Shown piece after piece: positions 1-39,430 of a DNA stretch of 39,430 bases. The translations under genes and the position numbers were made by a program. Position 1 is the stretch's first letter. The number at the start of each line of letters is the position of its first letter. This stretch comes from a virus. The stretch spans positions 1 to 39,430 of the IMG/VR virus record IMGVR_UViG_3300036852_000102; one strand, written 5' to 3'. Below the pieces are notes generated by a model. It worked only from the letters and a program-made list of their open reading frames with translations. It was not told the DNA's origin and ran no database searches.

Positions 1-126
1 CCCATGTCGGACCCGAAGAACCGGCGGCCGATCGGCGCCGGCCCCGCCGGCCCGCCGTAGACGGCGGTCAGGTCGGCAGGGTTGCCTCCGTACCAGGCGC
101 CCCACTCGCGGTAGTACGGCGTGGCC
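1..126. repeat. Terminal overlap, left copy
   Basis: These 126 bases are identical to 39276-39401 at the other end. The portal reading frame runs across the junction without interruption, so this is the overlap expected when a circular or circularly permuted genome is assembled as a linear contig. Unique genome length is therefore about 39,275 bp. A true short terminal redundancy cannot be excluded from sequence alone. Confidence 0.93.
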
Positions 127-176
127 ACCGCCTCATCGGACGGTGGCCACGCGACGTTGCCGTACGTGATGGGCAC
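1..176 (-). CDS. Portal protein, N-terminal part (continues at 39275)
   Basis: This is the start of the portal gene, which crosses the contig ends. GTG at 176-174 opens the frame, five bases after the stop of the upstream beta-helix gene. The frame reads MPITYGNVAWPPSDEAVA and then joins the portal sequence present at the right end. Joined with 39275-37802 it gives a 549-residue protein, a usual size for SPP1 gp6-like portals. The ribosome binding site before this GTG is weak, which fits coupling to the upstream gene. The start is my choice; no better in-frame start was seen. Function is described under the right-end part. Confidence 0.85.
   Translation of the reverse strand, partial: MPITYGNVAWPPSDEAVATPYYREWGAWYGGNPADLTAVYGGPAGPAPIGRRFFGSDM
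121..150. repeat. 10-bp perfect inverted repeat in portal 5' end
   Basis: GTGGCCACCG at 121-130 and its exact complement at 141-150 flank a 10-base loop. The identical terminal overlap ends at 126, inside this hairpin, and the unmatched tail of the contig starts here. The fold may have caused the sequencing or assembly break. It lies inside the coding frame of the portal gene. Confidence 0.7.
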
Positions 177-180
177 GAGA

Positions 181-1356
181 TCAGCCTACGGCTAGTCCGG
201 TCTCATCCCACACGTTGCCCGGGCCGGCCGGACAGGTGTCGTGCAGCGGTCCGAAGAAACCGCCGTTGGCGTAGTACGTCCGGGCAAAGCGGTTGCCGCT
301 GAACTCCACAGTCGGATTCGGCGATACGTTGCGACTGTTGCAGTACACGGTGTATCCACCGCCGGCCATCAGGTTGTCAACGATGTGCACATTAGTCGTC
401 TGACCCTGGTCGGAATCGATCGCGATGGCTGACGTCTGACCGCACGGGTTGCGGATTGTGTTGTGGCGGTAGGTCTGATCGGTTCCGCCGTCGGTCTGGA
501 ATCCGTCGATGTGACCGCTGTTGCACCAGCTGAGCGACGTTGAACCGTCCGGCCCGAGCGAGCAGAAGCTGTCGCTCACGCTGGCGTGATCGCCGAGGTG
601 CGCGCAGTCCGCGCCGTTGTGAACCCAGAGATGGTCAGCCGCGTATCCGTCGAAGGCGACCGCCTTCGCGTTGAACATGTGATTCATGTCGATCTCTACG
701 TGCGAGAGCGTCACGCCTGAGCGGTTGAAGATCCGGATGCCGTAGTCAGGGTTCGTCATCACAAGGCGCACGTTGATCAAGTGCGCGTTATTGCCGTCGA
801 CCGAGATGTCGCCGTTGATGAAGGTGTTCGACAGCGTCTGACCGGCCGCCACGTGCACCGTGCCGGACTTGAACAGCAGATTCTGCCCGGGCTGGACGCC
901 GGTATTCGTCGCGTCCGGGAAGCCACACACGTGCGGCACCGGCATGCACTCATTCGGCTGCGTCGTCGGCGACGGAGTAGGCGAGCTCGACGGCGGAACG
1001 GTCGTCGGAGGCAATGTAGTCGGCGACGCGCTCGGCGAGCTCGACGGCGGGGTGGCCGTGATCGGCGGCTGCGTCGTCGGATCGATCGACAGGAAGTTGA
1101 ACGCCGCGGCGTAGCACGCGTTCGCCCAGTCCTGTGCCGGCCCCGGCGGGCTGGCCTGCGCTTCGGCCTTGCACAGCAGCAGCTGCTGCGCTGCCTGGTC
1201 GCGCAGTGCCTGCGTGTCGGCCGCCGTGAGCGCGCGCTTCGGCGGTACGGGCTTACCCGCCTGCGCGGGCGCCATGGTCCAGATAGCGAGTACAGCCGCG
1301 AGTACGCCAGACGCGACGACCAACAGCCGTCGCTTTCGCATCTGTGTCACTTTCAT
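181..1356 (-). CDS. Secreted right-handed parallel beta-helix protein
   Basis: A 391-residue protein. ATG at 1356-1354 overlaps the terminase stop as ATGA and is preferred to a GTG seven codons upstream. Residues 6-33 form a signal peptide: basic MRKRR, a hydrophobic core and an AQAG cleavage region. Next come a short helical region with two Cys (about 40-90), a Ser/Thr/Pro-rich linker (about 92-137) and a C-terminal domain (about 145-391). The last has repeated short beta segments rich in Asn, Gly, His and Ile, typical of pectate-lyase-like parallel beta-helices. Many Cys residues suit an exported protein. Known relatives bind or cleave polysaccharide, but no catalytic residues can be assigned here. 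The position between terminase and portal is unusual. It could act on the host envelope or be a virion fibre; a secreted cargo gene seems more likely given the signal peptide. Confidence 0.8.
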   Translation of the reverse strand: MKVTQMRKRRLLVVASGVLAAVLAIWTMAPAQAGKPVPPKRALTAADTQALRDQAAQQLLLCKAEAQASPPGPAQDWANACYAAAFNFLSIDPTTQPPITATPPSSSPSASPTTLPPTTVPPSSSPTPSPTTQPNECMPVPHVCGFPDATNTGVQPGQNLLFKSGTVHVAAGQTLSNTFINGDISVDGNNAHLINVRLVMTNPDYGIRIFNRSGVTLSHVEIDMNHMFNAKAVAFDGYAADHLWVHNGADCAHLGDHASVSDSFCSLGPDGSTSLSWCNSGHIDGFQTDGGTDQTYRHNTIRNPCGQTSAIAIDSDQGQTTNVHIVDNLMAGGGYTVYCNSRNVSPNPTVEFSGNRFARTYYANGGFFGPLHDTCPAGPGNVWDETGLAVG

Positions 1357-2627
1357 CCCCAAATCTGTCGGTACCACAGTGGTTCAGTCGTTTTGGCTGC
1401 GTACCGTAATGCGTCGCAGCCGTGGTCGTTGATCTTGACCGGTTCGTCGTGACCTTTCTGAGCTGCATCATCGTCCCACGAGTACCCCGGAATCTCGGCT
1501 ATCAGGTGCTTGCAGTGCCTGGCGATCTTGAGCTTGCCCGCCGAGATCAGGGACGACACCGTACGCAACCCGCCACCGTCTCCGGCGACCTCGTTCTTGG
1601 CGGCGACACTCTGCCAGCCGTCCCGGTACAGCTGGACCCGGAAGCTCGCCGCGCTCGGGTCGACCGCGACGTACTCAGCCCGTACGGTGGCGCCGCCACC
1701 GTACGGGCTGGACTCCGACCAGGCCCGGTACTCCCGGGAGTACTCCACGTCGGTCATCTGGCGGTGCTTGATCTTGCTGTCGTAACGCCACTCGTCGGTC
1801 ACGTACAGCGCCCTGCCGCCGGCCGGGTCCGGCCCGATACCCAGCTTCACCGCGTGGAACGGGTTCGTGGTGCCGTAGTCGACGCCGTCACAGATCCAGC
1901 GCTCGATGCGCGGCACCGTGTCGACGACGTTGATCGACGGATTCCACCCGTCGTAGATCGCACCCTGCGCCATGCACCACTTGCCGAGGATCATCCGGTC
2001 GTACCAGAGCCCGGTGTACTCCCGTTTGATCGCCTCCACGTACTCCGGCGCCAGGCCCGGATTGTCCGCCAGGGTCAGCACGAAGTGCGCTACCGACCCG
2101 AAGCCGGCTCCGTCCGGTAGCAGGAACCCTGTGTTCAACCAGTGCCCTGGCGCGTCCGGGTTCGTCGTGCCGAACAGCGTCGCGCCATGTCCGGACATGC
2201 GCCCGAGCAGCGTGTCCCAGAACTGCTTCGGAATCATCGTGATCTCATCGACGTACGCGATCAGGATCGTCGCGCCCCGCAGGCGTCCCTCCGCCCGCTT
2301 GTCGTTGGCGGTGATCACGTCGACCTCTCGGCCGAGTACCGTTGCCGTCGGCGCGCCGCGCGTGTAGTCGGTCATCACCGCAGCTGACCCCATAACCGCC
2401 GGGTCCATCAGGGTCGCGAAGACGTTCCGGTACGCCGTATCGAACGTCTTGCTCGTCACCGTGATGACCCCCGGGCCGGCCGCGGCCACCGCCATCGCGA
2501 AGCGCAGCAACGACGCCACCGTCTTACCAGATCGGATGGTGCCGCTCCAGATGTTGATCCGAGCGTCCGACCAGGCGATGGAGCGCTGTTGGGCAGGGGA
2601 CAGCCCGACGTCAGTCGCCGTCGACAT
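1353..2627 (-). CDS. terL: Terminase large subunit
   Basis: A 424-residue DNA packaging motor: ATPase plus headful or cos nuclease that docks on the portal. The Walker A motif GTIRSGKT lies at residues 29-36. The Walker B segment ILIAYVDE is near 120-128, followed by the coupling motif GTTNPD. The C-terminal half carries RNase H-like nuclease signatures: DGVDYGTTNPFH near 245, VAVDPSA near 340 and HGCDALRYA near 405. Length is normal. The ATG at 2627 overlaps the preceding small gene by 17 bases, and the stop overlaps the beta-helix gene as ATGA. Two strong palindromes sit inside the nuclease-domain coding region. Confidence 0.95.
   Translation of the reverse strand: MSTATDVGLSPAQQRSIAWSDARINIWSGTIRSGKTVASLLRFAMAVAAAGPGVITVTSKTFDTAYRNVFATLMDPAVMGSAAVMTDYTRGAPTATVLGREVDVITANDKRAEGRLRGATILIAYVDEITMIPKQFWDTLLGRMSGHGATLFGTTNPDAPGHWLNTGFLLPDGAGFGSVAHFVLTLADNPGLAPEYVEAIKREYTGLWYDRMILGKWCMAQGAIYDGWNPSINVVDTVPRIERWICDGVDYGTTNPFHAVKLGIGPDPAGGRALYVTDEWRYDSKIKHRQMTDVEYSREYRAWSESSPYGGGATVRAEYVAVDPSAASFRVQLYRDGWQSVAAKNEVAGDGGGLRTVSSLISAGKLKIARHCKHLIAEIPGYSWDDDAAQKGHDEPVKINDHGCDALRYAAKTTEPLWYRQIWG
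1677..1743. repeat. Two adjacent palindromes within terL
   Basis: 1677-1709 is a 33-base perfect inverted repeat: 16-bp arms around a single central base, starting AGCCCGTACGGTGGCG. After 18 bases a second, 16-base perfect palindrome (GTACTCCCGGGAGTAC) lies at 1728-1743. Both are inside the coding sequence of the terminase nuclease domain, encoding roughly EYSREYRAW and SSPYGGGATVRAEY. They could form a stable hairpin in mRNA or be a protein-binding or packaging site. The arrangement is seen directly; the role is unknown. Confidence 0.75.
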
Positions 2628-2826
2628 CGCTCGCCTCCGCCTCGGCGAGCAGCTGCTTACTGCGCTCGTGCTCGGCCTTGATGTTCGCCAGGCGCTCCAG
2701 TTCGGACGCCAGCGCGAATCCCCGCCGAGCTACCCGACGCTCCAGGCGTTGCTGATACCGACCCAGCTCCAGCCGCTCGGCGGCGACCTTCGTCCGCAGC
2801 GCCTGCACCTGCGTCGGTCGCCTCAC
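2611..2826 (-). CDS. Small coiled-coil protein between FHA and terL
   Basis: A 71-residue hypothetical protein. GTG at 2826-2824 overlaps the stop of the FHA gene (GTGA) and the 3' end overlaps terL by 17 bases, so it is embedded in a translationally coupled packaging operon. The sequence is highly charged, with heptad-like Leu spacing across nearly its full length (about 7-65), predicting a single helical hairpin or coiled coil. I do not recognise the family. The position suggests a packaging accessory or structural helper, which is inference only. Translation of terL may depend on it, since terL starts within its coding region. Confidence 0.7.
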   Translation of the reverse strand: MRRPTQVQALRTKVAAERLELGRYQQRLERRVARRGFALASELERLANIKAEHERSKQLLAEAEASDVDGD

Positions 2827-3083
2827 TTCGCGCGCCAGGGTATACGGGTACGCCCAACGATGATGACGTCGCCAGGCTCCAGTGGCGTCGAGACGGTCAC
2901 ATCGCGCACGCCTCCATCGCGCTCGATGCGCGTCCCGTTGGTTGAACCGAGATCGGTGATCGTGGCGCTGAAATCGACGCCGAGGTGAACCATCGCGTGA
3001 CGTCCACTGACGTAGTGATCATCCACGACGACATCGCAATCCGGCCAACTGCCAAGGATGACGTTGGCCGGCAGCGCGCTCAC
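2823..3083 (-). CDS. FHA-domain protein
   Basis: An 86-residue protein that is a single forkhead-associated domain. Diagnostic features are a glycine-starting strand (LGSWPDCDVVVDD, 10-22), the SGRHA segment (26-30) and the DLGSTNGT motif (44-51), followed by a PGDVIIVG strand. FHA domains bind phosphothreonine peptides, and in actinobacteria they partner with Ser/Thr kinases such as PknB. The Arg that usually follows the first Gly and contacts the phosphate is replaced (G11-S12), so binding may be altered. GTG overlaps the TerS stop as GTGA. The gene sits between both terminase subunits. No kinase is encoded in this genome, so any phosphorylated partner would come from the host or be another phage protein. 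Confidence 0.85.
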   Translation of the reverse strand: MSALPANVILGSWPDCDVVVDDHYVSGRHAMVHLGVDFSATITDLGSTNGTRIERDGGVRDVTVSTPLEPGDVIIVGRTRIPWRAK

Positions 3084-3607
3084 TTCGCCGCCAGCTCGCC
3101 CGGGTCGGGGCCCGGCTCGACGCGGCCCGGGCGCGGGCCGTACGCCACGATCAGCGTGTCCAGCGTCGCTTCGAGCAGGCCGCGCACGGGGCCTGCGTTC
3201 TGCATCGCGTCGTGACGCTCGGCGACGAGGTGCTTGTCCAGCGCCGTCGCCGCGATGATCATCAAATTGCGCTGGTCGGCCGTCGGCGGCCGATCCACCT
3301 CTTTCTCGTTATAGGTGTTGTCCTTTCCGCCGAAATTGTAAATGACCGTCGGGCTGACCATTGCGGCCAGTGCCTCCTGCGCTCTCTGCAAGAAAGTCGC
3401 GCTCAATACGGCGCGCTGAGATGCCAATTGGGCGCGCCTGTCTTCGACCGCCTGACGCGTACGCTCAGCCGTCTGACCTCCGAAAACCTCCCGCTTGATG
3501 ACCGCGACAGTGGTCCGACTCACGCCATGAATGCGCGCGAGTCCGCTCACATTCGCGCCATCCTGACGCAAGTCCGAAATGATCGCTTCGCGTTTTTCCG
3601 GGGTCAT
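3080..3607 (-). CDS. Putative terminase small subunit (HTH protein)
   Basis: A 175-residue protein with an N-terminal helix-turn-helix (about residues 4-38, GLARIHGVSRTTVAVIKREV), a long helical middle rich in Ala and Gln (about 45-85) and a C-terminal region of unknown fold. This order, DNA-binding head followed by helical oligomerisation segment, is typical of phage TerS proteins that recognise the packaging site. Its position two small genes before terL supports the call. ATG at 3607 overlaps the upstream stop (ATGA). A transcription regulator is the main alternative, but the packaging context makes TerS more likely. Confidence 0.65.
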   Translation of the reverse strand: MTPEKREAIISDLRQDGANVSGLARIHGVSRTTVAVIKREVFGGQTAERTRQAVEDRRAQLASQRAVLSATFLQRAQEALAAMVSPTVIYNFGGKDNTYNEKEVDRPPTADQRNLMIIAATALDKHLVAERHDAMQNAGPVRGLLEATLDTLIVAYGPRPGRVEPGPDPGELAAK

Positions 3608-3939
3608 TGAGGCGCGCCCTCGTCATAGGCCACCGCCGGGCAATTGCTGACGTGGTCGCCGCCAAGGTAGTCGCCATGACACGTACAAACAGCGACGGCG
3701 AGCCAGGACGGCTGATAAATCTTGACCGGCTGATCGGCCGCGGTCGAGCGCTCCAGCGCCTCCCCGATCGCCACAGCCGGCGTGACGATGCTCAGCGTGT
3801 CCACCAGATACGGCGTCAGACCCTGCCCATGGGCCACGACCGAGACGGCGCGCAGCGTACCGGTCATCGCCGACCGGTACGTCGGCGCGCGCAGCTGCGC
3901 CTCGCGCACGCTCTCTTCGACCTGCCTCGCCACGCTCAC
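3604..3939 (-). CDS. Hypothetical protein with Cys/His cluster
   Basis: A 111-residue protein; GTG at 3939-3937 overlaps the previous stop (GTGA). The N-terminal half has mixed hydrophobic helices and the C-terminal part contains CTCHGDYLGGDHVSNC (about 84-99), a C-x-C-H...H...C arrangement that could hold a metal ion. I do not recognise the family. It is one of several small putative zinc proteins in the leftward block between the replication and packaging genes. It may be host-directed or nucleic-acid binding, but nothing in the sequence fixes this. Confidence 0.7.
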   Translation of the reverse strand: MSVARQVEESVREAQLRAPTYRSAMTGTLRAVSVVAHGQGLTPYLVDTLSIVTPAVAIGEALERSTAADQPVKIYQPSWLAVAVCTCHGDYLGGDHVSNCPAVAYDEGAPQ

Positions 3940-4133
3940 TCGTCAGCCCCCCTGATCATCAGTTTCTGGTCGCGCGACCAGACGAAGTCCCGGATCGCGT
4001 CCGCGCGCGGCGGTCCACCGATGTCGCTACAGTCGCAGCGCGAGCAGACCAGCACCGCCTCGGCGTACACGCCGACCCTGCCGCCGCACGTACGGTGCTG
4101 CGCCTCCGGCCCGATCGTCTGTCGCCAGCTCAT
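3936..4133 (-). CDS. Small hypothetical protein with C-x2-C motif
   Basis: A 65-residue protein starting at ATG 4133-4131, which overlaps the stop of the preceding gene as ATGA. The same frame is open further upstream, but that extension would lie antiphase over the well-supported 4130-4462 gene. It contains a Cys near residue 17 and VCSRCDC (about 33-39), then an acidic and basic C-terminus (FVWSRDQKLMIRG). A small zinc-ribbon-like fold is plausible. Function unknown; its place in the coupled operon supports reality. Confidence 0.65.
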   Translation of the reverse strand: MSWRQTIGPEAQHRTCGGRVGVYAEAVLVCSRCDCSDIGGPPRADAIRDFVWSRDQKLMIRGADE

Positions 4134-4462
4134 GACGTGCTCCCCTCGAAGGCCGAGCGCCGATGTCCAGGATTGCCACACGGCCAGGCGACGCAGTACA
4201 GCGACCCGCGCACGAACCGGCAGCCGGCCGCGCCGGCGCCGTCGGTGAGCGTGCTCGGCGTCACGTGCGTCAGGTGCGCCAGACCGTGATGGCGCCGAGC
4301 GCAGTTGTTGCACCGGACAGGCGTCGCCAGGTCGCGATCGAACGGCGCGGCGACGACCATCGGCCGTGCCTCGCAGTCGACGCACTGGCCGTGCACCATC
4401 GGGCCGCACAGAGTCTCCACGAACGAGTAACCGTCGGCGAAGAGGTGCCGCTGCCCGATCAT
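4130..4462 (-). CDS. Putative zinc-finger protein
   Basis: A 110-residue protein with several metal-ligand pairs: C-G-P-M-V-H-G-Q-C-V-D-C (about 19-30), CNNCARRHHG (about 51-60) and two C-terminal Cys (VAWPCGNPGH). The spacing resembles two zinc-ribbon or treble-clef knuckles, with an HNH-like RRHH but no complete HNH signature. ATG at 4462 and the stop at 4130 both form ATGA overlaps with neighbours. Likely nucleic-acid or protein binding. A degenerate HNH-type nuclease is a less likely alternative. Confidence 0.7.
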   Translation of the reverse strand: MIGQRHLFADGYSFVETLCGPMVHGQCVDCEARPMVVAAPFDRDLATPVRCNNCARRHHGLAHLTHVTPSTLTDGAGAAGCRFVRGSLYCVAWPCGNPGHRRSAFEGSTS

Positions 4463-4683
4463 CCGCGCACCTCATAGAGCCAGGCGCCGAGCCCGTCATA
4501 CAGCTTGCGAGCATCGTCAAGGCTGAGCGAACGTGCCGGCCGCCCGGGAAAGCTGAGCGCGATCTGTTCCGGCGCGCCCAGATCTGGAATCAACCCGAAC
4601 AGTAACCCGTACGTGTTGCCGTCCACGTCGGTCAGGCGCGCGTACACCGGCTCGCCCAACGTCGTCCGATCCTGGACCGTCAT
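4459..4683 (-). CDS. Small hypothetical protein
   Basis: A 74-residue protein, ATG at 4683, preceded by AAGGAG about 12 bases upstream. It begins MTVQDRTTLGEPVYARL, with short beta-strand-like segments followed by a C-terminal helix (LSLDDARKLYDGLGAWLYEV). The VQDRT element also occurs near the start of the protein at 6170-6400, where the DNA is similar too, hinting at common ancestry or a copied N-terminus. Function unknown. Confidence 0.65.
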   Translation of the reverse strand: MTVQDRTTLGEPVYARLTDVDGNTYGLLFGLIPDLGAPEQIALSFPGRPARSLSLDDARKLYDGLGAWLYEVRG

Positions 4684-4689
4684 CAGTGC

Positions 4690-5091
4690 TCAGCTCTCCT
4701 TCGCGACCTTGGTACCAAGCGCGATCTCTATCGCGGTGAGCGAGCCGGCCACCCGACCGCGCCCGTCGCCGAAAATCACGCCACCGTTCGAGTAGTACCC
4801 ATTCGTCCATATTGCCGCGCCAACTAGCTGTGCACCGTGCCAGCGTACCGCGACCGTCTCCACGCGTAGCCCCGACTCGTACCGCTTCATACCTCCCGGC
4901 AACCTTCCGCCGGGCGCCAGCACCGCCAGCGCGTACGACGCGCGAGCCACCAGACCCACGGTGCGCAGCCGCGTCATCAACGACCGCGCGCCGCCCGGCA
5001 CCACGTCGGCACCATCGTCGACCCAGATCACACGCTGCCCGACCGCCAACTGCGCCGGCGTCGGCACCAGAACCGTGAGATCTCCCGACAT
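4690..5091 (-). CDS. Hypothetical protein, beta-rich
   Basis: A 133-residue protein. I choose ATG at 5091-5089, two bases after the stop of the upstream gene, with GAGG in the end of that gene as ribosome binding site. A GTG 17 codons earlier would overlap the upstream gene. The sequence alternates hydrophobic residues (LTVLVPTP, RVIWVDDGADV, VETVAVRWHGAQLVGAAIW) and looks like a small beta-barrel, with a Gly/Ala-rich middle. There are no catalytic motifs that I recognise. Confidence 0.65.
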   Translation of the reverse strand: MSGDLTVLVPTPAQLAVGQRVIWVDDGADVVPGGARSLMTRLRTVGLVARASYALAVLAPGGRLPGGMKRYESGLRVETVAVRWHGAQLVGAAIWTNGYYSNGGVIFGDGRGRVAGSLTAIEIALGTKVAKES

Positions 5092-5093
5092 TG

Positions 5094-5492
5094 CTACTGC
5101 ACCTCGGTCAGCGGTCCAAGCGATTTCAGCAAATCGCCCCAAGTGGTACGACTGTATTCATTTCCGCCGATTGTCCACGTGCTGCCGTCACGACGCCAGC
5201 GATCGCCATCGCGATCCGCCACCTCGTTGACGTCAGTGGGTTCCGGATCGTTCTTCGTGAACAAGCGACCGATCGACTCCGACTTCACGTCGCTCTTGCG
5301 CTCGTCATCGTCCCACGCGTACAACTCGTCCAGTCGTACGCGCAGTAGATCGCCGTACAGACGACACATCAGATCAACCAGCGATACCGCTGCTTCGTCG
5401 TCGCTCGACGCCTCAATCTCGATCGAGATCGCGCGAACCCGACCCCCGATGCCCACAGACTTCGACCCAACATTGAATGTCACATTAGCCAC
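5094..5492 (-). CDS. Hypothetical acidic protein
   Basis: A 132-residue, strongly acidic protein; GTG at 5492-5490, five bases after the RusA stop. The first 28 residues are beta-like (VTFNVGSKSVGIGGRVRAISIEIEA). An acidic helical middle follows (SSDDEAAVSLVDLMCRLYGDLL; YAWDDDERKSD), then a tryptophan-containing tail (WTIGGNEYSRTTWGDLL) that resembles small DUF-type proteins of actinophages. Charge and size would fit a DNA-mimic or adaptor, which is speculation. No family is recognised. Confidence 0.65.
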   Translation of the reverse strand: MANVTFNVGSKSVGIGGRVRAISIEIEASSDDEAAVSLVDLMCRLYGDLLRVRLDELYAWDDDERKSDVKSESIGRLFTKNDPEPTDVNEVADRDGDRWRRDGSTWTIGGNEYSRTTWGDLLKSLGPLTEVQ

Positions 5493-5496
5493 AACG

Positions 5497-6015
5497 TCAC
5501 CATTCCGCTCGTAGTCGCAGGTGCCACGTCGGCACCTCCCAGACCATCAGTCGGCACCCTTCCGGATGCGACTCATCGGCATGCACTTTGTCAGCCCAGA
5601 ATGAGACCACCTGGACATCGTTGACGTACGCGCCGGCATCGGCGAGCGCGTCGCCGATGTTGCGTGCCAGCTTGTCCGTGTCGCCCGAGCCCAACTCGAT
5701 CGGCCCCAGCTCATCATGCCCGTCGCCCAAAGGCGCCAGGTAGAACAAGGCACGTACCCCCACCGGGCCGACGCTCGGCTCCGTGAGCCCGCGACGCGCG
5801 CGATCGGCCCGGACCATGTACGCGACTTGCTGACGCCAGGTCGACGAGCCGTCGACCGACTCACGCACCGTCGCCGCACGTCGGGCCGGCAGAAAGCCGC
5901 GGCACTCGGGTGAGCATCGACATTTCGGCCCCCGCGCCGAGACCACCTCAAGCGAGCCCTTGGTCCGCGGCCTGTTGGGCACGAAAACCTCGGTAACGAT
6001 GCGCACGCCGGCCAC
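5497..6015 (-). CDS. RusA-like Holliday junction resolvase
   Basis: A 172-residue endodeoxyribonuclease of the RusA family, which cleaves four-way junctions and helps resolve branched DNA before packaging. The family core is visible: KGSLEV near the N-terminus, then SGDTDKLARNIGDALADAGAYVNDVQVV (about 108-135). The last supplies the conserved Asp residues that bind metal, followed by FWADKVHAD and the GCRL/VWE strand. A Cys-containing insertion (PKCRCSPECRG, 29-39) precedes the core. GTG at 6015-6013 follows the 51-residue membrane gene by two bases. It fits with the neighbouring helicase and primase-polymerase as part of replication and recombination. Confidence 0.88.
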   Translation of the reverse strand: MAGVRIVTEVFVPNRPRTKGSLEVVSARGPKCRCSPECRGFLPARRAATVRESVDGSSTWRQQVAYMVRADRARRGLTEPSVGPVGVRALFYLAPLGDGHDELGPIELGSGDTDKLARNIGDALADAGAYVNDVQVVSFWADKVHADESHPEGCRLMVWEVPTWHLRLRAEW

Positions 6016-6017
6016 GC

Positions 6018-6173
6018 TCAGAAGCCCCAGATCGCCCGGAACAGCACCCAGAGGCCACGAAACACGCCGCTGATCGCGACCAGCGCCACCAGACCGACCA
6101 GTACACCGACCGCGATCACGCCGGCACGCTGCCAGGGATTCATGTCCGCCCAGTCGTCACGCGACTCTTTCAT
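6018..6173 (-). CDS. Small single-pass membrane protein
   Basis: A 51-residue ORF starting at ATG 6173-6171, overlapping the preceding stop (ATGA), and ending two bases before the RusA start. It has a charged N-terminus (MKESRDDWADMNPWQR), one clear transmembrane helix (AGVIAVGVLVGLVALVAISG, about 17-36) and an amphipathic aromatic tail (FRGLWVLFRAIWGF). Tight coupling on both sides supports it as a real gene. Its role is unknown; small early phage membrane proteins often alter the host membrane or block superinfection. Confidence 0.75.
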   Translation of the reverse strand: MKESRDDWADMNPWQRAGVIAVGVLVGLVALVAISGVFRGLWVLFRAIWGF

Positions 6174-6400
6174 TGCGCGACGATCTGAATGCTGATACCC
6201 AGATGCGTCGCGAGATTGTGAATCTCAGTGGTGGAGTTTTCGTCCAGCGCCTTCTGGAGCTGATCCAGCGACTCAATCACATCGCCGGGCGCCTCGGGGA
6301 ACCACGACGCGATGCGCCACGCAACATTCGAGGCGGCGCATTCGATCACTCTGCTCAAGTCAGTACGATCCTGGACCTTGACCCATCCGTTGCTCGTCAT
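6170..6400 (-). CDS. Small hypothetical protein, leaderless start
   Basis: A 76-residue protein. ATG at 6400-6398 lies exactly seven bases after a TAGTCT -10 element, so the mRNA probably starts at the A of the start codon and carries no ribosome binding site. The N-terminal half (WVKVQDRTDLSRVIECAASNVAWRIASWF) resembles actinobacterial hypothetical proteins I cannot name. The C-terminal half (ESLDQLQKALDENSTTEIHNLATHLGISIQIVA) is helical. It is the first gene of the leftward operon that leads to RusA and the packaging genes. Confidence 0.75.
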   Translation of the reverse strand: MTSNGWVKVQDRTDLSRVIECAASNVAWRIASWFPEAPGDVIESLDQLQKALDENSTTEIHNLATHLGISIQIVAQ

Positions 6401-6407
6401 GCGCCAG

Positions 6408-6437
6408 AGACTAATCGTAGGTCCAACTACCTGTCAA
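6408..6437 (-). promoter_or_regulatory. Leftward leaderless promoter
   Basis: On the minus strand TTGACA (6437-6432), an 18-base spacer and TAGTCT (6413-6408) are followed by seven bases and then ATG at 6400. The -35 lies in a TAGTTGAC sequence, and a second TAGTTGG copy follows inside the spacer. This matches the promoters seen at 11.16, 14.12 and 33.05 kb. It should drive the small genes, RusA and possibly the packaging operon. Confidence 0.75.
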
Positions 6438-8108
6438 CTACAGAATCTGGCCAGCAGCGCGCATCGCCGCCACGGCCGGGTCGATGCGCGCCGACGCCAG
6501 TGCGATCGAGATCTGGTCGCTGACCTCCCCTGAGCGCATGTCCTCGGTCACCGCGATGCCGAGACGTCTGGCGTACCCCAGCTGCGCCTCGGACGGCCGG
6601 CGCGCCCGCCAGGATCGCTCACGACGGGCCGTCACCTCTTCGTCGTGGGTCACGTCGCCCTCAGCCCACGACATCGCGTAGGACAGATCTGCGATGTGGC
6701 GCACCACGTGTCGTCCTGTCCCGTGCCGCTGACCGTGCATCGCGGTCACGTCGTACAACCCGGTCGCGTTGCGCGTGATCACGATCAACCGCTCGCCCGC
6801 GCTCAGGAACCAGGTCCCGCCGCGCGTACGATTCCACGCCGAATGCGAGCCGTGGAAGAGGTCGACCTCTTCGCTGACGAGCGGCCCGTCCGCCCCGCCG
6901 AACTCTTCGACGCCGGCCAGCTCGCCCTCGTCGGCCGACTCCAGCCCATCGAGCGTGACCGTCTCGTCGTCGGCCAGTTCGGCGGCGTCTTCCTCGGCGT
7001 ACAGGTCCAGGTCGGCGCCGGCCAGCTGGACCACGGCGTTCAAGGAGTGCCGCGCCGACGCGCCCACCACGTCCAGTACCAAGCAGTCGCGCTTACCCGG
7101 GTGGAGCCTCAATCCGCGCCCGACCATCTGAATCCACAGGCCGGGGCTTGTCGTCGGCCTGGCCACCACGACGCAGGAGATCATCGGCAGGTCGGTGCCC
7201 TCGGTGAGTACCGCGCAGTTCACGAGCCATTGGACGTCGCCCGCGCGGAAGCGCTTCAACACGCGCCGGCGCTCGTCGATCGGCATCTCGCCGTGCACCA
7301 CGTCGGCCGTGAAGCCCGCCTCAGACAGCACCTGCGCCACGACCCCGGCCGAGTGCACCGTGGGCGTGAAAACAACGCCCTGGCGCTCTCTGGCGTGCTC
7401 TGCGATGGCCTTCGCGATCGCCTCGGGCGCCAACGAATCCTCAAGGGCCGTCCCGAGCGCGTCGGCCTGGTAGTCGCCACGCGACTTTTTGACCTGGGAC
7501 AGATCGAGCGTAGCCACCCGTACCCGTACGCCGCGGGGACGCACCAACCAGCCCTCGGAGATCAACTCGCCGATGGTCTTGCGGAAGACGACGTCCTGCC
7601 AGACCGACCCGAGCGCCGTCCCGTCTCCCCGGACCATGGTCGCGGTGACGCCGAGAACCGGGATGCCGCCCGGCACCATCGCCCCGTAGTGCTCCAGCGC
7701 CGTCATGTACGTCCGGGCTGTGGCGTGGTGACACTCGTCGATCACGATCAGCCCGACGCCTTCGACCATGCGTCGGCGCCGCTGTGACGCCAGAGTCTGA
7801 ATCGAGCTGACGATCACCTGCGACCGGGTCTGGTTCCGGCCAGCCTGCACGATGCCCGGTTGCAGGTGGGGCGCGACGTCCATCAACGTGCCGTAGGCCT
7901 GGCTGATCAGCTCGTCGCGGTGCGCCCAGATCATCGCGCGTTGCCCACGCCTGGCGCTCTCCCGTAACCACCGGTCGATCACCGAGGCGAAGATGACCGT
8001 CTTGCCGCCTCCGGTCGGCACGACGTGCGCCACACGAGCTAACCCGGACCGCCACGCCGTGAAGGTCGCCTCGACGGCTTCGGTCTGGTAGTCGCGCAGC
8101 TTGATCAT
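6438..8108 (-). CDS. SF2 DEAD/DEAH-box helicase
   Basis: A 556-residue superfamily 2 helicase of the type found in phage replication modules. ATG at 8108-8106 is chosen because GAGGAG lies five bases upstream; a GTG two codons earlier would overlap that site. Motifs: Q-like RDYQTEAV (5-12), Walker A PTGGGKT (31-37), motif II VIDECHHA (about 122-129), motif III GVTAT (about 155), motif IV-V region with VNCAVLTEGTDLP, and motif VI QMVGRGLRL. The C-terminal 150 residues include an acidic stretch and a SEAQLGYARRLGI segment common in phage helicases. It probably unwinds DNA alongside the primase-polymerase, from which it is separated by the candidate origin. Confidence 0.93.
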   Translation of the reverse strand: MIKLRDYQTEAVEATFTAWRSGLARVAHVVPTGGGKTVIFASVIDRWLRESARRGQRAMIWAHRDELISQAYGTLMDVAPHLQPGIVQAGRNQTRSQVIVSSIQTLASQRRRRMVEGVGLIVIDECHHATARTYMTALEHYGAMVPGGIPVLGVTATMVRGDGTALGSVWQDVVFRKTIGELISEGWLVRPRGVRVRVATLDLSQVKKSRGDYQADALGTALEDSLAPEAIAKAIAEHARERQGVVFTPTVHSAGVVAQVLSEAGFTADVVHGEMPIDERRRVLKRFRAGDVQWLVNCAVLTEGTDLPMISCVVVARPTTSPGLWIQMVGRGLRLHPGKRDCLVLDVVGASARHSLNAVVQLAGADLDLYAEEDAAELADDETVTLDGLESADEGELAGVEEFGGADGPLVSEEVDLFHGSHSAWNRTRGGTWFLSAGERLIVITRNATGLYDVTAMHGQRHGTGRHVVRHIADLSYAMSWAEGDVTHDEEVTARRERSWRARRPSEAQLGYARRLGIAVTEDMRSGEVSDQISIALASARIDPAVAAMRAAGQIL

Positions 8109-8203
8109 GAGCACTCCTCAACGCCCCGCCGGGACACTGGTTCAGGCTAGTTGGAGACTCAACCAGACACAAGGCAAGAACACGCTTTTGACCCTGGAAA
8201 TGA

Positions 8204-8244
8204 CTGGGCTCGTAGCCCAGGGGGAAGTCTTTCAGACTTCCCCC
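8204..8244. repeat. Two tandem perfect hairpins in helicase leader
   Basis: CTGGGCT/AGCCCAG (8204-8210 and 8214-8220, 3-base loop) is directly followed by an 11-bp stem GGGGGAAGTCT/AGACTTCCCCC (8220-8230 and 8234-8244, 3-base loop). There is no T-run on either side, so a standard intrinsic terminator is unlikely. They lie in the 5' leader of the helicase mRNA or at the edge of the candidate origin. Confidence 0.75.
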
Positions 8245-8278
8245 CCGTGGGCACTTCGAATGCCAATCGGACAAAACG

Positions 8279-8553
8279 GTGGGCCATTGGGTGGGCATCG
8301 TATCTCCAACTAGTCGCGTTTTCGCAGGTCAGAGCAAGTACAACTAGTGGGCATCGGATACCCACGTGCCCGAATTGTGTAACCAGTCCCGCCCACCCGA
8401 TTTGTTCACCACGTGGGCCATTGGATACCCACTTAGTCATTTTGGATCATGCAAAACGGCACCTGACCTGCGGATATAGGGTGGGCTCGATGGATTCCGA
8501 GAATCGGGACAAACTAGGACACGCAAAAGCCGCATACTGGACACGATGCCCAC
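8279..8553. other. Candidate replication origin / iteron-like region
   Basis: This non-coding stretch contains repeated GTGGG(C/T)ATC or GTGGGCCAT elements in both orientations. Copies lie at 8279, 8291, 8347, complement at 8357-8365, 8413, complement at 8424-8432 and complement at 8545-8553. Two pairs form imperfect palindromes (8347-8365 and 8413-8432). The region is visibly richer in A and T than its surroundings and lies between the primase-polymerase and helicase genes. Such iterons are typical of replication origins or operator clusters. Copies of CAACTAGT (8307-8314, 8342-8348) sit among them. The role is inferred from repeat structure and position. Confidence 0.5.
8370..8400. repeat. 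31-bp direct repeat, intergenic copy
   Basis: A 31-base sequence beginning CCGAATTGTGTAACC occurs here and again at 9750-9780 inside the primase-polymerase gene, with a further TTTGT match after a single-base gap. The intergenic copy lies between two iteron-like palindromes. An exact match this long within 1.4 kb is far above chance. Confidence 0.9.
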
Positions 8554-8605
8554 CTAACTGCCCAACGATTTCCTACGGCAAACCAGACATGTCCGGACAC
8601 GCAAA

Positions 8606-8631
8606 GACCCCTATATCACCGGGTAGGGGTC
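8606..8631 (-). terminator. Probable terminator after primase-polymerase
   Basis: GACCCCTA and its exact complement (8606-8613, 8624-8631) form an 8-bp stem with a 10-base loop. Read on the minus strand the stem is followed by TTT. It lies about 50 bases after the stop of the primase-polymerase gene and would separate that transcript from the candidate origin and the helicase leader. Confidence 0.5.
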
Positions 8632-8681
8632 AGCGCTAGACAATTCGAAGTGGTTACCCATTTCGGACACGTGCGCGAGCG

Positions 8682-10784
8682 TTACGCACCTGGGCGCGCG
8701 GCAGCCGACGATGCCAGAATGTACCGTTGTGTCCCGTCCACACGGATCAGCACCTCGCGACCGACCAGGCCGTCCCACGCCCGGTCGAATGTAGTGCGGG
8801 GTATGCGTCCGAACCGCTCGATGGCGGTCGCCCGCATCTCGGCCTTCGTGCCACCTACCTGGTCGTAGTGATCCATCACGACCGACACGATCCAGCCCTG
8901 CGTCTCCGTGGTGCCCGTCAGCCAGTCCGGCAGCGCCACCGGCGGCGTGTACCCGCTCGGTGCCACCACGAGCGAGGACAGGTCCCGACCGGTGTCCGGG
9001 TCGGCGCCCATGGACACCTTCACCAGGTTGATCCGAACCGTCTCGGAGTCGTCGCCGTCCTTCTGCTTGTCCTGGTGCAGCGTGACGCGCAGGTCGCCCG
9101 TGCGCTCCACCCGCAGCTCACTGTCCTGCGCTCCGTCGATCGAGCTGGCCCCACGCGCGTCCGCCCCTGTCCGTCCGATGTGGTGCACGGTGAGTACGCA
9201 GGCGCCGGTGGCGTGCTGGATGCGCGAGATCTGCGAGACCAGGATCATCATCTCGGTGTTGTCGTTCTCCTTGAGCCCGATGCCCACCCGGGACTGCGTA
9301 TCGATCACCACCATGGTCGGCGCCAGGCGTCGCAACATCTCCACCAGCACCGACCACTCGCCGACGCCGCGCCGCTCGTCAGCGAGCACGGGTCGAGGGA
9401 AGAACACAACGCCGTCCATCGGCCCGTACTGGCGCTCGTACGCGGCCACGCGCAGCGTCGTGCCCGACAAGCCCTCGGCGACCAGGTACACCACCAGGCC
9501 CTGCCGTACCGGTCGGCCGAGCCAGTCTTTCCCGCTGCCGACCGACGCAGCCAGGGAGAGCGCTACGAAGCTCTTGTAGCTCCCGGGTTTGCCGATCAGC
9601 CACGCGCACGTGTTCAGGTCGAGCAGCCCGGCCACGAGCGGCGCCGGGCGCGGCATCGAGCGCAGCTGGGCCGCGGTCAGAAGCTCAGCCATCATCGCGC
9701 TGACCGGATCGACCGGTTCTGTCACGATGACCACCGGTTCCGAATTGTGTAACCAGTCCCGCCCACCCGAATTTGTCCCATCCTCAACGCCAGTCCCCAG
9801 GGTGGATGTAGCGGCGCCCCCCGGGGCCAACTCGAAAGGGATGAACTCGCCTCCGTACGGCGAGACCGGTAACGTCGCCGCCCGCCCGGCCACGTGCCGC
9901 GCAGCTTTCCCCCACACCTCGCGCGCCTCGCCGAAGGGGAAAGCGCTACCGCCCGCCTCGCGCACGTTCTCGTCGGCAGCCCGTGCCGCGGCCATGTACG
10001 CGCGTACCGCGTCCTCCTGCGTCACGCCCGACCATGCCGCGTTGGCCAGTTCCAGTAACCGGCAGGCGACCCGGTAGGCGACGCCGTTGCGCTCCCCCTC
10101 CCCTGCGCCGGCCAGCTCGCCCGCCAGCGCGTCCACGGCCGAGCGCGCGTACGCCCGCCCGCGTTCGTCGCCCCGCTCACCCGGCTGCCCGCTCGGCGTC
10201 GGCGGGTCGTACTGGACTGGCCGGATCAGGTCTTCCAGCCACGCCGGCGCCCGCACGATCGGCACGTCGCGCACCACCGTGTACGAGCCTTTGCCGCTGA
10301 CGCTCGGCTCTACCACGATCTGACCGCCGGTGCCGCGCACGTCGAGCCCGACCGGCAGGCGTCCGCGCCCGTTGCCCAGACGCCAGTCCGGCAGCGCCCA
10401 GAGCAGGTGTATGCCCCCGCTGCCGGACCTGTGCGTCCGGGTAAGCGGTAGCGGCCCGTACTCGCGCTCCAGTTCGGACAGCCGCTCGTCGCCGCCGTTG
10501 TCCGGGTCGACGTCGAGCGCCCAGAAGCCTGACGGCTCGCCGGTGGCGACGCCGACGTTCGCCCGCGGACGTTCGCGTGTGATCGCGTCCCACTGCGCCC
10601 GGGTGCGCACCACGTCGCGCTGCCACAGTTCGGCGACGGGATGCTTGCCACCCTGGCGCCGGTCGTGCTCCGGGTCGCGCCGCCCGCACGAACAGGTGCC
10701 CGAGGACACATCATGTAGGGGTACCAGCGCCCAGCCTCGCGACAGGTAGTGGTCAATCCAGGGTGATGCCGTACCATCGATCAT
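8682..10784 (-). CDS. Bifunctional primase-polymerase / RepA-like helicase
   Basis: A 700-residue fusion protein. The N-terminus (about 10-190) is a prim-pol domain: WALDVDPDNGG with the metal-binding DxD near 90, SGGIHLLW near 125 and GLDVRGTGGQIVVEPS near 150. Residues 375-590 form an AAA/RepA-type ATPase: Walker A IGKPGSYKS near 397, Walker B MVVIDT near 490 and TVHHIGR near 530. A winged-helix-like tail ends the protein (DHYDQVGGTKAEMRATAIERFG). It should prime, copy and unwind phage DNA. ATG at 10784 is chosen; an in-frame TTG at 10796 lies too close to GGGAG. A 31-bp repeat shared with the downstream intergenic region lies in the linker between domains (about 335-345). Confidence 0.92.
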   Translation of the reverse strand: MIDGTASPWIDHYLSRGWALVPLHDVSSGTCSCGRRDPEHDRRQGGKHPVAELWQRDVVRTRAQWDAITRERPRANVGVATGEPSGFWALDVDPDNGGDERLSELEREYGPLPLTRTHRSGSGGIHLLWALPDWRLGNGRGRLPVGLDVRGTGGQIVVEPSVSGKGSYTVVRDVPIVRAPAWLEDLIRPVQYDPPTPSGQPGERGDERGRAYARSAVDALAGELAGAGEGERNGVAYRVACRLLELANAAWSGVTQEDAVRAYMAAARAADENVREAGGSAFPFGEAREVWGKAARHVAGRAATLPVSPYGGEFIPFELAPGGAATSTLGTGVEDGTNSGGRDWLHNSEPVVIVTEPVDPVSAMMAELLTAAQLRSMPRPAPLVAGLLDLNTCAWLIGKPGSYKSFVALSLAASVGSGKDWLGRPVRQGLVVYLVAEGLSGTTLRVAAYERQYGPMDGVVFFPRPVLADERRGVGEWSVLVEMLRRLAPTMVVIDTQSRVGIGLKENDNTEMMILVSQISRIQHATGACVLTVHHIGRTGADARGASSIDGAQDSELRVERTGDLRVTLHQDKQKDGDDSETVRINLVKVSMGADPDTGRDLSSLVVAPSGYTPPVALPDWLTGTTETQGWIVSVVMDHYDQVGGTKAEMRATAIERFGRIPRTTFDRAWDGLVGREVLIRVDGTQRYILASSAAARPGA
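9750..9780. repeat. 31-bp direct repeat, copy inside primase-polymerase
   Basis: Exact partner of 8370-8400. It encodes part of the flexible linker between primase and ATPase domains (about GGRDWLHNSE) and keeps the reading frame open. It may be the source of the intergenic copy, or it may have been inserted into the linker, where extra residues are tolerated. Confidence 0.9.
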
Positions 10785-10874
10785 CGAGACCGCCAAATCT
10801 CCCGCTCAGCCATGCACGCCAGCCCCGGCCGCCTGCCACGCGAGCCGGGGTTCTTGGTTGCTGCTCCTACCTGT

Positions 10875-11099
10875 CTACGCCGTCGGCGACGCCTGCGACA
10901 GCGGCACAGGGTACGGGGCGGGAGAGTCGCCCTGACGGGCGTACCACTGGTCGACCACGGGTCGACCAGCCGCGATCAGTTCGCGCAAGATCTCGGTCAT
11001 GGGTCGGTTCTGCTTGTTCGCTCTCTCCTCCACGTACCGCCGCGTCTCGGCGGTCTCCAGTAGGACAAGCTGCTCGGTGTAGCGCGGCGCCAGCGCCAT
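10875..11099 (-). CDS. Ribbon-helix-helix-like DNA-binding protein
   Basis: A 74-residue protein with ATG at 11099 and a clear GGAGG eight bases upstream. The segment YTEQLVLLETAETRRYVEERANKQNRPMTEILRELIAAG has a short strand followed by two helices and the MTEILRELI signature of Arc/CopG-type ribbon-helix-helix proteins. A Pro-rich tail follows. The gene is transcribed away from the rightward early operon and lies beside a palindrome (CTAGTTGACTAG, 11160-11171) that overlaps both promoters. It is a good candidate for an autoregulator of this divergent control region. The downstream primase-polymerase may share its transcript. Confidence 0.7.
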   Translation of the reverse strand: MALAPRYTEQLVLLETAETRRYVEERANKQNRPMTEILRELIAAGRPVVDQWYARQGDSPAPYPVPLSQASPTA

Positions 11100-11156
11100 T
11101 GTCGGTACCTCCGTGGTCGTCCGGGACTGTCCGGCGCTGTCACCGGACGTACCCGG

Positions 11157-11193
11157 ACACTAGTTGACTAGGCACTCACAGGGCAAGTACGCT
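11157..11193. promoter_or_regulatory. Interlocked divergent promoters with palindromic operator
   Basis: Plus strand: TTGACT (11164-11169), 18-base spacer, TACGCT (11188-11193), driving the operon that starts at 11244. Minus strand: TTGCCC (11186-11181), 18-base spacer, TAGTGT (11162-11157), driving the ribbon-helix-helix gene. The -35 of the first abuts the -10 of the second, so the promoters should compete. The palindrome CTAGTTGACTAG (11160-11171) spans this junction and could be the operator. Confidence 0.7.
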
Positions 11194-11243
11194 CGGCCAC
11201 GCCGCGCCACACTCACCGATGGTGCGAGACAGGAGAACGACCG

Positions 11244-11534
11244 ATGACTTCACCATTCAGCGATGCGGACCTCAAGGACATCGCAGAAACGAACCGAGCT
11301 CGCGTCAGCTACAAAGCCGTCGCCGAGATCGTCGATTACGTTGTGCGCTCGCTCGTTGACGAGCACGGCTGGATTGCACCACTCGTCGGCGCAGCAGAGA
11401 TCGCACTAGTTGACCAAGTCGCGACAGAAACGCGCGAGATCGACGCCAACGTCTCGCTCGGGTTGAACGCGTCCGGCACGGTGGTCGCGATCTACCTGAG
11501 CGACCCACCGATCGAGATCATCGACTGTTCATGA
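11244..11534 (+). CDS. Hypothetical protein, first gene of rightward operon
   Basis: A 96-residue acidic protein, ATG at 11244 with AGGAGA upstream (11231-11236). It contains helical segments (SDADLKDIAETNRARVSYKAVAEIVDYVVRSL, split by charged residues) and a beta-like C-terminus (GTVVAIYLSDPPIEIIDCS). It is the first gene after the rightward early promoter, so it is probably expressed early and strongly. No family is recognised. The stop overlaps the next start (ATGA). Confidence 0.75.
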   Translation: MTSPFSDADLKDIAETNRARVSYKAVAEIVDYVVRSLVDEHGWIAPLVGAAEIALVDQVATETREIDANVSLGLNASGTVVAIYLSDPPIEIIDCS

Positions 11535-11782
11535 GAACCGTCCAGGTGCCCTGGTTCGCGGTCGACCGGTTCGCCGAGATCGTACGCTCCCGGGATGGCG
11601 CGGTGTTCACGCTGATCGGACGCGGACCCGGCTGCGTGGTGCTGGAGCCGGGTCCGGTCGTGGTACCGGTGGACCCGAACGACCTGGTGACCGTACGCAT
11701 ACCCGAACTGGCTGAGGCGATGTCGACGATCTGGCGCGTGCTCGGCCCCTATGAAGTCCTGGCGATCGAAGAGGAGACGTGA
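11531..11782 (+). CDS. Small hypothetical protein
   Basis: An 83-residue protein whose ATG overlaps the stop of the previous gene (ATGA). It looks beta-rich, with alternating hydrophobic residues (AVFTLIGRGPGCVVLEPGPVVVPVDP) and an acidic C-terminus (VLAIEEET). Its stop overlaps the nuclease start (TGATG). Function unknown; it may work with the nuclease encoded next in the operon. Confidence 0.7.
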   Translation: MRTVQVPWFAVDRFAEIVRSRDGAVFTLIGRGPGCVVLEPGPVVVPVDPNDLVTVRIPELAEAMSTIWRVLGPYEVLAIEEET

Positions 11783-13458
11783 TGGCACTGACCGACAAAG
11801 AGCTTGGCGAGGCGATCAAGTTGCGCGCCCGGGCCACCGAGCAGGCCGCGCTGACCGCGGCCGTGGACGCGTACCGGGCCGAGACCGACCCACTCGGATA
11901 CCCGGCGCCGAGCGCGGACGGGATGACCGCTGGTATCGCGGCCGCGCTCCTGGCGGTCGCGGAGTCGTTCCGGGTCGAGTCGGACTGGTGGGAGAACTCG
12001 CACAAGCGCGGCGGTATCACCACCGCGAAGGAGTACAAGACCGCAGCCGCGCGCCTGGCCGGCGTCGGCGCCGGCATGCAGGCCTTCCGCCCGTCAACTC
12101 AGCTGACCCCCGCTCCGCCGTCGCCCGTCGTCGAGCTCGACGACCCAGCGCTCTATCCGAGCAACTTCACACCGATGTTCGACGCCTGTCCGATCCTGCC
12201 GGCCGGCCCGGTACCGATCAACGGGTGCATGCTGGGCCTCGGCCACGGTGGCACGATCCACACCAATGTGGATGGTGAGTCCTGGCCCGACCCGACGCCG
12301 GTGAGCTCGATCGCCGCGTATCTGGCCGACCCGGACCCGGCCGCCGTGATGCCCGACCCAACGTCCACTGTGGAGGTACGCAAAGTGCAGATCGGCGATC
12401 AGGCTGATATCGAAACCGTGGAGGAGTACGCCCACTCCTACGTCGACCCGTTCACCGATCCAGCGCCGATGCCCGCTCCGACCAACTACGGCGAGGTGAT
12501 GAGCTGGGATCAGCTGCTAGGCGGGCCGGTCGGTCCGCGGCCCGACCACTGGTCGTGGTCGCAGCTGGAGGCACAGGAGGACTGCGGAACCAAGCACGCG
12601 CTGTCCCGGCTGTTCGGGGTGGCGCGGCGCCCGGCGTGGTCTCTGGTGGGCGGCAACGCGTTCCACGCGTGGGCGGAAGCGCTGGAGCGCGCACTGGGCG
12701 ACCCGTCGACCGCTTGGCCCGGCGCGGCCAGGCTCACGGCCATCGAGTACGAGCGCCAGGGCATCACGAAGTCCTGGATGACGTGCCTGTCGGCCGAGAT
12801 CGCCAAGACGGCCGTCGCCTCGGGTCGCCCGCCGGCGGACTGGTACGCGGCGAAGAACGGTGCCGAGGCCTACGACTGGTGGCGCGTGTCGGGCGAAGAG
12901 ATGTGCGTGCGGTACCTGGACTGGCGCAGCGAAGTCGACTTCCCGAACGCCCTGCGCGTCCCCCTCAACGCCACCGCGGGCTATCCGGCCGGTTCGATAC
13001 CGCCACCGGGAGTGGAGCTCGCCATCGAACTGCCGTTCCGGATCAACCTGGCCGACGTCGGTCAACTGCCGCTGTGGTACGAGGGCGTGATCGACGCGGC
13101 GTGGCTGGAGACGGACAGTCGGGCGCCGGCGCACCAGCGTCGAATCGCCATCGTCGACCTTAAGACCGGCTCGCACGCGCCGACCGACCCGCTTCAGCTG
13201 GCCAGCGCGCGCATCGCGCTGGAGCTCCAGTACGGCGTACGTGCCGACGTCTGGACCGGGCGGTACTGGATGGCGCGCACGGGAAAGCTGAGCGAACCGG
13301 CCTTCGACCTGACCGACATGGGTCGCTGGCTCCCGCAGCTGCGCGCCCGGGTGAGCTTGGCCAACGCGGCCGTCTCGGCCAACCTCTTCGCGCCGCGCCT
13401 GTCCAGCTTCTGCAAGAGCTGCGACGTGCGCCGTGCCTGCCCGGCGGTGAACCCGTGA
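11782..13458 (+). CDS. RecB/Cas4-like Fe-S exonuclease
   Basis: A 558-residue protein. ATG at 11782 follows GAGGAG by five bases; GTG at 11779 is a closer alternative. The C-terminal 300 residues form a PD-(D/E)XK nuclease: SWSQLEAQEDCGTKHAL (about 260), GNAFHAWAEALE, GVIDAAWLE (about 435) and IVDLKTG (about 459), the last two giving the catalytic Asp and D-x-K. A Cys at about 267 plus the final CKSCDVRRAC (Cys spacing 2 and 5, about 544-553) match the four-Cys Fe-S cluster of Cas4, AddB and related nucleases. The N-terminal 230 residues are helical then Pro/Asp-rich and are not recognised. Likely role: DNA end processing in phage recombination or host DNA breakdown. Confidence 0.88.
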   Translation: MALTDKELGEAIKLRARATEQAALTAAVDAYRAETDPLGYPAPSADGMTAGIAAALLAVAESFRVESDWWENSHKRGGITTAKEYKTAAARLAGVGAGMQAFRPSTQLTPAPPSPVVELDDPALYPSNFTPMFDACPILPAGPVPINGCMLGLGHGGTIHTNVDGESWPDPTPVSSIAAYLADPDPAAVMPDPTSTVEVRKVQIGDQADIETVEEYAHSYVDPFTDPAPMPAPTNYGEVMSWDQLLGGPVGPRPDHWSWSQLEAQEDCGTKHALSRLFGVARRPAWSLVGGNAFHAWAEALERALGDPSTAWPGAARLTAIEYERQGITKSWMTCLSAEIAKTAVASGRPPADWYAAKNGAEAYDWWRVSGEEMCVRYLDWRSEVDFPNALRVPLNATAGYPAGSIPPPGVELAIELPFRINLADVGQLPLWYEGVIDAAWLETDSRAPAHQRRIAIVDLKTGSHAPTDPLQLASARIALELQYGVRADVWTGRYWMARTGKLSEPAFDLTDMGRWLPQLRARVSLANAAVSANLFAPRLSSFCKSCDVRRACPAVNP

Positions 13459-13670
13459 GCGTCGTCAGGTGGCACGAGCTGCGCTGTGACGGCTGCGGTC
13501 GCACCGGGCCGGGCGGTCCGTACCGGACGCCGACCGAGGCACGCAAGATCGCCAGGCGCGAGCAGGGCTGGCGCCGCGAAGCTCTCGGCGCCGCAATGGA
13601 CATCTCGCGCGACGGCGTTGGCGAAGATCTGTGCGCCGACTGCGCGCAGGCCCGAAAGGTCACCTCATGA
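13455..13670 (+). CDS. Small zinc-binding protein
   Basis: A 71-residue protein; GTG overlaps the nuclease stop (GTGA). The ligands CDGCG (11-15) and CADC (about 60-63) are split by a helical basic region (TEARKIARREQGWRREAL). This pattern, a zinc ribbon with a helical insert, is frequent in actinobacteria and their phages. It probably binds nucleic acid or a protein partner. No enzymatic motif is seen. Confidence 0.75.
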   Translation: MSVVRWHELRCDGCGRTGPGGPYRTPTEARKIARREQGWRREALGAAMDISRDGVGEDLCADCAQARKVTS

Positions 13671-13933
13671 ACGATTTGATCGAGTTCTTGAACGACCGCT
13701 ACGACGAAGCTGTTCGTGCTCGATATGGCGACGGGGGCCAGTTCGCAGACCTGGCCGCGAAGTTGTTGATCGTCAGGCATGCCGAGACCTGGTCGCAGAC
13801 CAGGCAAGCCGCGCTCGTCGGATGGCCAGAGCCGCAAGCCGCGGTCTACCGGATGGCGATGGAGTGGGTCCTGCGAGCGCTGGCGCAGCCGTACCGCGAC
13901 CATCCCGACTACCACGAAGTGTGGGATCTATGA
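13667..13933 (+). CDS. DUF6221-type protein
   Basis: An 88-residue protein. ATG at 13667 overlaps the previous stop (ATGA). It has the layout I associate with DUF6221, a family of unknown function common in Streptomyces genomes and phages: an N-terminal FLNDRYDEAVRARYGDG helix, a central helical segment with an HAETW motif, and the closing signature VLRALAQPYRDHPDYHEVW. This is one of the better hints of an actinomycete host. Function unknown. Confidence 0.75.
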   Translation: MNDLIEFLNDRYDEAVRARYGDGGQFADLAAKLLIVRHAETWSQTRQAALVGWPEPQAAVYRMAMEWVLRALAQPYRDHPDYHEVWDL

Positions 13934-14187
13934 ACGACGTCATCTGGGTTGTGATGCCGCGCGCTCAGGCCGCACACCTCGTTGTCGTGCCGGCGCGGGG
14001 TACGCAGCGCGTCGCGCTGTGCGGCTACGACCCGACCAGGAACCGGCACGAGACCTGGCTGCCGTGGACGGGCGACCGTGGTCACTGCTCGCGCTGCGAG
14101 CGCCGAGCAGCTGAGTCGCCAGTTGACAACCTAACTGGTGACCAACTAGCGTCCTACCTGTCACCCATCGATGAGGAGCAGACATGA
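13930..14187 (+). CDS. Small zinc-ribbon-like protein
   Basis: An 85-residue protein starting at ATG 13930, overlapping the previous stop (ATGA). It contains LCGYDP (about 33-38) and HCSRCER (about 54-60), a C...C-x2-C arrangement of a small zinc ribbon. The MNDVIWVVMPRAQAAHLV strand-helix precedes this. The last part of the gene contains a promoter for the next gene, so its C-terminal residues (SPVDNLTGDQLAS) may be shaped by that signal. Confidence 0.7.
   Translation: MNDVIWVVMPRAQAAHLVVVPARGTQRVALCGYDPTRNRHETWLPWTGDRGHCSRCERRAAESPVDNLTGDQLASYLSPIDEEQT
14123..14152 (+). promoter_or_regulatory. Internal rightward promoter before 14184 gene
   Basis: TTGACA (14123-14128), 18-base spacer and TAGCGT (14147-14152) lie inside the 3' end of the preceding gene. 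Transcription would begin near 14160, leaving a short leader with GAGGAG before ATG 14184. The flanks again have AGTTGAC and CCAACTAG sequences like the other phage promoters. It would raise expression of the possible ssDNA-binding protein. Confidence 0.7.
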
Positions 14188-14846
14188 CCTATCCGAACCA
14201 GGCCAACGGCGCAGACCCGTTCACCGATACCGCCACCGGCGTCAAGGTGCCCAAGCCGCGTCACCTCGCCAACCGCACGGTGATCTACGTGCCGCGCTCG
14301 ATCGACGAGACCGCGATGTACAAGAACGCGAGCCGGCCGAGCGTCGTTGCCGACCTGATCGTCTGTGACGGCGGGCCGGTGCGCTACGGCGACGACGAGG
14401 ACAAGCACACCCCGGCCACGCACGAGAGCGCGACGCCGGCCATGTGGCGCGGCATCCAGATCGCCAATACCGCTATCGTCGGCGCGCTGCGTCCGATCGT
14501 CGGTCAGGGCATCCGGGTAGGCGTCATCGTGATGGGCACCAGCGCGTTCCTGCTGGAGAACCTGGACACAGCTGACCCGCGCCGCGCCGCGGCCGCTCAG
14601 CTGTGGTTCGCCATCCAGTCCGGATCGTTCGTCAACCCGGCACCGGTCGAACTGGCGCAGCCGGGCCTCGCGGGTGGCGTCGTCGCGCAGGCGCAGTCGT
14701 ACGCTCAGCCCGTCCAGGCGGCCGCCGCTCCGGCTCCGGCCGGAAGCATCCCCCCTCCGCCGGCAGGTTGGGACCCGGGCGCATGGTTGGGCCTCACGGA
14801 CGCGCAGCGGGCACAGTTCCTGGCCGGCGCGCCGACGCGCTTCTGA
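14184..14846 (+). CDS. Hypothetical protein, possible ssDNA-binding protein
   Basis: A 220-residue protein, ATG at 14184 with GAGGAG upstream and overlapping the previous stop. Residues 1-155 are beta-rich (RTVIYVPRSIDE, VVADLIVCDGG, GIRVGVIVMGTS). A Pro/Ala/Gln-rich linker (about 160-195) follows, then a short C-terminal helix (WLGLTDAQRAQFLAG). An OB-like core with a flexible tail is the architecture of single-stranded DNA-binding proteins, and the nuclease gene is nearby. The family is not recognised with certainty, so the SSB role is an inference. Its own promoter suggests high expression. Confidence 0.6.
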   Translation: MTYPNQANGADPFTDTATGVKVPKPRHLANRTVIYVPRSIDETAMYKNASRPSVVADLIVCDGGPVRYGDDEDKHTPATHESATPAMWRGIQIANTAIVGALRPIVGQGIRVGVIVMGTSAFLLENLDTADPRRAAAAQLWFAIQSGSFVNPAPVELAQPGLAGGVVAQAQSYAQPVQAAAAPAPAGSIPPPPAGWDPGAWLGLTDAQRAQFLAGAPTRF

Positions 14847-14904
14847 CGAGAACCGCCCCGGGTGTCGTTCAGGGATGCCCGGGGCGCCGGGAAGGGAGAG
14901 CGTG

Positions 14905-15357
14905 ATGTCCGCATCAACCTTGATCATCGTCACGACGATCGCTTCGGTCGCTTGGGCCGCGTCGATCGTCATCGCCATGATCCTGATCTCGATGTTGCTC
15001 GGTTCGCGCGCGCGCTGGCGTGCGCGTGCGCGTCGCTTCGAAGGCCTTGCCGAGCATCGCGGGCGAGCGCTCGCCGCGGCACGCGAGCAGGCCGACCGCA
15101 TCGCGGATCAGCTGCGCGAACTGCTCGACGACGCCAAGAGTACCGACGTGATCCTGTCGGAGCAGTGGTCACGCGAGGCGAGCGAGCAGAGGATTACGTG
15201 GGTCGACACGATCGACACGACGAGCTGGCCCGACCCGAAGCCGATGATCTCGGACACGCGGCTGGTCGACGCCGATCAACCGATACGTATCCGGTGGAAT
15301 GAGCGCGGCATGTTCACGCTGGAGATCCCGTCGGTCGACGGCGGGGAACAGTCATGA
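14905..15357 (+). CDS. Membrane-anchored coiled-coil protein
   Basis: A 150-residue protein. ATG at 14905 follows GGGAG by six bases. Residues 6-33 form one hydrophobic helix (LIIVTTIASVAWAASIVIAM and following). An Arg-rich stretch (SRARWRARARRFEG) and a long helix (about 45-85) come next, suggesting N-out, C-in insertion. The C-terminal part (about 90-150) is beta-like and acidic. Family unknown. It begins a run of small membrane or soluble unknowns and may act at the host membrane. Confidence 0.7.
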   Translation: MSASTLIIVTTIASVAWAASIVIAMILISMLLGSRARWRARARRFEGLAEHRGRALAAAREQADRIADQLRELLDDAKSTDVILSEQWSREASEQRITWVDTIDTTSWPDPKPMISDTRLVDADQPIRIRWNERGMFTLEIPSVDGGEQS

Positions 15358-15707
15358 TCCCGGTCGCCATCGGCGTCGTGGTCGGCACGCTGATCTCGGC
15401 GCTGACCACCTGGCACGCCTGCCGGCCGCCGAAGGTCGACCGCCTCGCGGGTCCGCTGTTCCCCGCCGGACCGGACTCAGCAACGTCAAGCGTCCGCTTG
15501 GATTTCGGGCGCACCATCGACGCCACGATCATCTTGGAGCGCCTGGCGACCGAGCGCGGCGATCATATGATTCCGGTCGGCCGGCGCGGCGTCACGCACG
15601 CCATCGAAGCCGTCCCCGCGGCCGCCCGAGCGCGCCGCATCGCCGTCGAGCACCAGCACCGCATACACCGCCTCACCGCTCCGCCCCGACTGCGATTGGT
15701 TGCATGA
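15354..15707 (+). CDS. Small membrane-anchored hypothetical protein
   Basis: A 117-residue protein, ATG overlapping the previous stop (ATGA). Residues 1-20 are hydrophobic (MIPVAIGVVVGTLISALTTW), a short signal-anchor. The rest is soluble, with a basic C-terminal part (RARRIAVEHQHRIHRL). The paired arrangement with the previous membrane protein suggests they act together. No family is recognised. Confidence 0.65.
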   Translation: MIPVAIGVVVGTLISALTTWHACRPPKVDRLAGPLFPAGPDSATSSVRLDFGRTIDATIILERLATERGDHMIPVGRRGVTHAIEAVPAAARARRIAVEHQHRIHRLTAPPRLRLVA

Positions 15708-16063
15708 TGAGTAATGATCTTGTTGACCGGGCGATCACGTACGCCGCTGGCGATCCGGTCAAGGCAGTCGAGTACGTGAGCCAGCTTGGCGTTACGAGCG
15801 CTCAGATTGCCGCTGCGGTACTCGGTACGTACGACGACATCGCCGAGGCGCGAGCCGAATGGTGCCGCGCGAATATGCCAGACGATTTAGAGTCCGAGCT
15901 ACTGGCGCAATTGCGGACTTCGATGATGCGCAAGATCATCGCTACCGTGCTCGATCGCGGGCATGTGCCGATCGAACTTCCGCAATTCGCGGTCCTGCCA
16001 GGCGCGACCACATTCGATATCGACGTTCTGCTCTGTCGCGTCCGCACCCGAAAGGTCGCATGA
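15704..16063 (+). CDS. Hypothetical helical protein
   Basis: A 119-residue protein beginning MMSNDLVDRAITYAAGDPVKAVEYVSQ. ATG at 15704 gives the ATGA overlap; the second ATG at 15707 is also possible. It is mostly helical; the segment VSQLGVTSAQIAAAVLGTYDDIAEARAEW has helix-turn-helix-like spacing but is not convincing. The codons are less GC-biased than its neighbours, for example in the segment around 15880-16010, which may indicate a different origin. Function unknown. Confidence 0.65.
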   Translation: MMSNDLVDRAITYAAGDPVKAVEYVSQLGVTSAQIAAAVLGTYDDIAEARAEWCRANMPDDLESELLAQLRTSMMRKIIATVLDRGHVPIELPQFAVLPGATTFDIDVLLCRVRTRKVA

Positions 16064-16305
16064 TGAAATGGCGAACAGTGTTTACCGACAGCGAATCCGA
16101 GAAGGGCGTGACGCCGGTCTGCACCGACGAGCGTCACCCGTGGGTCGTCGCTGGCGAGCAGCCGCTATGGGTGGCCGGGACTTCATCGGACGGTCCGGAT
16201 ACGTTCGACTGCTGCCGCGGGCCGGTACTGGAATGCGAGTCTGAGACAGCGGCACAGGTCATCGCCCGCGCACTCACCGAGGCACATGTGGAGATCGCGG
16301 ATTGA
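16060..16305 (+). CDS. Small hypothetical protein
   Basis: An 81-residue protein; ATG at 16060 overlaps the previous stop (ATGA), with a second ATG at 16063. It looks beta-rich and acidic (WRTVFTDSESEKGVTPVC; PWVVAGEQPLWVAG), with a Cys pair (FDCCRG) and an amphipathic C-terminal helix (TAAQVIARALTEAHVEIAD). It may be a small single-domain immunity or adaptor protein; the family is not recognised. Confidence 0.65.
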   Translation: MMKWRTVFTDSESEKGVTPVCTDERHPWVVAGEQPLWVAGTSSDGPDTFDCCRGPVLECESETAAQVIARALTEAHVEIAD

Positions 16306-16379
16306 TCGAACTGCACGGGGGCCCGATCGTCGATCTTGTTATCACGCACACCTGGACCCGAGAGACCGGAGTCGTCGCC

Positions 16380-16571
16380 ATGGCGAGCAAGAACGCGAAC
16401 AAGGGTAAGGGCAAGCCGGACGCCGACGGCCGCGGTCGCCACCGCGCCACCACCGAGCGCACCGTGGACCGCGGTCCGGCCGAAGGCTTTCCCGTGCAGG
16501 GTGGCCGGCGTACGCCGATCGGACGTCCGCCCGAGGATGTCGTGGACAAGCTGCTCAAGGGCGAGTCGTGA
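16380..16571 (+). CDS. Small basic protein
   Basis: A 63-residue lysine- and arginine-rich protein. I choose ATG at 16380, which has GGAG eight bases upstream. A TTG at 16302 that overlaps the previous stop would add 26 residues. The sequence (MASKNANKGKGKPDADGRGR and following) is disordered and basic, with a short C-terminal helix (PEDVVDKLLKG). It resembles small nucleic-acid-binding or ribosome-associated tails, but nothing more can be said. Confidence 0.55.
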   Translation: MASKNANKGKGKPDADGRGRHRATTERTVDRGPAEGFPVQGGRRTPIGRPPEDVVDKLLKGES

Positions 16572-16581
16572 GCGTGACCTA

Positions 16582-16609
16582 CCATGATTCACGGATACGT
16601 GTATCATGG
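16582..16609. promoter_or_regulatory. Palindromic operator before HTH gene
   Basis: A 28-base imperfect palindrome (24 of 28 positions symmetric), with CCATGAT at the left end and ATCATGG at the right. It contains ATACGTG (16595-16601) and ends within the ribosome binding site of the HTH gene that follows. The same ATACGTG half-site recurs as inverted copies in the hairpin at 16879-16923. It is a likely binding site for the HTH protein, giving autoregulation. Confidence 0.6.
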
Positions 16610-16620
16610 AGGGCATGACC

Positions 16621-16851
16621 ATGATCGGAGTTGACGAACCGCACTGGTGCCGGGGCGATGTCGCCGCGTACCTCGACGTCAAGGTGGATTCTCTCGCCAG
16701 GTTGCGCCTCCCCCAGCCGGATGGTTTCGATGCCGATCGGCACTACATCCGGCCATGGTGGTACCGGTCGACCATCGTCGAATGGAACGCCGCCAGACCG
16801 GGTCGAGGCGCCCCGGGTAGGCCGAAGCCGCGCCGCCGTCGCGTCGCGTAG
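16621..16851 (+). CDS. Excisionase/MerR-like HTH protein
   Basis: A 76-residue DNA-binding protein. ATG at 16621 is chosen because GGAGG lies eight bases upstream; ATGs at 16606 and 16615 are too close to that site. Residues 9-60 (WCRGDVAAYLDVKVDSLARLRL...DRHYIRPWWYRSTIVEWNAARPG) match the winged-helix pattern of excisionase/AlpA/MerR-type proteins: helix, turn, recognition helix, then a WY wing and a closing helix. The tail is very basic (GRPKPRRRR). Flanked by palindromes sharing ATACGTG, it probably regulates its own gene and the DUF2637-like gene downstream. With no integrase found, excision is unlikely to be its job. Confidence 0.75.
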   Translation: MIGVDEPHWCRGDVAAYLDVKVDSLARLRLPQPDGFDADRHYIRPWWYRSTIVEWNAARPGRGAPGRPKPRRRRVA

Positions 16852-16878
16852 CTGCTCGCCAATTTGTGACCTATCTCA

Positions 16879-16930
16879 CACGCATACGTGGCTTCTCGCA
16901 TTGAGAGAAGCCACGTATGCGTGCTACCTT
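16879..16930 (+). promoter_or_regulatory. Promoter overlapped by 19-bp perfect inverted repeat
   Basis: The arms at 16879-16897 and 16905-16923 are exact complements (19 bp) around a 7-base loop. The promoter TTGAGA (16901-16906), 18-base spacer, TACCTT (16925-16930) uses the loop and right arm as its -35 and spacer. A protein bound to the repeat would block RNA polymerase. Both arms contain ATACGTG, shared with the palindrome at 16582-16609. The hairpin lies before the expected start of transcription, so it acts as DNA rather than RNA. Confidence 0.7.
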
Positions 16931-16936
16931 TACCTC

Positions 16937-16996
16937 ATGCGGTTGAGTCGGCCGACTCCCGCAGAGCTCTCCCCCTCACCCAAGGAGTCATCATGA
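16937..16996 (+). CDS. Possible leaderless 19-residue leader peptide
   Basis: ATG at 16937 lies six bases after the TACCTT -10, so an mRNA from this promoter would start at or next to this codon. The 19-codon frame (MRLSRPTPAELSPSPKESS) ends in a TGA that overlaps the ATG of the membrane protein gene at 16993. The geometry matches the other leaderless starts. It may exist only to deliver ribosomes to the next gene. Evidence is positional only. Confidence 0.35.
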   Translation: MRLSRPTPAELSPSPKESS

Positions 16997-17538
16997 ACCG
17001 CATCACCGCAGCGAAGATCGTCGGTTACACCATCGCCACCGTGGCCGCGGCGAGCAGCTACGGCCACCAGGTCGACCTGCTTACTCACGCGCAGCTTGAC
17101 CCGCTGTTCGGGATCATCCCGAGCGAGTGGGTCGTGCCCAGCACGGTCGACCTGCTCGCCATCATCGCCCTCATGGTCCGCACCGACCGCGAGGCGACCG
17201 CCAAGACGAAGCTCCTGGCGCTGATTCCGCTGATCCTGGCCGGCAGCCTGAGCGTGGCGGCCAACGTGGCCACTGCGCACACCAAGGTCGGCGTCGTCGT
17301 CGGCGTCTGGACGGTGCTGGCGTACCTGCTCGCCGAGTGGTTCGTCTCGATGATGGAGCGCAAGTCGGCCGACGCCGACCTCACGCCCCGCCAGATCGGC
17401 GCACGCAAGGCCGCGGCCACCCGGGCGAGCCGGACACTCACTCCGCGCCAGATCGCCGCCCGCAAGGGCGCCGAGACGCGCCGCCAGCGCAAGTTGGACC
17501 GCGAGCTTGAGGCGATCACGGCGAGCGCCGGCGCCTGA
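16993..17538 (+). CDS. DUF2637-like membrane protein
   Basis: A 181-residue protein with AAGGAG before ATG 16993. The N-terminal 120 residues hold four hydrophobic helices (near 8-25, 48-62, 75-95 and 99-117), as in the DUF2637/Spd-type membrane proteins found on actinomycete plasmids and in phages. The cytoplasmic tail has two copies of LTPRQI(G/A)ARK(A/G)A(A/E)TR (about 130-144 and 149-163) followed by a basic end. These repeats look like small DNA- or protein-binding motifs. It is the last gene of the rightward block and is under its own repressible promoter. Function in phages is unknown. Confidence 0.7.
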   Translation: MNRITAAKIVGYTIATVAAASSYGHQVDLLTHAQLDPLFGIIPSEWVVPSTVDLLAIIALMVRTDREATAKTKLLALIPLILAGSLSVAANVATAHTKVGVVVGVWTVLAYLLAEWFVSMMERKSADADLTPRQIGARKAAATRASRTLTPRQIAARKGAETRRQRKLDRELEAITASAGA

Positions 17539-17543
17539 TCGGC

Positions 17544-17590
17544 GACACAGAAGAGGCCTTGCCCGTCGCTGGCAAGGCCTCTTCTGTGTC
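17544..17590. terminator. Bidirectional stem-loop between convergent blocks
   Basis: GACACAGAAGAGGCCTTGCC (17544-17563) and its perfect complement (17571-17590) form a 20-bp stem with a 7-base loop. It lies exactly between the stops of the rightward block (17538) and the leftward late genes (17602). No T-run follows on either side, but the symmetry and location argue for termination in both directions or for preventing read-through. Confidence 0.8.
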
Positions 17591-17601
17591 CGGAGAGTAC
17601 G

Positions 17602-17868
17602 TCAGGTACGAGGCGGCCAGAACCAGTGACCCGGCTCGTCGCCCTCGGTCCGGCTCGTCGCCCAGTACGAGTCCGAGCCGTCCAGAAAGACCTGTAGGTT
17701 GACGCTTCCGCTCTCGGCGTGATTGAGACGCACCACGACGGCCGGGTACGCGTCGCCCTGGTTCGGACGATTGCCGACCGAGCCGTGCGGCGTCACCACG
17801 TAGTTCTCGACGTCGTAGAGCGCCATGCGGTAGTGCACGATCCGGCCGACGCTGACCGGCCCGCTCAC
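17602..17868 (-). CDS. Hypothetical protein at end of late operon
   Basis: An 88-residue protein. GTG overlaps the previous stop (GTGA). It is beta-rich with many aromatic residues: GRIVHYRMALYDVEN, AYPAVVVRLNHAESGSVNLQVFLDGSDSYW, and a closing GHWFWPP. This resembles small beta-barrel proteins common at the end of actinophage late operons, whose function is unknown. It is the last gene before the convergent terminator. Confidence 0.7.
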   Translation of the reverse strand: MSGPVSVGRIVHYRMALYDVENYVVTPHGSVGNRPNQGDAYPAVVVRLNHAESGSVNLQVFLDGSDSYWATSRTEGDEPGHWFWPPRT

Positions 17869-18182
17869 AGCGTGGGCGGGGTGTCGCTGCCGTCGGCGTC
17901 GCCGACCTCGGCGTCGAACGCGTCGATCTTGGCCGTGGCCGCGTCGAGCGCGTCCTGACCGGCCTGCGTGAGGTTCTCGCGCTCGGCGGTCATGGCGTCG
18001 CGGAACGCCCGGAAGTCGGCCGCGATGTCGTCGATCTTGGTGCCGAGTGCGGTGATCTGCTCCGCTGCGGTTGCCATCATTTCTCCCATGTGTGCGAGTT
18101 GGGTCAGAACGTCTTCGAGCGCGTCGAGTACGGCCGGGTCGGACGCGACCTTCACCGTCAGCTCGATCTTGAGTTTCGCCAT
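17865..18182 (-). CDS. Helical coiled-coil protein in lysis region
   Basis: A 105-residue acidic protein, ATG at 18182. Almost the whole sequence is helical, with heptad spacing from about 25 to 90 (LAHMGEMMATAAEQITALGTK and following), and it has no membrane segment. The N-terminal KLKIELTVKV is a beta strand. It may be a partner of the holin-like proteins upstream or a minor tail protein. No family is recognised. Confidence 0.65.
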   Translation of the reverse strand: MAKLKIELTVKVASDPAVLDALEDVLTQLAHMGEMMATAAEQITALGTKIDDIAADFRAFRDAMTAERENLTQAGQDALDAATAKIDAFDAEVGDADGSDTPPTL

Positions 18183-18187
18183 CCCGG

Positions 18188-18373
18188 TTACCGTAGTTCA
18201 GTGGGTCCGTTTGGGACAGCCCAGACCAGCGCCAGCGACGCCAGTACCGCGCCGGCCGACGCCAACCACTCGTTCACCGAGATGCCGCTGCCGTCCGCCG
18301 TGGCCACGATCAACGCGCCAACGCCGGCCGCCGCGGCTCCCGTGATCGCCTTCGCCACTTTGTCCAGCTTCAT
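18188..18373 (-). CDS. Putative holin (two-TM, 61 residues)
   Basis: A 61-residue protein with ATG at 18373. It has a short basic start (MKLDKVAKAI), a first hydrophobic helix (TGAAAAGVGALIVATA, about 11-26), a polar loop (DGSGISVNEW) and a second helix (LASAGAVLASLALVWAV, about 37-53). This small hairpin form is typical of actinophage holins, and the endolysin gene is 1.2 kb upstream in the same direction. It would permeabilise the membrane to release or activate the lysin. Confidence 0.65.
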   Translation of the reverse strand: MKLDKVAKAITGAAAAGVGALIVATADGSGISVNEWLASAGAVLASLALVWAVPNGPTELR

Positions 18374-18382
18374 GGCGTGAGC

Positions 18383-18775
18383 TTACCCGTCCGCTCCGGC
18401 CAGCTGGCGCAGCCCGTCCAGCGTGGCCCGCGGGTCGCGTATCGCGTCGCGCCAGTACTGGCCGATGCGTACCACCTCGTTGCGCGCGCGGGCCGCGTCA
18501 GCGCGCGCGCTCTCGGCGTCGAGCTGCGCGGTCAACGCGTCCTGGCGAGCCTTCGACACCTCTATCCAGGCGGCCTGAGCGCTCGTCTGAGCCGCCCGCG
18601 CGTCCGCCTGTACCTGCGTGACCCACTCGGCCGCCGCGCCCGTCAGCGTGTCAGCTGCGCTCGCCTCGGCGACCTTGCGACCTTTGCGGTTGACCCACGC
18701 CTGAACCAGCGGCACGGCCGCTGCTGAGGAGACCAGCGCGGCGCCGATGCTGACGACCACCTCGGGCCAGCTCAT
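18383..18775 (-). CDS. Membrane-anchored coiled-coil protein of lysis cassette
   Basis: A 130-residue protein with ATG at 18775. Residues 4-27 form one transmembrane helix (PEVVVSIGAALVSSAAAVPL and on). It is followed by basic residues (NRKGRK) and a long Ala-rich helix (about 38-115) with coiled-coil spacing. One N-terminal helix plus a long coiled coil is the plan of Rz-like and some second-holin proteins. In a Gram-positive-type host it may be a holin partner rather than a spanin. No specific family is assigned. Confidence 0.6.
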   Translation of the reverse strand: MSWPEVVVSIGAALVSSAAAVPLVQAWVNRKGRKVAEASAADTLTGAAAEWVTQVQADARAAQTSAQAAWIEVSKARQDALTAQLDAESARADAARARNEVVRIGQYWRDAIRDPRATLDGLRQLAGADG

Positions 18776-18784
18776 CGCGGTACG

Positions 18785-19207
18785 TCACCCCTGCCCCCTG
18801 CGCCAGTCGCGTAGCTCGGCCTGAATCTGAACCGCGCGGAACGCGTTGGATACGCCCCAGGCTACGACAAGCCCCGCGGTGATCCATGCTGGCGCCGGCC
18901 GGAGCGCAAACGTAAAAACGGCGAAAACGACCAGTGGGCCAACGCCGAGTAGGTTACCTGCCTGTTCGAGCATGGCGCCCGATTCCGGCGCGACGCGTCG
19001 CCAGTACACGCCAGCCAGACCGATGACGCCGCTGGCGACCAGCGCGCCGTACCAGATCGGATGCGCCCACCCCGGCAGGGCGAGTGCGACGGCCGGCGGT
19101 ACCGGGGTCAGCCGCGCCAGCGTCGACACGCCCAGAATGGCGGAGTATGCCAGAAGTAGCTCTTCGTGCGCCTGCCGGCGTCCGCGCGCCGTCGCGATGA
19201 TGACCAC
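18785..19207 (-). CDS. Four-TM membrane protein of lysis cassette
   Basis: A 140-residue integral membrane protein. GTG at 19207-19205 lies seven bases after TAGGCT on the minus strand, so it may be leaderless, though no good -35 is visible. Four hydrophobic helices are seen: LLLAYSAILGVSTLARL (about 18-34), AHPIWYGALVASGVIGLAGVYW, LLGVGPLVVFAVFTFAL and AWITAGLVVAWGVSNAF. The C-terminus is charged (IQAELRDWRRGQG). Several actinophage lysis cassettes hold such four-TM holin-like proteins near the endolysin; that is the likely role. Confidence 0.65.
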   Translation of the reverse strand: MVIIATARGRRQAHEELLLAYSAILGVSTLARLTPVPPAVALALPGWAHPIWYGALVASGVIGLAGVYWRRVAPESGAMLEQAGNLLGVGPLVVFAVFTFALRPAPAWITAGLVVAWGVSNAFRAVQIQAELRDWRRGQG

Positions 19208-19246
19208 GATTCGCAGCCTAGGCGTGCTCCCGTCGCACGTCGTGGG

Positions 19247-19277
19247 TTGATCGCTGTCTATTACTGGCCGGTACGCT
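19247..19277 (+). promoter_or_regulatory. Rightward leaderless promoter in lysis cassette
   Basis: TTGATC (19247-19252), a 19-base spacer and TACGCT (19272-19277), then seven bases to GTG at 19285. The start of transcription should coincide with the start codon. The spacer is one base longer than in the other phage promoters. Confidence 0.6.
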
Positions 19278-19284
19278 GGCCCGT

Positions 19285-19620
19285 GTGACCGAGACTCCGG
19301 CGCCCGACTACAACCGAGGTGTCATCGACGGCATCGTCCAGGCCCGGATGGACGAATTCGACCGACACTTCGGCAAGATCAATGGCTCGATCGACAACGC
19401 CGCCGCGGTGCAGCATGATCTCAAGATCGCCATTGAGCGTCTGATCGCCCAGGGGACCGCGCGTGATGCCGCTCAGGTCGAGCGCGACAAGGCCGCGCTG
19501 GCGATGGCCGTGGCCCTGGAGAAGCGAGGCGACCGCGCGTGGTCTCCGTGGCAGCGGCTCGTCACCGTCGCCGCGGTCCTCGTCGCGGTCGCCTCGCTTC
19601 TGTTCTCAGCGTTGCGCTGA
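19285..19620 (+). CDS. Tail-anchored protein on opposite strand in lysis cassette
   Basis: A 111-residue protein encoded opposite to all late genes around it. GTG at 19285 is the expected transcription start of the promoter just upstream, so translation is probably leaderless. Residues 1-85 are helical and charged (GIVQARMDEFDRHFGKINGS; RDAAQVERDKAALAMA). Residues 89-108 form one transmembrane helix (LVTVAAVLVAVASLLFSAL) near the C-terminus. The stop is four bases from the endolysin stop on the other strand. A C-terminally anchored helical protein in a lysis cassette could be an antiholin or holin. Its independent promoter suggests different timing from the late genes. Confidence 0.7.
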   Translation: MTETPAPDYNRGVIDGIVQARMDEFDRHFGKINGSIDNAAAVQHDLKIAIERLIAQGTARDAAQVERDKAALAMAVALEKRGDRAWSPWQRLVTVAAVLVAVASLLFSALR

Positions 19621-19624
19621 GCGG

Positions 19625-20737
19625 CTACGCGTCCGGCGTCGCCGCGTCGCTGAACACGCGACGCACGGCAGCCTCGACGTCGTCCGCGCTGAGCGCGTCG
19701 CCGCCCGGCGTACCCGACCGGGGCAGCGCGGCGACGATGGCGGCCGCCAGGACGATCGGGTCTACGGCATCGCCGACCGGCACGCCACACAGCGCCGTGA
19801 TCGTCTGCTCCATCGTCCAACCCGCGACGACCGTCTTCGACACCTGATGCACCGGCGGCGCGCCGGCCGCGGTCATCGCATCGTTGATCGCCGACGACAG
19901 CGGTACCCGGCGGTACTCGGTCCCGTTGGTCACGAAGACGTGCTTGTCGTATCCGGGGAACGTGAATCGCAGCATGTGAACGGAACCCCCAGGGGTAGGC
20001 GACGCGGGCACGCCGGCCGGCGTGCCGTTGACGAGACTGATAAGTGCCTGCTCGGTGCCGCGGAAGCAGTTGATGTCACTGCCCGCGCTGGCGCCAGGGA
20101 CCTTGCAGCGTGAACCGATCTGGCCGATGTCCGGCGTGCGGTGACCGTACGCCGTGAACGCCGGATGATGCGCGCCGCCCCCGGCCGTGTAGAGCATGAC
20201 CGGACCGACGGCCGGATTGCCGGCCGGGTAGTTGGCGGACACGATCGGCCACGGCCAGTCGTTGAGGTTCGGACTACCCAGGTAGCTCGACTCCCAGAAC
20301 GAATGGGCGATGTAGCCGACGAGCGGCCGATGGTCTTTGACGAACTCCCACCGCGCCGCGAAGCGCGCCAGGTCGGTCCACCGAGGCACCAGGCCACGAC
20401 TGACCAGTTCGGGGAGCGGTTCGGCGTCGAGCATCGCCCACGTTGCCCTGCCCGCGTCGAGCAGACGCCGGAATGCGTCGACCTGGCGGATCGTGCTGGC
20501 CTGGTCGCCGCGCACCGGTATGTGGTAGCCGCCCCGGGCGGCAAAGCCGGCGGCCTTCGCGTCACGCAGCGCCTGCCCGCCGCGCGGGTCGACGAACCAG
20601 TACCCGGCCGGGTCTCCCTCGGACAACTTGGCCATCATCACGTTCGATGTCGCCCGGCGAATCTCCGGCCAGTGGAGCGCGCGGCCGGCCCGGTCGTAGT
20701 CGTGGTGGCTCGTGTCGATGTAGTAGGTCTCGCTCAT
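19625..20737 (-). CDS. Endolysin, GH25-type muramidase
   Basis: A 370-residue lysin whose N-terminal about 210 residues match glycoside hydrolase family 25 lysozymes: YYIDTSHHD with Asp8, AKLSEGDPAGYWFVDPR, GFAARGGYHIPVRGD and the catalytic D-x-E in WAMLDAEP (about D103 and E105). Cleavage of N-acetylmuramic acid linkages in peptidoglycan is expected. After a Pro/Gly-rich linker (about 240-250), the C-terminal 120 residues (HMLRFTFPGYDKHVFVTNGTEYRRV and following) are probably a cell-wall-binding or virion-docking domain. No signal peptide is seen, so release needs a holin. ATG overlaps the upstream stop (ATGA). Confidence 0.9.
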   Translation of the reverse strand: MSETYYIDTSHHDYDRAGRALHWPEIRRATSNVMMAKLSEGDPAGYWFVDPRGGQALRDAKAAGFAARGGYHIPVRGDQASTIRQVDAFRRLLDAGRATWAMLDAEPLPELVSRGLVPRWTDLARFAARWEFVKDHRPLVGYIAHSFWESSYLGSPNLNDWPWPIVSANYPAGNPAVGPVMLYTAGGGAHHPAFTAYGHRTPDIGQIGSRCKVPGASAGSDINCFRGTEQALISLVNGTPAGVPASPTPGGSVHMLRFTFPGYDKHVFVTNGTEYRRVPLSSAINDAMTAAGAPPVHQVSKTVVAGWTMEQTITALCGVPVGDAVDPIVLAAAIVAALPRSGTPGGDALSADDVEAAVRRVFSDAATPDA

Positions 20738-21045
20738 GTCACACGCCCCGTGATGACCAGCACCGGTTCAGAGTCGGCGCAGTACGGGCCAGCTTCCGAG
20801 GACAGGTGTAGCGAGCAGTCGTGCGTGAAGCCCTTGTAACTCGGCGACCACCAGGCGCGCTGGATGTTCACGCCGGTCATGATCTCGTCGGCGTCCCACG
20901 CGCTGACCCCCTGCGAGTCCAGCCGCGCGCGTACGGCCGCGCGCGCGTCCTCGGGCGCGGCGTCCTGGCCTTCGATGATCAGGATCGGATTCTCGACCTG
21001 GTCGTACACGGTGACGATCTCAGGTAGTTGATCAGGTTGGGTCAC
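20734..21045 (-). CDS. Hypothetical tail-region protein
   Basis: A 103-residue protein; GTG at 21045 overlaps the previous stop (GTGA). The same frame is open upstream, but that extension runs antiphase over the supported neighbour. It has an N-terminal beta segment (EIVTVYDQVENPILIIEGQ), an Ala/Arg-rich helix (PEDARAAVRARLDSQG) and a C-terminal part with two Cys and several Trp/Tyr. Position between tail proteins and lysin suggests a small tail-tip or lysin accessory protein. Family not recognised. Confidence 0.65.
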   Translation of the reverse strand: MTQPDQLPEIVTVYDQVENPILIIEGQDAAPEDARAAVRARLDSQGVSAWDADEIMTGVNIQRAWWSPSYKGFTHDCSLHLSSEAGPYCADSEPVLVITGRVT

Positions 21046-21548
21046 GCCAGTTCCCCTATCGCCAGAATCGAGTAAAAGTCGCCAGCCGCCGGAACGAACG
21101 GCGACGCGGCGCCGACGACGTTCCCGCCGTGGAAACGTATCGTGTCGATGACGCTCGCGCCCGGGGTCAGGAGGGCGAACGCGGTGTAGTGGTTGGCGGC
21201 CGACTGGTCGCGGATGCCGACGGAACACATGTTGCGGGGTGAGCCGGTCGCCCACGTCAGCGCGCCAGCCCCCGGCAGGGTGAACGTGTAGTTGCCGCTG
21301 CCGACCGTACTCGTCGAGCCGATCGACAAGCCGATGTTGAGTACCAGCAGCTTGCGCAGCTGCTGGTATGCGCCGAAGATCGTCCCGTTGCCGAGCGCCG
21401 GCGCCGAGCCGGACGACCCCCACGTCGACGTGTACGTAGACCACGGTTCGGTCAACGCCTTCAGCGCGTTCAGGATCTCCAGCCAGTCATTGCCGTCGGG
21501 CACCTGGCCGGACGTCAGCGTCGGGATCGTGCCGGTGTAGGCGGTCAC
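21042..21548 (-). CDS. Minor tail / tail-tip protein
   Basis: A 168-residue protein. GTG at 21548-21546 gives a GTGA overlap with the upstream tail protein and is preferred to a start seven codons earlier. The sequence is Gly/Ser/Thr-rich and beta-structured: YTGTIPTLTSGQVPDGNDWLEIL near the N-terminus is typical of phage tail-fibre attachment regions. A jelly-roll-like C-terminal domain follows (GNYTFTLPGAGALTW, HYTAFALLTPG, DTIRFHGGNVVG). It probably forms part of the receptor-binding tip. Confidence 0.75.
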   Translation of the reverse strand: MTAYTGTIPTLTSGQVPDGNDWLEILNALKALTEPWSTYTSTWGSSGSAPALGNGTIFGAYQQLRKLLVLNIGLSIGSTSTVGSGNYTFTLPGAGALTWATGSPRNMCSVGIRDQSAANHYTAFALLTPGASVIDTIRFHGGNVVGAASPFVPAAGDFYSILAIGELA

Positions 21549-23728
21549 AGCGCGATCGCCCCCGGCCACCAGAGCCGCACGGGTATGCCCGCGTTGTGCA
21601 CCTTGCGGACGCCGTTGACCGAGCGCGTCACGGTGAAAGTCTGCGGACTGCTCGCCCCGCTGATGTTCGTGACCGTCATCCGCTCGCCACCTATGTCAAG
21701 ATCGAAATTGACCGTACCGGTGACCCAGAGTACGCCGCTGGACGCCACGCTCACGCTCGTCGCAGTCGGGTCGGGCAGCGCGGCGGCGAGTGTCGAGGTG
21801 CGGTTGTCGAGCCGACCGCGGTTACCGGCACCGGCGATGGTGTACGCCTCGTACGGCCAGTACGGCGACATGTTGGCCGTGACCGACCAGACGCGCCGAC
21901 CCGCGATCGTCTCGGTGAAGCCGCGCCAGACGCTGTCGACGTCACCCTTGGCCGCCTGGCGCGGCGGGTTGCGCACCGTCGAGCGGTCGCCGAGACGCAC
22001 CGCCAGCCAGGCGCCGGCCAGGCCCGCGAGCGGTTGCTGGTGCAGATCCAGCCCGAACGACGGGTGGCGCTTACCCGGTGCGACTCCTTCGTGGACTGCC
22101 CAGCTGGCGCAGTTGAGTAGCATGCCGTCGGTCTGCACATTGGCGTCGATCTGGTCTTCGTACTCGCCCGCCAGCGCGACGTCCGTCGCGTCGGTGTACG
22201 TCGCCTCACCGCCGGTCGGCCGCGAGGCGGTGATCTTGTTCTTGCGCTTCTGGTCGTCGCGGGTCGGATCCCACGGCATGACCAACTCGCCGCCGGCGCC
22301 ATCGACGATCAGCCCGGCGGTCTGGTTGTAGAGCTGGCTCAACGCCCGGTACCGCGCGCGTCCGAGCGTGTCGTCCAGGATGCCGCGGTCGGTCTTCTCG
22401 ACGTCACGCAGTACGGGCATGAGCGCGTCGGCCGGCTGCGCGCCCATGCGCGCGCTCGTCGTCGCCGTGGCCGCGGCCACCGGCACGCCCTCCTCGTTAC
22501 ACAGCCGCACGACGCGCGCGTGCGCGTACTCACCCTGCCAGCCGTTGGCCGCCTGGTACAGATCGCCGAACGTGGCGTCGGTCGAGACGATCAGCCCGCC
22601 GAGTCCGACCGACACGCCAGCATTGTTGATCGTCCCGGACAGTGAGCCACTGTTTCCGGTCGGTCCGACGAAATTGGTCGGCGGGTCGGGCGAGCCGCTG
22701 ATCAGGTCTGTATCGGCCAACACGCCGTCGATCCATAACTCACTGGCGATGTTGAAGCCCGACTGTTCGAAGTGCACGCCGACCGTGTGCGCGTCGCCGT
22801 CGAAGATGCTGTAGGCATCCCCCGCGGCGGCCAGTGCGGAAGTGTACGAGCCGGTCACCTGTACGCCGGTGTTGGCCGGTGCGGTCGGGTCGAGCGTCGC
22901 GACGATCTTGAAACTCTTGTAGAAGACGACGCCGTCGGTGACGGCGGTCACGCCCGAGGTCTTCACGTCGAACAGCGTCACCGAGTGGATGCCCGGCGGG
23001 TCGGCGGGGATGCCGCGCGCCACGAACCAGAACCAGACGTCGTTCGCGCTGGCGATGGTCAGCTTCGCGCTGGTCGCCAGGCGCACGCCGACTTCCACGT
23101 CGAACGCGGTGAGGCCGGCCGTCCCGGGTAGGCCGTCGGCGCCGGCCGCCTGCGTCCCGGCGTCGTAGACGAGGTCAGGCTGCGTGCCGGTCAGGTCGAC
23201 CGCACGCGTCGCGTCCTGCCCCTCCTCCATGAGCCAGGCGGCCGAGATCGGCGCGGCGTTGGCCCCGAGCGCGGTACGACGCAGAGCCGTCTTCGCCGCC
23301 TTCTTGGCCTGGTTGAGCCGGGTGAACAGCCCCGCCGCATCGACGTGTGCCTGACACAGCATCGGCGTGCCGGCCGGCCAGTCGTCCACGATCGACGTCA
23401 GATACTGCACGGTACGTACGACAGTGCCGGCCGCTGTGCCGGCGTTCAGGGACAACCTGATGGGCAGCCCGACGTCGATGAACGGCCAGAGATCGGACTC
23501 CACGTTGTCCGAGGTGTACCGACCGGTCGGCGTGTTGTCGATCACGAACATCATCGACGATTCGCCTTCGCCCGCTTCGTCGGCTGACCCGGTGCTCCAC
23601 TGGAGCGGTTCGGCCGCCTGCCAGTCCGGCAGGATCGACTGCCAGGCATAGGTGTCCGGGTCAGCTGTGAGATCGGCACCCGGCGCGATCTCCAGTACGA
23701 TGCCCAGATCGTCCTCCGGCCAGGCCAC
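21545..23728 (-). CDS. Large minor tail protein with lectin-like insertion
   Basis: A 727-residue tail-tip protein. GTG at 23728 is one base after the tape-measure stop. The N-terminal 180 residues (DWQAAEPLQWSTGSADEAGEG, TPTGRYTSDN, PIRLSLNAG) and the region after about 420 (ADALMPVLRDVEKTDRGIL, LSQLYNQTAGLIVDG, FTETIAGRRVWSVTANMSPY) match the usual actinophage distal tail/minor tail protein plan. Between them, about 190-410, sits a beta-sandwich of concanavalin/LamG type (FDGDAHTVGVHFEQ, ELWIDGVLADTDLI, LGGLIVSTDATFGDLY). This would bind sugars on the host surface. Confidence 0.85.
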   Translation of the reverse strand: MAWPEDDLGIVLEIAPGADLTADPDTYAWQSILPDWQAAEPLQWSTGSADEAGEGESSMMFVIDNTPTGRYTSDNVESDLWPFIDVGLPIRLSLNAGTAAGTVVRTVQYLTSIVDDWPAGTPMLCQAHVDAAGLFTRLNQAKKAAKTALRRTALGANAAPISAAWLMEEGQDATRAVDLTGTQPDLVYDAGTQAAGADGLPGTAGLTAFDVEVGVRLATSAKLTIASANDVWFWFVARGIPADPPGIHSVTLFDVKTSGVTAVTDGVVFYKSFKIVATLDPTAPANTGVQVTGSYTSALAAAGDAYSIFDGDAHTVGVHFEQSGFNIASELWIDGVLADTDLISGSPDPPTNFVGPTGNSGSLSGTINNAGVSVGLGGLIVSTDATFGDLYQAANGWQGEYAHARVVRLCNEEGVPVAAATATTSARMGAQPADALMPVLRDVEKTDRGILDDTLGRARYRALSQLYNQTAGLIVDGAGGELVMPWDPTRDDQKRKNKITASRPTGGEATYTDATDVALAGEYEDQIDANVQTDGMLLNCASWAVHEGVAPGKRHPSFGLDLHQQPLAGLAGAWLAVRLGDRSTVRNPPRQAAKGDVDSVWRGFTETIAGRRVWSVTANMSPYWPYEAYTIAGAGNRGRLDNRTSTLAAALPDPTATSVSVASSGVLWVTGTVNFDLDIGGERMTVTNISGASSPQTFTVTRSVNGVRKVHNAGIPVRLWWPGAIAL

Positions 23729-23729
23729 G

Positions 23730-26069
23730 TCAGACCCCCACCAGTGCGGTCGTGTCCCCGCCCGAGTGGCGCACCGTCTTGCGTACGCCGCGCATCACGC
23801 CGGTACCGGTGAACACGACGGTGAGCGTCCCGCCGTCGCCACCCCCGCGACCGGTCGCGCGCGCCTGCTCGATCAGCTTGACCAGACGCGACTCCGGGAT
23901 CCCGTACTCGACCTCGCCGCCGTCGCCCATCACGACGGTACGGCCGCCCGCGGTCGGCTGGACGATCCCGCCCTGCGCGAGATGCGGGATCTGCGGGATG
24001 GTCGGGAAGTTCACCCCGGGCACCTTGTTCAGCCCGTTGATCGCCATGTCGATGAAGCTGATGAAATTGTTGATATACCCGATAGCGACATTGATCAGCT
24101 GTTTTGCGCCGTTCACCGCGTCGGTGAATGCGCCCTTGATCACGCTGCCAATGCCACGGAACACGCGCATCACCCCGTCACCGAAGGAGTGCAGCGCGCT
24201 GCCGGCCATCGAGATGAATGGATGCAGGTTCTTGTCCCAGAGCCACGTGATCACGCCCGCGATCGCGTGCACGATCGGCGCAATCGCCACGTTGTACAGC
24301 CAGGCGAAATTGCCTCCGAGTATGGCGAGCTGGCCGCCGATCGCGCGCAACACCGGCGCGAAGATCGACCGCCAGAGCCACATGCCCACCGCGCCGAGCG
24401 CACGCAGGATCTGCATCGTGCCGGCGATGAGCGGCGTGATCAACACCCGGAAAAAGAACACGAACAAGTGTGCGAACGACGAGACGATCCGGGCGATGAA
24501 GTTGAAGACGGCCGCGGCGCCGCGCCCGAACGGCACGAGAACCGAGTGCCAGAACCAGAGGAACGGCGCGGCGATGGCGCGCCCGGCGCTGACGAAGAAC
24601 CGCGTGAACGGGCCAGCGAACCAGGCGCCGACCCCCTTCATGAAGCTCCAGATGTGTTGCCAGATGCCGATGAAGAATCCGGAGATCGGCCGCCAGTACC
24701 GCACCAGTACGTAGGCGACGCCGATGATCGCCGCGATGATCGCCACAATCAACCCCAACGGGTTGGCGTTGGCCGCTACATCGAACTCCACCTGGGCCGC
24801 CGTGGCGGCCGTTATCGCGGGCACGAACAAGCGGTACAGCTCGACCGCCTGGCCGATGAAGCTCAGCACCGGACCCATGGCGATGCCGAGCGCGGCCAGC
24901 CCGACGACCCACTTCTGCGTGACCGGATCCAGCGCGGTGAACCAGTCCACCGCCTGACCAAGCTTGTCGATCAGCGGACCCAGCTGATCCAGGATGGTCG
25001 ACAGAGCGGGGGCCAGCTTGTCGCCGAGGCGCTGGGCGAACACGCTCGCCTTGACCTTGGTCTGTTCCCACTGGAATCCGGCTTTGTTGACCCCGGACGT
25101 GACCTCCTTGAACGCGGCGTCGGTCGTCCCAGCAGCTTTCCCCATCTGCTCCAATTTGGACTTGTAGTCTTTCGACTGCGAGCCTGCCAGCCCGAGCGCG
25201 ATCGTCTGGCCCTCGATCGACGAGATGTAATCCTGCAACGGCTTGCCGGTGCGCTTCGCCTCGGCGGTCAGGAGCTTGATCGCGCCGGCCAGGCCCAGCT
25301 GCTTCACCGCGGCGGCGCCGGAGGTGAAGCCCTGCCGACGTAGCGCGCGCTCGGCGTCTGTGGTCGGCGCCATGAGGGACTGGAGCGCGCCGCGCAGCTG
25401 CGTCGACACCTCGGACGCGTGGCCGGTCACGCCGGTGAAGGTCGCCATGGTGGCGAAGAGCTCCTCCTGCGTGACGTTCAGGTTCTGCGCCAGCGGGACG
25501 ACCTGGCCGATGCTCGCCGCGAGCTCAGGGAACGTCGTCTGCCCGAGGCGCACCGTCAACAGGCCCAGGTCGGCGGCGTGCTGGATCGCCTCTTTGCTCG
25601 TGTCGTTGTACCCCTTCGTCACCGCGCTGGTCAGGTTGATCGCGTCGGTGGTGGTGGCCAACCCGGCAGCCGCCGCGCGCGCGTTGATCTCCAGGTCCTT
25701 GGCGGAGTCGGCCGTGTCGCCGAAGGCCGAGAGCACCTGGTACAGACCGCCGGCCAGGTTGTCCGTGGACTGGCCGGTCGCGATGGCCATGTCCTGCACG
25801 GCCGACTTCAGTTCGGTGACGCGCTTGGTGTTGCCCGGGATCAGCGTCGCCACGTTGGCCATGGCGGTGTTGAACTGCTTCGAGCTGTTGAACGCCGCGA
25901 TGCCGATGCCGACCAGGGGGAGGGTAAGCCCGATAGACAGCCGGCTGCCCACCTTGCCCATCTTCTCGCCAGCGTCTTTGAACTTGTCTCTCGACCGGTC
26001 GATCTTGCGGTCGAACTCCGCGGTCTCGACGCCCATCTTGGCGACGATGCTGCCCACCTCGAAGCTCAT
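23730..26069 (-). CDS. Tape measure protein
   Basis: A 779-residue protein, the longest in the genome, placed right after the chaperone pair as expected. The N-terminal part (MSFEVGSIVAKMGVETAEFDRKIDRSRDKF) is a standard tape-measure start. Residues 30-330 follow the TP901/TMP core (TVRLGQTTFPELAASIGQVVPLA, GVTGHASEVSTQLRGALQSL), and the middle (400-650) holds several hydrophobic helices. The C-terminus carries GGRTVVMGDGGEVEYGIPESRL, the usual tail end. It sets tail length; at about 0.15 nm per residue the tail would be about 115 nm. ATG overlaps the frameshifted chaperone stop (ATGA). Confidence 0.95.
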   Translation of the reverse strand: MSFEVGSIVAKMGVETAEFDRKIDRSRDKFKDAGEKMGKVGSRLSIGLTLPLVGIGIAAFNSSKQFNTAMANVATLIPGNTKRVTELKSAVQDMAIATGQSTDNLAGGLYQVLSAFGDTADSAKDLEINARAAAAGLATTTDAINLTSAVTKGYNDTSKEAIQHAADLGLLTVRLGQTTFPELAASIGQVVPLAQNLNVTQEELFATMATFTGVTGHASEVSTQLRGALQSLMAPTTDAERALRRQGFTSGAAAVKQLGLAGAIKLLTAEAKRTGKPLQDYISSIEGQTIALGLAGSQSKDYKSKLEQMGKAAGTTDAAFKEVTSGVNKAGFQWEQTKVKASVFAQRLGDKLAPALSTILDQLGPLIDKLGQAVDWFTALDPVTQKWVVGLAALGIAMGPVLSFIGQAVELYRLFVPAITAATAAQVEFDVAANANPLGLIVAIIAAIIGVAYVLVRYWRPISGFFIGIWQHIWSFMKGVGAWFAGPFTRFFVSAGRAIAAPFLWFWHSVLVPFGRGAAAVFNFIARIVSSFAHLFVFFFRVLITPLIAGTMQILRALGAVGMWLWRSIFAPVLRAIGGQLAILGGNFAWLYNVAIAPIVHAIAGVITWLWDKNLHPFISMAGSALHSFGDGVMRVFRGIGSVIKGAFTDAVNGAKQLINVAIGYINNFISFIDMAINGLNKVPGVNFPTIPQIPHLAQGGIVQPTAGGRTVVMGDGGEVEYGIPESRLVKLIEQARATGRGGGDGGTLTVVFTGTGVMRGVRKTVRHSGGDTTALVGV

Positions 26070-26766
26070 GGCGTCACGCTATCCCCGCCGCGCTGAGGCG
26101 CCATGGCGCGACTCAGGCGTGTGTCGGCGTTGCAGAGCCCGGCCAGACGCACCTTGAGCCAGCGCCAGCTACGTCCGGCGAGTGCCCCGGGCGCACCGAC
26201 GTCGAAGCCGTACACGCTGTGCATGTCCGCCTCCACCTCCGCCCAGTGCGCCATGATCCCTTCCCACGTAGCGACCTCGCCTTTCAGCTTTGCTTCGACG
26301 CTGCGCGGGATCTCGTACCACTCGTAGAGGCCGGTCGCCGGGTCTTGCTCGCCCCGGCCGAACCGGTCGAGCGTCGCGCCGCCCGGTTCGTCGGGGCTGA
26401 GGCTTCCGGGCGACCGCCACCGGCCCAGTACTGCTCGGCCGCCGCGATGTTCGCCCCGATCCAGACGATGGCCGTCTGCCCGATCAGCTGCACCCGGGGC
26501 CAGCTGACCCCGTCGCTCAACAGTTCCTTGTACAGCGTCTCGCCAAGCGCCAGCTTGTAGATGTCGATCTCTTCGTCGTCGTCGAAATGCATCTTCGGAG
26601 GCGGGCCGGCCACCTCGCCGCCGGCCATCGTGATAGCGCCTCGACTCAGGAGTCGCTGGCAGTAGAGCCCGAACTCTGCCGTAGCGGGGGGCACGACGTA
26701 CACCTTGCCGCCCACGGGGAGCGACAAGGTGTCGTCGAAGAACTCGTCGAGATCCTGAAAGGCCAT
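26066..26766 (-). CDS. Frameshifted tail assembly chaperone (long product)
   Basis: The -1 frame relative to the 26284-26766 gene is open over its last part and continues to a TGA at 26068-26066, which overlaps the tape-measure ATG. Its translation (DEPGGATLDRFGRGEQDPA, LYEWYEIPRSVEAKLKGEV, WEGIMAHWAEVEADMHSVYG, RSWRWLKVRLAGL) looks like the second-frame domain of phage tail chaperones. A -1 shift somewhere before about 26390 would give a fusion of about 230 residues. The best slip site I can see is CCCGGAA at 26410-26404, which fits the X-XXY-YYZ pattern only partly. The shift is inferred from gene order and frame. Confidence 0.7.
26284..26766 (-). CDS. Tail assembly chaperone (short product)
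   Basis: A 160-residue protein beginning MAFQDLDEFFDDTLSLPVGGKVYVVPP, a start seen in tail chaperone proteins of actinophages. The body is helical (FGLYCQRLLSRGAITMAGG, DIYKLALGETLYKELLSDG). After about residue 120 the in-frame sequence becomes basic and low in complexity (TNRAARRSTGSAGASKTRR), as expected when the region is selected in the other frame. It coats the tape measure with the frameshifted product during tail assembly. ATG at 26766. Confidence 0.85.
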   Translation of the reverse strand: MAFQDLDEFFDDTLSLPVGGKVYVVPPATAEFGLYCQRLLSRGAITMAGGEVAGPPPKMHFDDDEEIDIYKLALGETLYKELLSDGVSWPRVQLIGQTAIVWIGANIAAAEQYWAGGGRPEASAPTNRAARRSTGSAGASKTRRPASTSGTRSRAASKQS

Positions 26767-26782
26767 CGCCAGGTACCGCCGA

Positions 26783-27544
26783 TCAGACGTACACGTAGGA
26801 GTCGGCAGAGCTGGTCGCGCTCGTACCGGTGGCGCTGGTCACCGTGACGTCGACCGTGCCGGCGGCGTGCGCCGGCGCAACCGCGGCGATGTGGTTTTCG
26901 TCGACCACGACGTAGCTGGTCGCGTTGGTCGCGCCGAACTTGACGCCGGCCGCGCCGCTGACCGCGACGAAGTGGGTGCCCACGATCGCCACCAGCGTCC
27001 CGCCGGCCGCGCCGCCAGTCGCCGGAGTGACCGAGGAAACGGTGGGCGCGGCCACCGGTACGGCTGCCGGGTTCGTGATCGCCGTCAGGCCGCCGGAGCC
27101 ACCTTTGAGCGAGAGCGTGATGGTGACCGCCTGCAAGGCCACGTTGTCACCACCATCGTCCGACCAGGTCACCTCGAAGAAACCCGAGTACGCCTCCGGC
27201 CCGCCGTCGCGGTCGTACCACCGCACGTTGGCCACCCCGTTCGAGCCGAACGCGTACGCGTTGGCCCGCAGCGCTTCCTGCGCCGTGTCGTAGTTGGTCG
27301 CGTCGGTCGGGTCGCGACGCCGGTTGACCTTGATCTCGGGCGCTGCGGTCAGGCCCGTCTTCGTCTGGCCCGTCCAGCCGCCGTCCTCGTAGTCTGAGTC
27401 GGACTGGAGCGTCGGCGTCACGTTCGGCTTGAAGTCGGTCATCCCGAACAGCGTTGTCCATACGGGGACGGCCACGGTGCCGGTGTTCACCTGCACCCGA
27501 AACTTGCGCTGGAGGGCAGTAACGTCGCTGCCGGTACCGGTCAT
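26783..27544 (-). CDS. Major tail protein with C-terminal Ig-like (IPT/TIG) domain
   Basis: A 253-residue tube protein. The N-terminal 155 residues (KFRVQVNTGTVAVPVWTTLFG, MTDFKPNVTPTLQSDSDYEDGGW, VRWYDRDGGPEAYSGFFEV) match the major tail protein fold of siphoviruses. After a short linker (about 165) an IPT/TIG Ig-like domain follows (PTVSSVTPATGGAAGGTLVAI, VKFGATNATSYVVVD, TVDVTVTSATGTS). Such C-terminal Ig-like domains decorate the tail surface and may bind host polysaccharides weakly. ATG overlaps the upstream stop (ATGA). It is expected to be abundant in virions. Confidence 0.9.
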   Translation of the reverse strand: MTGTGSDVTALQRKFRVQVNTGTVAVPVWTTLFGMTDFKPNVTPTLQSDSDYEDGGWTGQTKTGLTAAPEIKVNRRRDPTDATNYDTAQEALRANAYAFGSNGVANVRWYDRDGGPEAYSGFFEVTWSDDGGDNVALQAVTITLSLKGGSGGLTAITNPAAVPVAAPTVSSVTPATGGAAGGTLVAIVGTHFVAVSGAAGVKFGATNATSYVVVDENHIAAVAPAHAAGTVDVTVTSATGTSATSSADSYVYV

Positions 27545-27903
27545 CTGTTGATCTCCCTTGGGATCTGTATGGCAGCGACGAGCACGCCACTGGTCGCGCT
27601 GTAGTCGACGCGCACCTTGCCGTCGGTCTGGTTGTAGATGCTACGGGGAAACGTCGCCGTGATGACGCGCCCCGTCGTCGCGGCCAGCACAATTGCCAGG
27701 TCGCCGACCGCCTGACCGTCCACCACGGCGGCCGTGGTGATGGTCACGGTGCGGGTTGCGGCGTTCGTGTTCTGGAGCAGGAGCACCGTCGAGCCGTCGT
27801 TGACGAACTGGTGCCCGCCGGCCACGGCCGACGTCAGCGCCGCGTCAGCGACAGTCAGCCCGCCGCGGGCGGCGACCACGAGCGCCAGATCCGTGTACGC
27901 CAT
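27541..27903 (-). CDS. Head/tail decoration-like beta protein (paralogue of 33613-33993)
   Basis: A 120-residue beta-rich protein, ATG at 27903 with GGAG five bases upstream. Its pattern is strand-rich with a short NT-x-T core (TVLLLQNTNAATRTVTITTA, DLAIVLAATTGRVITATFPR, YNQTDGKVRVDYS). It resembles the protein at 33613-33993 in length and strand order, suggesting duplication of a decoration fold. Located between the tail terminator and the major tail protein, it may be a virion surface protein. Family name not known. Confidence 0.7.
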   Translation of the reverse strand: MAYTDLALVVAARGGLTVADAALTSAVAGGHQFVNDGSTVLLLQNTNAATRTVTITTAAVVDGQAVGDLAIVLAATTGRVITATFPRSIYNQTDGKVRVDYSATSGVLVAAIQIPREINR

Positions 27904-27905
27904 CG

Positions 27906-28349
27906 CTACTCCAGTCGCGCGCTCGGCCGCGGACACCGAACGTAGTAGTTGATCACACGCTCGTGCCGACCCAATTGATCCGGCCCAAGCGGTAGCTCGC
28001 TCTGCCAGTCGATCGCGCTGACGGCCACCTGATCGGGAGCTGTCCCCAGCACCGTCACGCCCAGCCCGTTCAGCGCGTCGAAGACGCCATCGCGCAGGTC
28101 GGCGGCCACGCCGGGTGACGTCGTTCCGCGCACCCGCACCTGCACGCCGATCGTGACGTCCTGTAGCCGCCCGTCGGCCGCGATCGGATAGTCGGTCAGA
28201 CAGACGATGCGCTCGGGCGACTGCGGGAGGTCGATCAACGTGATGGCCACGTCGCCTGCGGGAGGCGGCGCGCCGGGCGACCACGTGCCGACGCCGGCGG
28301 AGTCGAGCAGTTCGGCCAGGCCGGTCAACAGCTGCATGCCGAAGCTCAT
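27906..28349 (-). CDS. Tail terminator / completion protein
   Basis: A 147-residue protein. ATG at 28349 overlaps the HK97 gp10-like stop (ATGA). The same frame stays open upstream, but that extension lies antiphase over the gp10-like gene. It begins MSFGMQLLTGLAELLDSAGVGTW and has the strand and helix order of tail terminators (VAITLIDLPQSPERIVCLTD, VTIGVQVRVRGTTSP, VSAIDWQSELPLGPDQLGRHE, INYYVRC). Position and length both fit. It caps the tail tube and mediates joining to the head. Confidence 0.8.
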   Translation of the reverse strand: MSFGMQLLTGLAELLDSAGVGTWSPGAPPPAGDVAITLIDLPQSPERIVCLTDYPIAADGRLQDVTIGVQVRVRGTTSPGVAADLRDGVFDALNGLGVTVLGTAPDQVAVSAIDWQSELPLGPDQLGRHERVINYYVRCPRPSARLE

Positions 28350-28705
28350 GCGGTCACCCGGCGTTGCTGCTCGGCGATGATCCGGGCGCCCATGTCGCGG
28401 CTGGCTTCGAGCGGCACTTCGAGGTACTTCGCGTGGCGGCCGGGCGAATGCCGGTACGTCAGGTCTTCGTGCTGGCGGGCAGCGTACGGCGTGTCGTAGA
28501 CGACCCGCCGGGACAGCACGAGCGACCCAGGGCCGGCCGGCACCAGCGTGCCGGCGCGCTCCAACGTGCCCTCGTCGTGCGGCACGATCCGACGAGACTC
28601 TTCGAGTACGTGTTCGGCCCAGAGGTAGATGCCGCGGGCGGCCGCCTTGCGCATCGCCCGCTTCAGTTCTTCGCCATGCCAGGCGACCGTGGCTGCCTGC
28701 GCCAT
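28346..28705 (-). CDS. HK97 gp10-like neck protein
   Basis: A 119-residue protein with a strong GGAGG site before ATG 28705. It has the signature of gp10-like proteins: an N-terminal helix (LKRAMRKAAARGIYLWAEHV), SRRIVPHDEGTLERAGTL, then YDTPYAARQHEDLTYRHSPGRHAKYLE and a C-terminal helix (RDMGARIIAEQQRRV). The family sits in the neck between head and tail and guides tail joining. Length is typical. Confidence 0.9.
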   Translation of the reverse strand: MAQAATVAWHGEELKRAMRKAAARGIYLWAEHVLEESRRIVPHDEGTLERAGTLVPAGPGSLVLSRRVVYDTPYAARQHEDLTYRHSPGRHAKYLEVPLEASRDMGARIIAEQQRRVTA

Positions 28706-28731
28706 CCCGTCTCCTCCCGGCCGAGCGATCG

Positions 28732-29052
28732 TCAGATGAAAATGATCTCCAGATGGTCCGGCGTCGGCAGGCCGCCACCGTCGCGTCGCAGCGCTGCCAT
28801 CACTGTAGCGGTGCGCCCGTCCGGCAGGGTCGCCCTGCTCTCCGGCGGTACCGACGCGTCTAGCGAGCCGTACGCCGTGCCCTCGCTCAGGATCTGCGAG
28901 CCGGTCGAGTCGCGCACCATACGCCGCTTGTCGTCGAAGAACACGGCCAGCGCGTAGGCCGTCCCGTACACCTTCACGCCGGCGCCGGTCGTCCCGGCGT
29001 ACGGCTCGATCGTGATCGTGTGCACGAGCAGCGAAGGCGGGATCTCACCCAT
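28732..29052 (-). CDS. Head-tail stopper/adaptor
   Basis: A 106-residue protein with ATG at 29052. The beta-rich sequence (LLVHTITIEPYAGTTGAG, VYGTAYALAVFFDDKRRMV, SQILSEGTAYGSLDASVPPE, HLEIIFI) matches small head-closure or stopper proteins of siphoviruses. It follows the connector gene and precedes the gp10-like gene, as expected. It plugs the portal channel after packaging. Confidence 0.8.
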   Translation of the reverse strand: MGEIPPSLLVHTITIEPYAGTTGAGVKVYGTAYALAVFFDDKRRMVRDSTGSQILSEGTAYGSLDASVPPESRATLPDGRTATVMAALRRDGGGLPTPDHLEIIFI

Positions 29053-29055
29053 CGC

Positions 29056-29709
29056 TCAGCCCGTCCACGGCGCGCCGCCGGTGAGCCCGGCAGTCTGGAG
29101 CACCTGCCACGCGTCGGCGCCGAGGCGGGCCTGCCCGTTGCCCGGCCCAGATATCGCGCCCTGACTGGACCGGGTCAGCGATACGGAGCCGATCGATACT
29201 GAGTCGTACACGGGCGGCTGCCCGTCCGTCCATCCGTTGATCAACCAAAAGTCAACCTGCCAACACGTCGCCTCGGCGAGCGTGGCCAGGACCGTCGCGT
29301 CAGCCGCGTCGTACTGCGTCGACAGGATCGTGCGGTCGACCTCATGGCTCGCCTTGCGGAGCAGGTACGCCAGGTTGCCCGGCGGGACCTTGCCGATGTA
29401 GCGCGCGTAGTCGGCCGTGGTCGCGTGCGAGCCGGCCAGCGACGCCGGCGGCTGCGGAACGACGTCGACCGTCAGCGACTGCACGCCGGCGCCGGTACCG
29501 GCCACAGACCAGGTCTCGATGTACTGACCGGCCTGGGTCAGCTGGTAGGTCGGCGCCGCCCAGCTCGCTCCCGCGTCTCCGGTCGTCGCGGTCGGGTGCG
29601 TCACGGTCAGATCCGGCGCGGTGATCGTCAAGGTCGCCACCGTCGTACCGTCGAACGGGGCAACGGAGAGCGCCGGTGTACGCCAGTCCCCCACGTCATA
29701 CGTCGTCAT
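29056..29709 (-). CDS. Head-tail connector with N-terminal Ig-like domain
   Basis: A 217-residue protein starting at ATG 29709. Residues 1-95 form an Ig-like beta domain (PALSVAPFDGTTVATLTITAP, YQLTQAGQYIETWSVAG, VQSLTVDVVPQPP). Residues 95-217 are helical and match gp6-type connector adaptors (DYARYIGKVPPGNLAYLLRK, VDRTILSTQYDAADATVLAT, ATCWQVDFWLINGW). The Ig-like extension is uncommon for a connector and may sit on the outside of the neck. It binds the portal and the stopper. Confidence 0.75.
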   Translation of the reverse strand: MTTYDVGDWRTPALSVAPFDGTTVATLTITAPDLTVTHPTATTGDAGASWAAPTYQLTQAGQYIETWSVAGTGAGVQSLTVDVVPQPPASLAGSHATTADYARYIGKVPPGNLAYLLRKASHEVDRTILSTQYDAADATVLATLAEATCWQVDFWLINGWTDGQPPVYDSVSIGSVSLTRSSQGAISGPGNGQARLGADAWQVLQTAGLTGGAPWTG

Positions 29710-29722
29710 GCGCGCTCTCCCG

Positions 29723-31408
29723 TCACGCCGGCACCAGGACGGGCGCGTCGACCACCATGGCCCCTGGCGTCAGCGAGGTAGCCGACGCGCCCGGGGTCAG
29801 CGTACCGGCCGCGGCATGGCTCGGGATCAAGGTCGAACCGGTTGCCGTGAGCACGCCCGCAACGAGAGCTGACCCGGCAGCGCTGGCTACGTCAGCCGGC
29901 GCGAGATGCGCGGTCGCGCTGGCGATGGTGACCGTAGCGTCCGGCGCCGACCCGGTGCCCACAGAAACGCCCGCCGCGCCCGCCACGCTTGCCGCTGACG
30001 CGTTGGCGACGCCTGTCGCCACTACGCCCCCCGCGCGCGGCTGCGCGCTCACGGACGCGCTCAGGCCTGCGCCGGCGCCCGCGCTCAGGCCTGTCGGCGC
30101 ACTCGTCGAGCCGGGGATCAGGACCGTCGGTTGGTTCGCCGTACCGACGCCCGACGCCAGGCCCGCAGGCGCCGCGCTGGTCAGCGTGAGCGTCGGCTGG
30201 TTGGCGGTACCGGTTCCGGCCGGAGCGCCAGCGTTCGGCTTGACAGAGGCGGCCGGGGTGAGCGAGGCGCCGCTGCCGGACGCATTGCCGGCGTTGGCTC
30301 GCGCGGCGATGGTCGGACTATGCGCCACCCCCGTACCGGCTGGCGCTCCCGCGGGCGCGTTGCTCGTCAGCGTGAGCGTGGGCTGATTGGCGGTGCCGGT
30401 TCCGGCAGCGTTGCCTGCCGGCGCGCTGGTGGCTGCGAGCGTCGAGACCGTCGGCTGATTCGCGACACCGGTACCGGCAGGAGCGCCAGCGTTGGGCTTG
30501 ACCGCGGCCTGTGGGGTCTGCGAGGTGCCGCTGCCGAGCGCGTTGCCGGCCGAGGCGTTGCTGGCGAGCGTCAGCGTCGGCGCGTTGCTCGCGCCTGTTC
30601 CGGATGGAGCGCCAGCGTTCGGCTTGACGGAGGCCTGTGGCGTCTGCGAGGTGCCGCTGCCGGCTGGAGCGCCGGCGTTCGGCTTGACGGAGGCAGCGGG
30701 AGCGTTGCTCGTGCCTGTTGCGGCGACGCTGCCGGCCGGGGCGTTGGTCGACGCCGCCGCGCTGCCCTTGATCTCGACCGCGACGATCGAGTACTTCTGT
30801 CCGACCGGCGCGGAGAGTCCGACCGTCTTCGCGCCGGTCGCTCCGGCGTCGGTCCAGCGCGCGGCGTAGGTGGTGTACCCGCCGCTCTCGAAGTCGTACG
30901 TCGCCTCGGTGCCGGCGCCGGCCGACGGCGTGATCGAGTTGACTGTGCGCCAGGTACGAGACGCGCCGTCAACGGCGTTCCAGTCTCCGACCACGGCGAC
31001 GAGTGCCGAATTTGGCGCCAACGTCGTGATGGCCAGCGACGGCCCTCCGGTCGAGTTGGTGACCGCGGTAGCGCCGATGCCGTCGCTGCCGGAGAAGCGC
31101 AGACAGTTGAAGCCCCACCGCTCCGTCGTGCCACTGGATCTAGCGACGGAGAGCGTGAACGTCTGGCCGGCAACCGGCTCCGCGGTCCAGATGTAGACGG
31201 CGGTGTTGCTGCCGACCTCCACTTTGTTCTGGAGCGCGTACGCCAGGCCGCCACCGGTCGGAGTCGACAGGTGGGTCGCGTCGTCTTCGGCGACGGCAAC
31301 GATGACGAGCTTGTCGCCGGAAGCCACCGTGACGGACTGCGTCTTCGGACTGGTCGACGTGTTCCAGACCGTTTCGTGTTCGTCAACGAAGGTGGGCGGG
31401 GTGGCCAT
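29723..31408 (-). CDS. Virion protein with long Ala/Gly-rich tandem repeats
   Basis: A 561-residue protein, ATG at 31408 with GGAGG upstream. Residues 1-215 form a folded beta-sandwich (TSPKTQSVTVASGDKLVIVAVA, TLSVARSSGTTERWGF, TRPYSIVAVEIKG-like end) seen in phage structural proteins. Residues 216-510 are about 14 imperfect repeats of 20-24 residues, each built around APAG...GTG(T/V)ANQPT or SVKPNAG. The rest is Ala/Ser/Thr-rich. The repeats have no Gly-X-Y pattern, so they are not collagen-like. They may form an extended fibre or a solenoid on the capsid or neck. Confidence 0.7.
   Translation of the reverse strand: MATPPTFVDEHETVWNTSTSPKTQSVTVASGDKLVIVAVAEDDATHLSTPTGGGLAYALQNKVEVGSNTAVYIWTAEPVAGQTFTLSVARSSGTTERWGFNCLRFSGSDGIGATAVTNSTGGPSLAITTLAPNSALVAVVGDWNAVDGASRTWRTVNSITPSAGAGTEATYDFESGGYTTYAARWTDAGATGAKTVGLSAPVGQKYSIVAVEIKGSAAASTNAPAGSVAATGTSNAPAASVKPNAGAPAGSGTSQTPQASVKPNAGAPSGTGASNAPTLTLASNASAGNALGSGTSQTPQAAVKPNAGAPAGTGVANQPTVSTLAATSAPAGNAAGTGTANQPTLTLTSNAPAGAPAGTGVAHSPTIAARANAGNASGSGASLTPAASVKPNAGAPAGTGTANQPTLTLTSAAPAGLASGVGTANQPTVLIPGSTSAPTGLSAGAGAGLSASVSAQPRAGGVVATGVANASAASVAGAAGVSVGTGSAPDATVTIASATAHLAPADVASAAGSALVAGVLTATGSTLIPSHAAAGTLTPGASATSLTPGAMVVDAPVLVPA
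29960..30760. repeat. Imperfect tandem DNA repeats in virion protein gene
   Basis: The DNA encoding the Ala/Gly-rich region repeats at nucleotide level. GCGCCAGCGTTCGGCTTGAC or a one-base variant recurs near 30227, 30485, 30611 and 30671. A second block with GTCTGCGAGGTGCCGCTGCC recurs near 30516 and 30639. Such tracts can expand or contract by recombination, changing the number of protein repeats. Confidence 0.75.
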
Positions 31409-31423
31409 CGCTACCTCCGCCCA

Positions 31424-31894
31424 CTACAGGGTGATGCGGAAAATCCCGTTCGCGTGCCAGACGATCGTGAACGTTCCCGCGGTCACCGACTGCGTACCGC
31501 CGAAGTAGTTGAAACAGATGCCCTGATCGGCGACCGGCGTGGTGATCGTGTCGTCGTAGACCAGCGTGCCGAATGCGCCGCTGATCGTCACCGTGCCACC
31601 GCCGGCCGTGTCGGCGGCGTCGTAGAACACGGTGCCAGCGACGCTCGCGTCGAGCGACGTGGACGCCAGCGCCCGGCCACCGCTGACCCAGTTGGTGGCG
31701 TCGGTCACCTCGTTGGTGGTCGTCCAGACGCCGGCGTTGAACGCGCTGGACGCGCTGGCAACGTCCTGGTCAGGCGTGATCGAGTTGTTATGTAGAGAGG
31801 CCTTCGGCACGTCGGCGCCGAGATCCATCGCCGTGGTGTTGTCGATGACGTCCTTGACGTACGCTCGAAAGATCTTGCTAGCCGACCAGGCCAC
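31424..31894 (-). CDS. Head-associated hypothetical structural protein
   Basis: A 156-residue protein. I choose GTG at 31894-31892, because GAGGAG lies seven bases upstream; a longer start at ATG 31909 would place this site inside the gene. The protein begins MAWSASKIFRAYVKDVIDN, then is beta-rich (RALASTSLDASVAGTVFYD, GGTVTISGAFGTLVYDDTI, TAGTFTIVWHANGIFRITL). This form of protein is common downstream of capsid genes in actinophages, function unknown. It overlaps the coiled-coil gene before it by 17 bases. Confidence 0.75.
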   Translation of the reverse strand: MAWSASKIFRAYVKDVIDNTTAMDLGADVPKASLHNNSITPDQDVASASSAFNAGVWTTTNEVTDATNWVSGGRALASTSLDASVAGTVFYDAADTAGGGTVTISGAFGTLVYDDTITTPVADQGICFNYFGGTQSVTAGTFTIVWHANGIFRITL

Positions 31895-32210
31895 TGCCGT
31901 TCTCCTCATGCGCAGCCGCCAGGCGTCGCTGGAGATCCATCAATTTGTTCTGCGCATCCTCGACCTTGAGGTCGGTCTCACTCAGCGGTGCCAGCGACTC
32001 GAACGCGTGCCTCGCCTCGGCCGCGCTCTCCCGTATGTCCGAAAGCATCACTTCATATCGCTCGGCCTTGAGCTTCTGGGCCGCGGCCAGCTGCTCGGCG
32101 ACGCGGTAGGCGCGGATGCGTTCCAGTCGCACGGCCAAACTGTCGTCAACCTCTGGGCCGGTGGCGACGCCGGCGTCCAGAGCTGACCCTGTTCCGTTCG
32201 CGTCGGTCAC
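31878..32210 (-). CDS. Coiled-coil protein
   Basis: A 110-residue acidic protein with GTG at 32210 and AGGGGAC upstream. After a short disordered start, residues 25-105 are helical with coiled-coil spacing (LAVRLERIRAYRVAEQLAAAQ, RYEVMLSDIRESAAEARHAF, DLKVEDAQNKLMDLQRRLAAA). It may be a structural linker or assembly helper. Its end overlaps the next gene by 17 bases. Confidence 0.7.
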   Translation of the reverse strand: MTDANGTGSALDAGVATGPEVDDSLAVRLERIRAYRVAEQLAAAQKLKAERYEVMLSDIRESAAEARHAFESLAPLSETDLKVEDAQNKLMDLQRRLAAAHEENGSGLVG

Positions 32211-32221
32211 GTCGGGTCCCC

Positions 32222-32533
32222 TTACGTATCGATCCGAGCCGTGGCGCAGGGCGCGAGTACGGCGACGTCGTTGCCATCATCCCTGGTCGTGACCACAAAA
32301 GATACCGGGACACCCTCGCCGTCGTACTGAACGATCTCGCGGCCCACGTAGTCGTCGCGCACGACCGCTTCGACTTTGGCCCGGGTCCCGGCCGGCACCA
32401 TCGGCGCGGTGAGCCCGCGCAGGCCCGGGCAGGCGTGAAAGCGGGTATGCGGCGCCGACTCGTGCGTGACCTGCGTGAGGTCGCAGTTCGGGCACTCCCA
32501 GCGTTGTTCAGGTCGCAGCAGGGGTACGCGCAT
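32222..32533 (-). CDS. Putative zinc-ribbon protein
   Basis: A 103-residue protein. ATG at 32533 is the first in-frame start after the terminator stem at 32558-32598. The N-terminal ligands WECPNCDLTQVTHESAPHTR then FHACPGLRG resemble a zinc ribbon (C-x2-C...H...H-x-C). The rest is beta-rich (VPAGTRAKVEAVVRDDYVGRE, VPVSFVVTTRDDGNDVAVLA). It lies among head genes and may be a minor capsid or regulatory protein. TACGCT six bases before the ATG may be a -10 for a leaderless transcript, but no -35 is seen. Confidence 0.7.
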   Translation of the reverse strand: MRVPLLRPEQRWECPNCDLTQVTHESAPHTRFHACPGLRGLTAPMVPAGTRAKVEAVVRDDYVGREIVQYDGEGVPVSFVVTTRDDGNDVAVLAPCATARIDT

Positions 32534-32550
32534 AAGGGCAGCGTAACCCA

Positions 32551-32598
32551 CAAAACAGCACCACCCCCGTCTCGATGCTGGAGAGACGGGGGTGGTGC
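32551..32598 (-). terminator. Rho-independent terminator after tiny-gene cluster
   Basis: A perfect 16-bp stem (32558-32573 and 32583-32598) with a 9-base loop is followed on the minus strand by TGTTTTG (32557-32551). This is the classic form of an intrinsic terminator. It lies between the last of three tiny ORFs and the zinc-ribbon gene, so those ORFs probably form a separate transcription unit. Confidence 0.8.
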
Positions 32599-32637
32599 CC
32601 GGGGGAAGGATGTGCGTTGGTGGCGCAGACGTCCAGC

Positions 32638-32772
32638 TTACCCGGCCGCCGGTGGCCGGGGGAGGCGCGGAATGGGGTGACGTCGACCCGACTTGAGCGG
32701 CCGCGTGTCGGTCGGTTTGTTGCCGCCCGGCCCGGTGCCGGCGGCGCCGGCTGGATGCGTGGTCTCGCGCAT
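32638..32772 (-). CDS. Tiny Pro/Gly/Arg-rich protein (44 residues)
   Basis: The third of three tiny ORFs. ATG at 32772 overlaps the preceding stop by one base (TGATG). The sequence (MRETTHPAGAAGTGPGGNKP, then basic and proline-rich) has no secondary structure motifs that I recognise. The stop TAA lies 40 bases before the terminator stem. Reality is supported by coupling and by its place between promoter and terminator, but not by any family. Confidence 0.45.
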   Translation of the reverse strand: MRETTHPAGAAGTGPGGNKPTDTRPLKSGRRHPIPRLPRPPAAG

Positions 32773-32906
32773 CACTTGCCCTTCTGGCCAGACGTGTTCT
32801 TCGGCGGCGCCTTGCCGGCGCCGGTCGAGTCACCCTTGCGCGTGGTTGAGCCGCGCGTCGGTGGAGGCTGATTCTCCTTCGGACCGTCTTTCGATGATTT
32901 GCTCAC
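32772..32906 (-). CDS. Tiny Lys/Pro-rich protein (44 residues)
   Basis: The second tiny ORF. GTG at 32906 overlaps the first ORF stop as GTGA, and its own stop overlaps the next ATG. The sequence (MSKSSKDGPKENQPPPTRGS, then TTRKGDSTGAGKAPPKN) is highly basic and disordered. Such proteins can bind nucleic acids or ribosomes, or be packaged with DNA. No family is recognised. Confidence 0.5.
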   Translation of the reverse strand: MSKSSKDGPKENQPPPTRGSTTRKGDSTGAGKAPPKNTSGQKGK

Positions 32907-33031
32907 TTTTCGCCCTTCTTTCGCTCGCGCTCGGCACGTTCGGCCTGGCGCCTCTGCTCGGCTGCCACCGCGTCGCGGTCGGCCTGACGCTCGCGGTCGG
33001 CCGCGGCCTTGTCGTCGTCCCGTTGACCCAT
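32903..33031 (-). CDS. Tiny charged helical protein (42 residues), leaderless
   Basis: The first tiny ORF. ATG at 33031-33029 lies exactly seven bases after the TACCCT -10, so its mRNA should begin with the start codon. The protein (MGQRDDDKAAADRERQADRD, then AVAAEQRRQAERAERERKKG) is one continuous charged helix with equal numbers of acidic and basic residues, ending in Lys. It heads a three-gene unit ending at the terminator near 32551. Function unknown. Confidence 0.6.
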   Translation of the reverse strand: MGQRDDDKAAADRERQADRDAVAAEQRRQAERAERERKKGEK

Positions 33032-33038
33032 TTGCGTA

Positions 33039-33075
33039 AGGGTAGTTGACGAGAGCGTGGAGGGTCAACTAGCAT
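33039..33075. promoter_or_regulatory. Interlocked divergent promoters (33.05 kb)
   Basis: TAGTTGAC (33043-33050) and GTCAACTA (33064-33071) form an inverted repeat with 13 bases between. Minus promoter: TTGACC (33068-33063), 18-base spacer, TACCCT (33044-33039), then seven bases to ATG 33031. Plus promoter: TTGACG (33046-33051), 18-base spacer, TAGCAT (33070-33075). Each -10 overlaps the -35 region of the other, so firing should be mutually exclusive. Confidence 0.75.
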
Positions 33076-33081
33076 CAGACC

Positions 33082-33181
33082 CAGACGTACTACGGAACCG
33101 GCGCAGCGGGCAGGGTGAGGCCCAAGCAGGACCGGAGCAGAGAGAATGAGCACCCCCGGCCGGGGGTGCTCATTCGTTTTC
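33082..33181 (+). ncRNA. Candidate phage small RNA, about 100 nt
   Basis: The rightward promoter at 33046-33075 should start transcription near 33082. A strong hairpin with T-run ends at about 33181. In between, no ATG occurs before the hairpin itself, and a GTG at 33115 lacks a ribosome binding site and would read through the terminator. The transcript therefore seems to be non-coding. It lies opposite no gene, between the tiny-gene cluster and the 33208-33603 gene. Confidence 0.5.
33144..33180. terminator. Strong terminator, 16-bp stem with T-run
   Basis: GAATGAGCACCCCCGG (33144-33159) and its exact complement (33160-33175) form a perfect inverted repeat, followed by GTTTT on the plus strand. 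It would end the candidate small RNA. On the minus strand it lies 33 bases after the stop at 33208 and could also end the capsid transcript, though the bases after it are less T-rich in that direction. Confidence 0.85.
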
Positions 33182-33207
33182 CTCTATGCGCGGAACCTGC
33201 GCGCGAG

Positions 33208-33603
33208 TCAGGCCCCGTACTCGGCGATCAGCTCCGCCTTCGTGGCCGCGTTGGCTACGACCGGGTCTTCGCCGCGACTGACGGCGTACGCGACCCATTC
33301 GCCCTTCGCCGCGCTGTCAGTCGGCCGGGACAGTGGTGCTGAGACAGACGTCGCCCCGACCGACGCGTTCATGGACGCCTCAAGCGCTGCCAGTTCGGCA
33401 TCGGACGCCTCATCGTCTGAACCGTCGTCGAGCAGCGGATCGGGCATGAGTGGCGCGCCATCGTCGTCGATGATCGGCTTGCCGCCCGCGCTGACCAGCA
33501 CGCACAGGCCCTTGCGCACCTTCTCCGCGAGCAGCGGGGTCAGCGGCCAGTCGACTTCCCAGACGTTGCCGCCTTCGCCCCGGAAAAACACCGTCTTCGA
33601 CAT
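33208..33603 (-). CDS. Hypothetical head-region protein
   Basis: A 131-residue acidic protein with GGAG before ATG 33603. The N-terminal 55 residues form a small beta domain (TVFFRGEGGNVWEVDWPLTP, KGLCVLVSAGGKPIIDDDG). A low-complexity acidic linker (LLDDGSDDEASDAELAALEA) and a short helical C-terminus (KGEWVAYAVSRGEDPVVANA, TKAELIAEYG) follow; the latter resembles the SAP-like/HeH extension of phage head proteins. It is the last gene before the 33144-33180 terminator. Confidence 0.75.
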   Translation of the reverse strand: MSKTVFFRGEGGNVWEVDWPLTPLLAEKVRKGLCVLVSAGGKPIIDDDGAPLMPDPLLDDGSDDEASDAELAALEASMNASVGATSVSAPLSRPTDSAAKGEWVAYAVSRGEDPVVANAATKAELIAEYGA

Positions 33604-33612
33604 CAGGTCTCC

Positions 33613-33993
33613 CTACGCGCCGGCCGGCCAGAGCAGCGCTTCGATGGTGCCGGTCATGGCGGTCTCGAAATCGATCCACATCGAGCCGTCGGCCTGGAGC
33701 ACGCGAGCCGAATCGAACGGGCCGAAGTACTGCACGCCACTGGTCGCCGCCACGGTGACCGTGACGTCGCCCTGACCGGCGAGCAGGGCCGGCGGGCTGG
33801 CCCCGGCCTTCACCGTCAGCACGTTGGTACTGCCCTCCGTGTTGGCCACCCGGATCAGCGTGCGTTCCGGCTGCGCGTTGGCGATGGTGACGCCGTTGGT
33901 GACGAGCGTCGCATCGATGGTGGTCGCGCCGGTCGTGGCGATGAGGTTGCCGTTCTTGACCAGCGACCGGTAGGTGACTGCGGTACGTGCCAT
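33613..33993 (-). CDS. Capsid decoration-like protein
   Basis: A 126-residue beta-rich protein directly after the major capsid gene, with GGAG before ATG 33993. Strands include TGATTIDATLVTNGVTIANA, RTLIRVANTEGSTNVLTVKA and DVTVTVAATSGVQYFGPF. Small beta proteins in this position usually decorate the capsid surface. It shares length and strand pattern with the protein at 27541-27903. Confidence 0.75.
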   Translation of the reverse strand: MARTAVTYRSLVKNGNLIATTGATTIDATLVTNGVTIANAQPERTLIRVANTEGSTNVLTVKAGASPPALLAGQGDVTVTVAATSGVQYFGPFDSARVLQADGSMWIDFETAMTGTIEALLWPAGA

Positions 33994-34002
33994 GCCATTC
34001 TC

Positions 34003-34842
34003 CTAGGTGATCGACGCGGTCAGGGTGGCCAGCTCTTCGGGCCGGACGACCTTGGCTCCGTAGAGGTGCAGGCCTCGCACCGCGTCGGCGAACGTGGTCT
34101 GGAGCCGGAGCGCTTCGGTCTGGGAGATCTGGTCGGCCATCGTGATGGCGCCGGACACGCCAGCTTGAACGATGTAGTCATCGCCGGTCACGTTGATGCA
34201 GTTGTTCGATTCGTAGACGTCGAAGCCCGCGGCCCGACCGACGATGCCGTTACGCAGCCCCTCGGTGGTGCCGGACGCGTCGGCCCGCACGAACTTGTCG
34301 TTGTTCAAGAGCAGGCCGTAGTACCACGGCGGGACGATCACGTACCGGCCCTCGTTGGGCACGTCGGCCTGCGCGAGCTTGGTCCGCAGGTTGATCAGGC
34401 CCGAGTACGCCAGGTCGGCCGTGTTGATCGTGGTCGTGCTGATCGCGTTGGCAGAGTTGGTCGCCGTGTAGAGCGACGCGACGTAGTTGTCGACTTCGAG
34501 CGCCAGCTTGTACGCCGCGCGCCGCATGGCCACGGTCATGACGTTGCCGCGCGCCTGGCGCTTGTCGATGTCGTCGACCTTGAAGGCGAAGGACTTCGCG
34601 CGGTCGATCAGCAGCGTCTGGCCAGCGTCGTTCAGGTCCTCGTACGTCAGCGTGGACCCGGCGGTGTAGGTGTTGATCGTCGGGTCACCGATGGACGAAA
34701 TGTGAACGGTGTCCCCCATCTGGGAGATCTCGCCCTCATAGTCTCTGTTGACCACGTCGGGACCGGCGAAGACCAGTACGCGCTCCAGCGCTTCGAGCAG
34801 GACGGCCGACCAGATCTCCGGCCGGAATCGAATGATACTCAC
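34003..34842 (-). CDS. Major capsid protein
   Basis: A 279-residue HK97-fold coat protein of the P22/actinophage type. GTG at 34842 has GAGG five bases upstream. Typical features: MSIIRFRPEIWSAVLLEALE start, VVNRDYEGEISQMGDTVHIS, INTYTAGSTLTYEDLNDAGQ, IDRAKSFAFKVDDIDKRQAR (spine helix), and NEGRYVIVPPWYYGLLLNND with AAGFDVYESNNC near the C-terminus. No N-terminal delta domain is visible; a separate scaffold gene lies just upstream. It is the most abundant head protein. Confidence 0.95.
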   Translation of the reverse strand: MSIIRFRPEIWSAVLLEALERVLVFAGPDVVNRDYEGEISQMGDTVHISSIGDPTINTYTAGSTLTYEDLNDAGQTLLIDRAKSFAFKVDDIDKRQARGNVMTVAMRRAAYKLALEVDNYVASLYTATNSANAISTTTINTADLAYSGLINLRTKLAQADVPNEGRYVIVPPWYYGLLLNNDKFVRADASGTTEGLRNGIVGRAAGFDVYESNNCINVTGDDYIVQAGVSGAITMADQISQTEALRLQTTFADAVRGLHLYGAKVVRPEELATLTASIT

Positions 34843-34849
34843 GTATGCC

Positions 34850-35536
34850 TCACATCAGGTGCGTGAGCTTGCCCGCTTCGAGCGCCGCCGTGATCTCTTT
34901 CGGCGACATCTTGGCCAGCTGCTCAGCGGTGATCGGGCCGGTACCAGGGCCGGCGCCGAAGGGTTGTCCGCTCGCACCCTGCGCACCCGGCGCTGGTACC
35001 TGCGCGCCACCGGCACGCAAGCGGGGATTGTCGTTCAAGGCCGTCGAGACGAGCGCATCCAGCGCTGCCCCGAAATCGGCCGAAGTCGGATCTAGCGAGC
35101 TGAGCTTACCCTGCCTGGCCAGCACCGCGACCACCAGATCAGGATCGCCGCCGGCGCGCGTCGCCGCTTTCTCGGCCGCGCTCTCCACGCGTAGCTGGCG
35201 CAGCTCGCGCTGCGTCGCGCCGAGCTCGGTCGTTAGTGTGGTCGGGTCGACGGTGCCGGGCGCCTTGCCGAGCGCCGCGGCGATCTTCGCCATCACGTCG
35301 TCGGTGGCGGCCTGCGCGGCGGCCGCTTTCGCGCCGAGGCGCGCCTTCGCCTCGGCGTCGGCCTGCTGCCTCTTCAGCCAGTCCCGTGCTTCGGGCGGGA
35401 GGGTAGCCGGGTCGAAGACGCTCGGTGCGGGCGGAGCGGATGCAGCTGGCGGAGGCGTCGGTACCGGAGTCGGCGGTACGGCGGCCGGGTCAGCTGGCGG
35501 GGCGTTCGGGTCGGTGGGCGGTGTCGGCTGTCCCAT
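34850..35536 (-). CDS. Scaffolding protein
   Basis: A 228-residue protein. ATG at 35536 is chosen (GGGAG seven bases upstream); a frame start 12 codons earlier lacks such a site. Residues 1-45 are Pro/Ala-rich and disordered (MGQPTPPTDPNAPPADP), residues 50-135 are helical and charged, and the C-terminus has a short basic-helical capsid-binding segment (AEQLAKMSPKEITAALEAGK). This plan, together with position just before the capsid gene, is typical of scaffolds. It directs procapsid assembly and is then lost. Confidence 0.9.
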   Translation of the reverse strand: MGQPTPPTDPNAPPADPAAVPPTPVPTPPPAASAPPAPSVFDPATLPPEARDWLKRQQADAEAKARLGAKAAAAQAATDDVMAKIAAALGKAPGTVDPTTLTTELGATQRELRQLRVESAAEKAATRAGGDPDLVVAVLARQGKLSSLDPTSADFGAALDALVSTALNDNPRLRAGGAQVPAPGAQGASGQPFGAGPGTGPITAEQLAKMSPKEITAALEAGKLTHLM

Positions 35537-35592
35537 GTGTGTGCTCCCGGCATCACTGGCGCGACCGGGCACCCTGCCAGGTCATCGTGTCG

Positions 35593-35814
35593 TCAGGGTA
35601 GCGCTGCCGCGACGCGACGCGCGAAACGGTCTTCCGCCGCGCCGTCCGACTCCAGATCAGGTACATGCTGGTTGTAGTCGCTCGGGTCGCGTCGGCCTGG
35701 CGGTACGGGCCCGTCAACGCCGGCGGCAACCTGCTCGGCGACCCACTCGTCATGAGCAGCCATGAGTGCGTGGGCACGGGCGCGCCGCTCGGCTTCGCTG
35801 TAGATCTCTGTCAC
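35593..35814 (-). CDS. Small helical protein between MuF and scaffold
   Basis: A 73-residue acidic protein with GTG at 35814; GGAGG lies about 12 bases upstream. It starts MTEIYSEAERRARAHALMAAHDEWVAEQVA, a single helix, then a Pro-rich loop (GPVPPGRRDPSDYNQH) and a short helix. It may be a minor head or assembly protein. No family is recognised. Confidence 0.7.
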   Translation of the reverse strand: MTEIYSEAERRARAHALMAAHDEWVAEQVAAGVDGPVPPGRRDPSDYNQHVPDLESDGAAEDRFARRVAAALP

Positions 35815-35833
35815 GAGGTGAGTGTACCTCCAA

Positions 35834-37798
35834 CTACAGAATCAGCGTCCCGTACCAGTCGCTACCCAGCATGAGCTCTTTGCCGATCCACATGTCGTTC
35901 CGGCCCATGCCCGGCCGGCGCCCAAGCTGCGACAGGTCGTAAGCGGATACGCGACCACCCTCCAGCCCCGTGGCCAGATAGTCCTGGGCCAGAGTCAACT
36001 GTTCGTACACCTGGTCGTAGGTCATGCCGGGGAAGCGCTCGAGCAACGCCGCGCGACCCCCTCCCGTGAGTCGCGCCAGTTTGGTCCGCAGAGACCTGAA
36101 ATAGCGTCGCACTTCTGCGTTGCTACGGAAGTCGAAACCCTGACGCGCCCACGTGTACCCACCTACGTCGATGTTGGCGTGCACCTCAACGTGATGCACG
36201 CCAGAACGCCGATACCAGTCGAAGAGGTTGCGGTTGAACTGGTTGGCGAATCCGGTGCCCTGGTACTTCCGCTCGATCGCCAACAGATCATGTTCGACGA
36301 TCAGTTGTCCATTGGCCTTTCTGGTAAACGTGCGCTGGAATGAGCCGATCAAGTGACCGTCCTGGAATATGCGACCACTCACACCTATTTGTCTACCTAG
36401 CCGTATGCTGGACGAGACGCGCGCGTCCAGTCCGCCGTATGTGCCGTCGATCGCCCGGCTGAGCGTCGAATTGAGTAGATCATCGGCCACCCTCCGCTGA
36501 CCTGCGGACAATCCTCGATCGATGTTCATGAGATCGCCGATCGGTCGAACGTCGCGGTTCGGCAACGGACCGACGCCGGCCGGCTCGACGTCGAACGCTG
36601 GCGTCGGTCTGGGCGCCGGAGTCGGCCGGAGTGTGGGGGCTGACGTCGGCGGTGCGTTGCCGGTGCGCTTGTAACCGAGGTCGATGCGCTCCCGGGATGG
36701 CTTACGGGTCAGTCCGAGATGCTCGTTCTCGGCGACGTGCGCCTTGATCGTCTCGGCGCGGCTCTTGATCCGGGCCTTGATCGCGGGCAGCGCCGCCGGG
36801 TCGATGGGCGCCGCTTCGCGCAGTCGGTCGGCGCGCTGGTCGCGTTCCAGCTGGCGCAGCTTCTGGCGGGCCGCGTCGCCCTGCGGGTCGGCGGTACGCG
36901 TGATCGGCCGGGTGACGCCGACGATGTAGGGCGAGACGCTGTGTCGGCACTGCGGATGCATCAGGCCCGCCGCGATGGCCTCCGAGAGCGTACCGGCGAC
37001 GTTGACGTCGACCAGGTCGGCTGACGCCTCGCTCTGGCGCTGGATCTGGCGCTTACCCGGGTGGCCTCCGGTCGAGAGGATCTTCCCCTCCCAGGGGCGG
37101 CAGCGCTGGCACTCCTGCACGGCGTCGCTGACGATGACCAGGTCGAGCCCTGCTTCACCCATCCGGTCGAGCTGGCCTTCGACCATCGATTGAGCCACCG
37201 TCGTCCGGGTGGCCATCTCGGTGTACCCGGCCAGGTTCCACCGTCGCCCGGCCGTGTCCGTGAAGCCCGTCACGCCCTGGCCGAGAAGGTCGTTCCAGGC
37301 CCGCTGAGAAGCCTGTAGCCGCGTGTGCGTACCGAGGATGACGTCCGGTGCCGCGCCGGCCGCGATCACCTTCTGGTACGCGTCCTCGGCCCACCGCGTC
37401 ATCGGCAGGTGCGTGCCGCGCAGCTTGAGCGAGAGCGCACCGGCGAGGCGTTGCTGCGCGGGCAGATTCGGCAACGCGCGCTCCACCCGATCCCGTACCG
37501 CCTGCGTCGCCGAACCCTGGAGCGCGCGCAGTGCCGACAGTCCGCCGGCCGCGTACGCCTCACGTACGGCCGCCGCGGCGGCGTCGCTGCCGAACTGCGT
37601 CAGGCGCCGGGTAAGGCCTTGCGTCCAGCGACGCAGGTCGCCGAGCGCAGCCAGCTTGTCCGCCTGCCAGGTCGGCGACTCGATGCCCTCACGCAGCCGC
37701 CGCGCGATCTCGACCGCGAGGCGTCGCTGCGCGTCGGCGTACAGCCCGGTCAGCTGCTCGGCCAGCGCGCGCGCCGCCTCGGTGTCCCGGGCGACCAC
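35834..37798 (-). CDS. MuF-type minor capsid protein fused to GNAT-like effector domain
   Basis: A 654-residue protein, GTG at 37798, three bases after the portal stop. Residues 1-300 are a phage minor capsid/MuF module: long helices, CQRCRPWEGKIL near 235 and the HPQCRHSVSPY motif near 280. A basic helical stretch (300-370) and a Pro-rich linker (375-410) follow. The C-terminal 240 residues contain a GNAT-like acetyltransferase pattern (VEHDLLAIERKYQGTGFANQ near 500-520, VHHVEVHANIDVGGY, ARQGFDFR). MuF proteins with toxin-like C-termini are known from phages and are packaged in the head, so this domain may be injected with DNA. Whether it is active is unknown. Confidence 0.85.
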   Translation of the reverse strand: MVARDTEAARALAEQLTGLYADAQRRLAVEIARRLREGIESPTWQADKLAALGDLRRWTQGLTRRLTQFGSDAAAAAVREAYAAGGLSALRALQGSATQAVRDRVERALPNLPAQQRLAGALSLKLRGTHLPMTRWAEDAYQKVIAAGAAPDVILGTHTRLQASQRAWNDLLGQGVTGFTDTAGRRWNLAGYTEMATRTTVAQSMVEGQLDRMGEAGLDLVIVSDAVQECQRCRPWEGKILSTGGHPGKRQIQRQSEASADLVDVNVAGTLSEAIAAGLMHPQCRHSVSPYIVGVTRPITRTADPQGDAARQKLRQLERDQRADRLREAAPIDPAALPAIKARIKSRAETIKAHVAENEHLGLTRKPSRERIDLGYKRTGNAPPTSAPTLRPTPAPRPTPAFDVEPAGVGPLPNRDVRPIGDLMNIDRGLSAGQRRVADDLLNSTLSRAIDGTYGGLDARVSSSIRLGRQIGVSGRIFQDGHLIGSFQRTFTRKANGQLIVEHDLLAIERKYQGTGFANQFNRNLFDWYRRSGVHHVEVHANIDVGGYTWARQGFDFRSNAEVRRYFRSLRTKLARLTGGGRAALLERFPGMTYDQVYEQLTLAQDYLATGLEGGRVSAYDLSQLGRRPGMGRNDMWIGKELMLGSDWYGTLIL

Positions 37799-37801
37799 GC
37801 G

Positions 37802-39275
37802 CTACCCCGCGTACGCGGGTACGGGCGCCGGATCGGGCTCACCGATGTCAAGCGGCCGCTTGGATGCCGGCCCGGCCGGCGGAACGCTGCCGTCGAACGC
37901 GGTCGGGTCCTCCACAGCCGGACCGTCGATCAGGTCGACCTCTTCGAGTACTGCCGCGTCGTCCCAATCGGGGTGCACCATGACCACCTTGGTCTTGGTC
38001 GAGACCGCCTTTGCCGCGTCGAGCAGCTGGACCGTCTTGGCCAGCGACTCCGGGTCCGGCGCCGCTTCGTCGGCCCATTCGACGTCGATCGGCTCGATGG
38101 CAACTGCACCTTTGTAGTGGGCCGCGTCGAGCTCCAGCGCGACCCGGGCCAGCCTACGCAAGGCGTCGCGCCAGTAAGCGATCTTGCGCAGTCGCGTCGA
38201 TTCGGTGCGTTCGCCGCGCTGACCCGCCTCCTTCGCCGTGATGGCCGAGCCTCCCGGGTCCTCGCCGAACGCGTCGGCCGAGAGTCCTGCGGTGCGCATG
38301 ATGACGCGCCAGGCGGCAGCCGCGGCGTCCAGGTGCTCGGTGGTCCTGATGGCGAACTGCGCCACCGTGATCGACATGCCCTGCGTCGGGTCGGTCAGCG
38401 CGTCAACGGTCTGGAACACTTCCTGCTCCATGTCGAAGCTGGCGCCGGCGCCCCGGCCGCCCGACTGGAGATACGCGCTCGGGATCACGAGACGGCCCTT
38501 GGCGAGTCGGATATCACGGATCAGGGACGACCAGGCTTCATCGAGCGCGTCCATCGGTCCCTCGGCGCCGGAGAAGTCGGAGCGGCCCAGGTTGGAGCCC
38601 CGGATCAGCCGATGTGGACGCATGTTCGGCACGTAGGCCACGTCGAGGTGTTCGACCGGGCGACCGGTCGCGCCGGCCGGGATGGCGCCGGCTTCGTTGA
38701 CGAGCAGCGCCAAGCGCTGGCACTCTTCGTCGCCGTAGTCGAGCGGCATCGGTACGCCGAGCCTGTCGGAGGTGCCGCGGTAGAGCGCGTGGTAGATCAC
38801 CGCGCCGACCCCTGGCGTCACCTCATGACGCTCCAGGTGGCGCAGCACCGCGCCGGCGTCGCCGTCGACCTCGCGCCAGAACGTCACCGCGGTCAAGATG
38901 CCGTAGCGCCACTCGGGTATCGCGGCGTCGGGCGGGATGGCCTCGAACAGCGGTACGTCGCTGATCGAGGTGTCGACGCAGACGCGCACGTACGCCCCGC
39001 CGTACGCCGAACACACCTCCGCCGCTTCGAGCAGGCGCGAGTGCACGCCGCCCAGGTCGAGGATGCCTTCAAGTCGTTCCTGTGCCGTTTTGTCGTCGCT
39101 GGTGAACGCCGGCAACTGAGTGAACAGCAGGTCCGCCGAGATCATCGCGATGTCGGCAGCCGCGGGAATGTGGAGCTTCGTGGTGTTCTGGCCGGCCGTG
39201 ATCGGCTGACCCCACCACTTCCGGGCGATCCAGCCCTGCACGCCGCCCCGGTACTGCGCCGGGTGATTGACCGCG
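37802..39275 (-). CDS. Portal protein (main part; N-terminus at 1-176)
   Basis: This is the rest of the portal gene, which reads from 176 to 1 and then from 39275 to 37802, giving 549 residues. Typical SPP1 gp6-like features include GWIARKWWGQPITAGQNTTK, ADIAMISADLLFTQLPAF, a YGGAYVRVCVD strand, RSDFSGAEGPMDALDEAWSS, and the C-terminal EAGQRGERTESTRLRKIAYW with ALRRLARVALELDAAHYKG. Portals form the dodecameric DNA channel and bind terminase and connector. An apparent start at 39409 in the contig tail is not real. The stop TAG lies three bases before the MuF start. Confidence 0.93.
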
Positions 39276-39401
39276 CCCATGTCGGACCCGAAGAACCGGC
39301 GGCCGATCGGCGCCGGCCCCGCCGGCCCGCCGTAGACGGCGGTCAGGTCGGCAGGGTTGCCTCCGTACCAGGCGCCCCACTCGCGGTAGTACGGCGTGGC
39401 C
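39276..39401. repeat. Terminal overlap, right copy
   Basis: Identical to bases 1-126; coordinates differ by 39,275. See the left copy for the interpretation as a circular assembly overlap. Confidence 0.93.
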
Positions 39402-39430
39402 CCCCCCACAAACGGCGGGGGCCCCCCGCC
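39402..39430. other. Unsupported contig tail
   Basis: After the exact repeat the sequence departs from the left end and becomes runs of C and G (for example GGCGGGGGCCCCCCGCC). It begins inside a hairpin of the portal gene and does not continue the portal frame found at 127-176. It is most likely an assembly or sequencing artefact, so it should not be translated. Confidence 0.8.

Follow-up and report, generated by a model that had tools for sequence, protein, structure and literature searches.

The 39,430-bp IMG/VR virus record analyzed here in full (the window; GC content 68%) carries within its late region two promoter-like sequences that form the mirrored halves of one perfect inverted repeat, the left one facing a small two-gene cassette and the right one a terminator-like palindrome. 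In the best explanation of this arrangement, held with moderate confidence, the late operon reuses in this repeat the divergent promoter and operator of a phage autoregulator, and the RNA of the right arm is an insulated by-product. The sequence itself establishes the dyad, both promoter matches, the hairpins resembling terminators and the cassette, as well as the recurrence of the module and its adjacency to a protein family; the roles assigned to them below are predicted.

Predicted Interlocked Promoters in the Late Region

The late genes of the window, from portal to the connector-like protein, are leftward (Table 1). Replication genes run leftward from ~11.1 kb, and a rightward block starts at 11.2 kb. 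The closest relative is G001 (capsid 77%), G009 is more distant, and L165 is a relative from Catellatospora coxensis. Scanning of viral contigs with the capsid yielded relatives that were for the most part distant and hardly informative on the intergenic region, and scanning with the connector protein yielded no relatives.

A preliminary description of this DNA reported a TTGACG-N18-TAGCAT promoter reading rightward, against the late genes. This promoter was found, opposed to the leftward head genes for portal, MuF and capsid. It forms half of a perfect inverted repeat, the other half being the opposed promoter (33068-33039). The sequence class of the right promoter demonstrably exceeds chance: the window contains five TTGACN-N16-19-TANNNT sites, all with a spacer of 18, compared with shuffle means of 0.43 for spacers 16-19 and 0.08 for spacer 18 (maximum 2 in 100), with two of the five sites being the arms of one dyad and hence not independent.

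Matches to the dyad were scored over 16 positions across the window. The four best are at 33043 (16), 11161 (14), 14120 (13) and 6412 (12), with all others scoring 11 or less, and all four are intergenic promoter sites.

Table 1. Coordinates of the features discussed, in window positions.
Feature	Position	Strand	Remarks
Portal	37802-39409		leftward late gene
MuF	35834-37798		leftward late gene
Capsid	34003-34842		leftward late gene
phrog_24894 protein	33613-33993		leftward late gene
Connector-like protein	33208-33603		leftward late gene
Perfect 32-bp palindrome	33144-33175		terminator-like on + (GTTTTCC tail), possibly weaker on -
Predicted right-arm transcript, ~100 nt, non-coding	33082-33184	+	between promoter and terminator
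Right-arm promoter TTGACG-N18-TAGCAT	33046-33075	+	-35 33046-33051, -10 33070-33075; predicted start near 33082
Perfect dyad TAGTTGAC-N13-GTCAACTA, mirror promoter/predicted operator	33043-33071		16/16 match
Left-arm promoter TTGACC-N18-TACCCT	33039-33068	-	predicted start near 33031; ATG 7 nt past -10
Cassette ORF 1, 42 aa, leaderless, MGQRDDDK...	32903-33031	-	ATG 33031, 7 nt past left-arm -10
Cassette ORF 2, 44 aa, GTG start	32772-32906	-	SD-like AAGAAGGG upstream; overlaps ORF 1 by 4 bp
Cassette terminator	32558-32598	-	16-bp hairpin, 9-nt loop, T-run on -
Third dyad, promoter TTGACA-N18-TAGCGT	14120-14148	+	13/16; before gene 14184
Second dyad	11161-11189		14/16; separates early leftward and rightward operons
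74-aa ribbon-helix-helix-like protein, predicted autoregulator	10875-11099	-	adjoins 11161-11189 dyad
Fourth dyad, promoter TTGACA-N18-TAGTCT	6412-6440	-	12/16; leaderless ATG 6400, 7 nt past -10

Recurrence of the Mirror Module

Viral contigs contain 18 matches to the exact dyad. The seven independent GC-rich contigs among these provide 14 flanks, 12 of which have T at position 6 of the -10 element (expected 17%, P 5e-8), and no offset near this position shows a comparable T bias in the same contigs. The generalized pattern ANNNTANTTGAC-N13-GTCAANTANNNT occurs at 34 loci in viral contigs, 18 of them with GC content of at least 60%, versus 34 loci for a control pattern with the same bases, none of which reaches this GC content (Fisher 3e-7). 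Since the overall counts are equal, the signal is confined to the GC-rich subset, where chance matches are rare; AT-rich matches were counted as chance because only the GC-rich subset separates the pattern from its control.

The arms were surveyed at 19 loci with GC content of at least 55% (38 arms). An ATG lies 6-9 nt past the -10 element, in a leaderless arrangement, in 21 of the 38 arms, and 13 more arms carry an SD-led ORF; the 19 loci include near-identical ones (L179, L190 and L192), so that the independent cases are fewer.

The mirror pattern has no match in 201 genomes of the L165 host family. The simple form, TTGACN-N18-TANNNT, is enriched in the Catellatospora genome (50 sites, versus 11 for the reversed control). 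The enrichment of the simple form in the host, together with the absence of the mirror pattern from the 201 genomes, indicates that the elements are of host type and that the mirror arrangement is probably phage-specific. As a separate observation, G009 (the L099 contig) carries at 33.2-36.1 kb four TTGACN-N18-TANNNT promoters in tandem on one strand that have a longer CTAC...GGTTAG-like pattern in common, which suggests a series of small genes, each with a promoter of its own.

A Small Protein Family Adjoining the Mirror Promoters

At most mirror loci, one arm encodes a small protein of the type RYTEQLV...S.AEVLR..I..GL. A profile seeded with seven of the loci, the others not being seeds, detects the family at 15 of the 19 loci at E <=0.002 (16 including L090, E 0.014), and the members sit no more than 320 nt from the mirror promoter. 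At that level the profile detects no member at 57 other loci fetched for other reasons. The mirror loci lacking a member are L182 and L186, which by eye encode other helix-turn-helix types, and L100, with no clear gene. The closest relative, G001, has neither the dyads nor the family protein.

In the window, a profile that excluded the product of 10875-11099 still recovers it, at E 5.9e-11 among the 628 window frames, the next being at 0.007. Comparison of this protein with Pfam RHH_1 gives 12.6 bits, below the cut-off of 20.5, and its best PDB profile match, VapB26, has an E-value of 0.02, below significance. The monomer model (mean pLDDT 71.5) shows weak matches to ribbon-helix-helix antitoxins in a fold search that is not significant. 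The sequence pattern of the family suggests a possible ribbon-helix-helix fold, with all of these searches below significance. Searching annotated phages with the regulator by tblastn gave no match, and its profile gave only weak scattered matches, in 13 of the 201 genomes of the L165 host family.

Genes of autoregulators typically lie beside a symmetric site that covers their own promoter, and gene 10875-11099 has such a site next to it. From this adjacency, its product is predicted to bind the dyads; against this speaks its distance of 22 kb from the dyad at 33 kb. The HTH_23 protein 3080-3607 was set aside as a candidate repressor, being encoded directly upstream of the terminase large subunit gene; this gene position makes it more likely to be the terminase small subunit. 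The terminase large subunit gene itself contains a perfect 17-bp inverted repeat with a 1-nt loop (1676-1710).

The Leftward Cassette

The two short ORFs facing the left arm sit among the late genes, and neither the 42-aa nor the 44-aa product matches a known family. At this place G001, G009 and L165 have no counterpart of the cassette and carry other genes, and the gene order differs among relatives. A promoter and terminator of its own within a late operon, both recognized by sequence, and absence from these relatives at the same place are features of a moron.

Directly left of the cassette, gene 32222-32533 (minus strand) encodes a 103-aa protein with CPNC-type cysteines. The protein belongs to no Pfam family and matches nothing in annotated phages, and 47 relatives of it were found in viral contigs. 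Scanning of 35 upstream regions of this zinc-ribbon neighbor (47 contigs) did not reveal the mirror-type promoter and showed few hairpins, none of them matching. Elsewhere in the window, perfect hairpins of 19 bp (16879-16923) and 20 bp (17544-17590) flank ORF 16888-17538, which matches DUF2637, a possible cassette with its own boundaries.

The Palindrome and the Predicted Right-Arm Transcript

The perfect 16-bp stem with a T-run, previously noted about 100 bases after the promoter, is indeed present. It forms a loopless palindrome, the arms of which exceed the longest loopless arm in 100 shuffles (12 bp), and as RNA it would fold into 14 bp closed by a GGCC tetraloop. The plus-strand tail GTTTTCCTCT ranks in the best 0.8% of window positions; the minus-strand tail TCTCTGCTCC, in the best 2%, is worse, yet not poor. 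The exact palindrome core has no match in viral contigs.

The 103-nt RNA delimited by promoter and palindrome has a minimum folding energy of -48 kcal/mol (z -3.8), mostly owed to the terminator stem. Among 40 arms compared, including those of the window, the right arm alone reaches a long hairpin ahead of a credible gene: its hairpin is 16 bp at +68, with 9 bp as the second longest within 200 nt. The presence of a promoter and an intrinsic terminator, recognized by sequence match and fold, makes a ~100-nt rightward non-coding transcript with its own boundaries plausible. Its only overlap would be with the intergenic stretch that follows the connector gene, which would limit any cis-antisense effect to late transcripts passing the palindrome.

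Proposed Mechanism and Alternative Explanations

From these features we infer transcription, repressor binding, the efficiency of termination and the absence of an RNA function, as follows. Two host-type (sigma-A-like) promoters would be interlocked back to back at 33043-33071. Each -35 element abuts the -10 element of the opposite promoter, so that polymerase would bind one at a time, and the host enzyme would use either the left or the right arm. The half-site TAGTTGAC is the predicted site of the 10875-11099 protein, which would regulate its own synthesis at 11161-11189 and also control 6412, 14120 and 33043; seated on the half-sites at 33 kb, the regulator would shut both arms. The left arm would transcribe the leaderless two-ORF cassette up to the terminator at 32598-32558. 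The right arm would give a ~100-nt non-coding RNA halted at the palindrome 33144-33175, which would protect the head genes against antisense transcription and might in addition terminate or reduce late transcripts reading into the switch from the opposite side. The original function of this palindrome may have lain with the late transcript. Most probably, the right-arm RNA is not a trans-acting regulator but an insulated by-product of the two-way switch. It is possible, as a tentative extension, that the terminated non-coding RNA of the right arm adjusts the switch, for instance by competition with the cassette for polymerase, the whole being an undescribed mirrored promoter/operator switch of GC-rich phages.

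A simpler arrangement, with a repressor site over a single leftward promoter, would make the right promoter a silent by-product of symmetry and the palindrome the end of the late head transcript. A perfect inverted repeat does yield mirrored TTGAC and TA automatically, the corresponding gene in G001 and L165 is likewise followed by hairpins, and the minus-strand tail of the palindrome is fair. However, the better tail is on the plus strand, no hairpin is evident at that place in L004, L166 and G009, and both arms of the module in other contigs show the extra T of the -10 element and well-spaced start codons, indicating that both are normally used. We regard this single-promoter arrangement as rather doubtful.

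The preliminary description had proposed a phage small RNA, and base pairing of the ~100-nt RNA with phage or host mRNAs would give it a function. The promoter of its own, the strong terminator and the lack of a credible ORF agree with this proposal, a terminated non-coding product is unusual among the 40 arms, and the late-operon cassette of P22 has a small antisense RNA (PMC2629481). Against it, Rfam gave only sub-threshold matches, no homologue and no conserved structure was detected, and the low folding energy stems mainly from the terminator stem. Target prediction, which the same description had recommended, found for the phage part no better pairing with translation starts than expected by chance (63% of shuffles were as good). 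The transcript unit itself stands as plausible, and a pairing function for it appears unlikely. Translation of the right arm would place a protein start inside the stem, through GGAG-N8-ATG at 33146. The earlier statement that no plausible ORF is present did not mention this SD-like GGAG, which is followed by a frame open for 209 codons and has a leader length like that of other SD-led arms. The start codon is, however, buried in the 14-bp terminator-like stem, and the codon-position GC of the frame (GC1 0.51, GC2 0.68) is the swapped pattern of the connector gene (0.70 and 0.51). The 209-aa ORF was rejected as an antisense shadow of this structural gene, in agreement with the earlier statement, and we consider translation of the arm very improbable.

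Comparison with Known Systems

In the bidirectional promoters of bacteria described by Warman, Grainger and colleagues, the two directions have a common -10 element and starts 10-23 bp apart (PMC12825309). The mirror promoter resembles them in its symmetric DNA, to which polymerase could bind either way to give divergent transcripts in competition (PMC12825309). It differs in that whole promoters interlock, -35 to -10, with perfectly symmetric 8-bp arms and no common -10 element, and the predicted starts (33031 and 33082) are ~51 bp apart.

Among actinobacteriophages, the portion of the cluster O mycobacteriophage study considered here reports a similar divergent leaderless SigA-like pair, PL1/PR2, and a promoter within the structural operon, PL2, driving a small leaderless gene; unlike the window, this portion describes no mirrored dyad or adjacent small regulator, and its 17-bp palindrome is a different repeat (PMC4351075). 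The ESAS promoters of cluster K are likewise SigA-like, with spacing of 17-18 bp and inverted repeats to which a protein may bind, and have a leaderless gene and a stem resembling a terminator close by; unlike the mirror promoter, they read in one direction and have a 13-bp start-associated sequence and another repeat sequence (PMC11373665, PMC3203893).

The ant moron of P22 is a late-operon cassette with small repressors and the sar antisense RNA (PMC2629481). The window likewise has an extra late-operon cassette and a short predicted non-coding RNA; sar helps control ant, whereas no target of the predicted RNA came to light and the predicted regulator is encoded outside the cassette (PMC2629481).

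No description of the mirror module was found in the open-access literature, to which searching was confined. To our knowledge, phages of GC-rich bacteria have few well-defined promoters and regulators. With the pattern ANNNTANTTGAC-N13-GTCAANTANNNT and the adjacent protein family, promoters, operators and probable regulators of such phages could be called straight from sequence. The mirror module would also lend itself to simple tests of how two polymerases compete for a single site.
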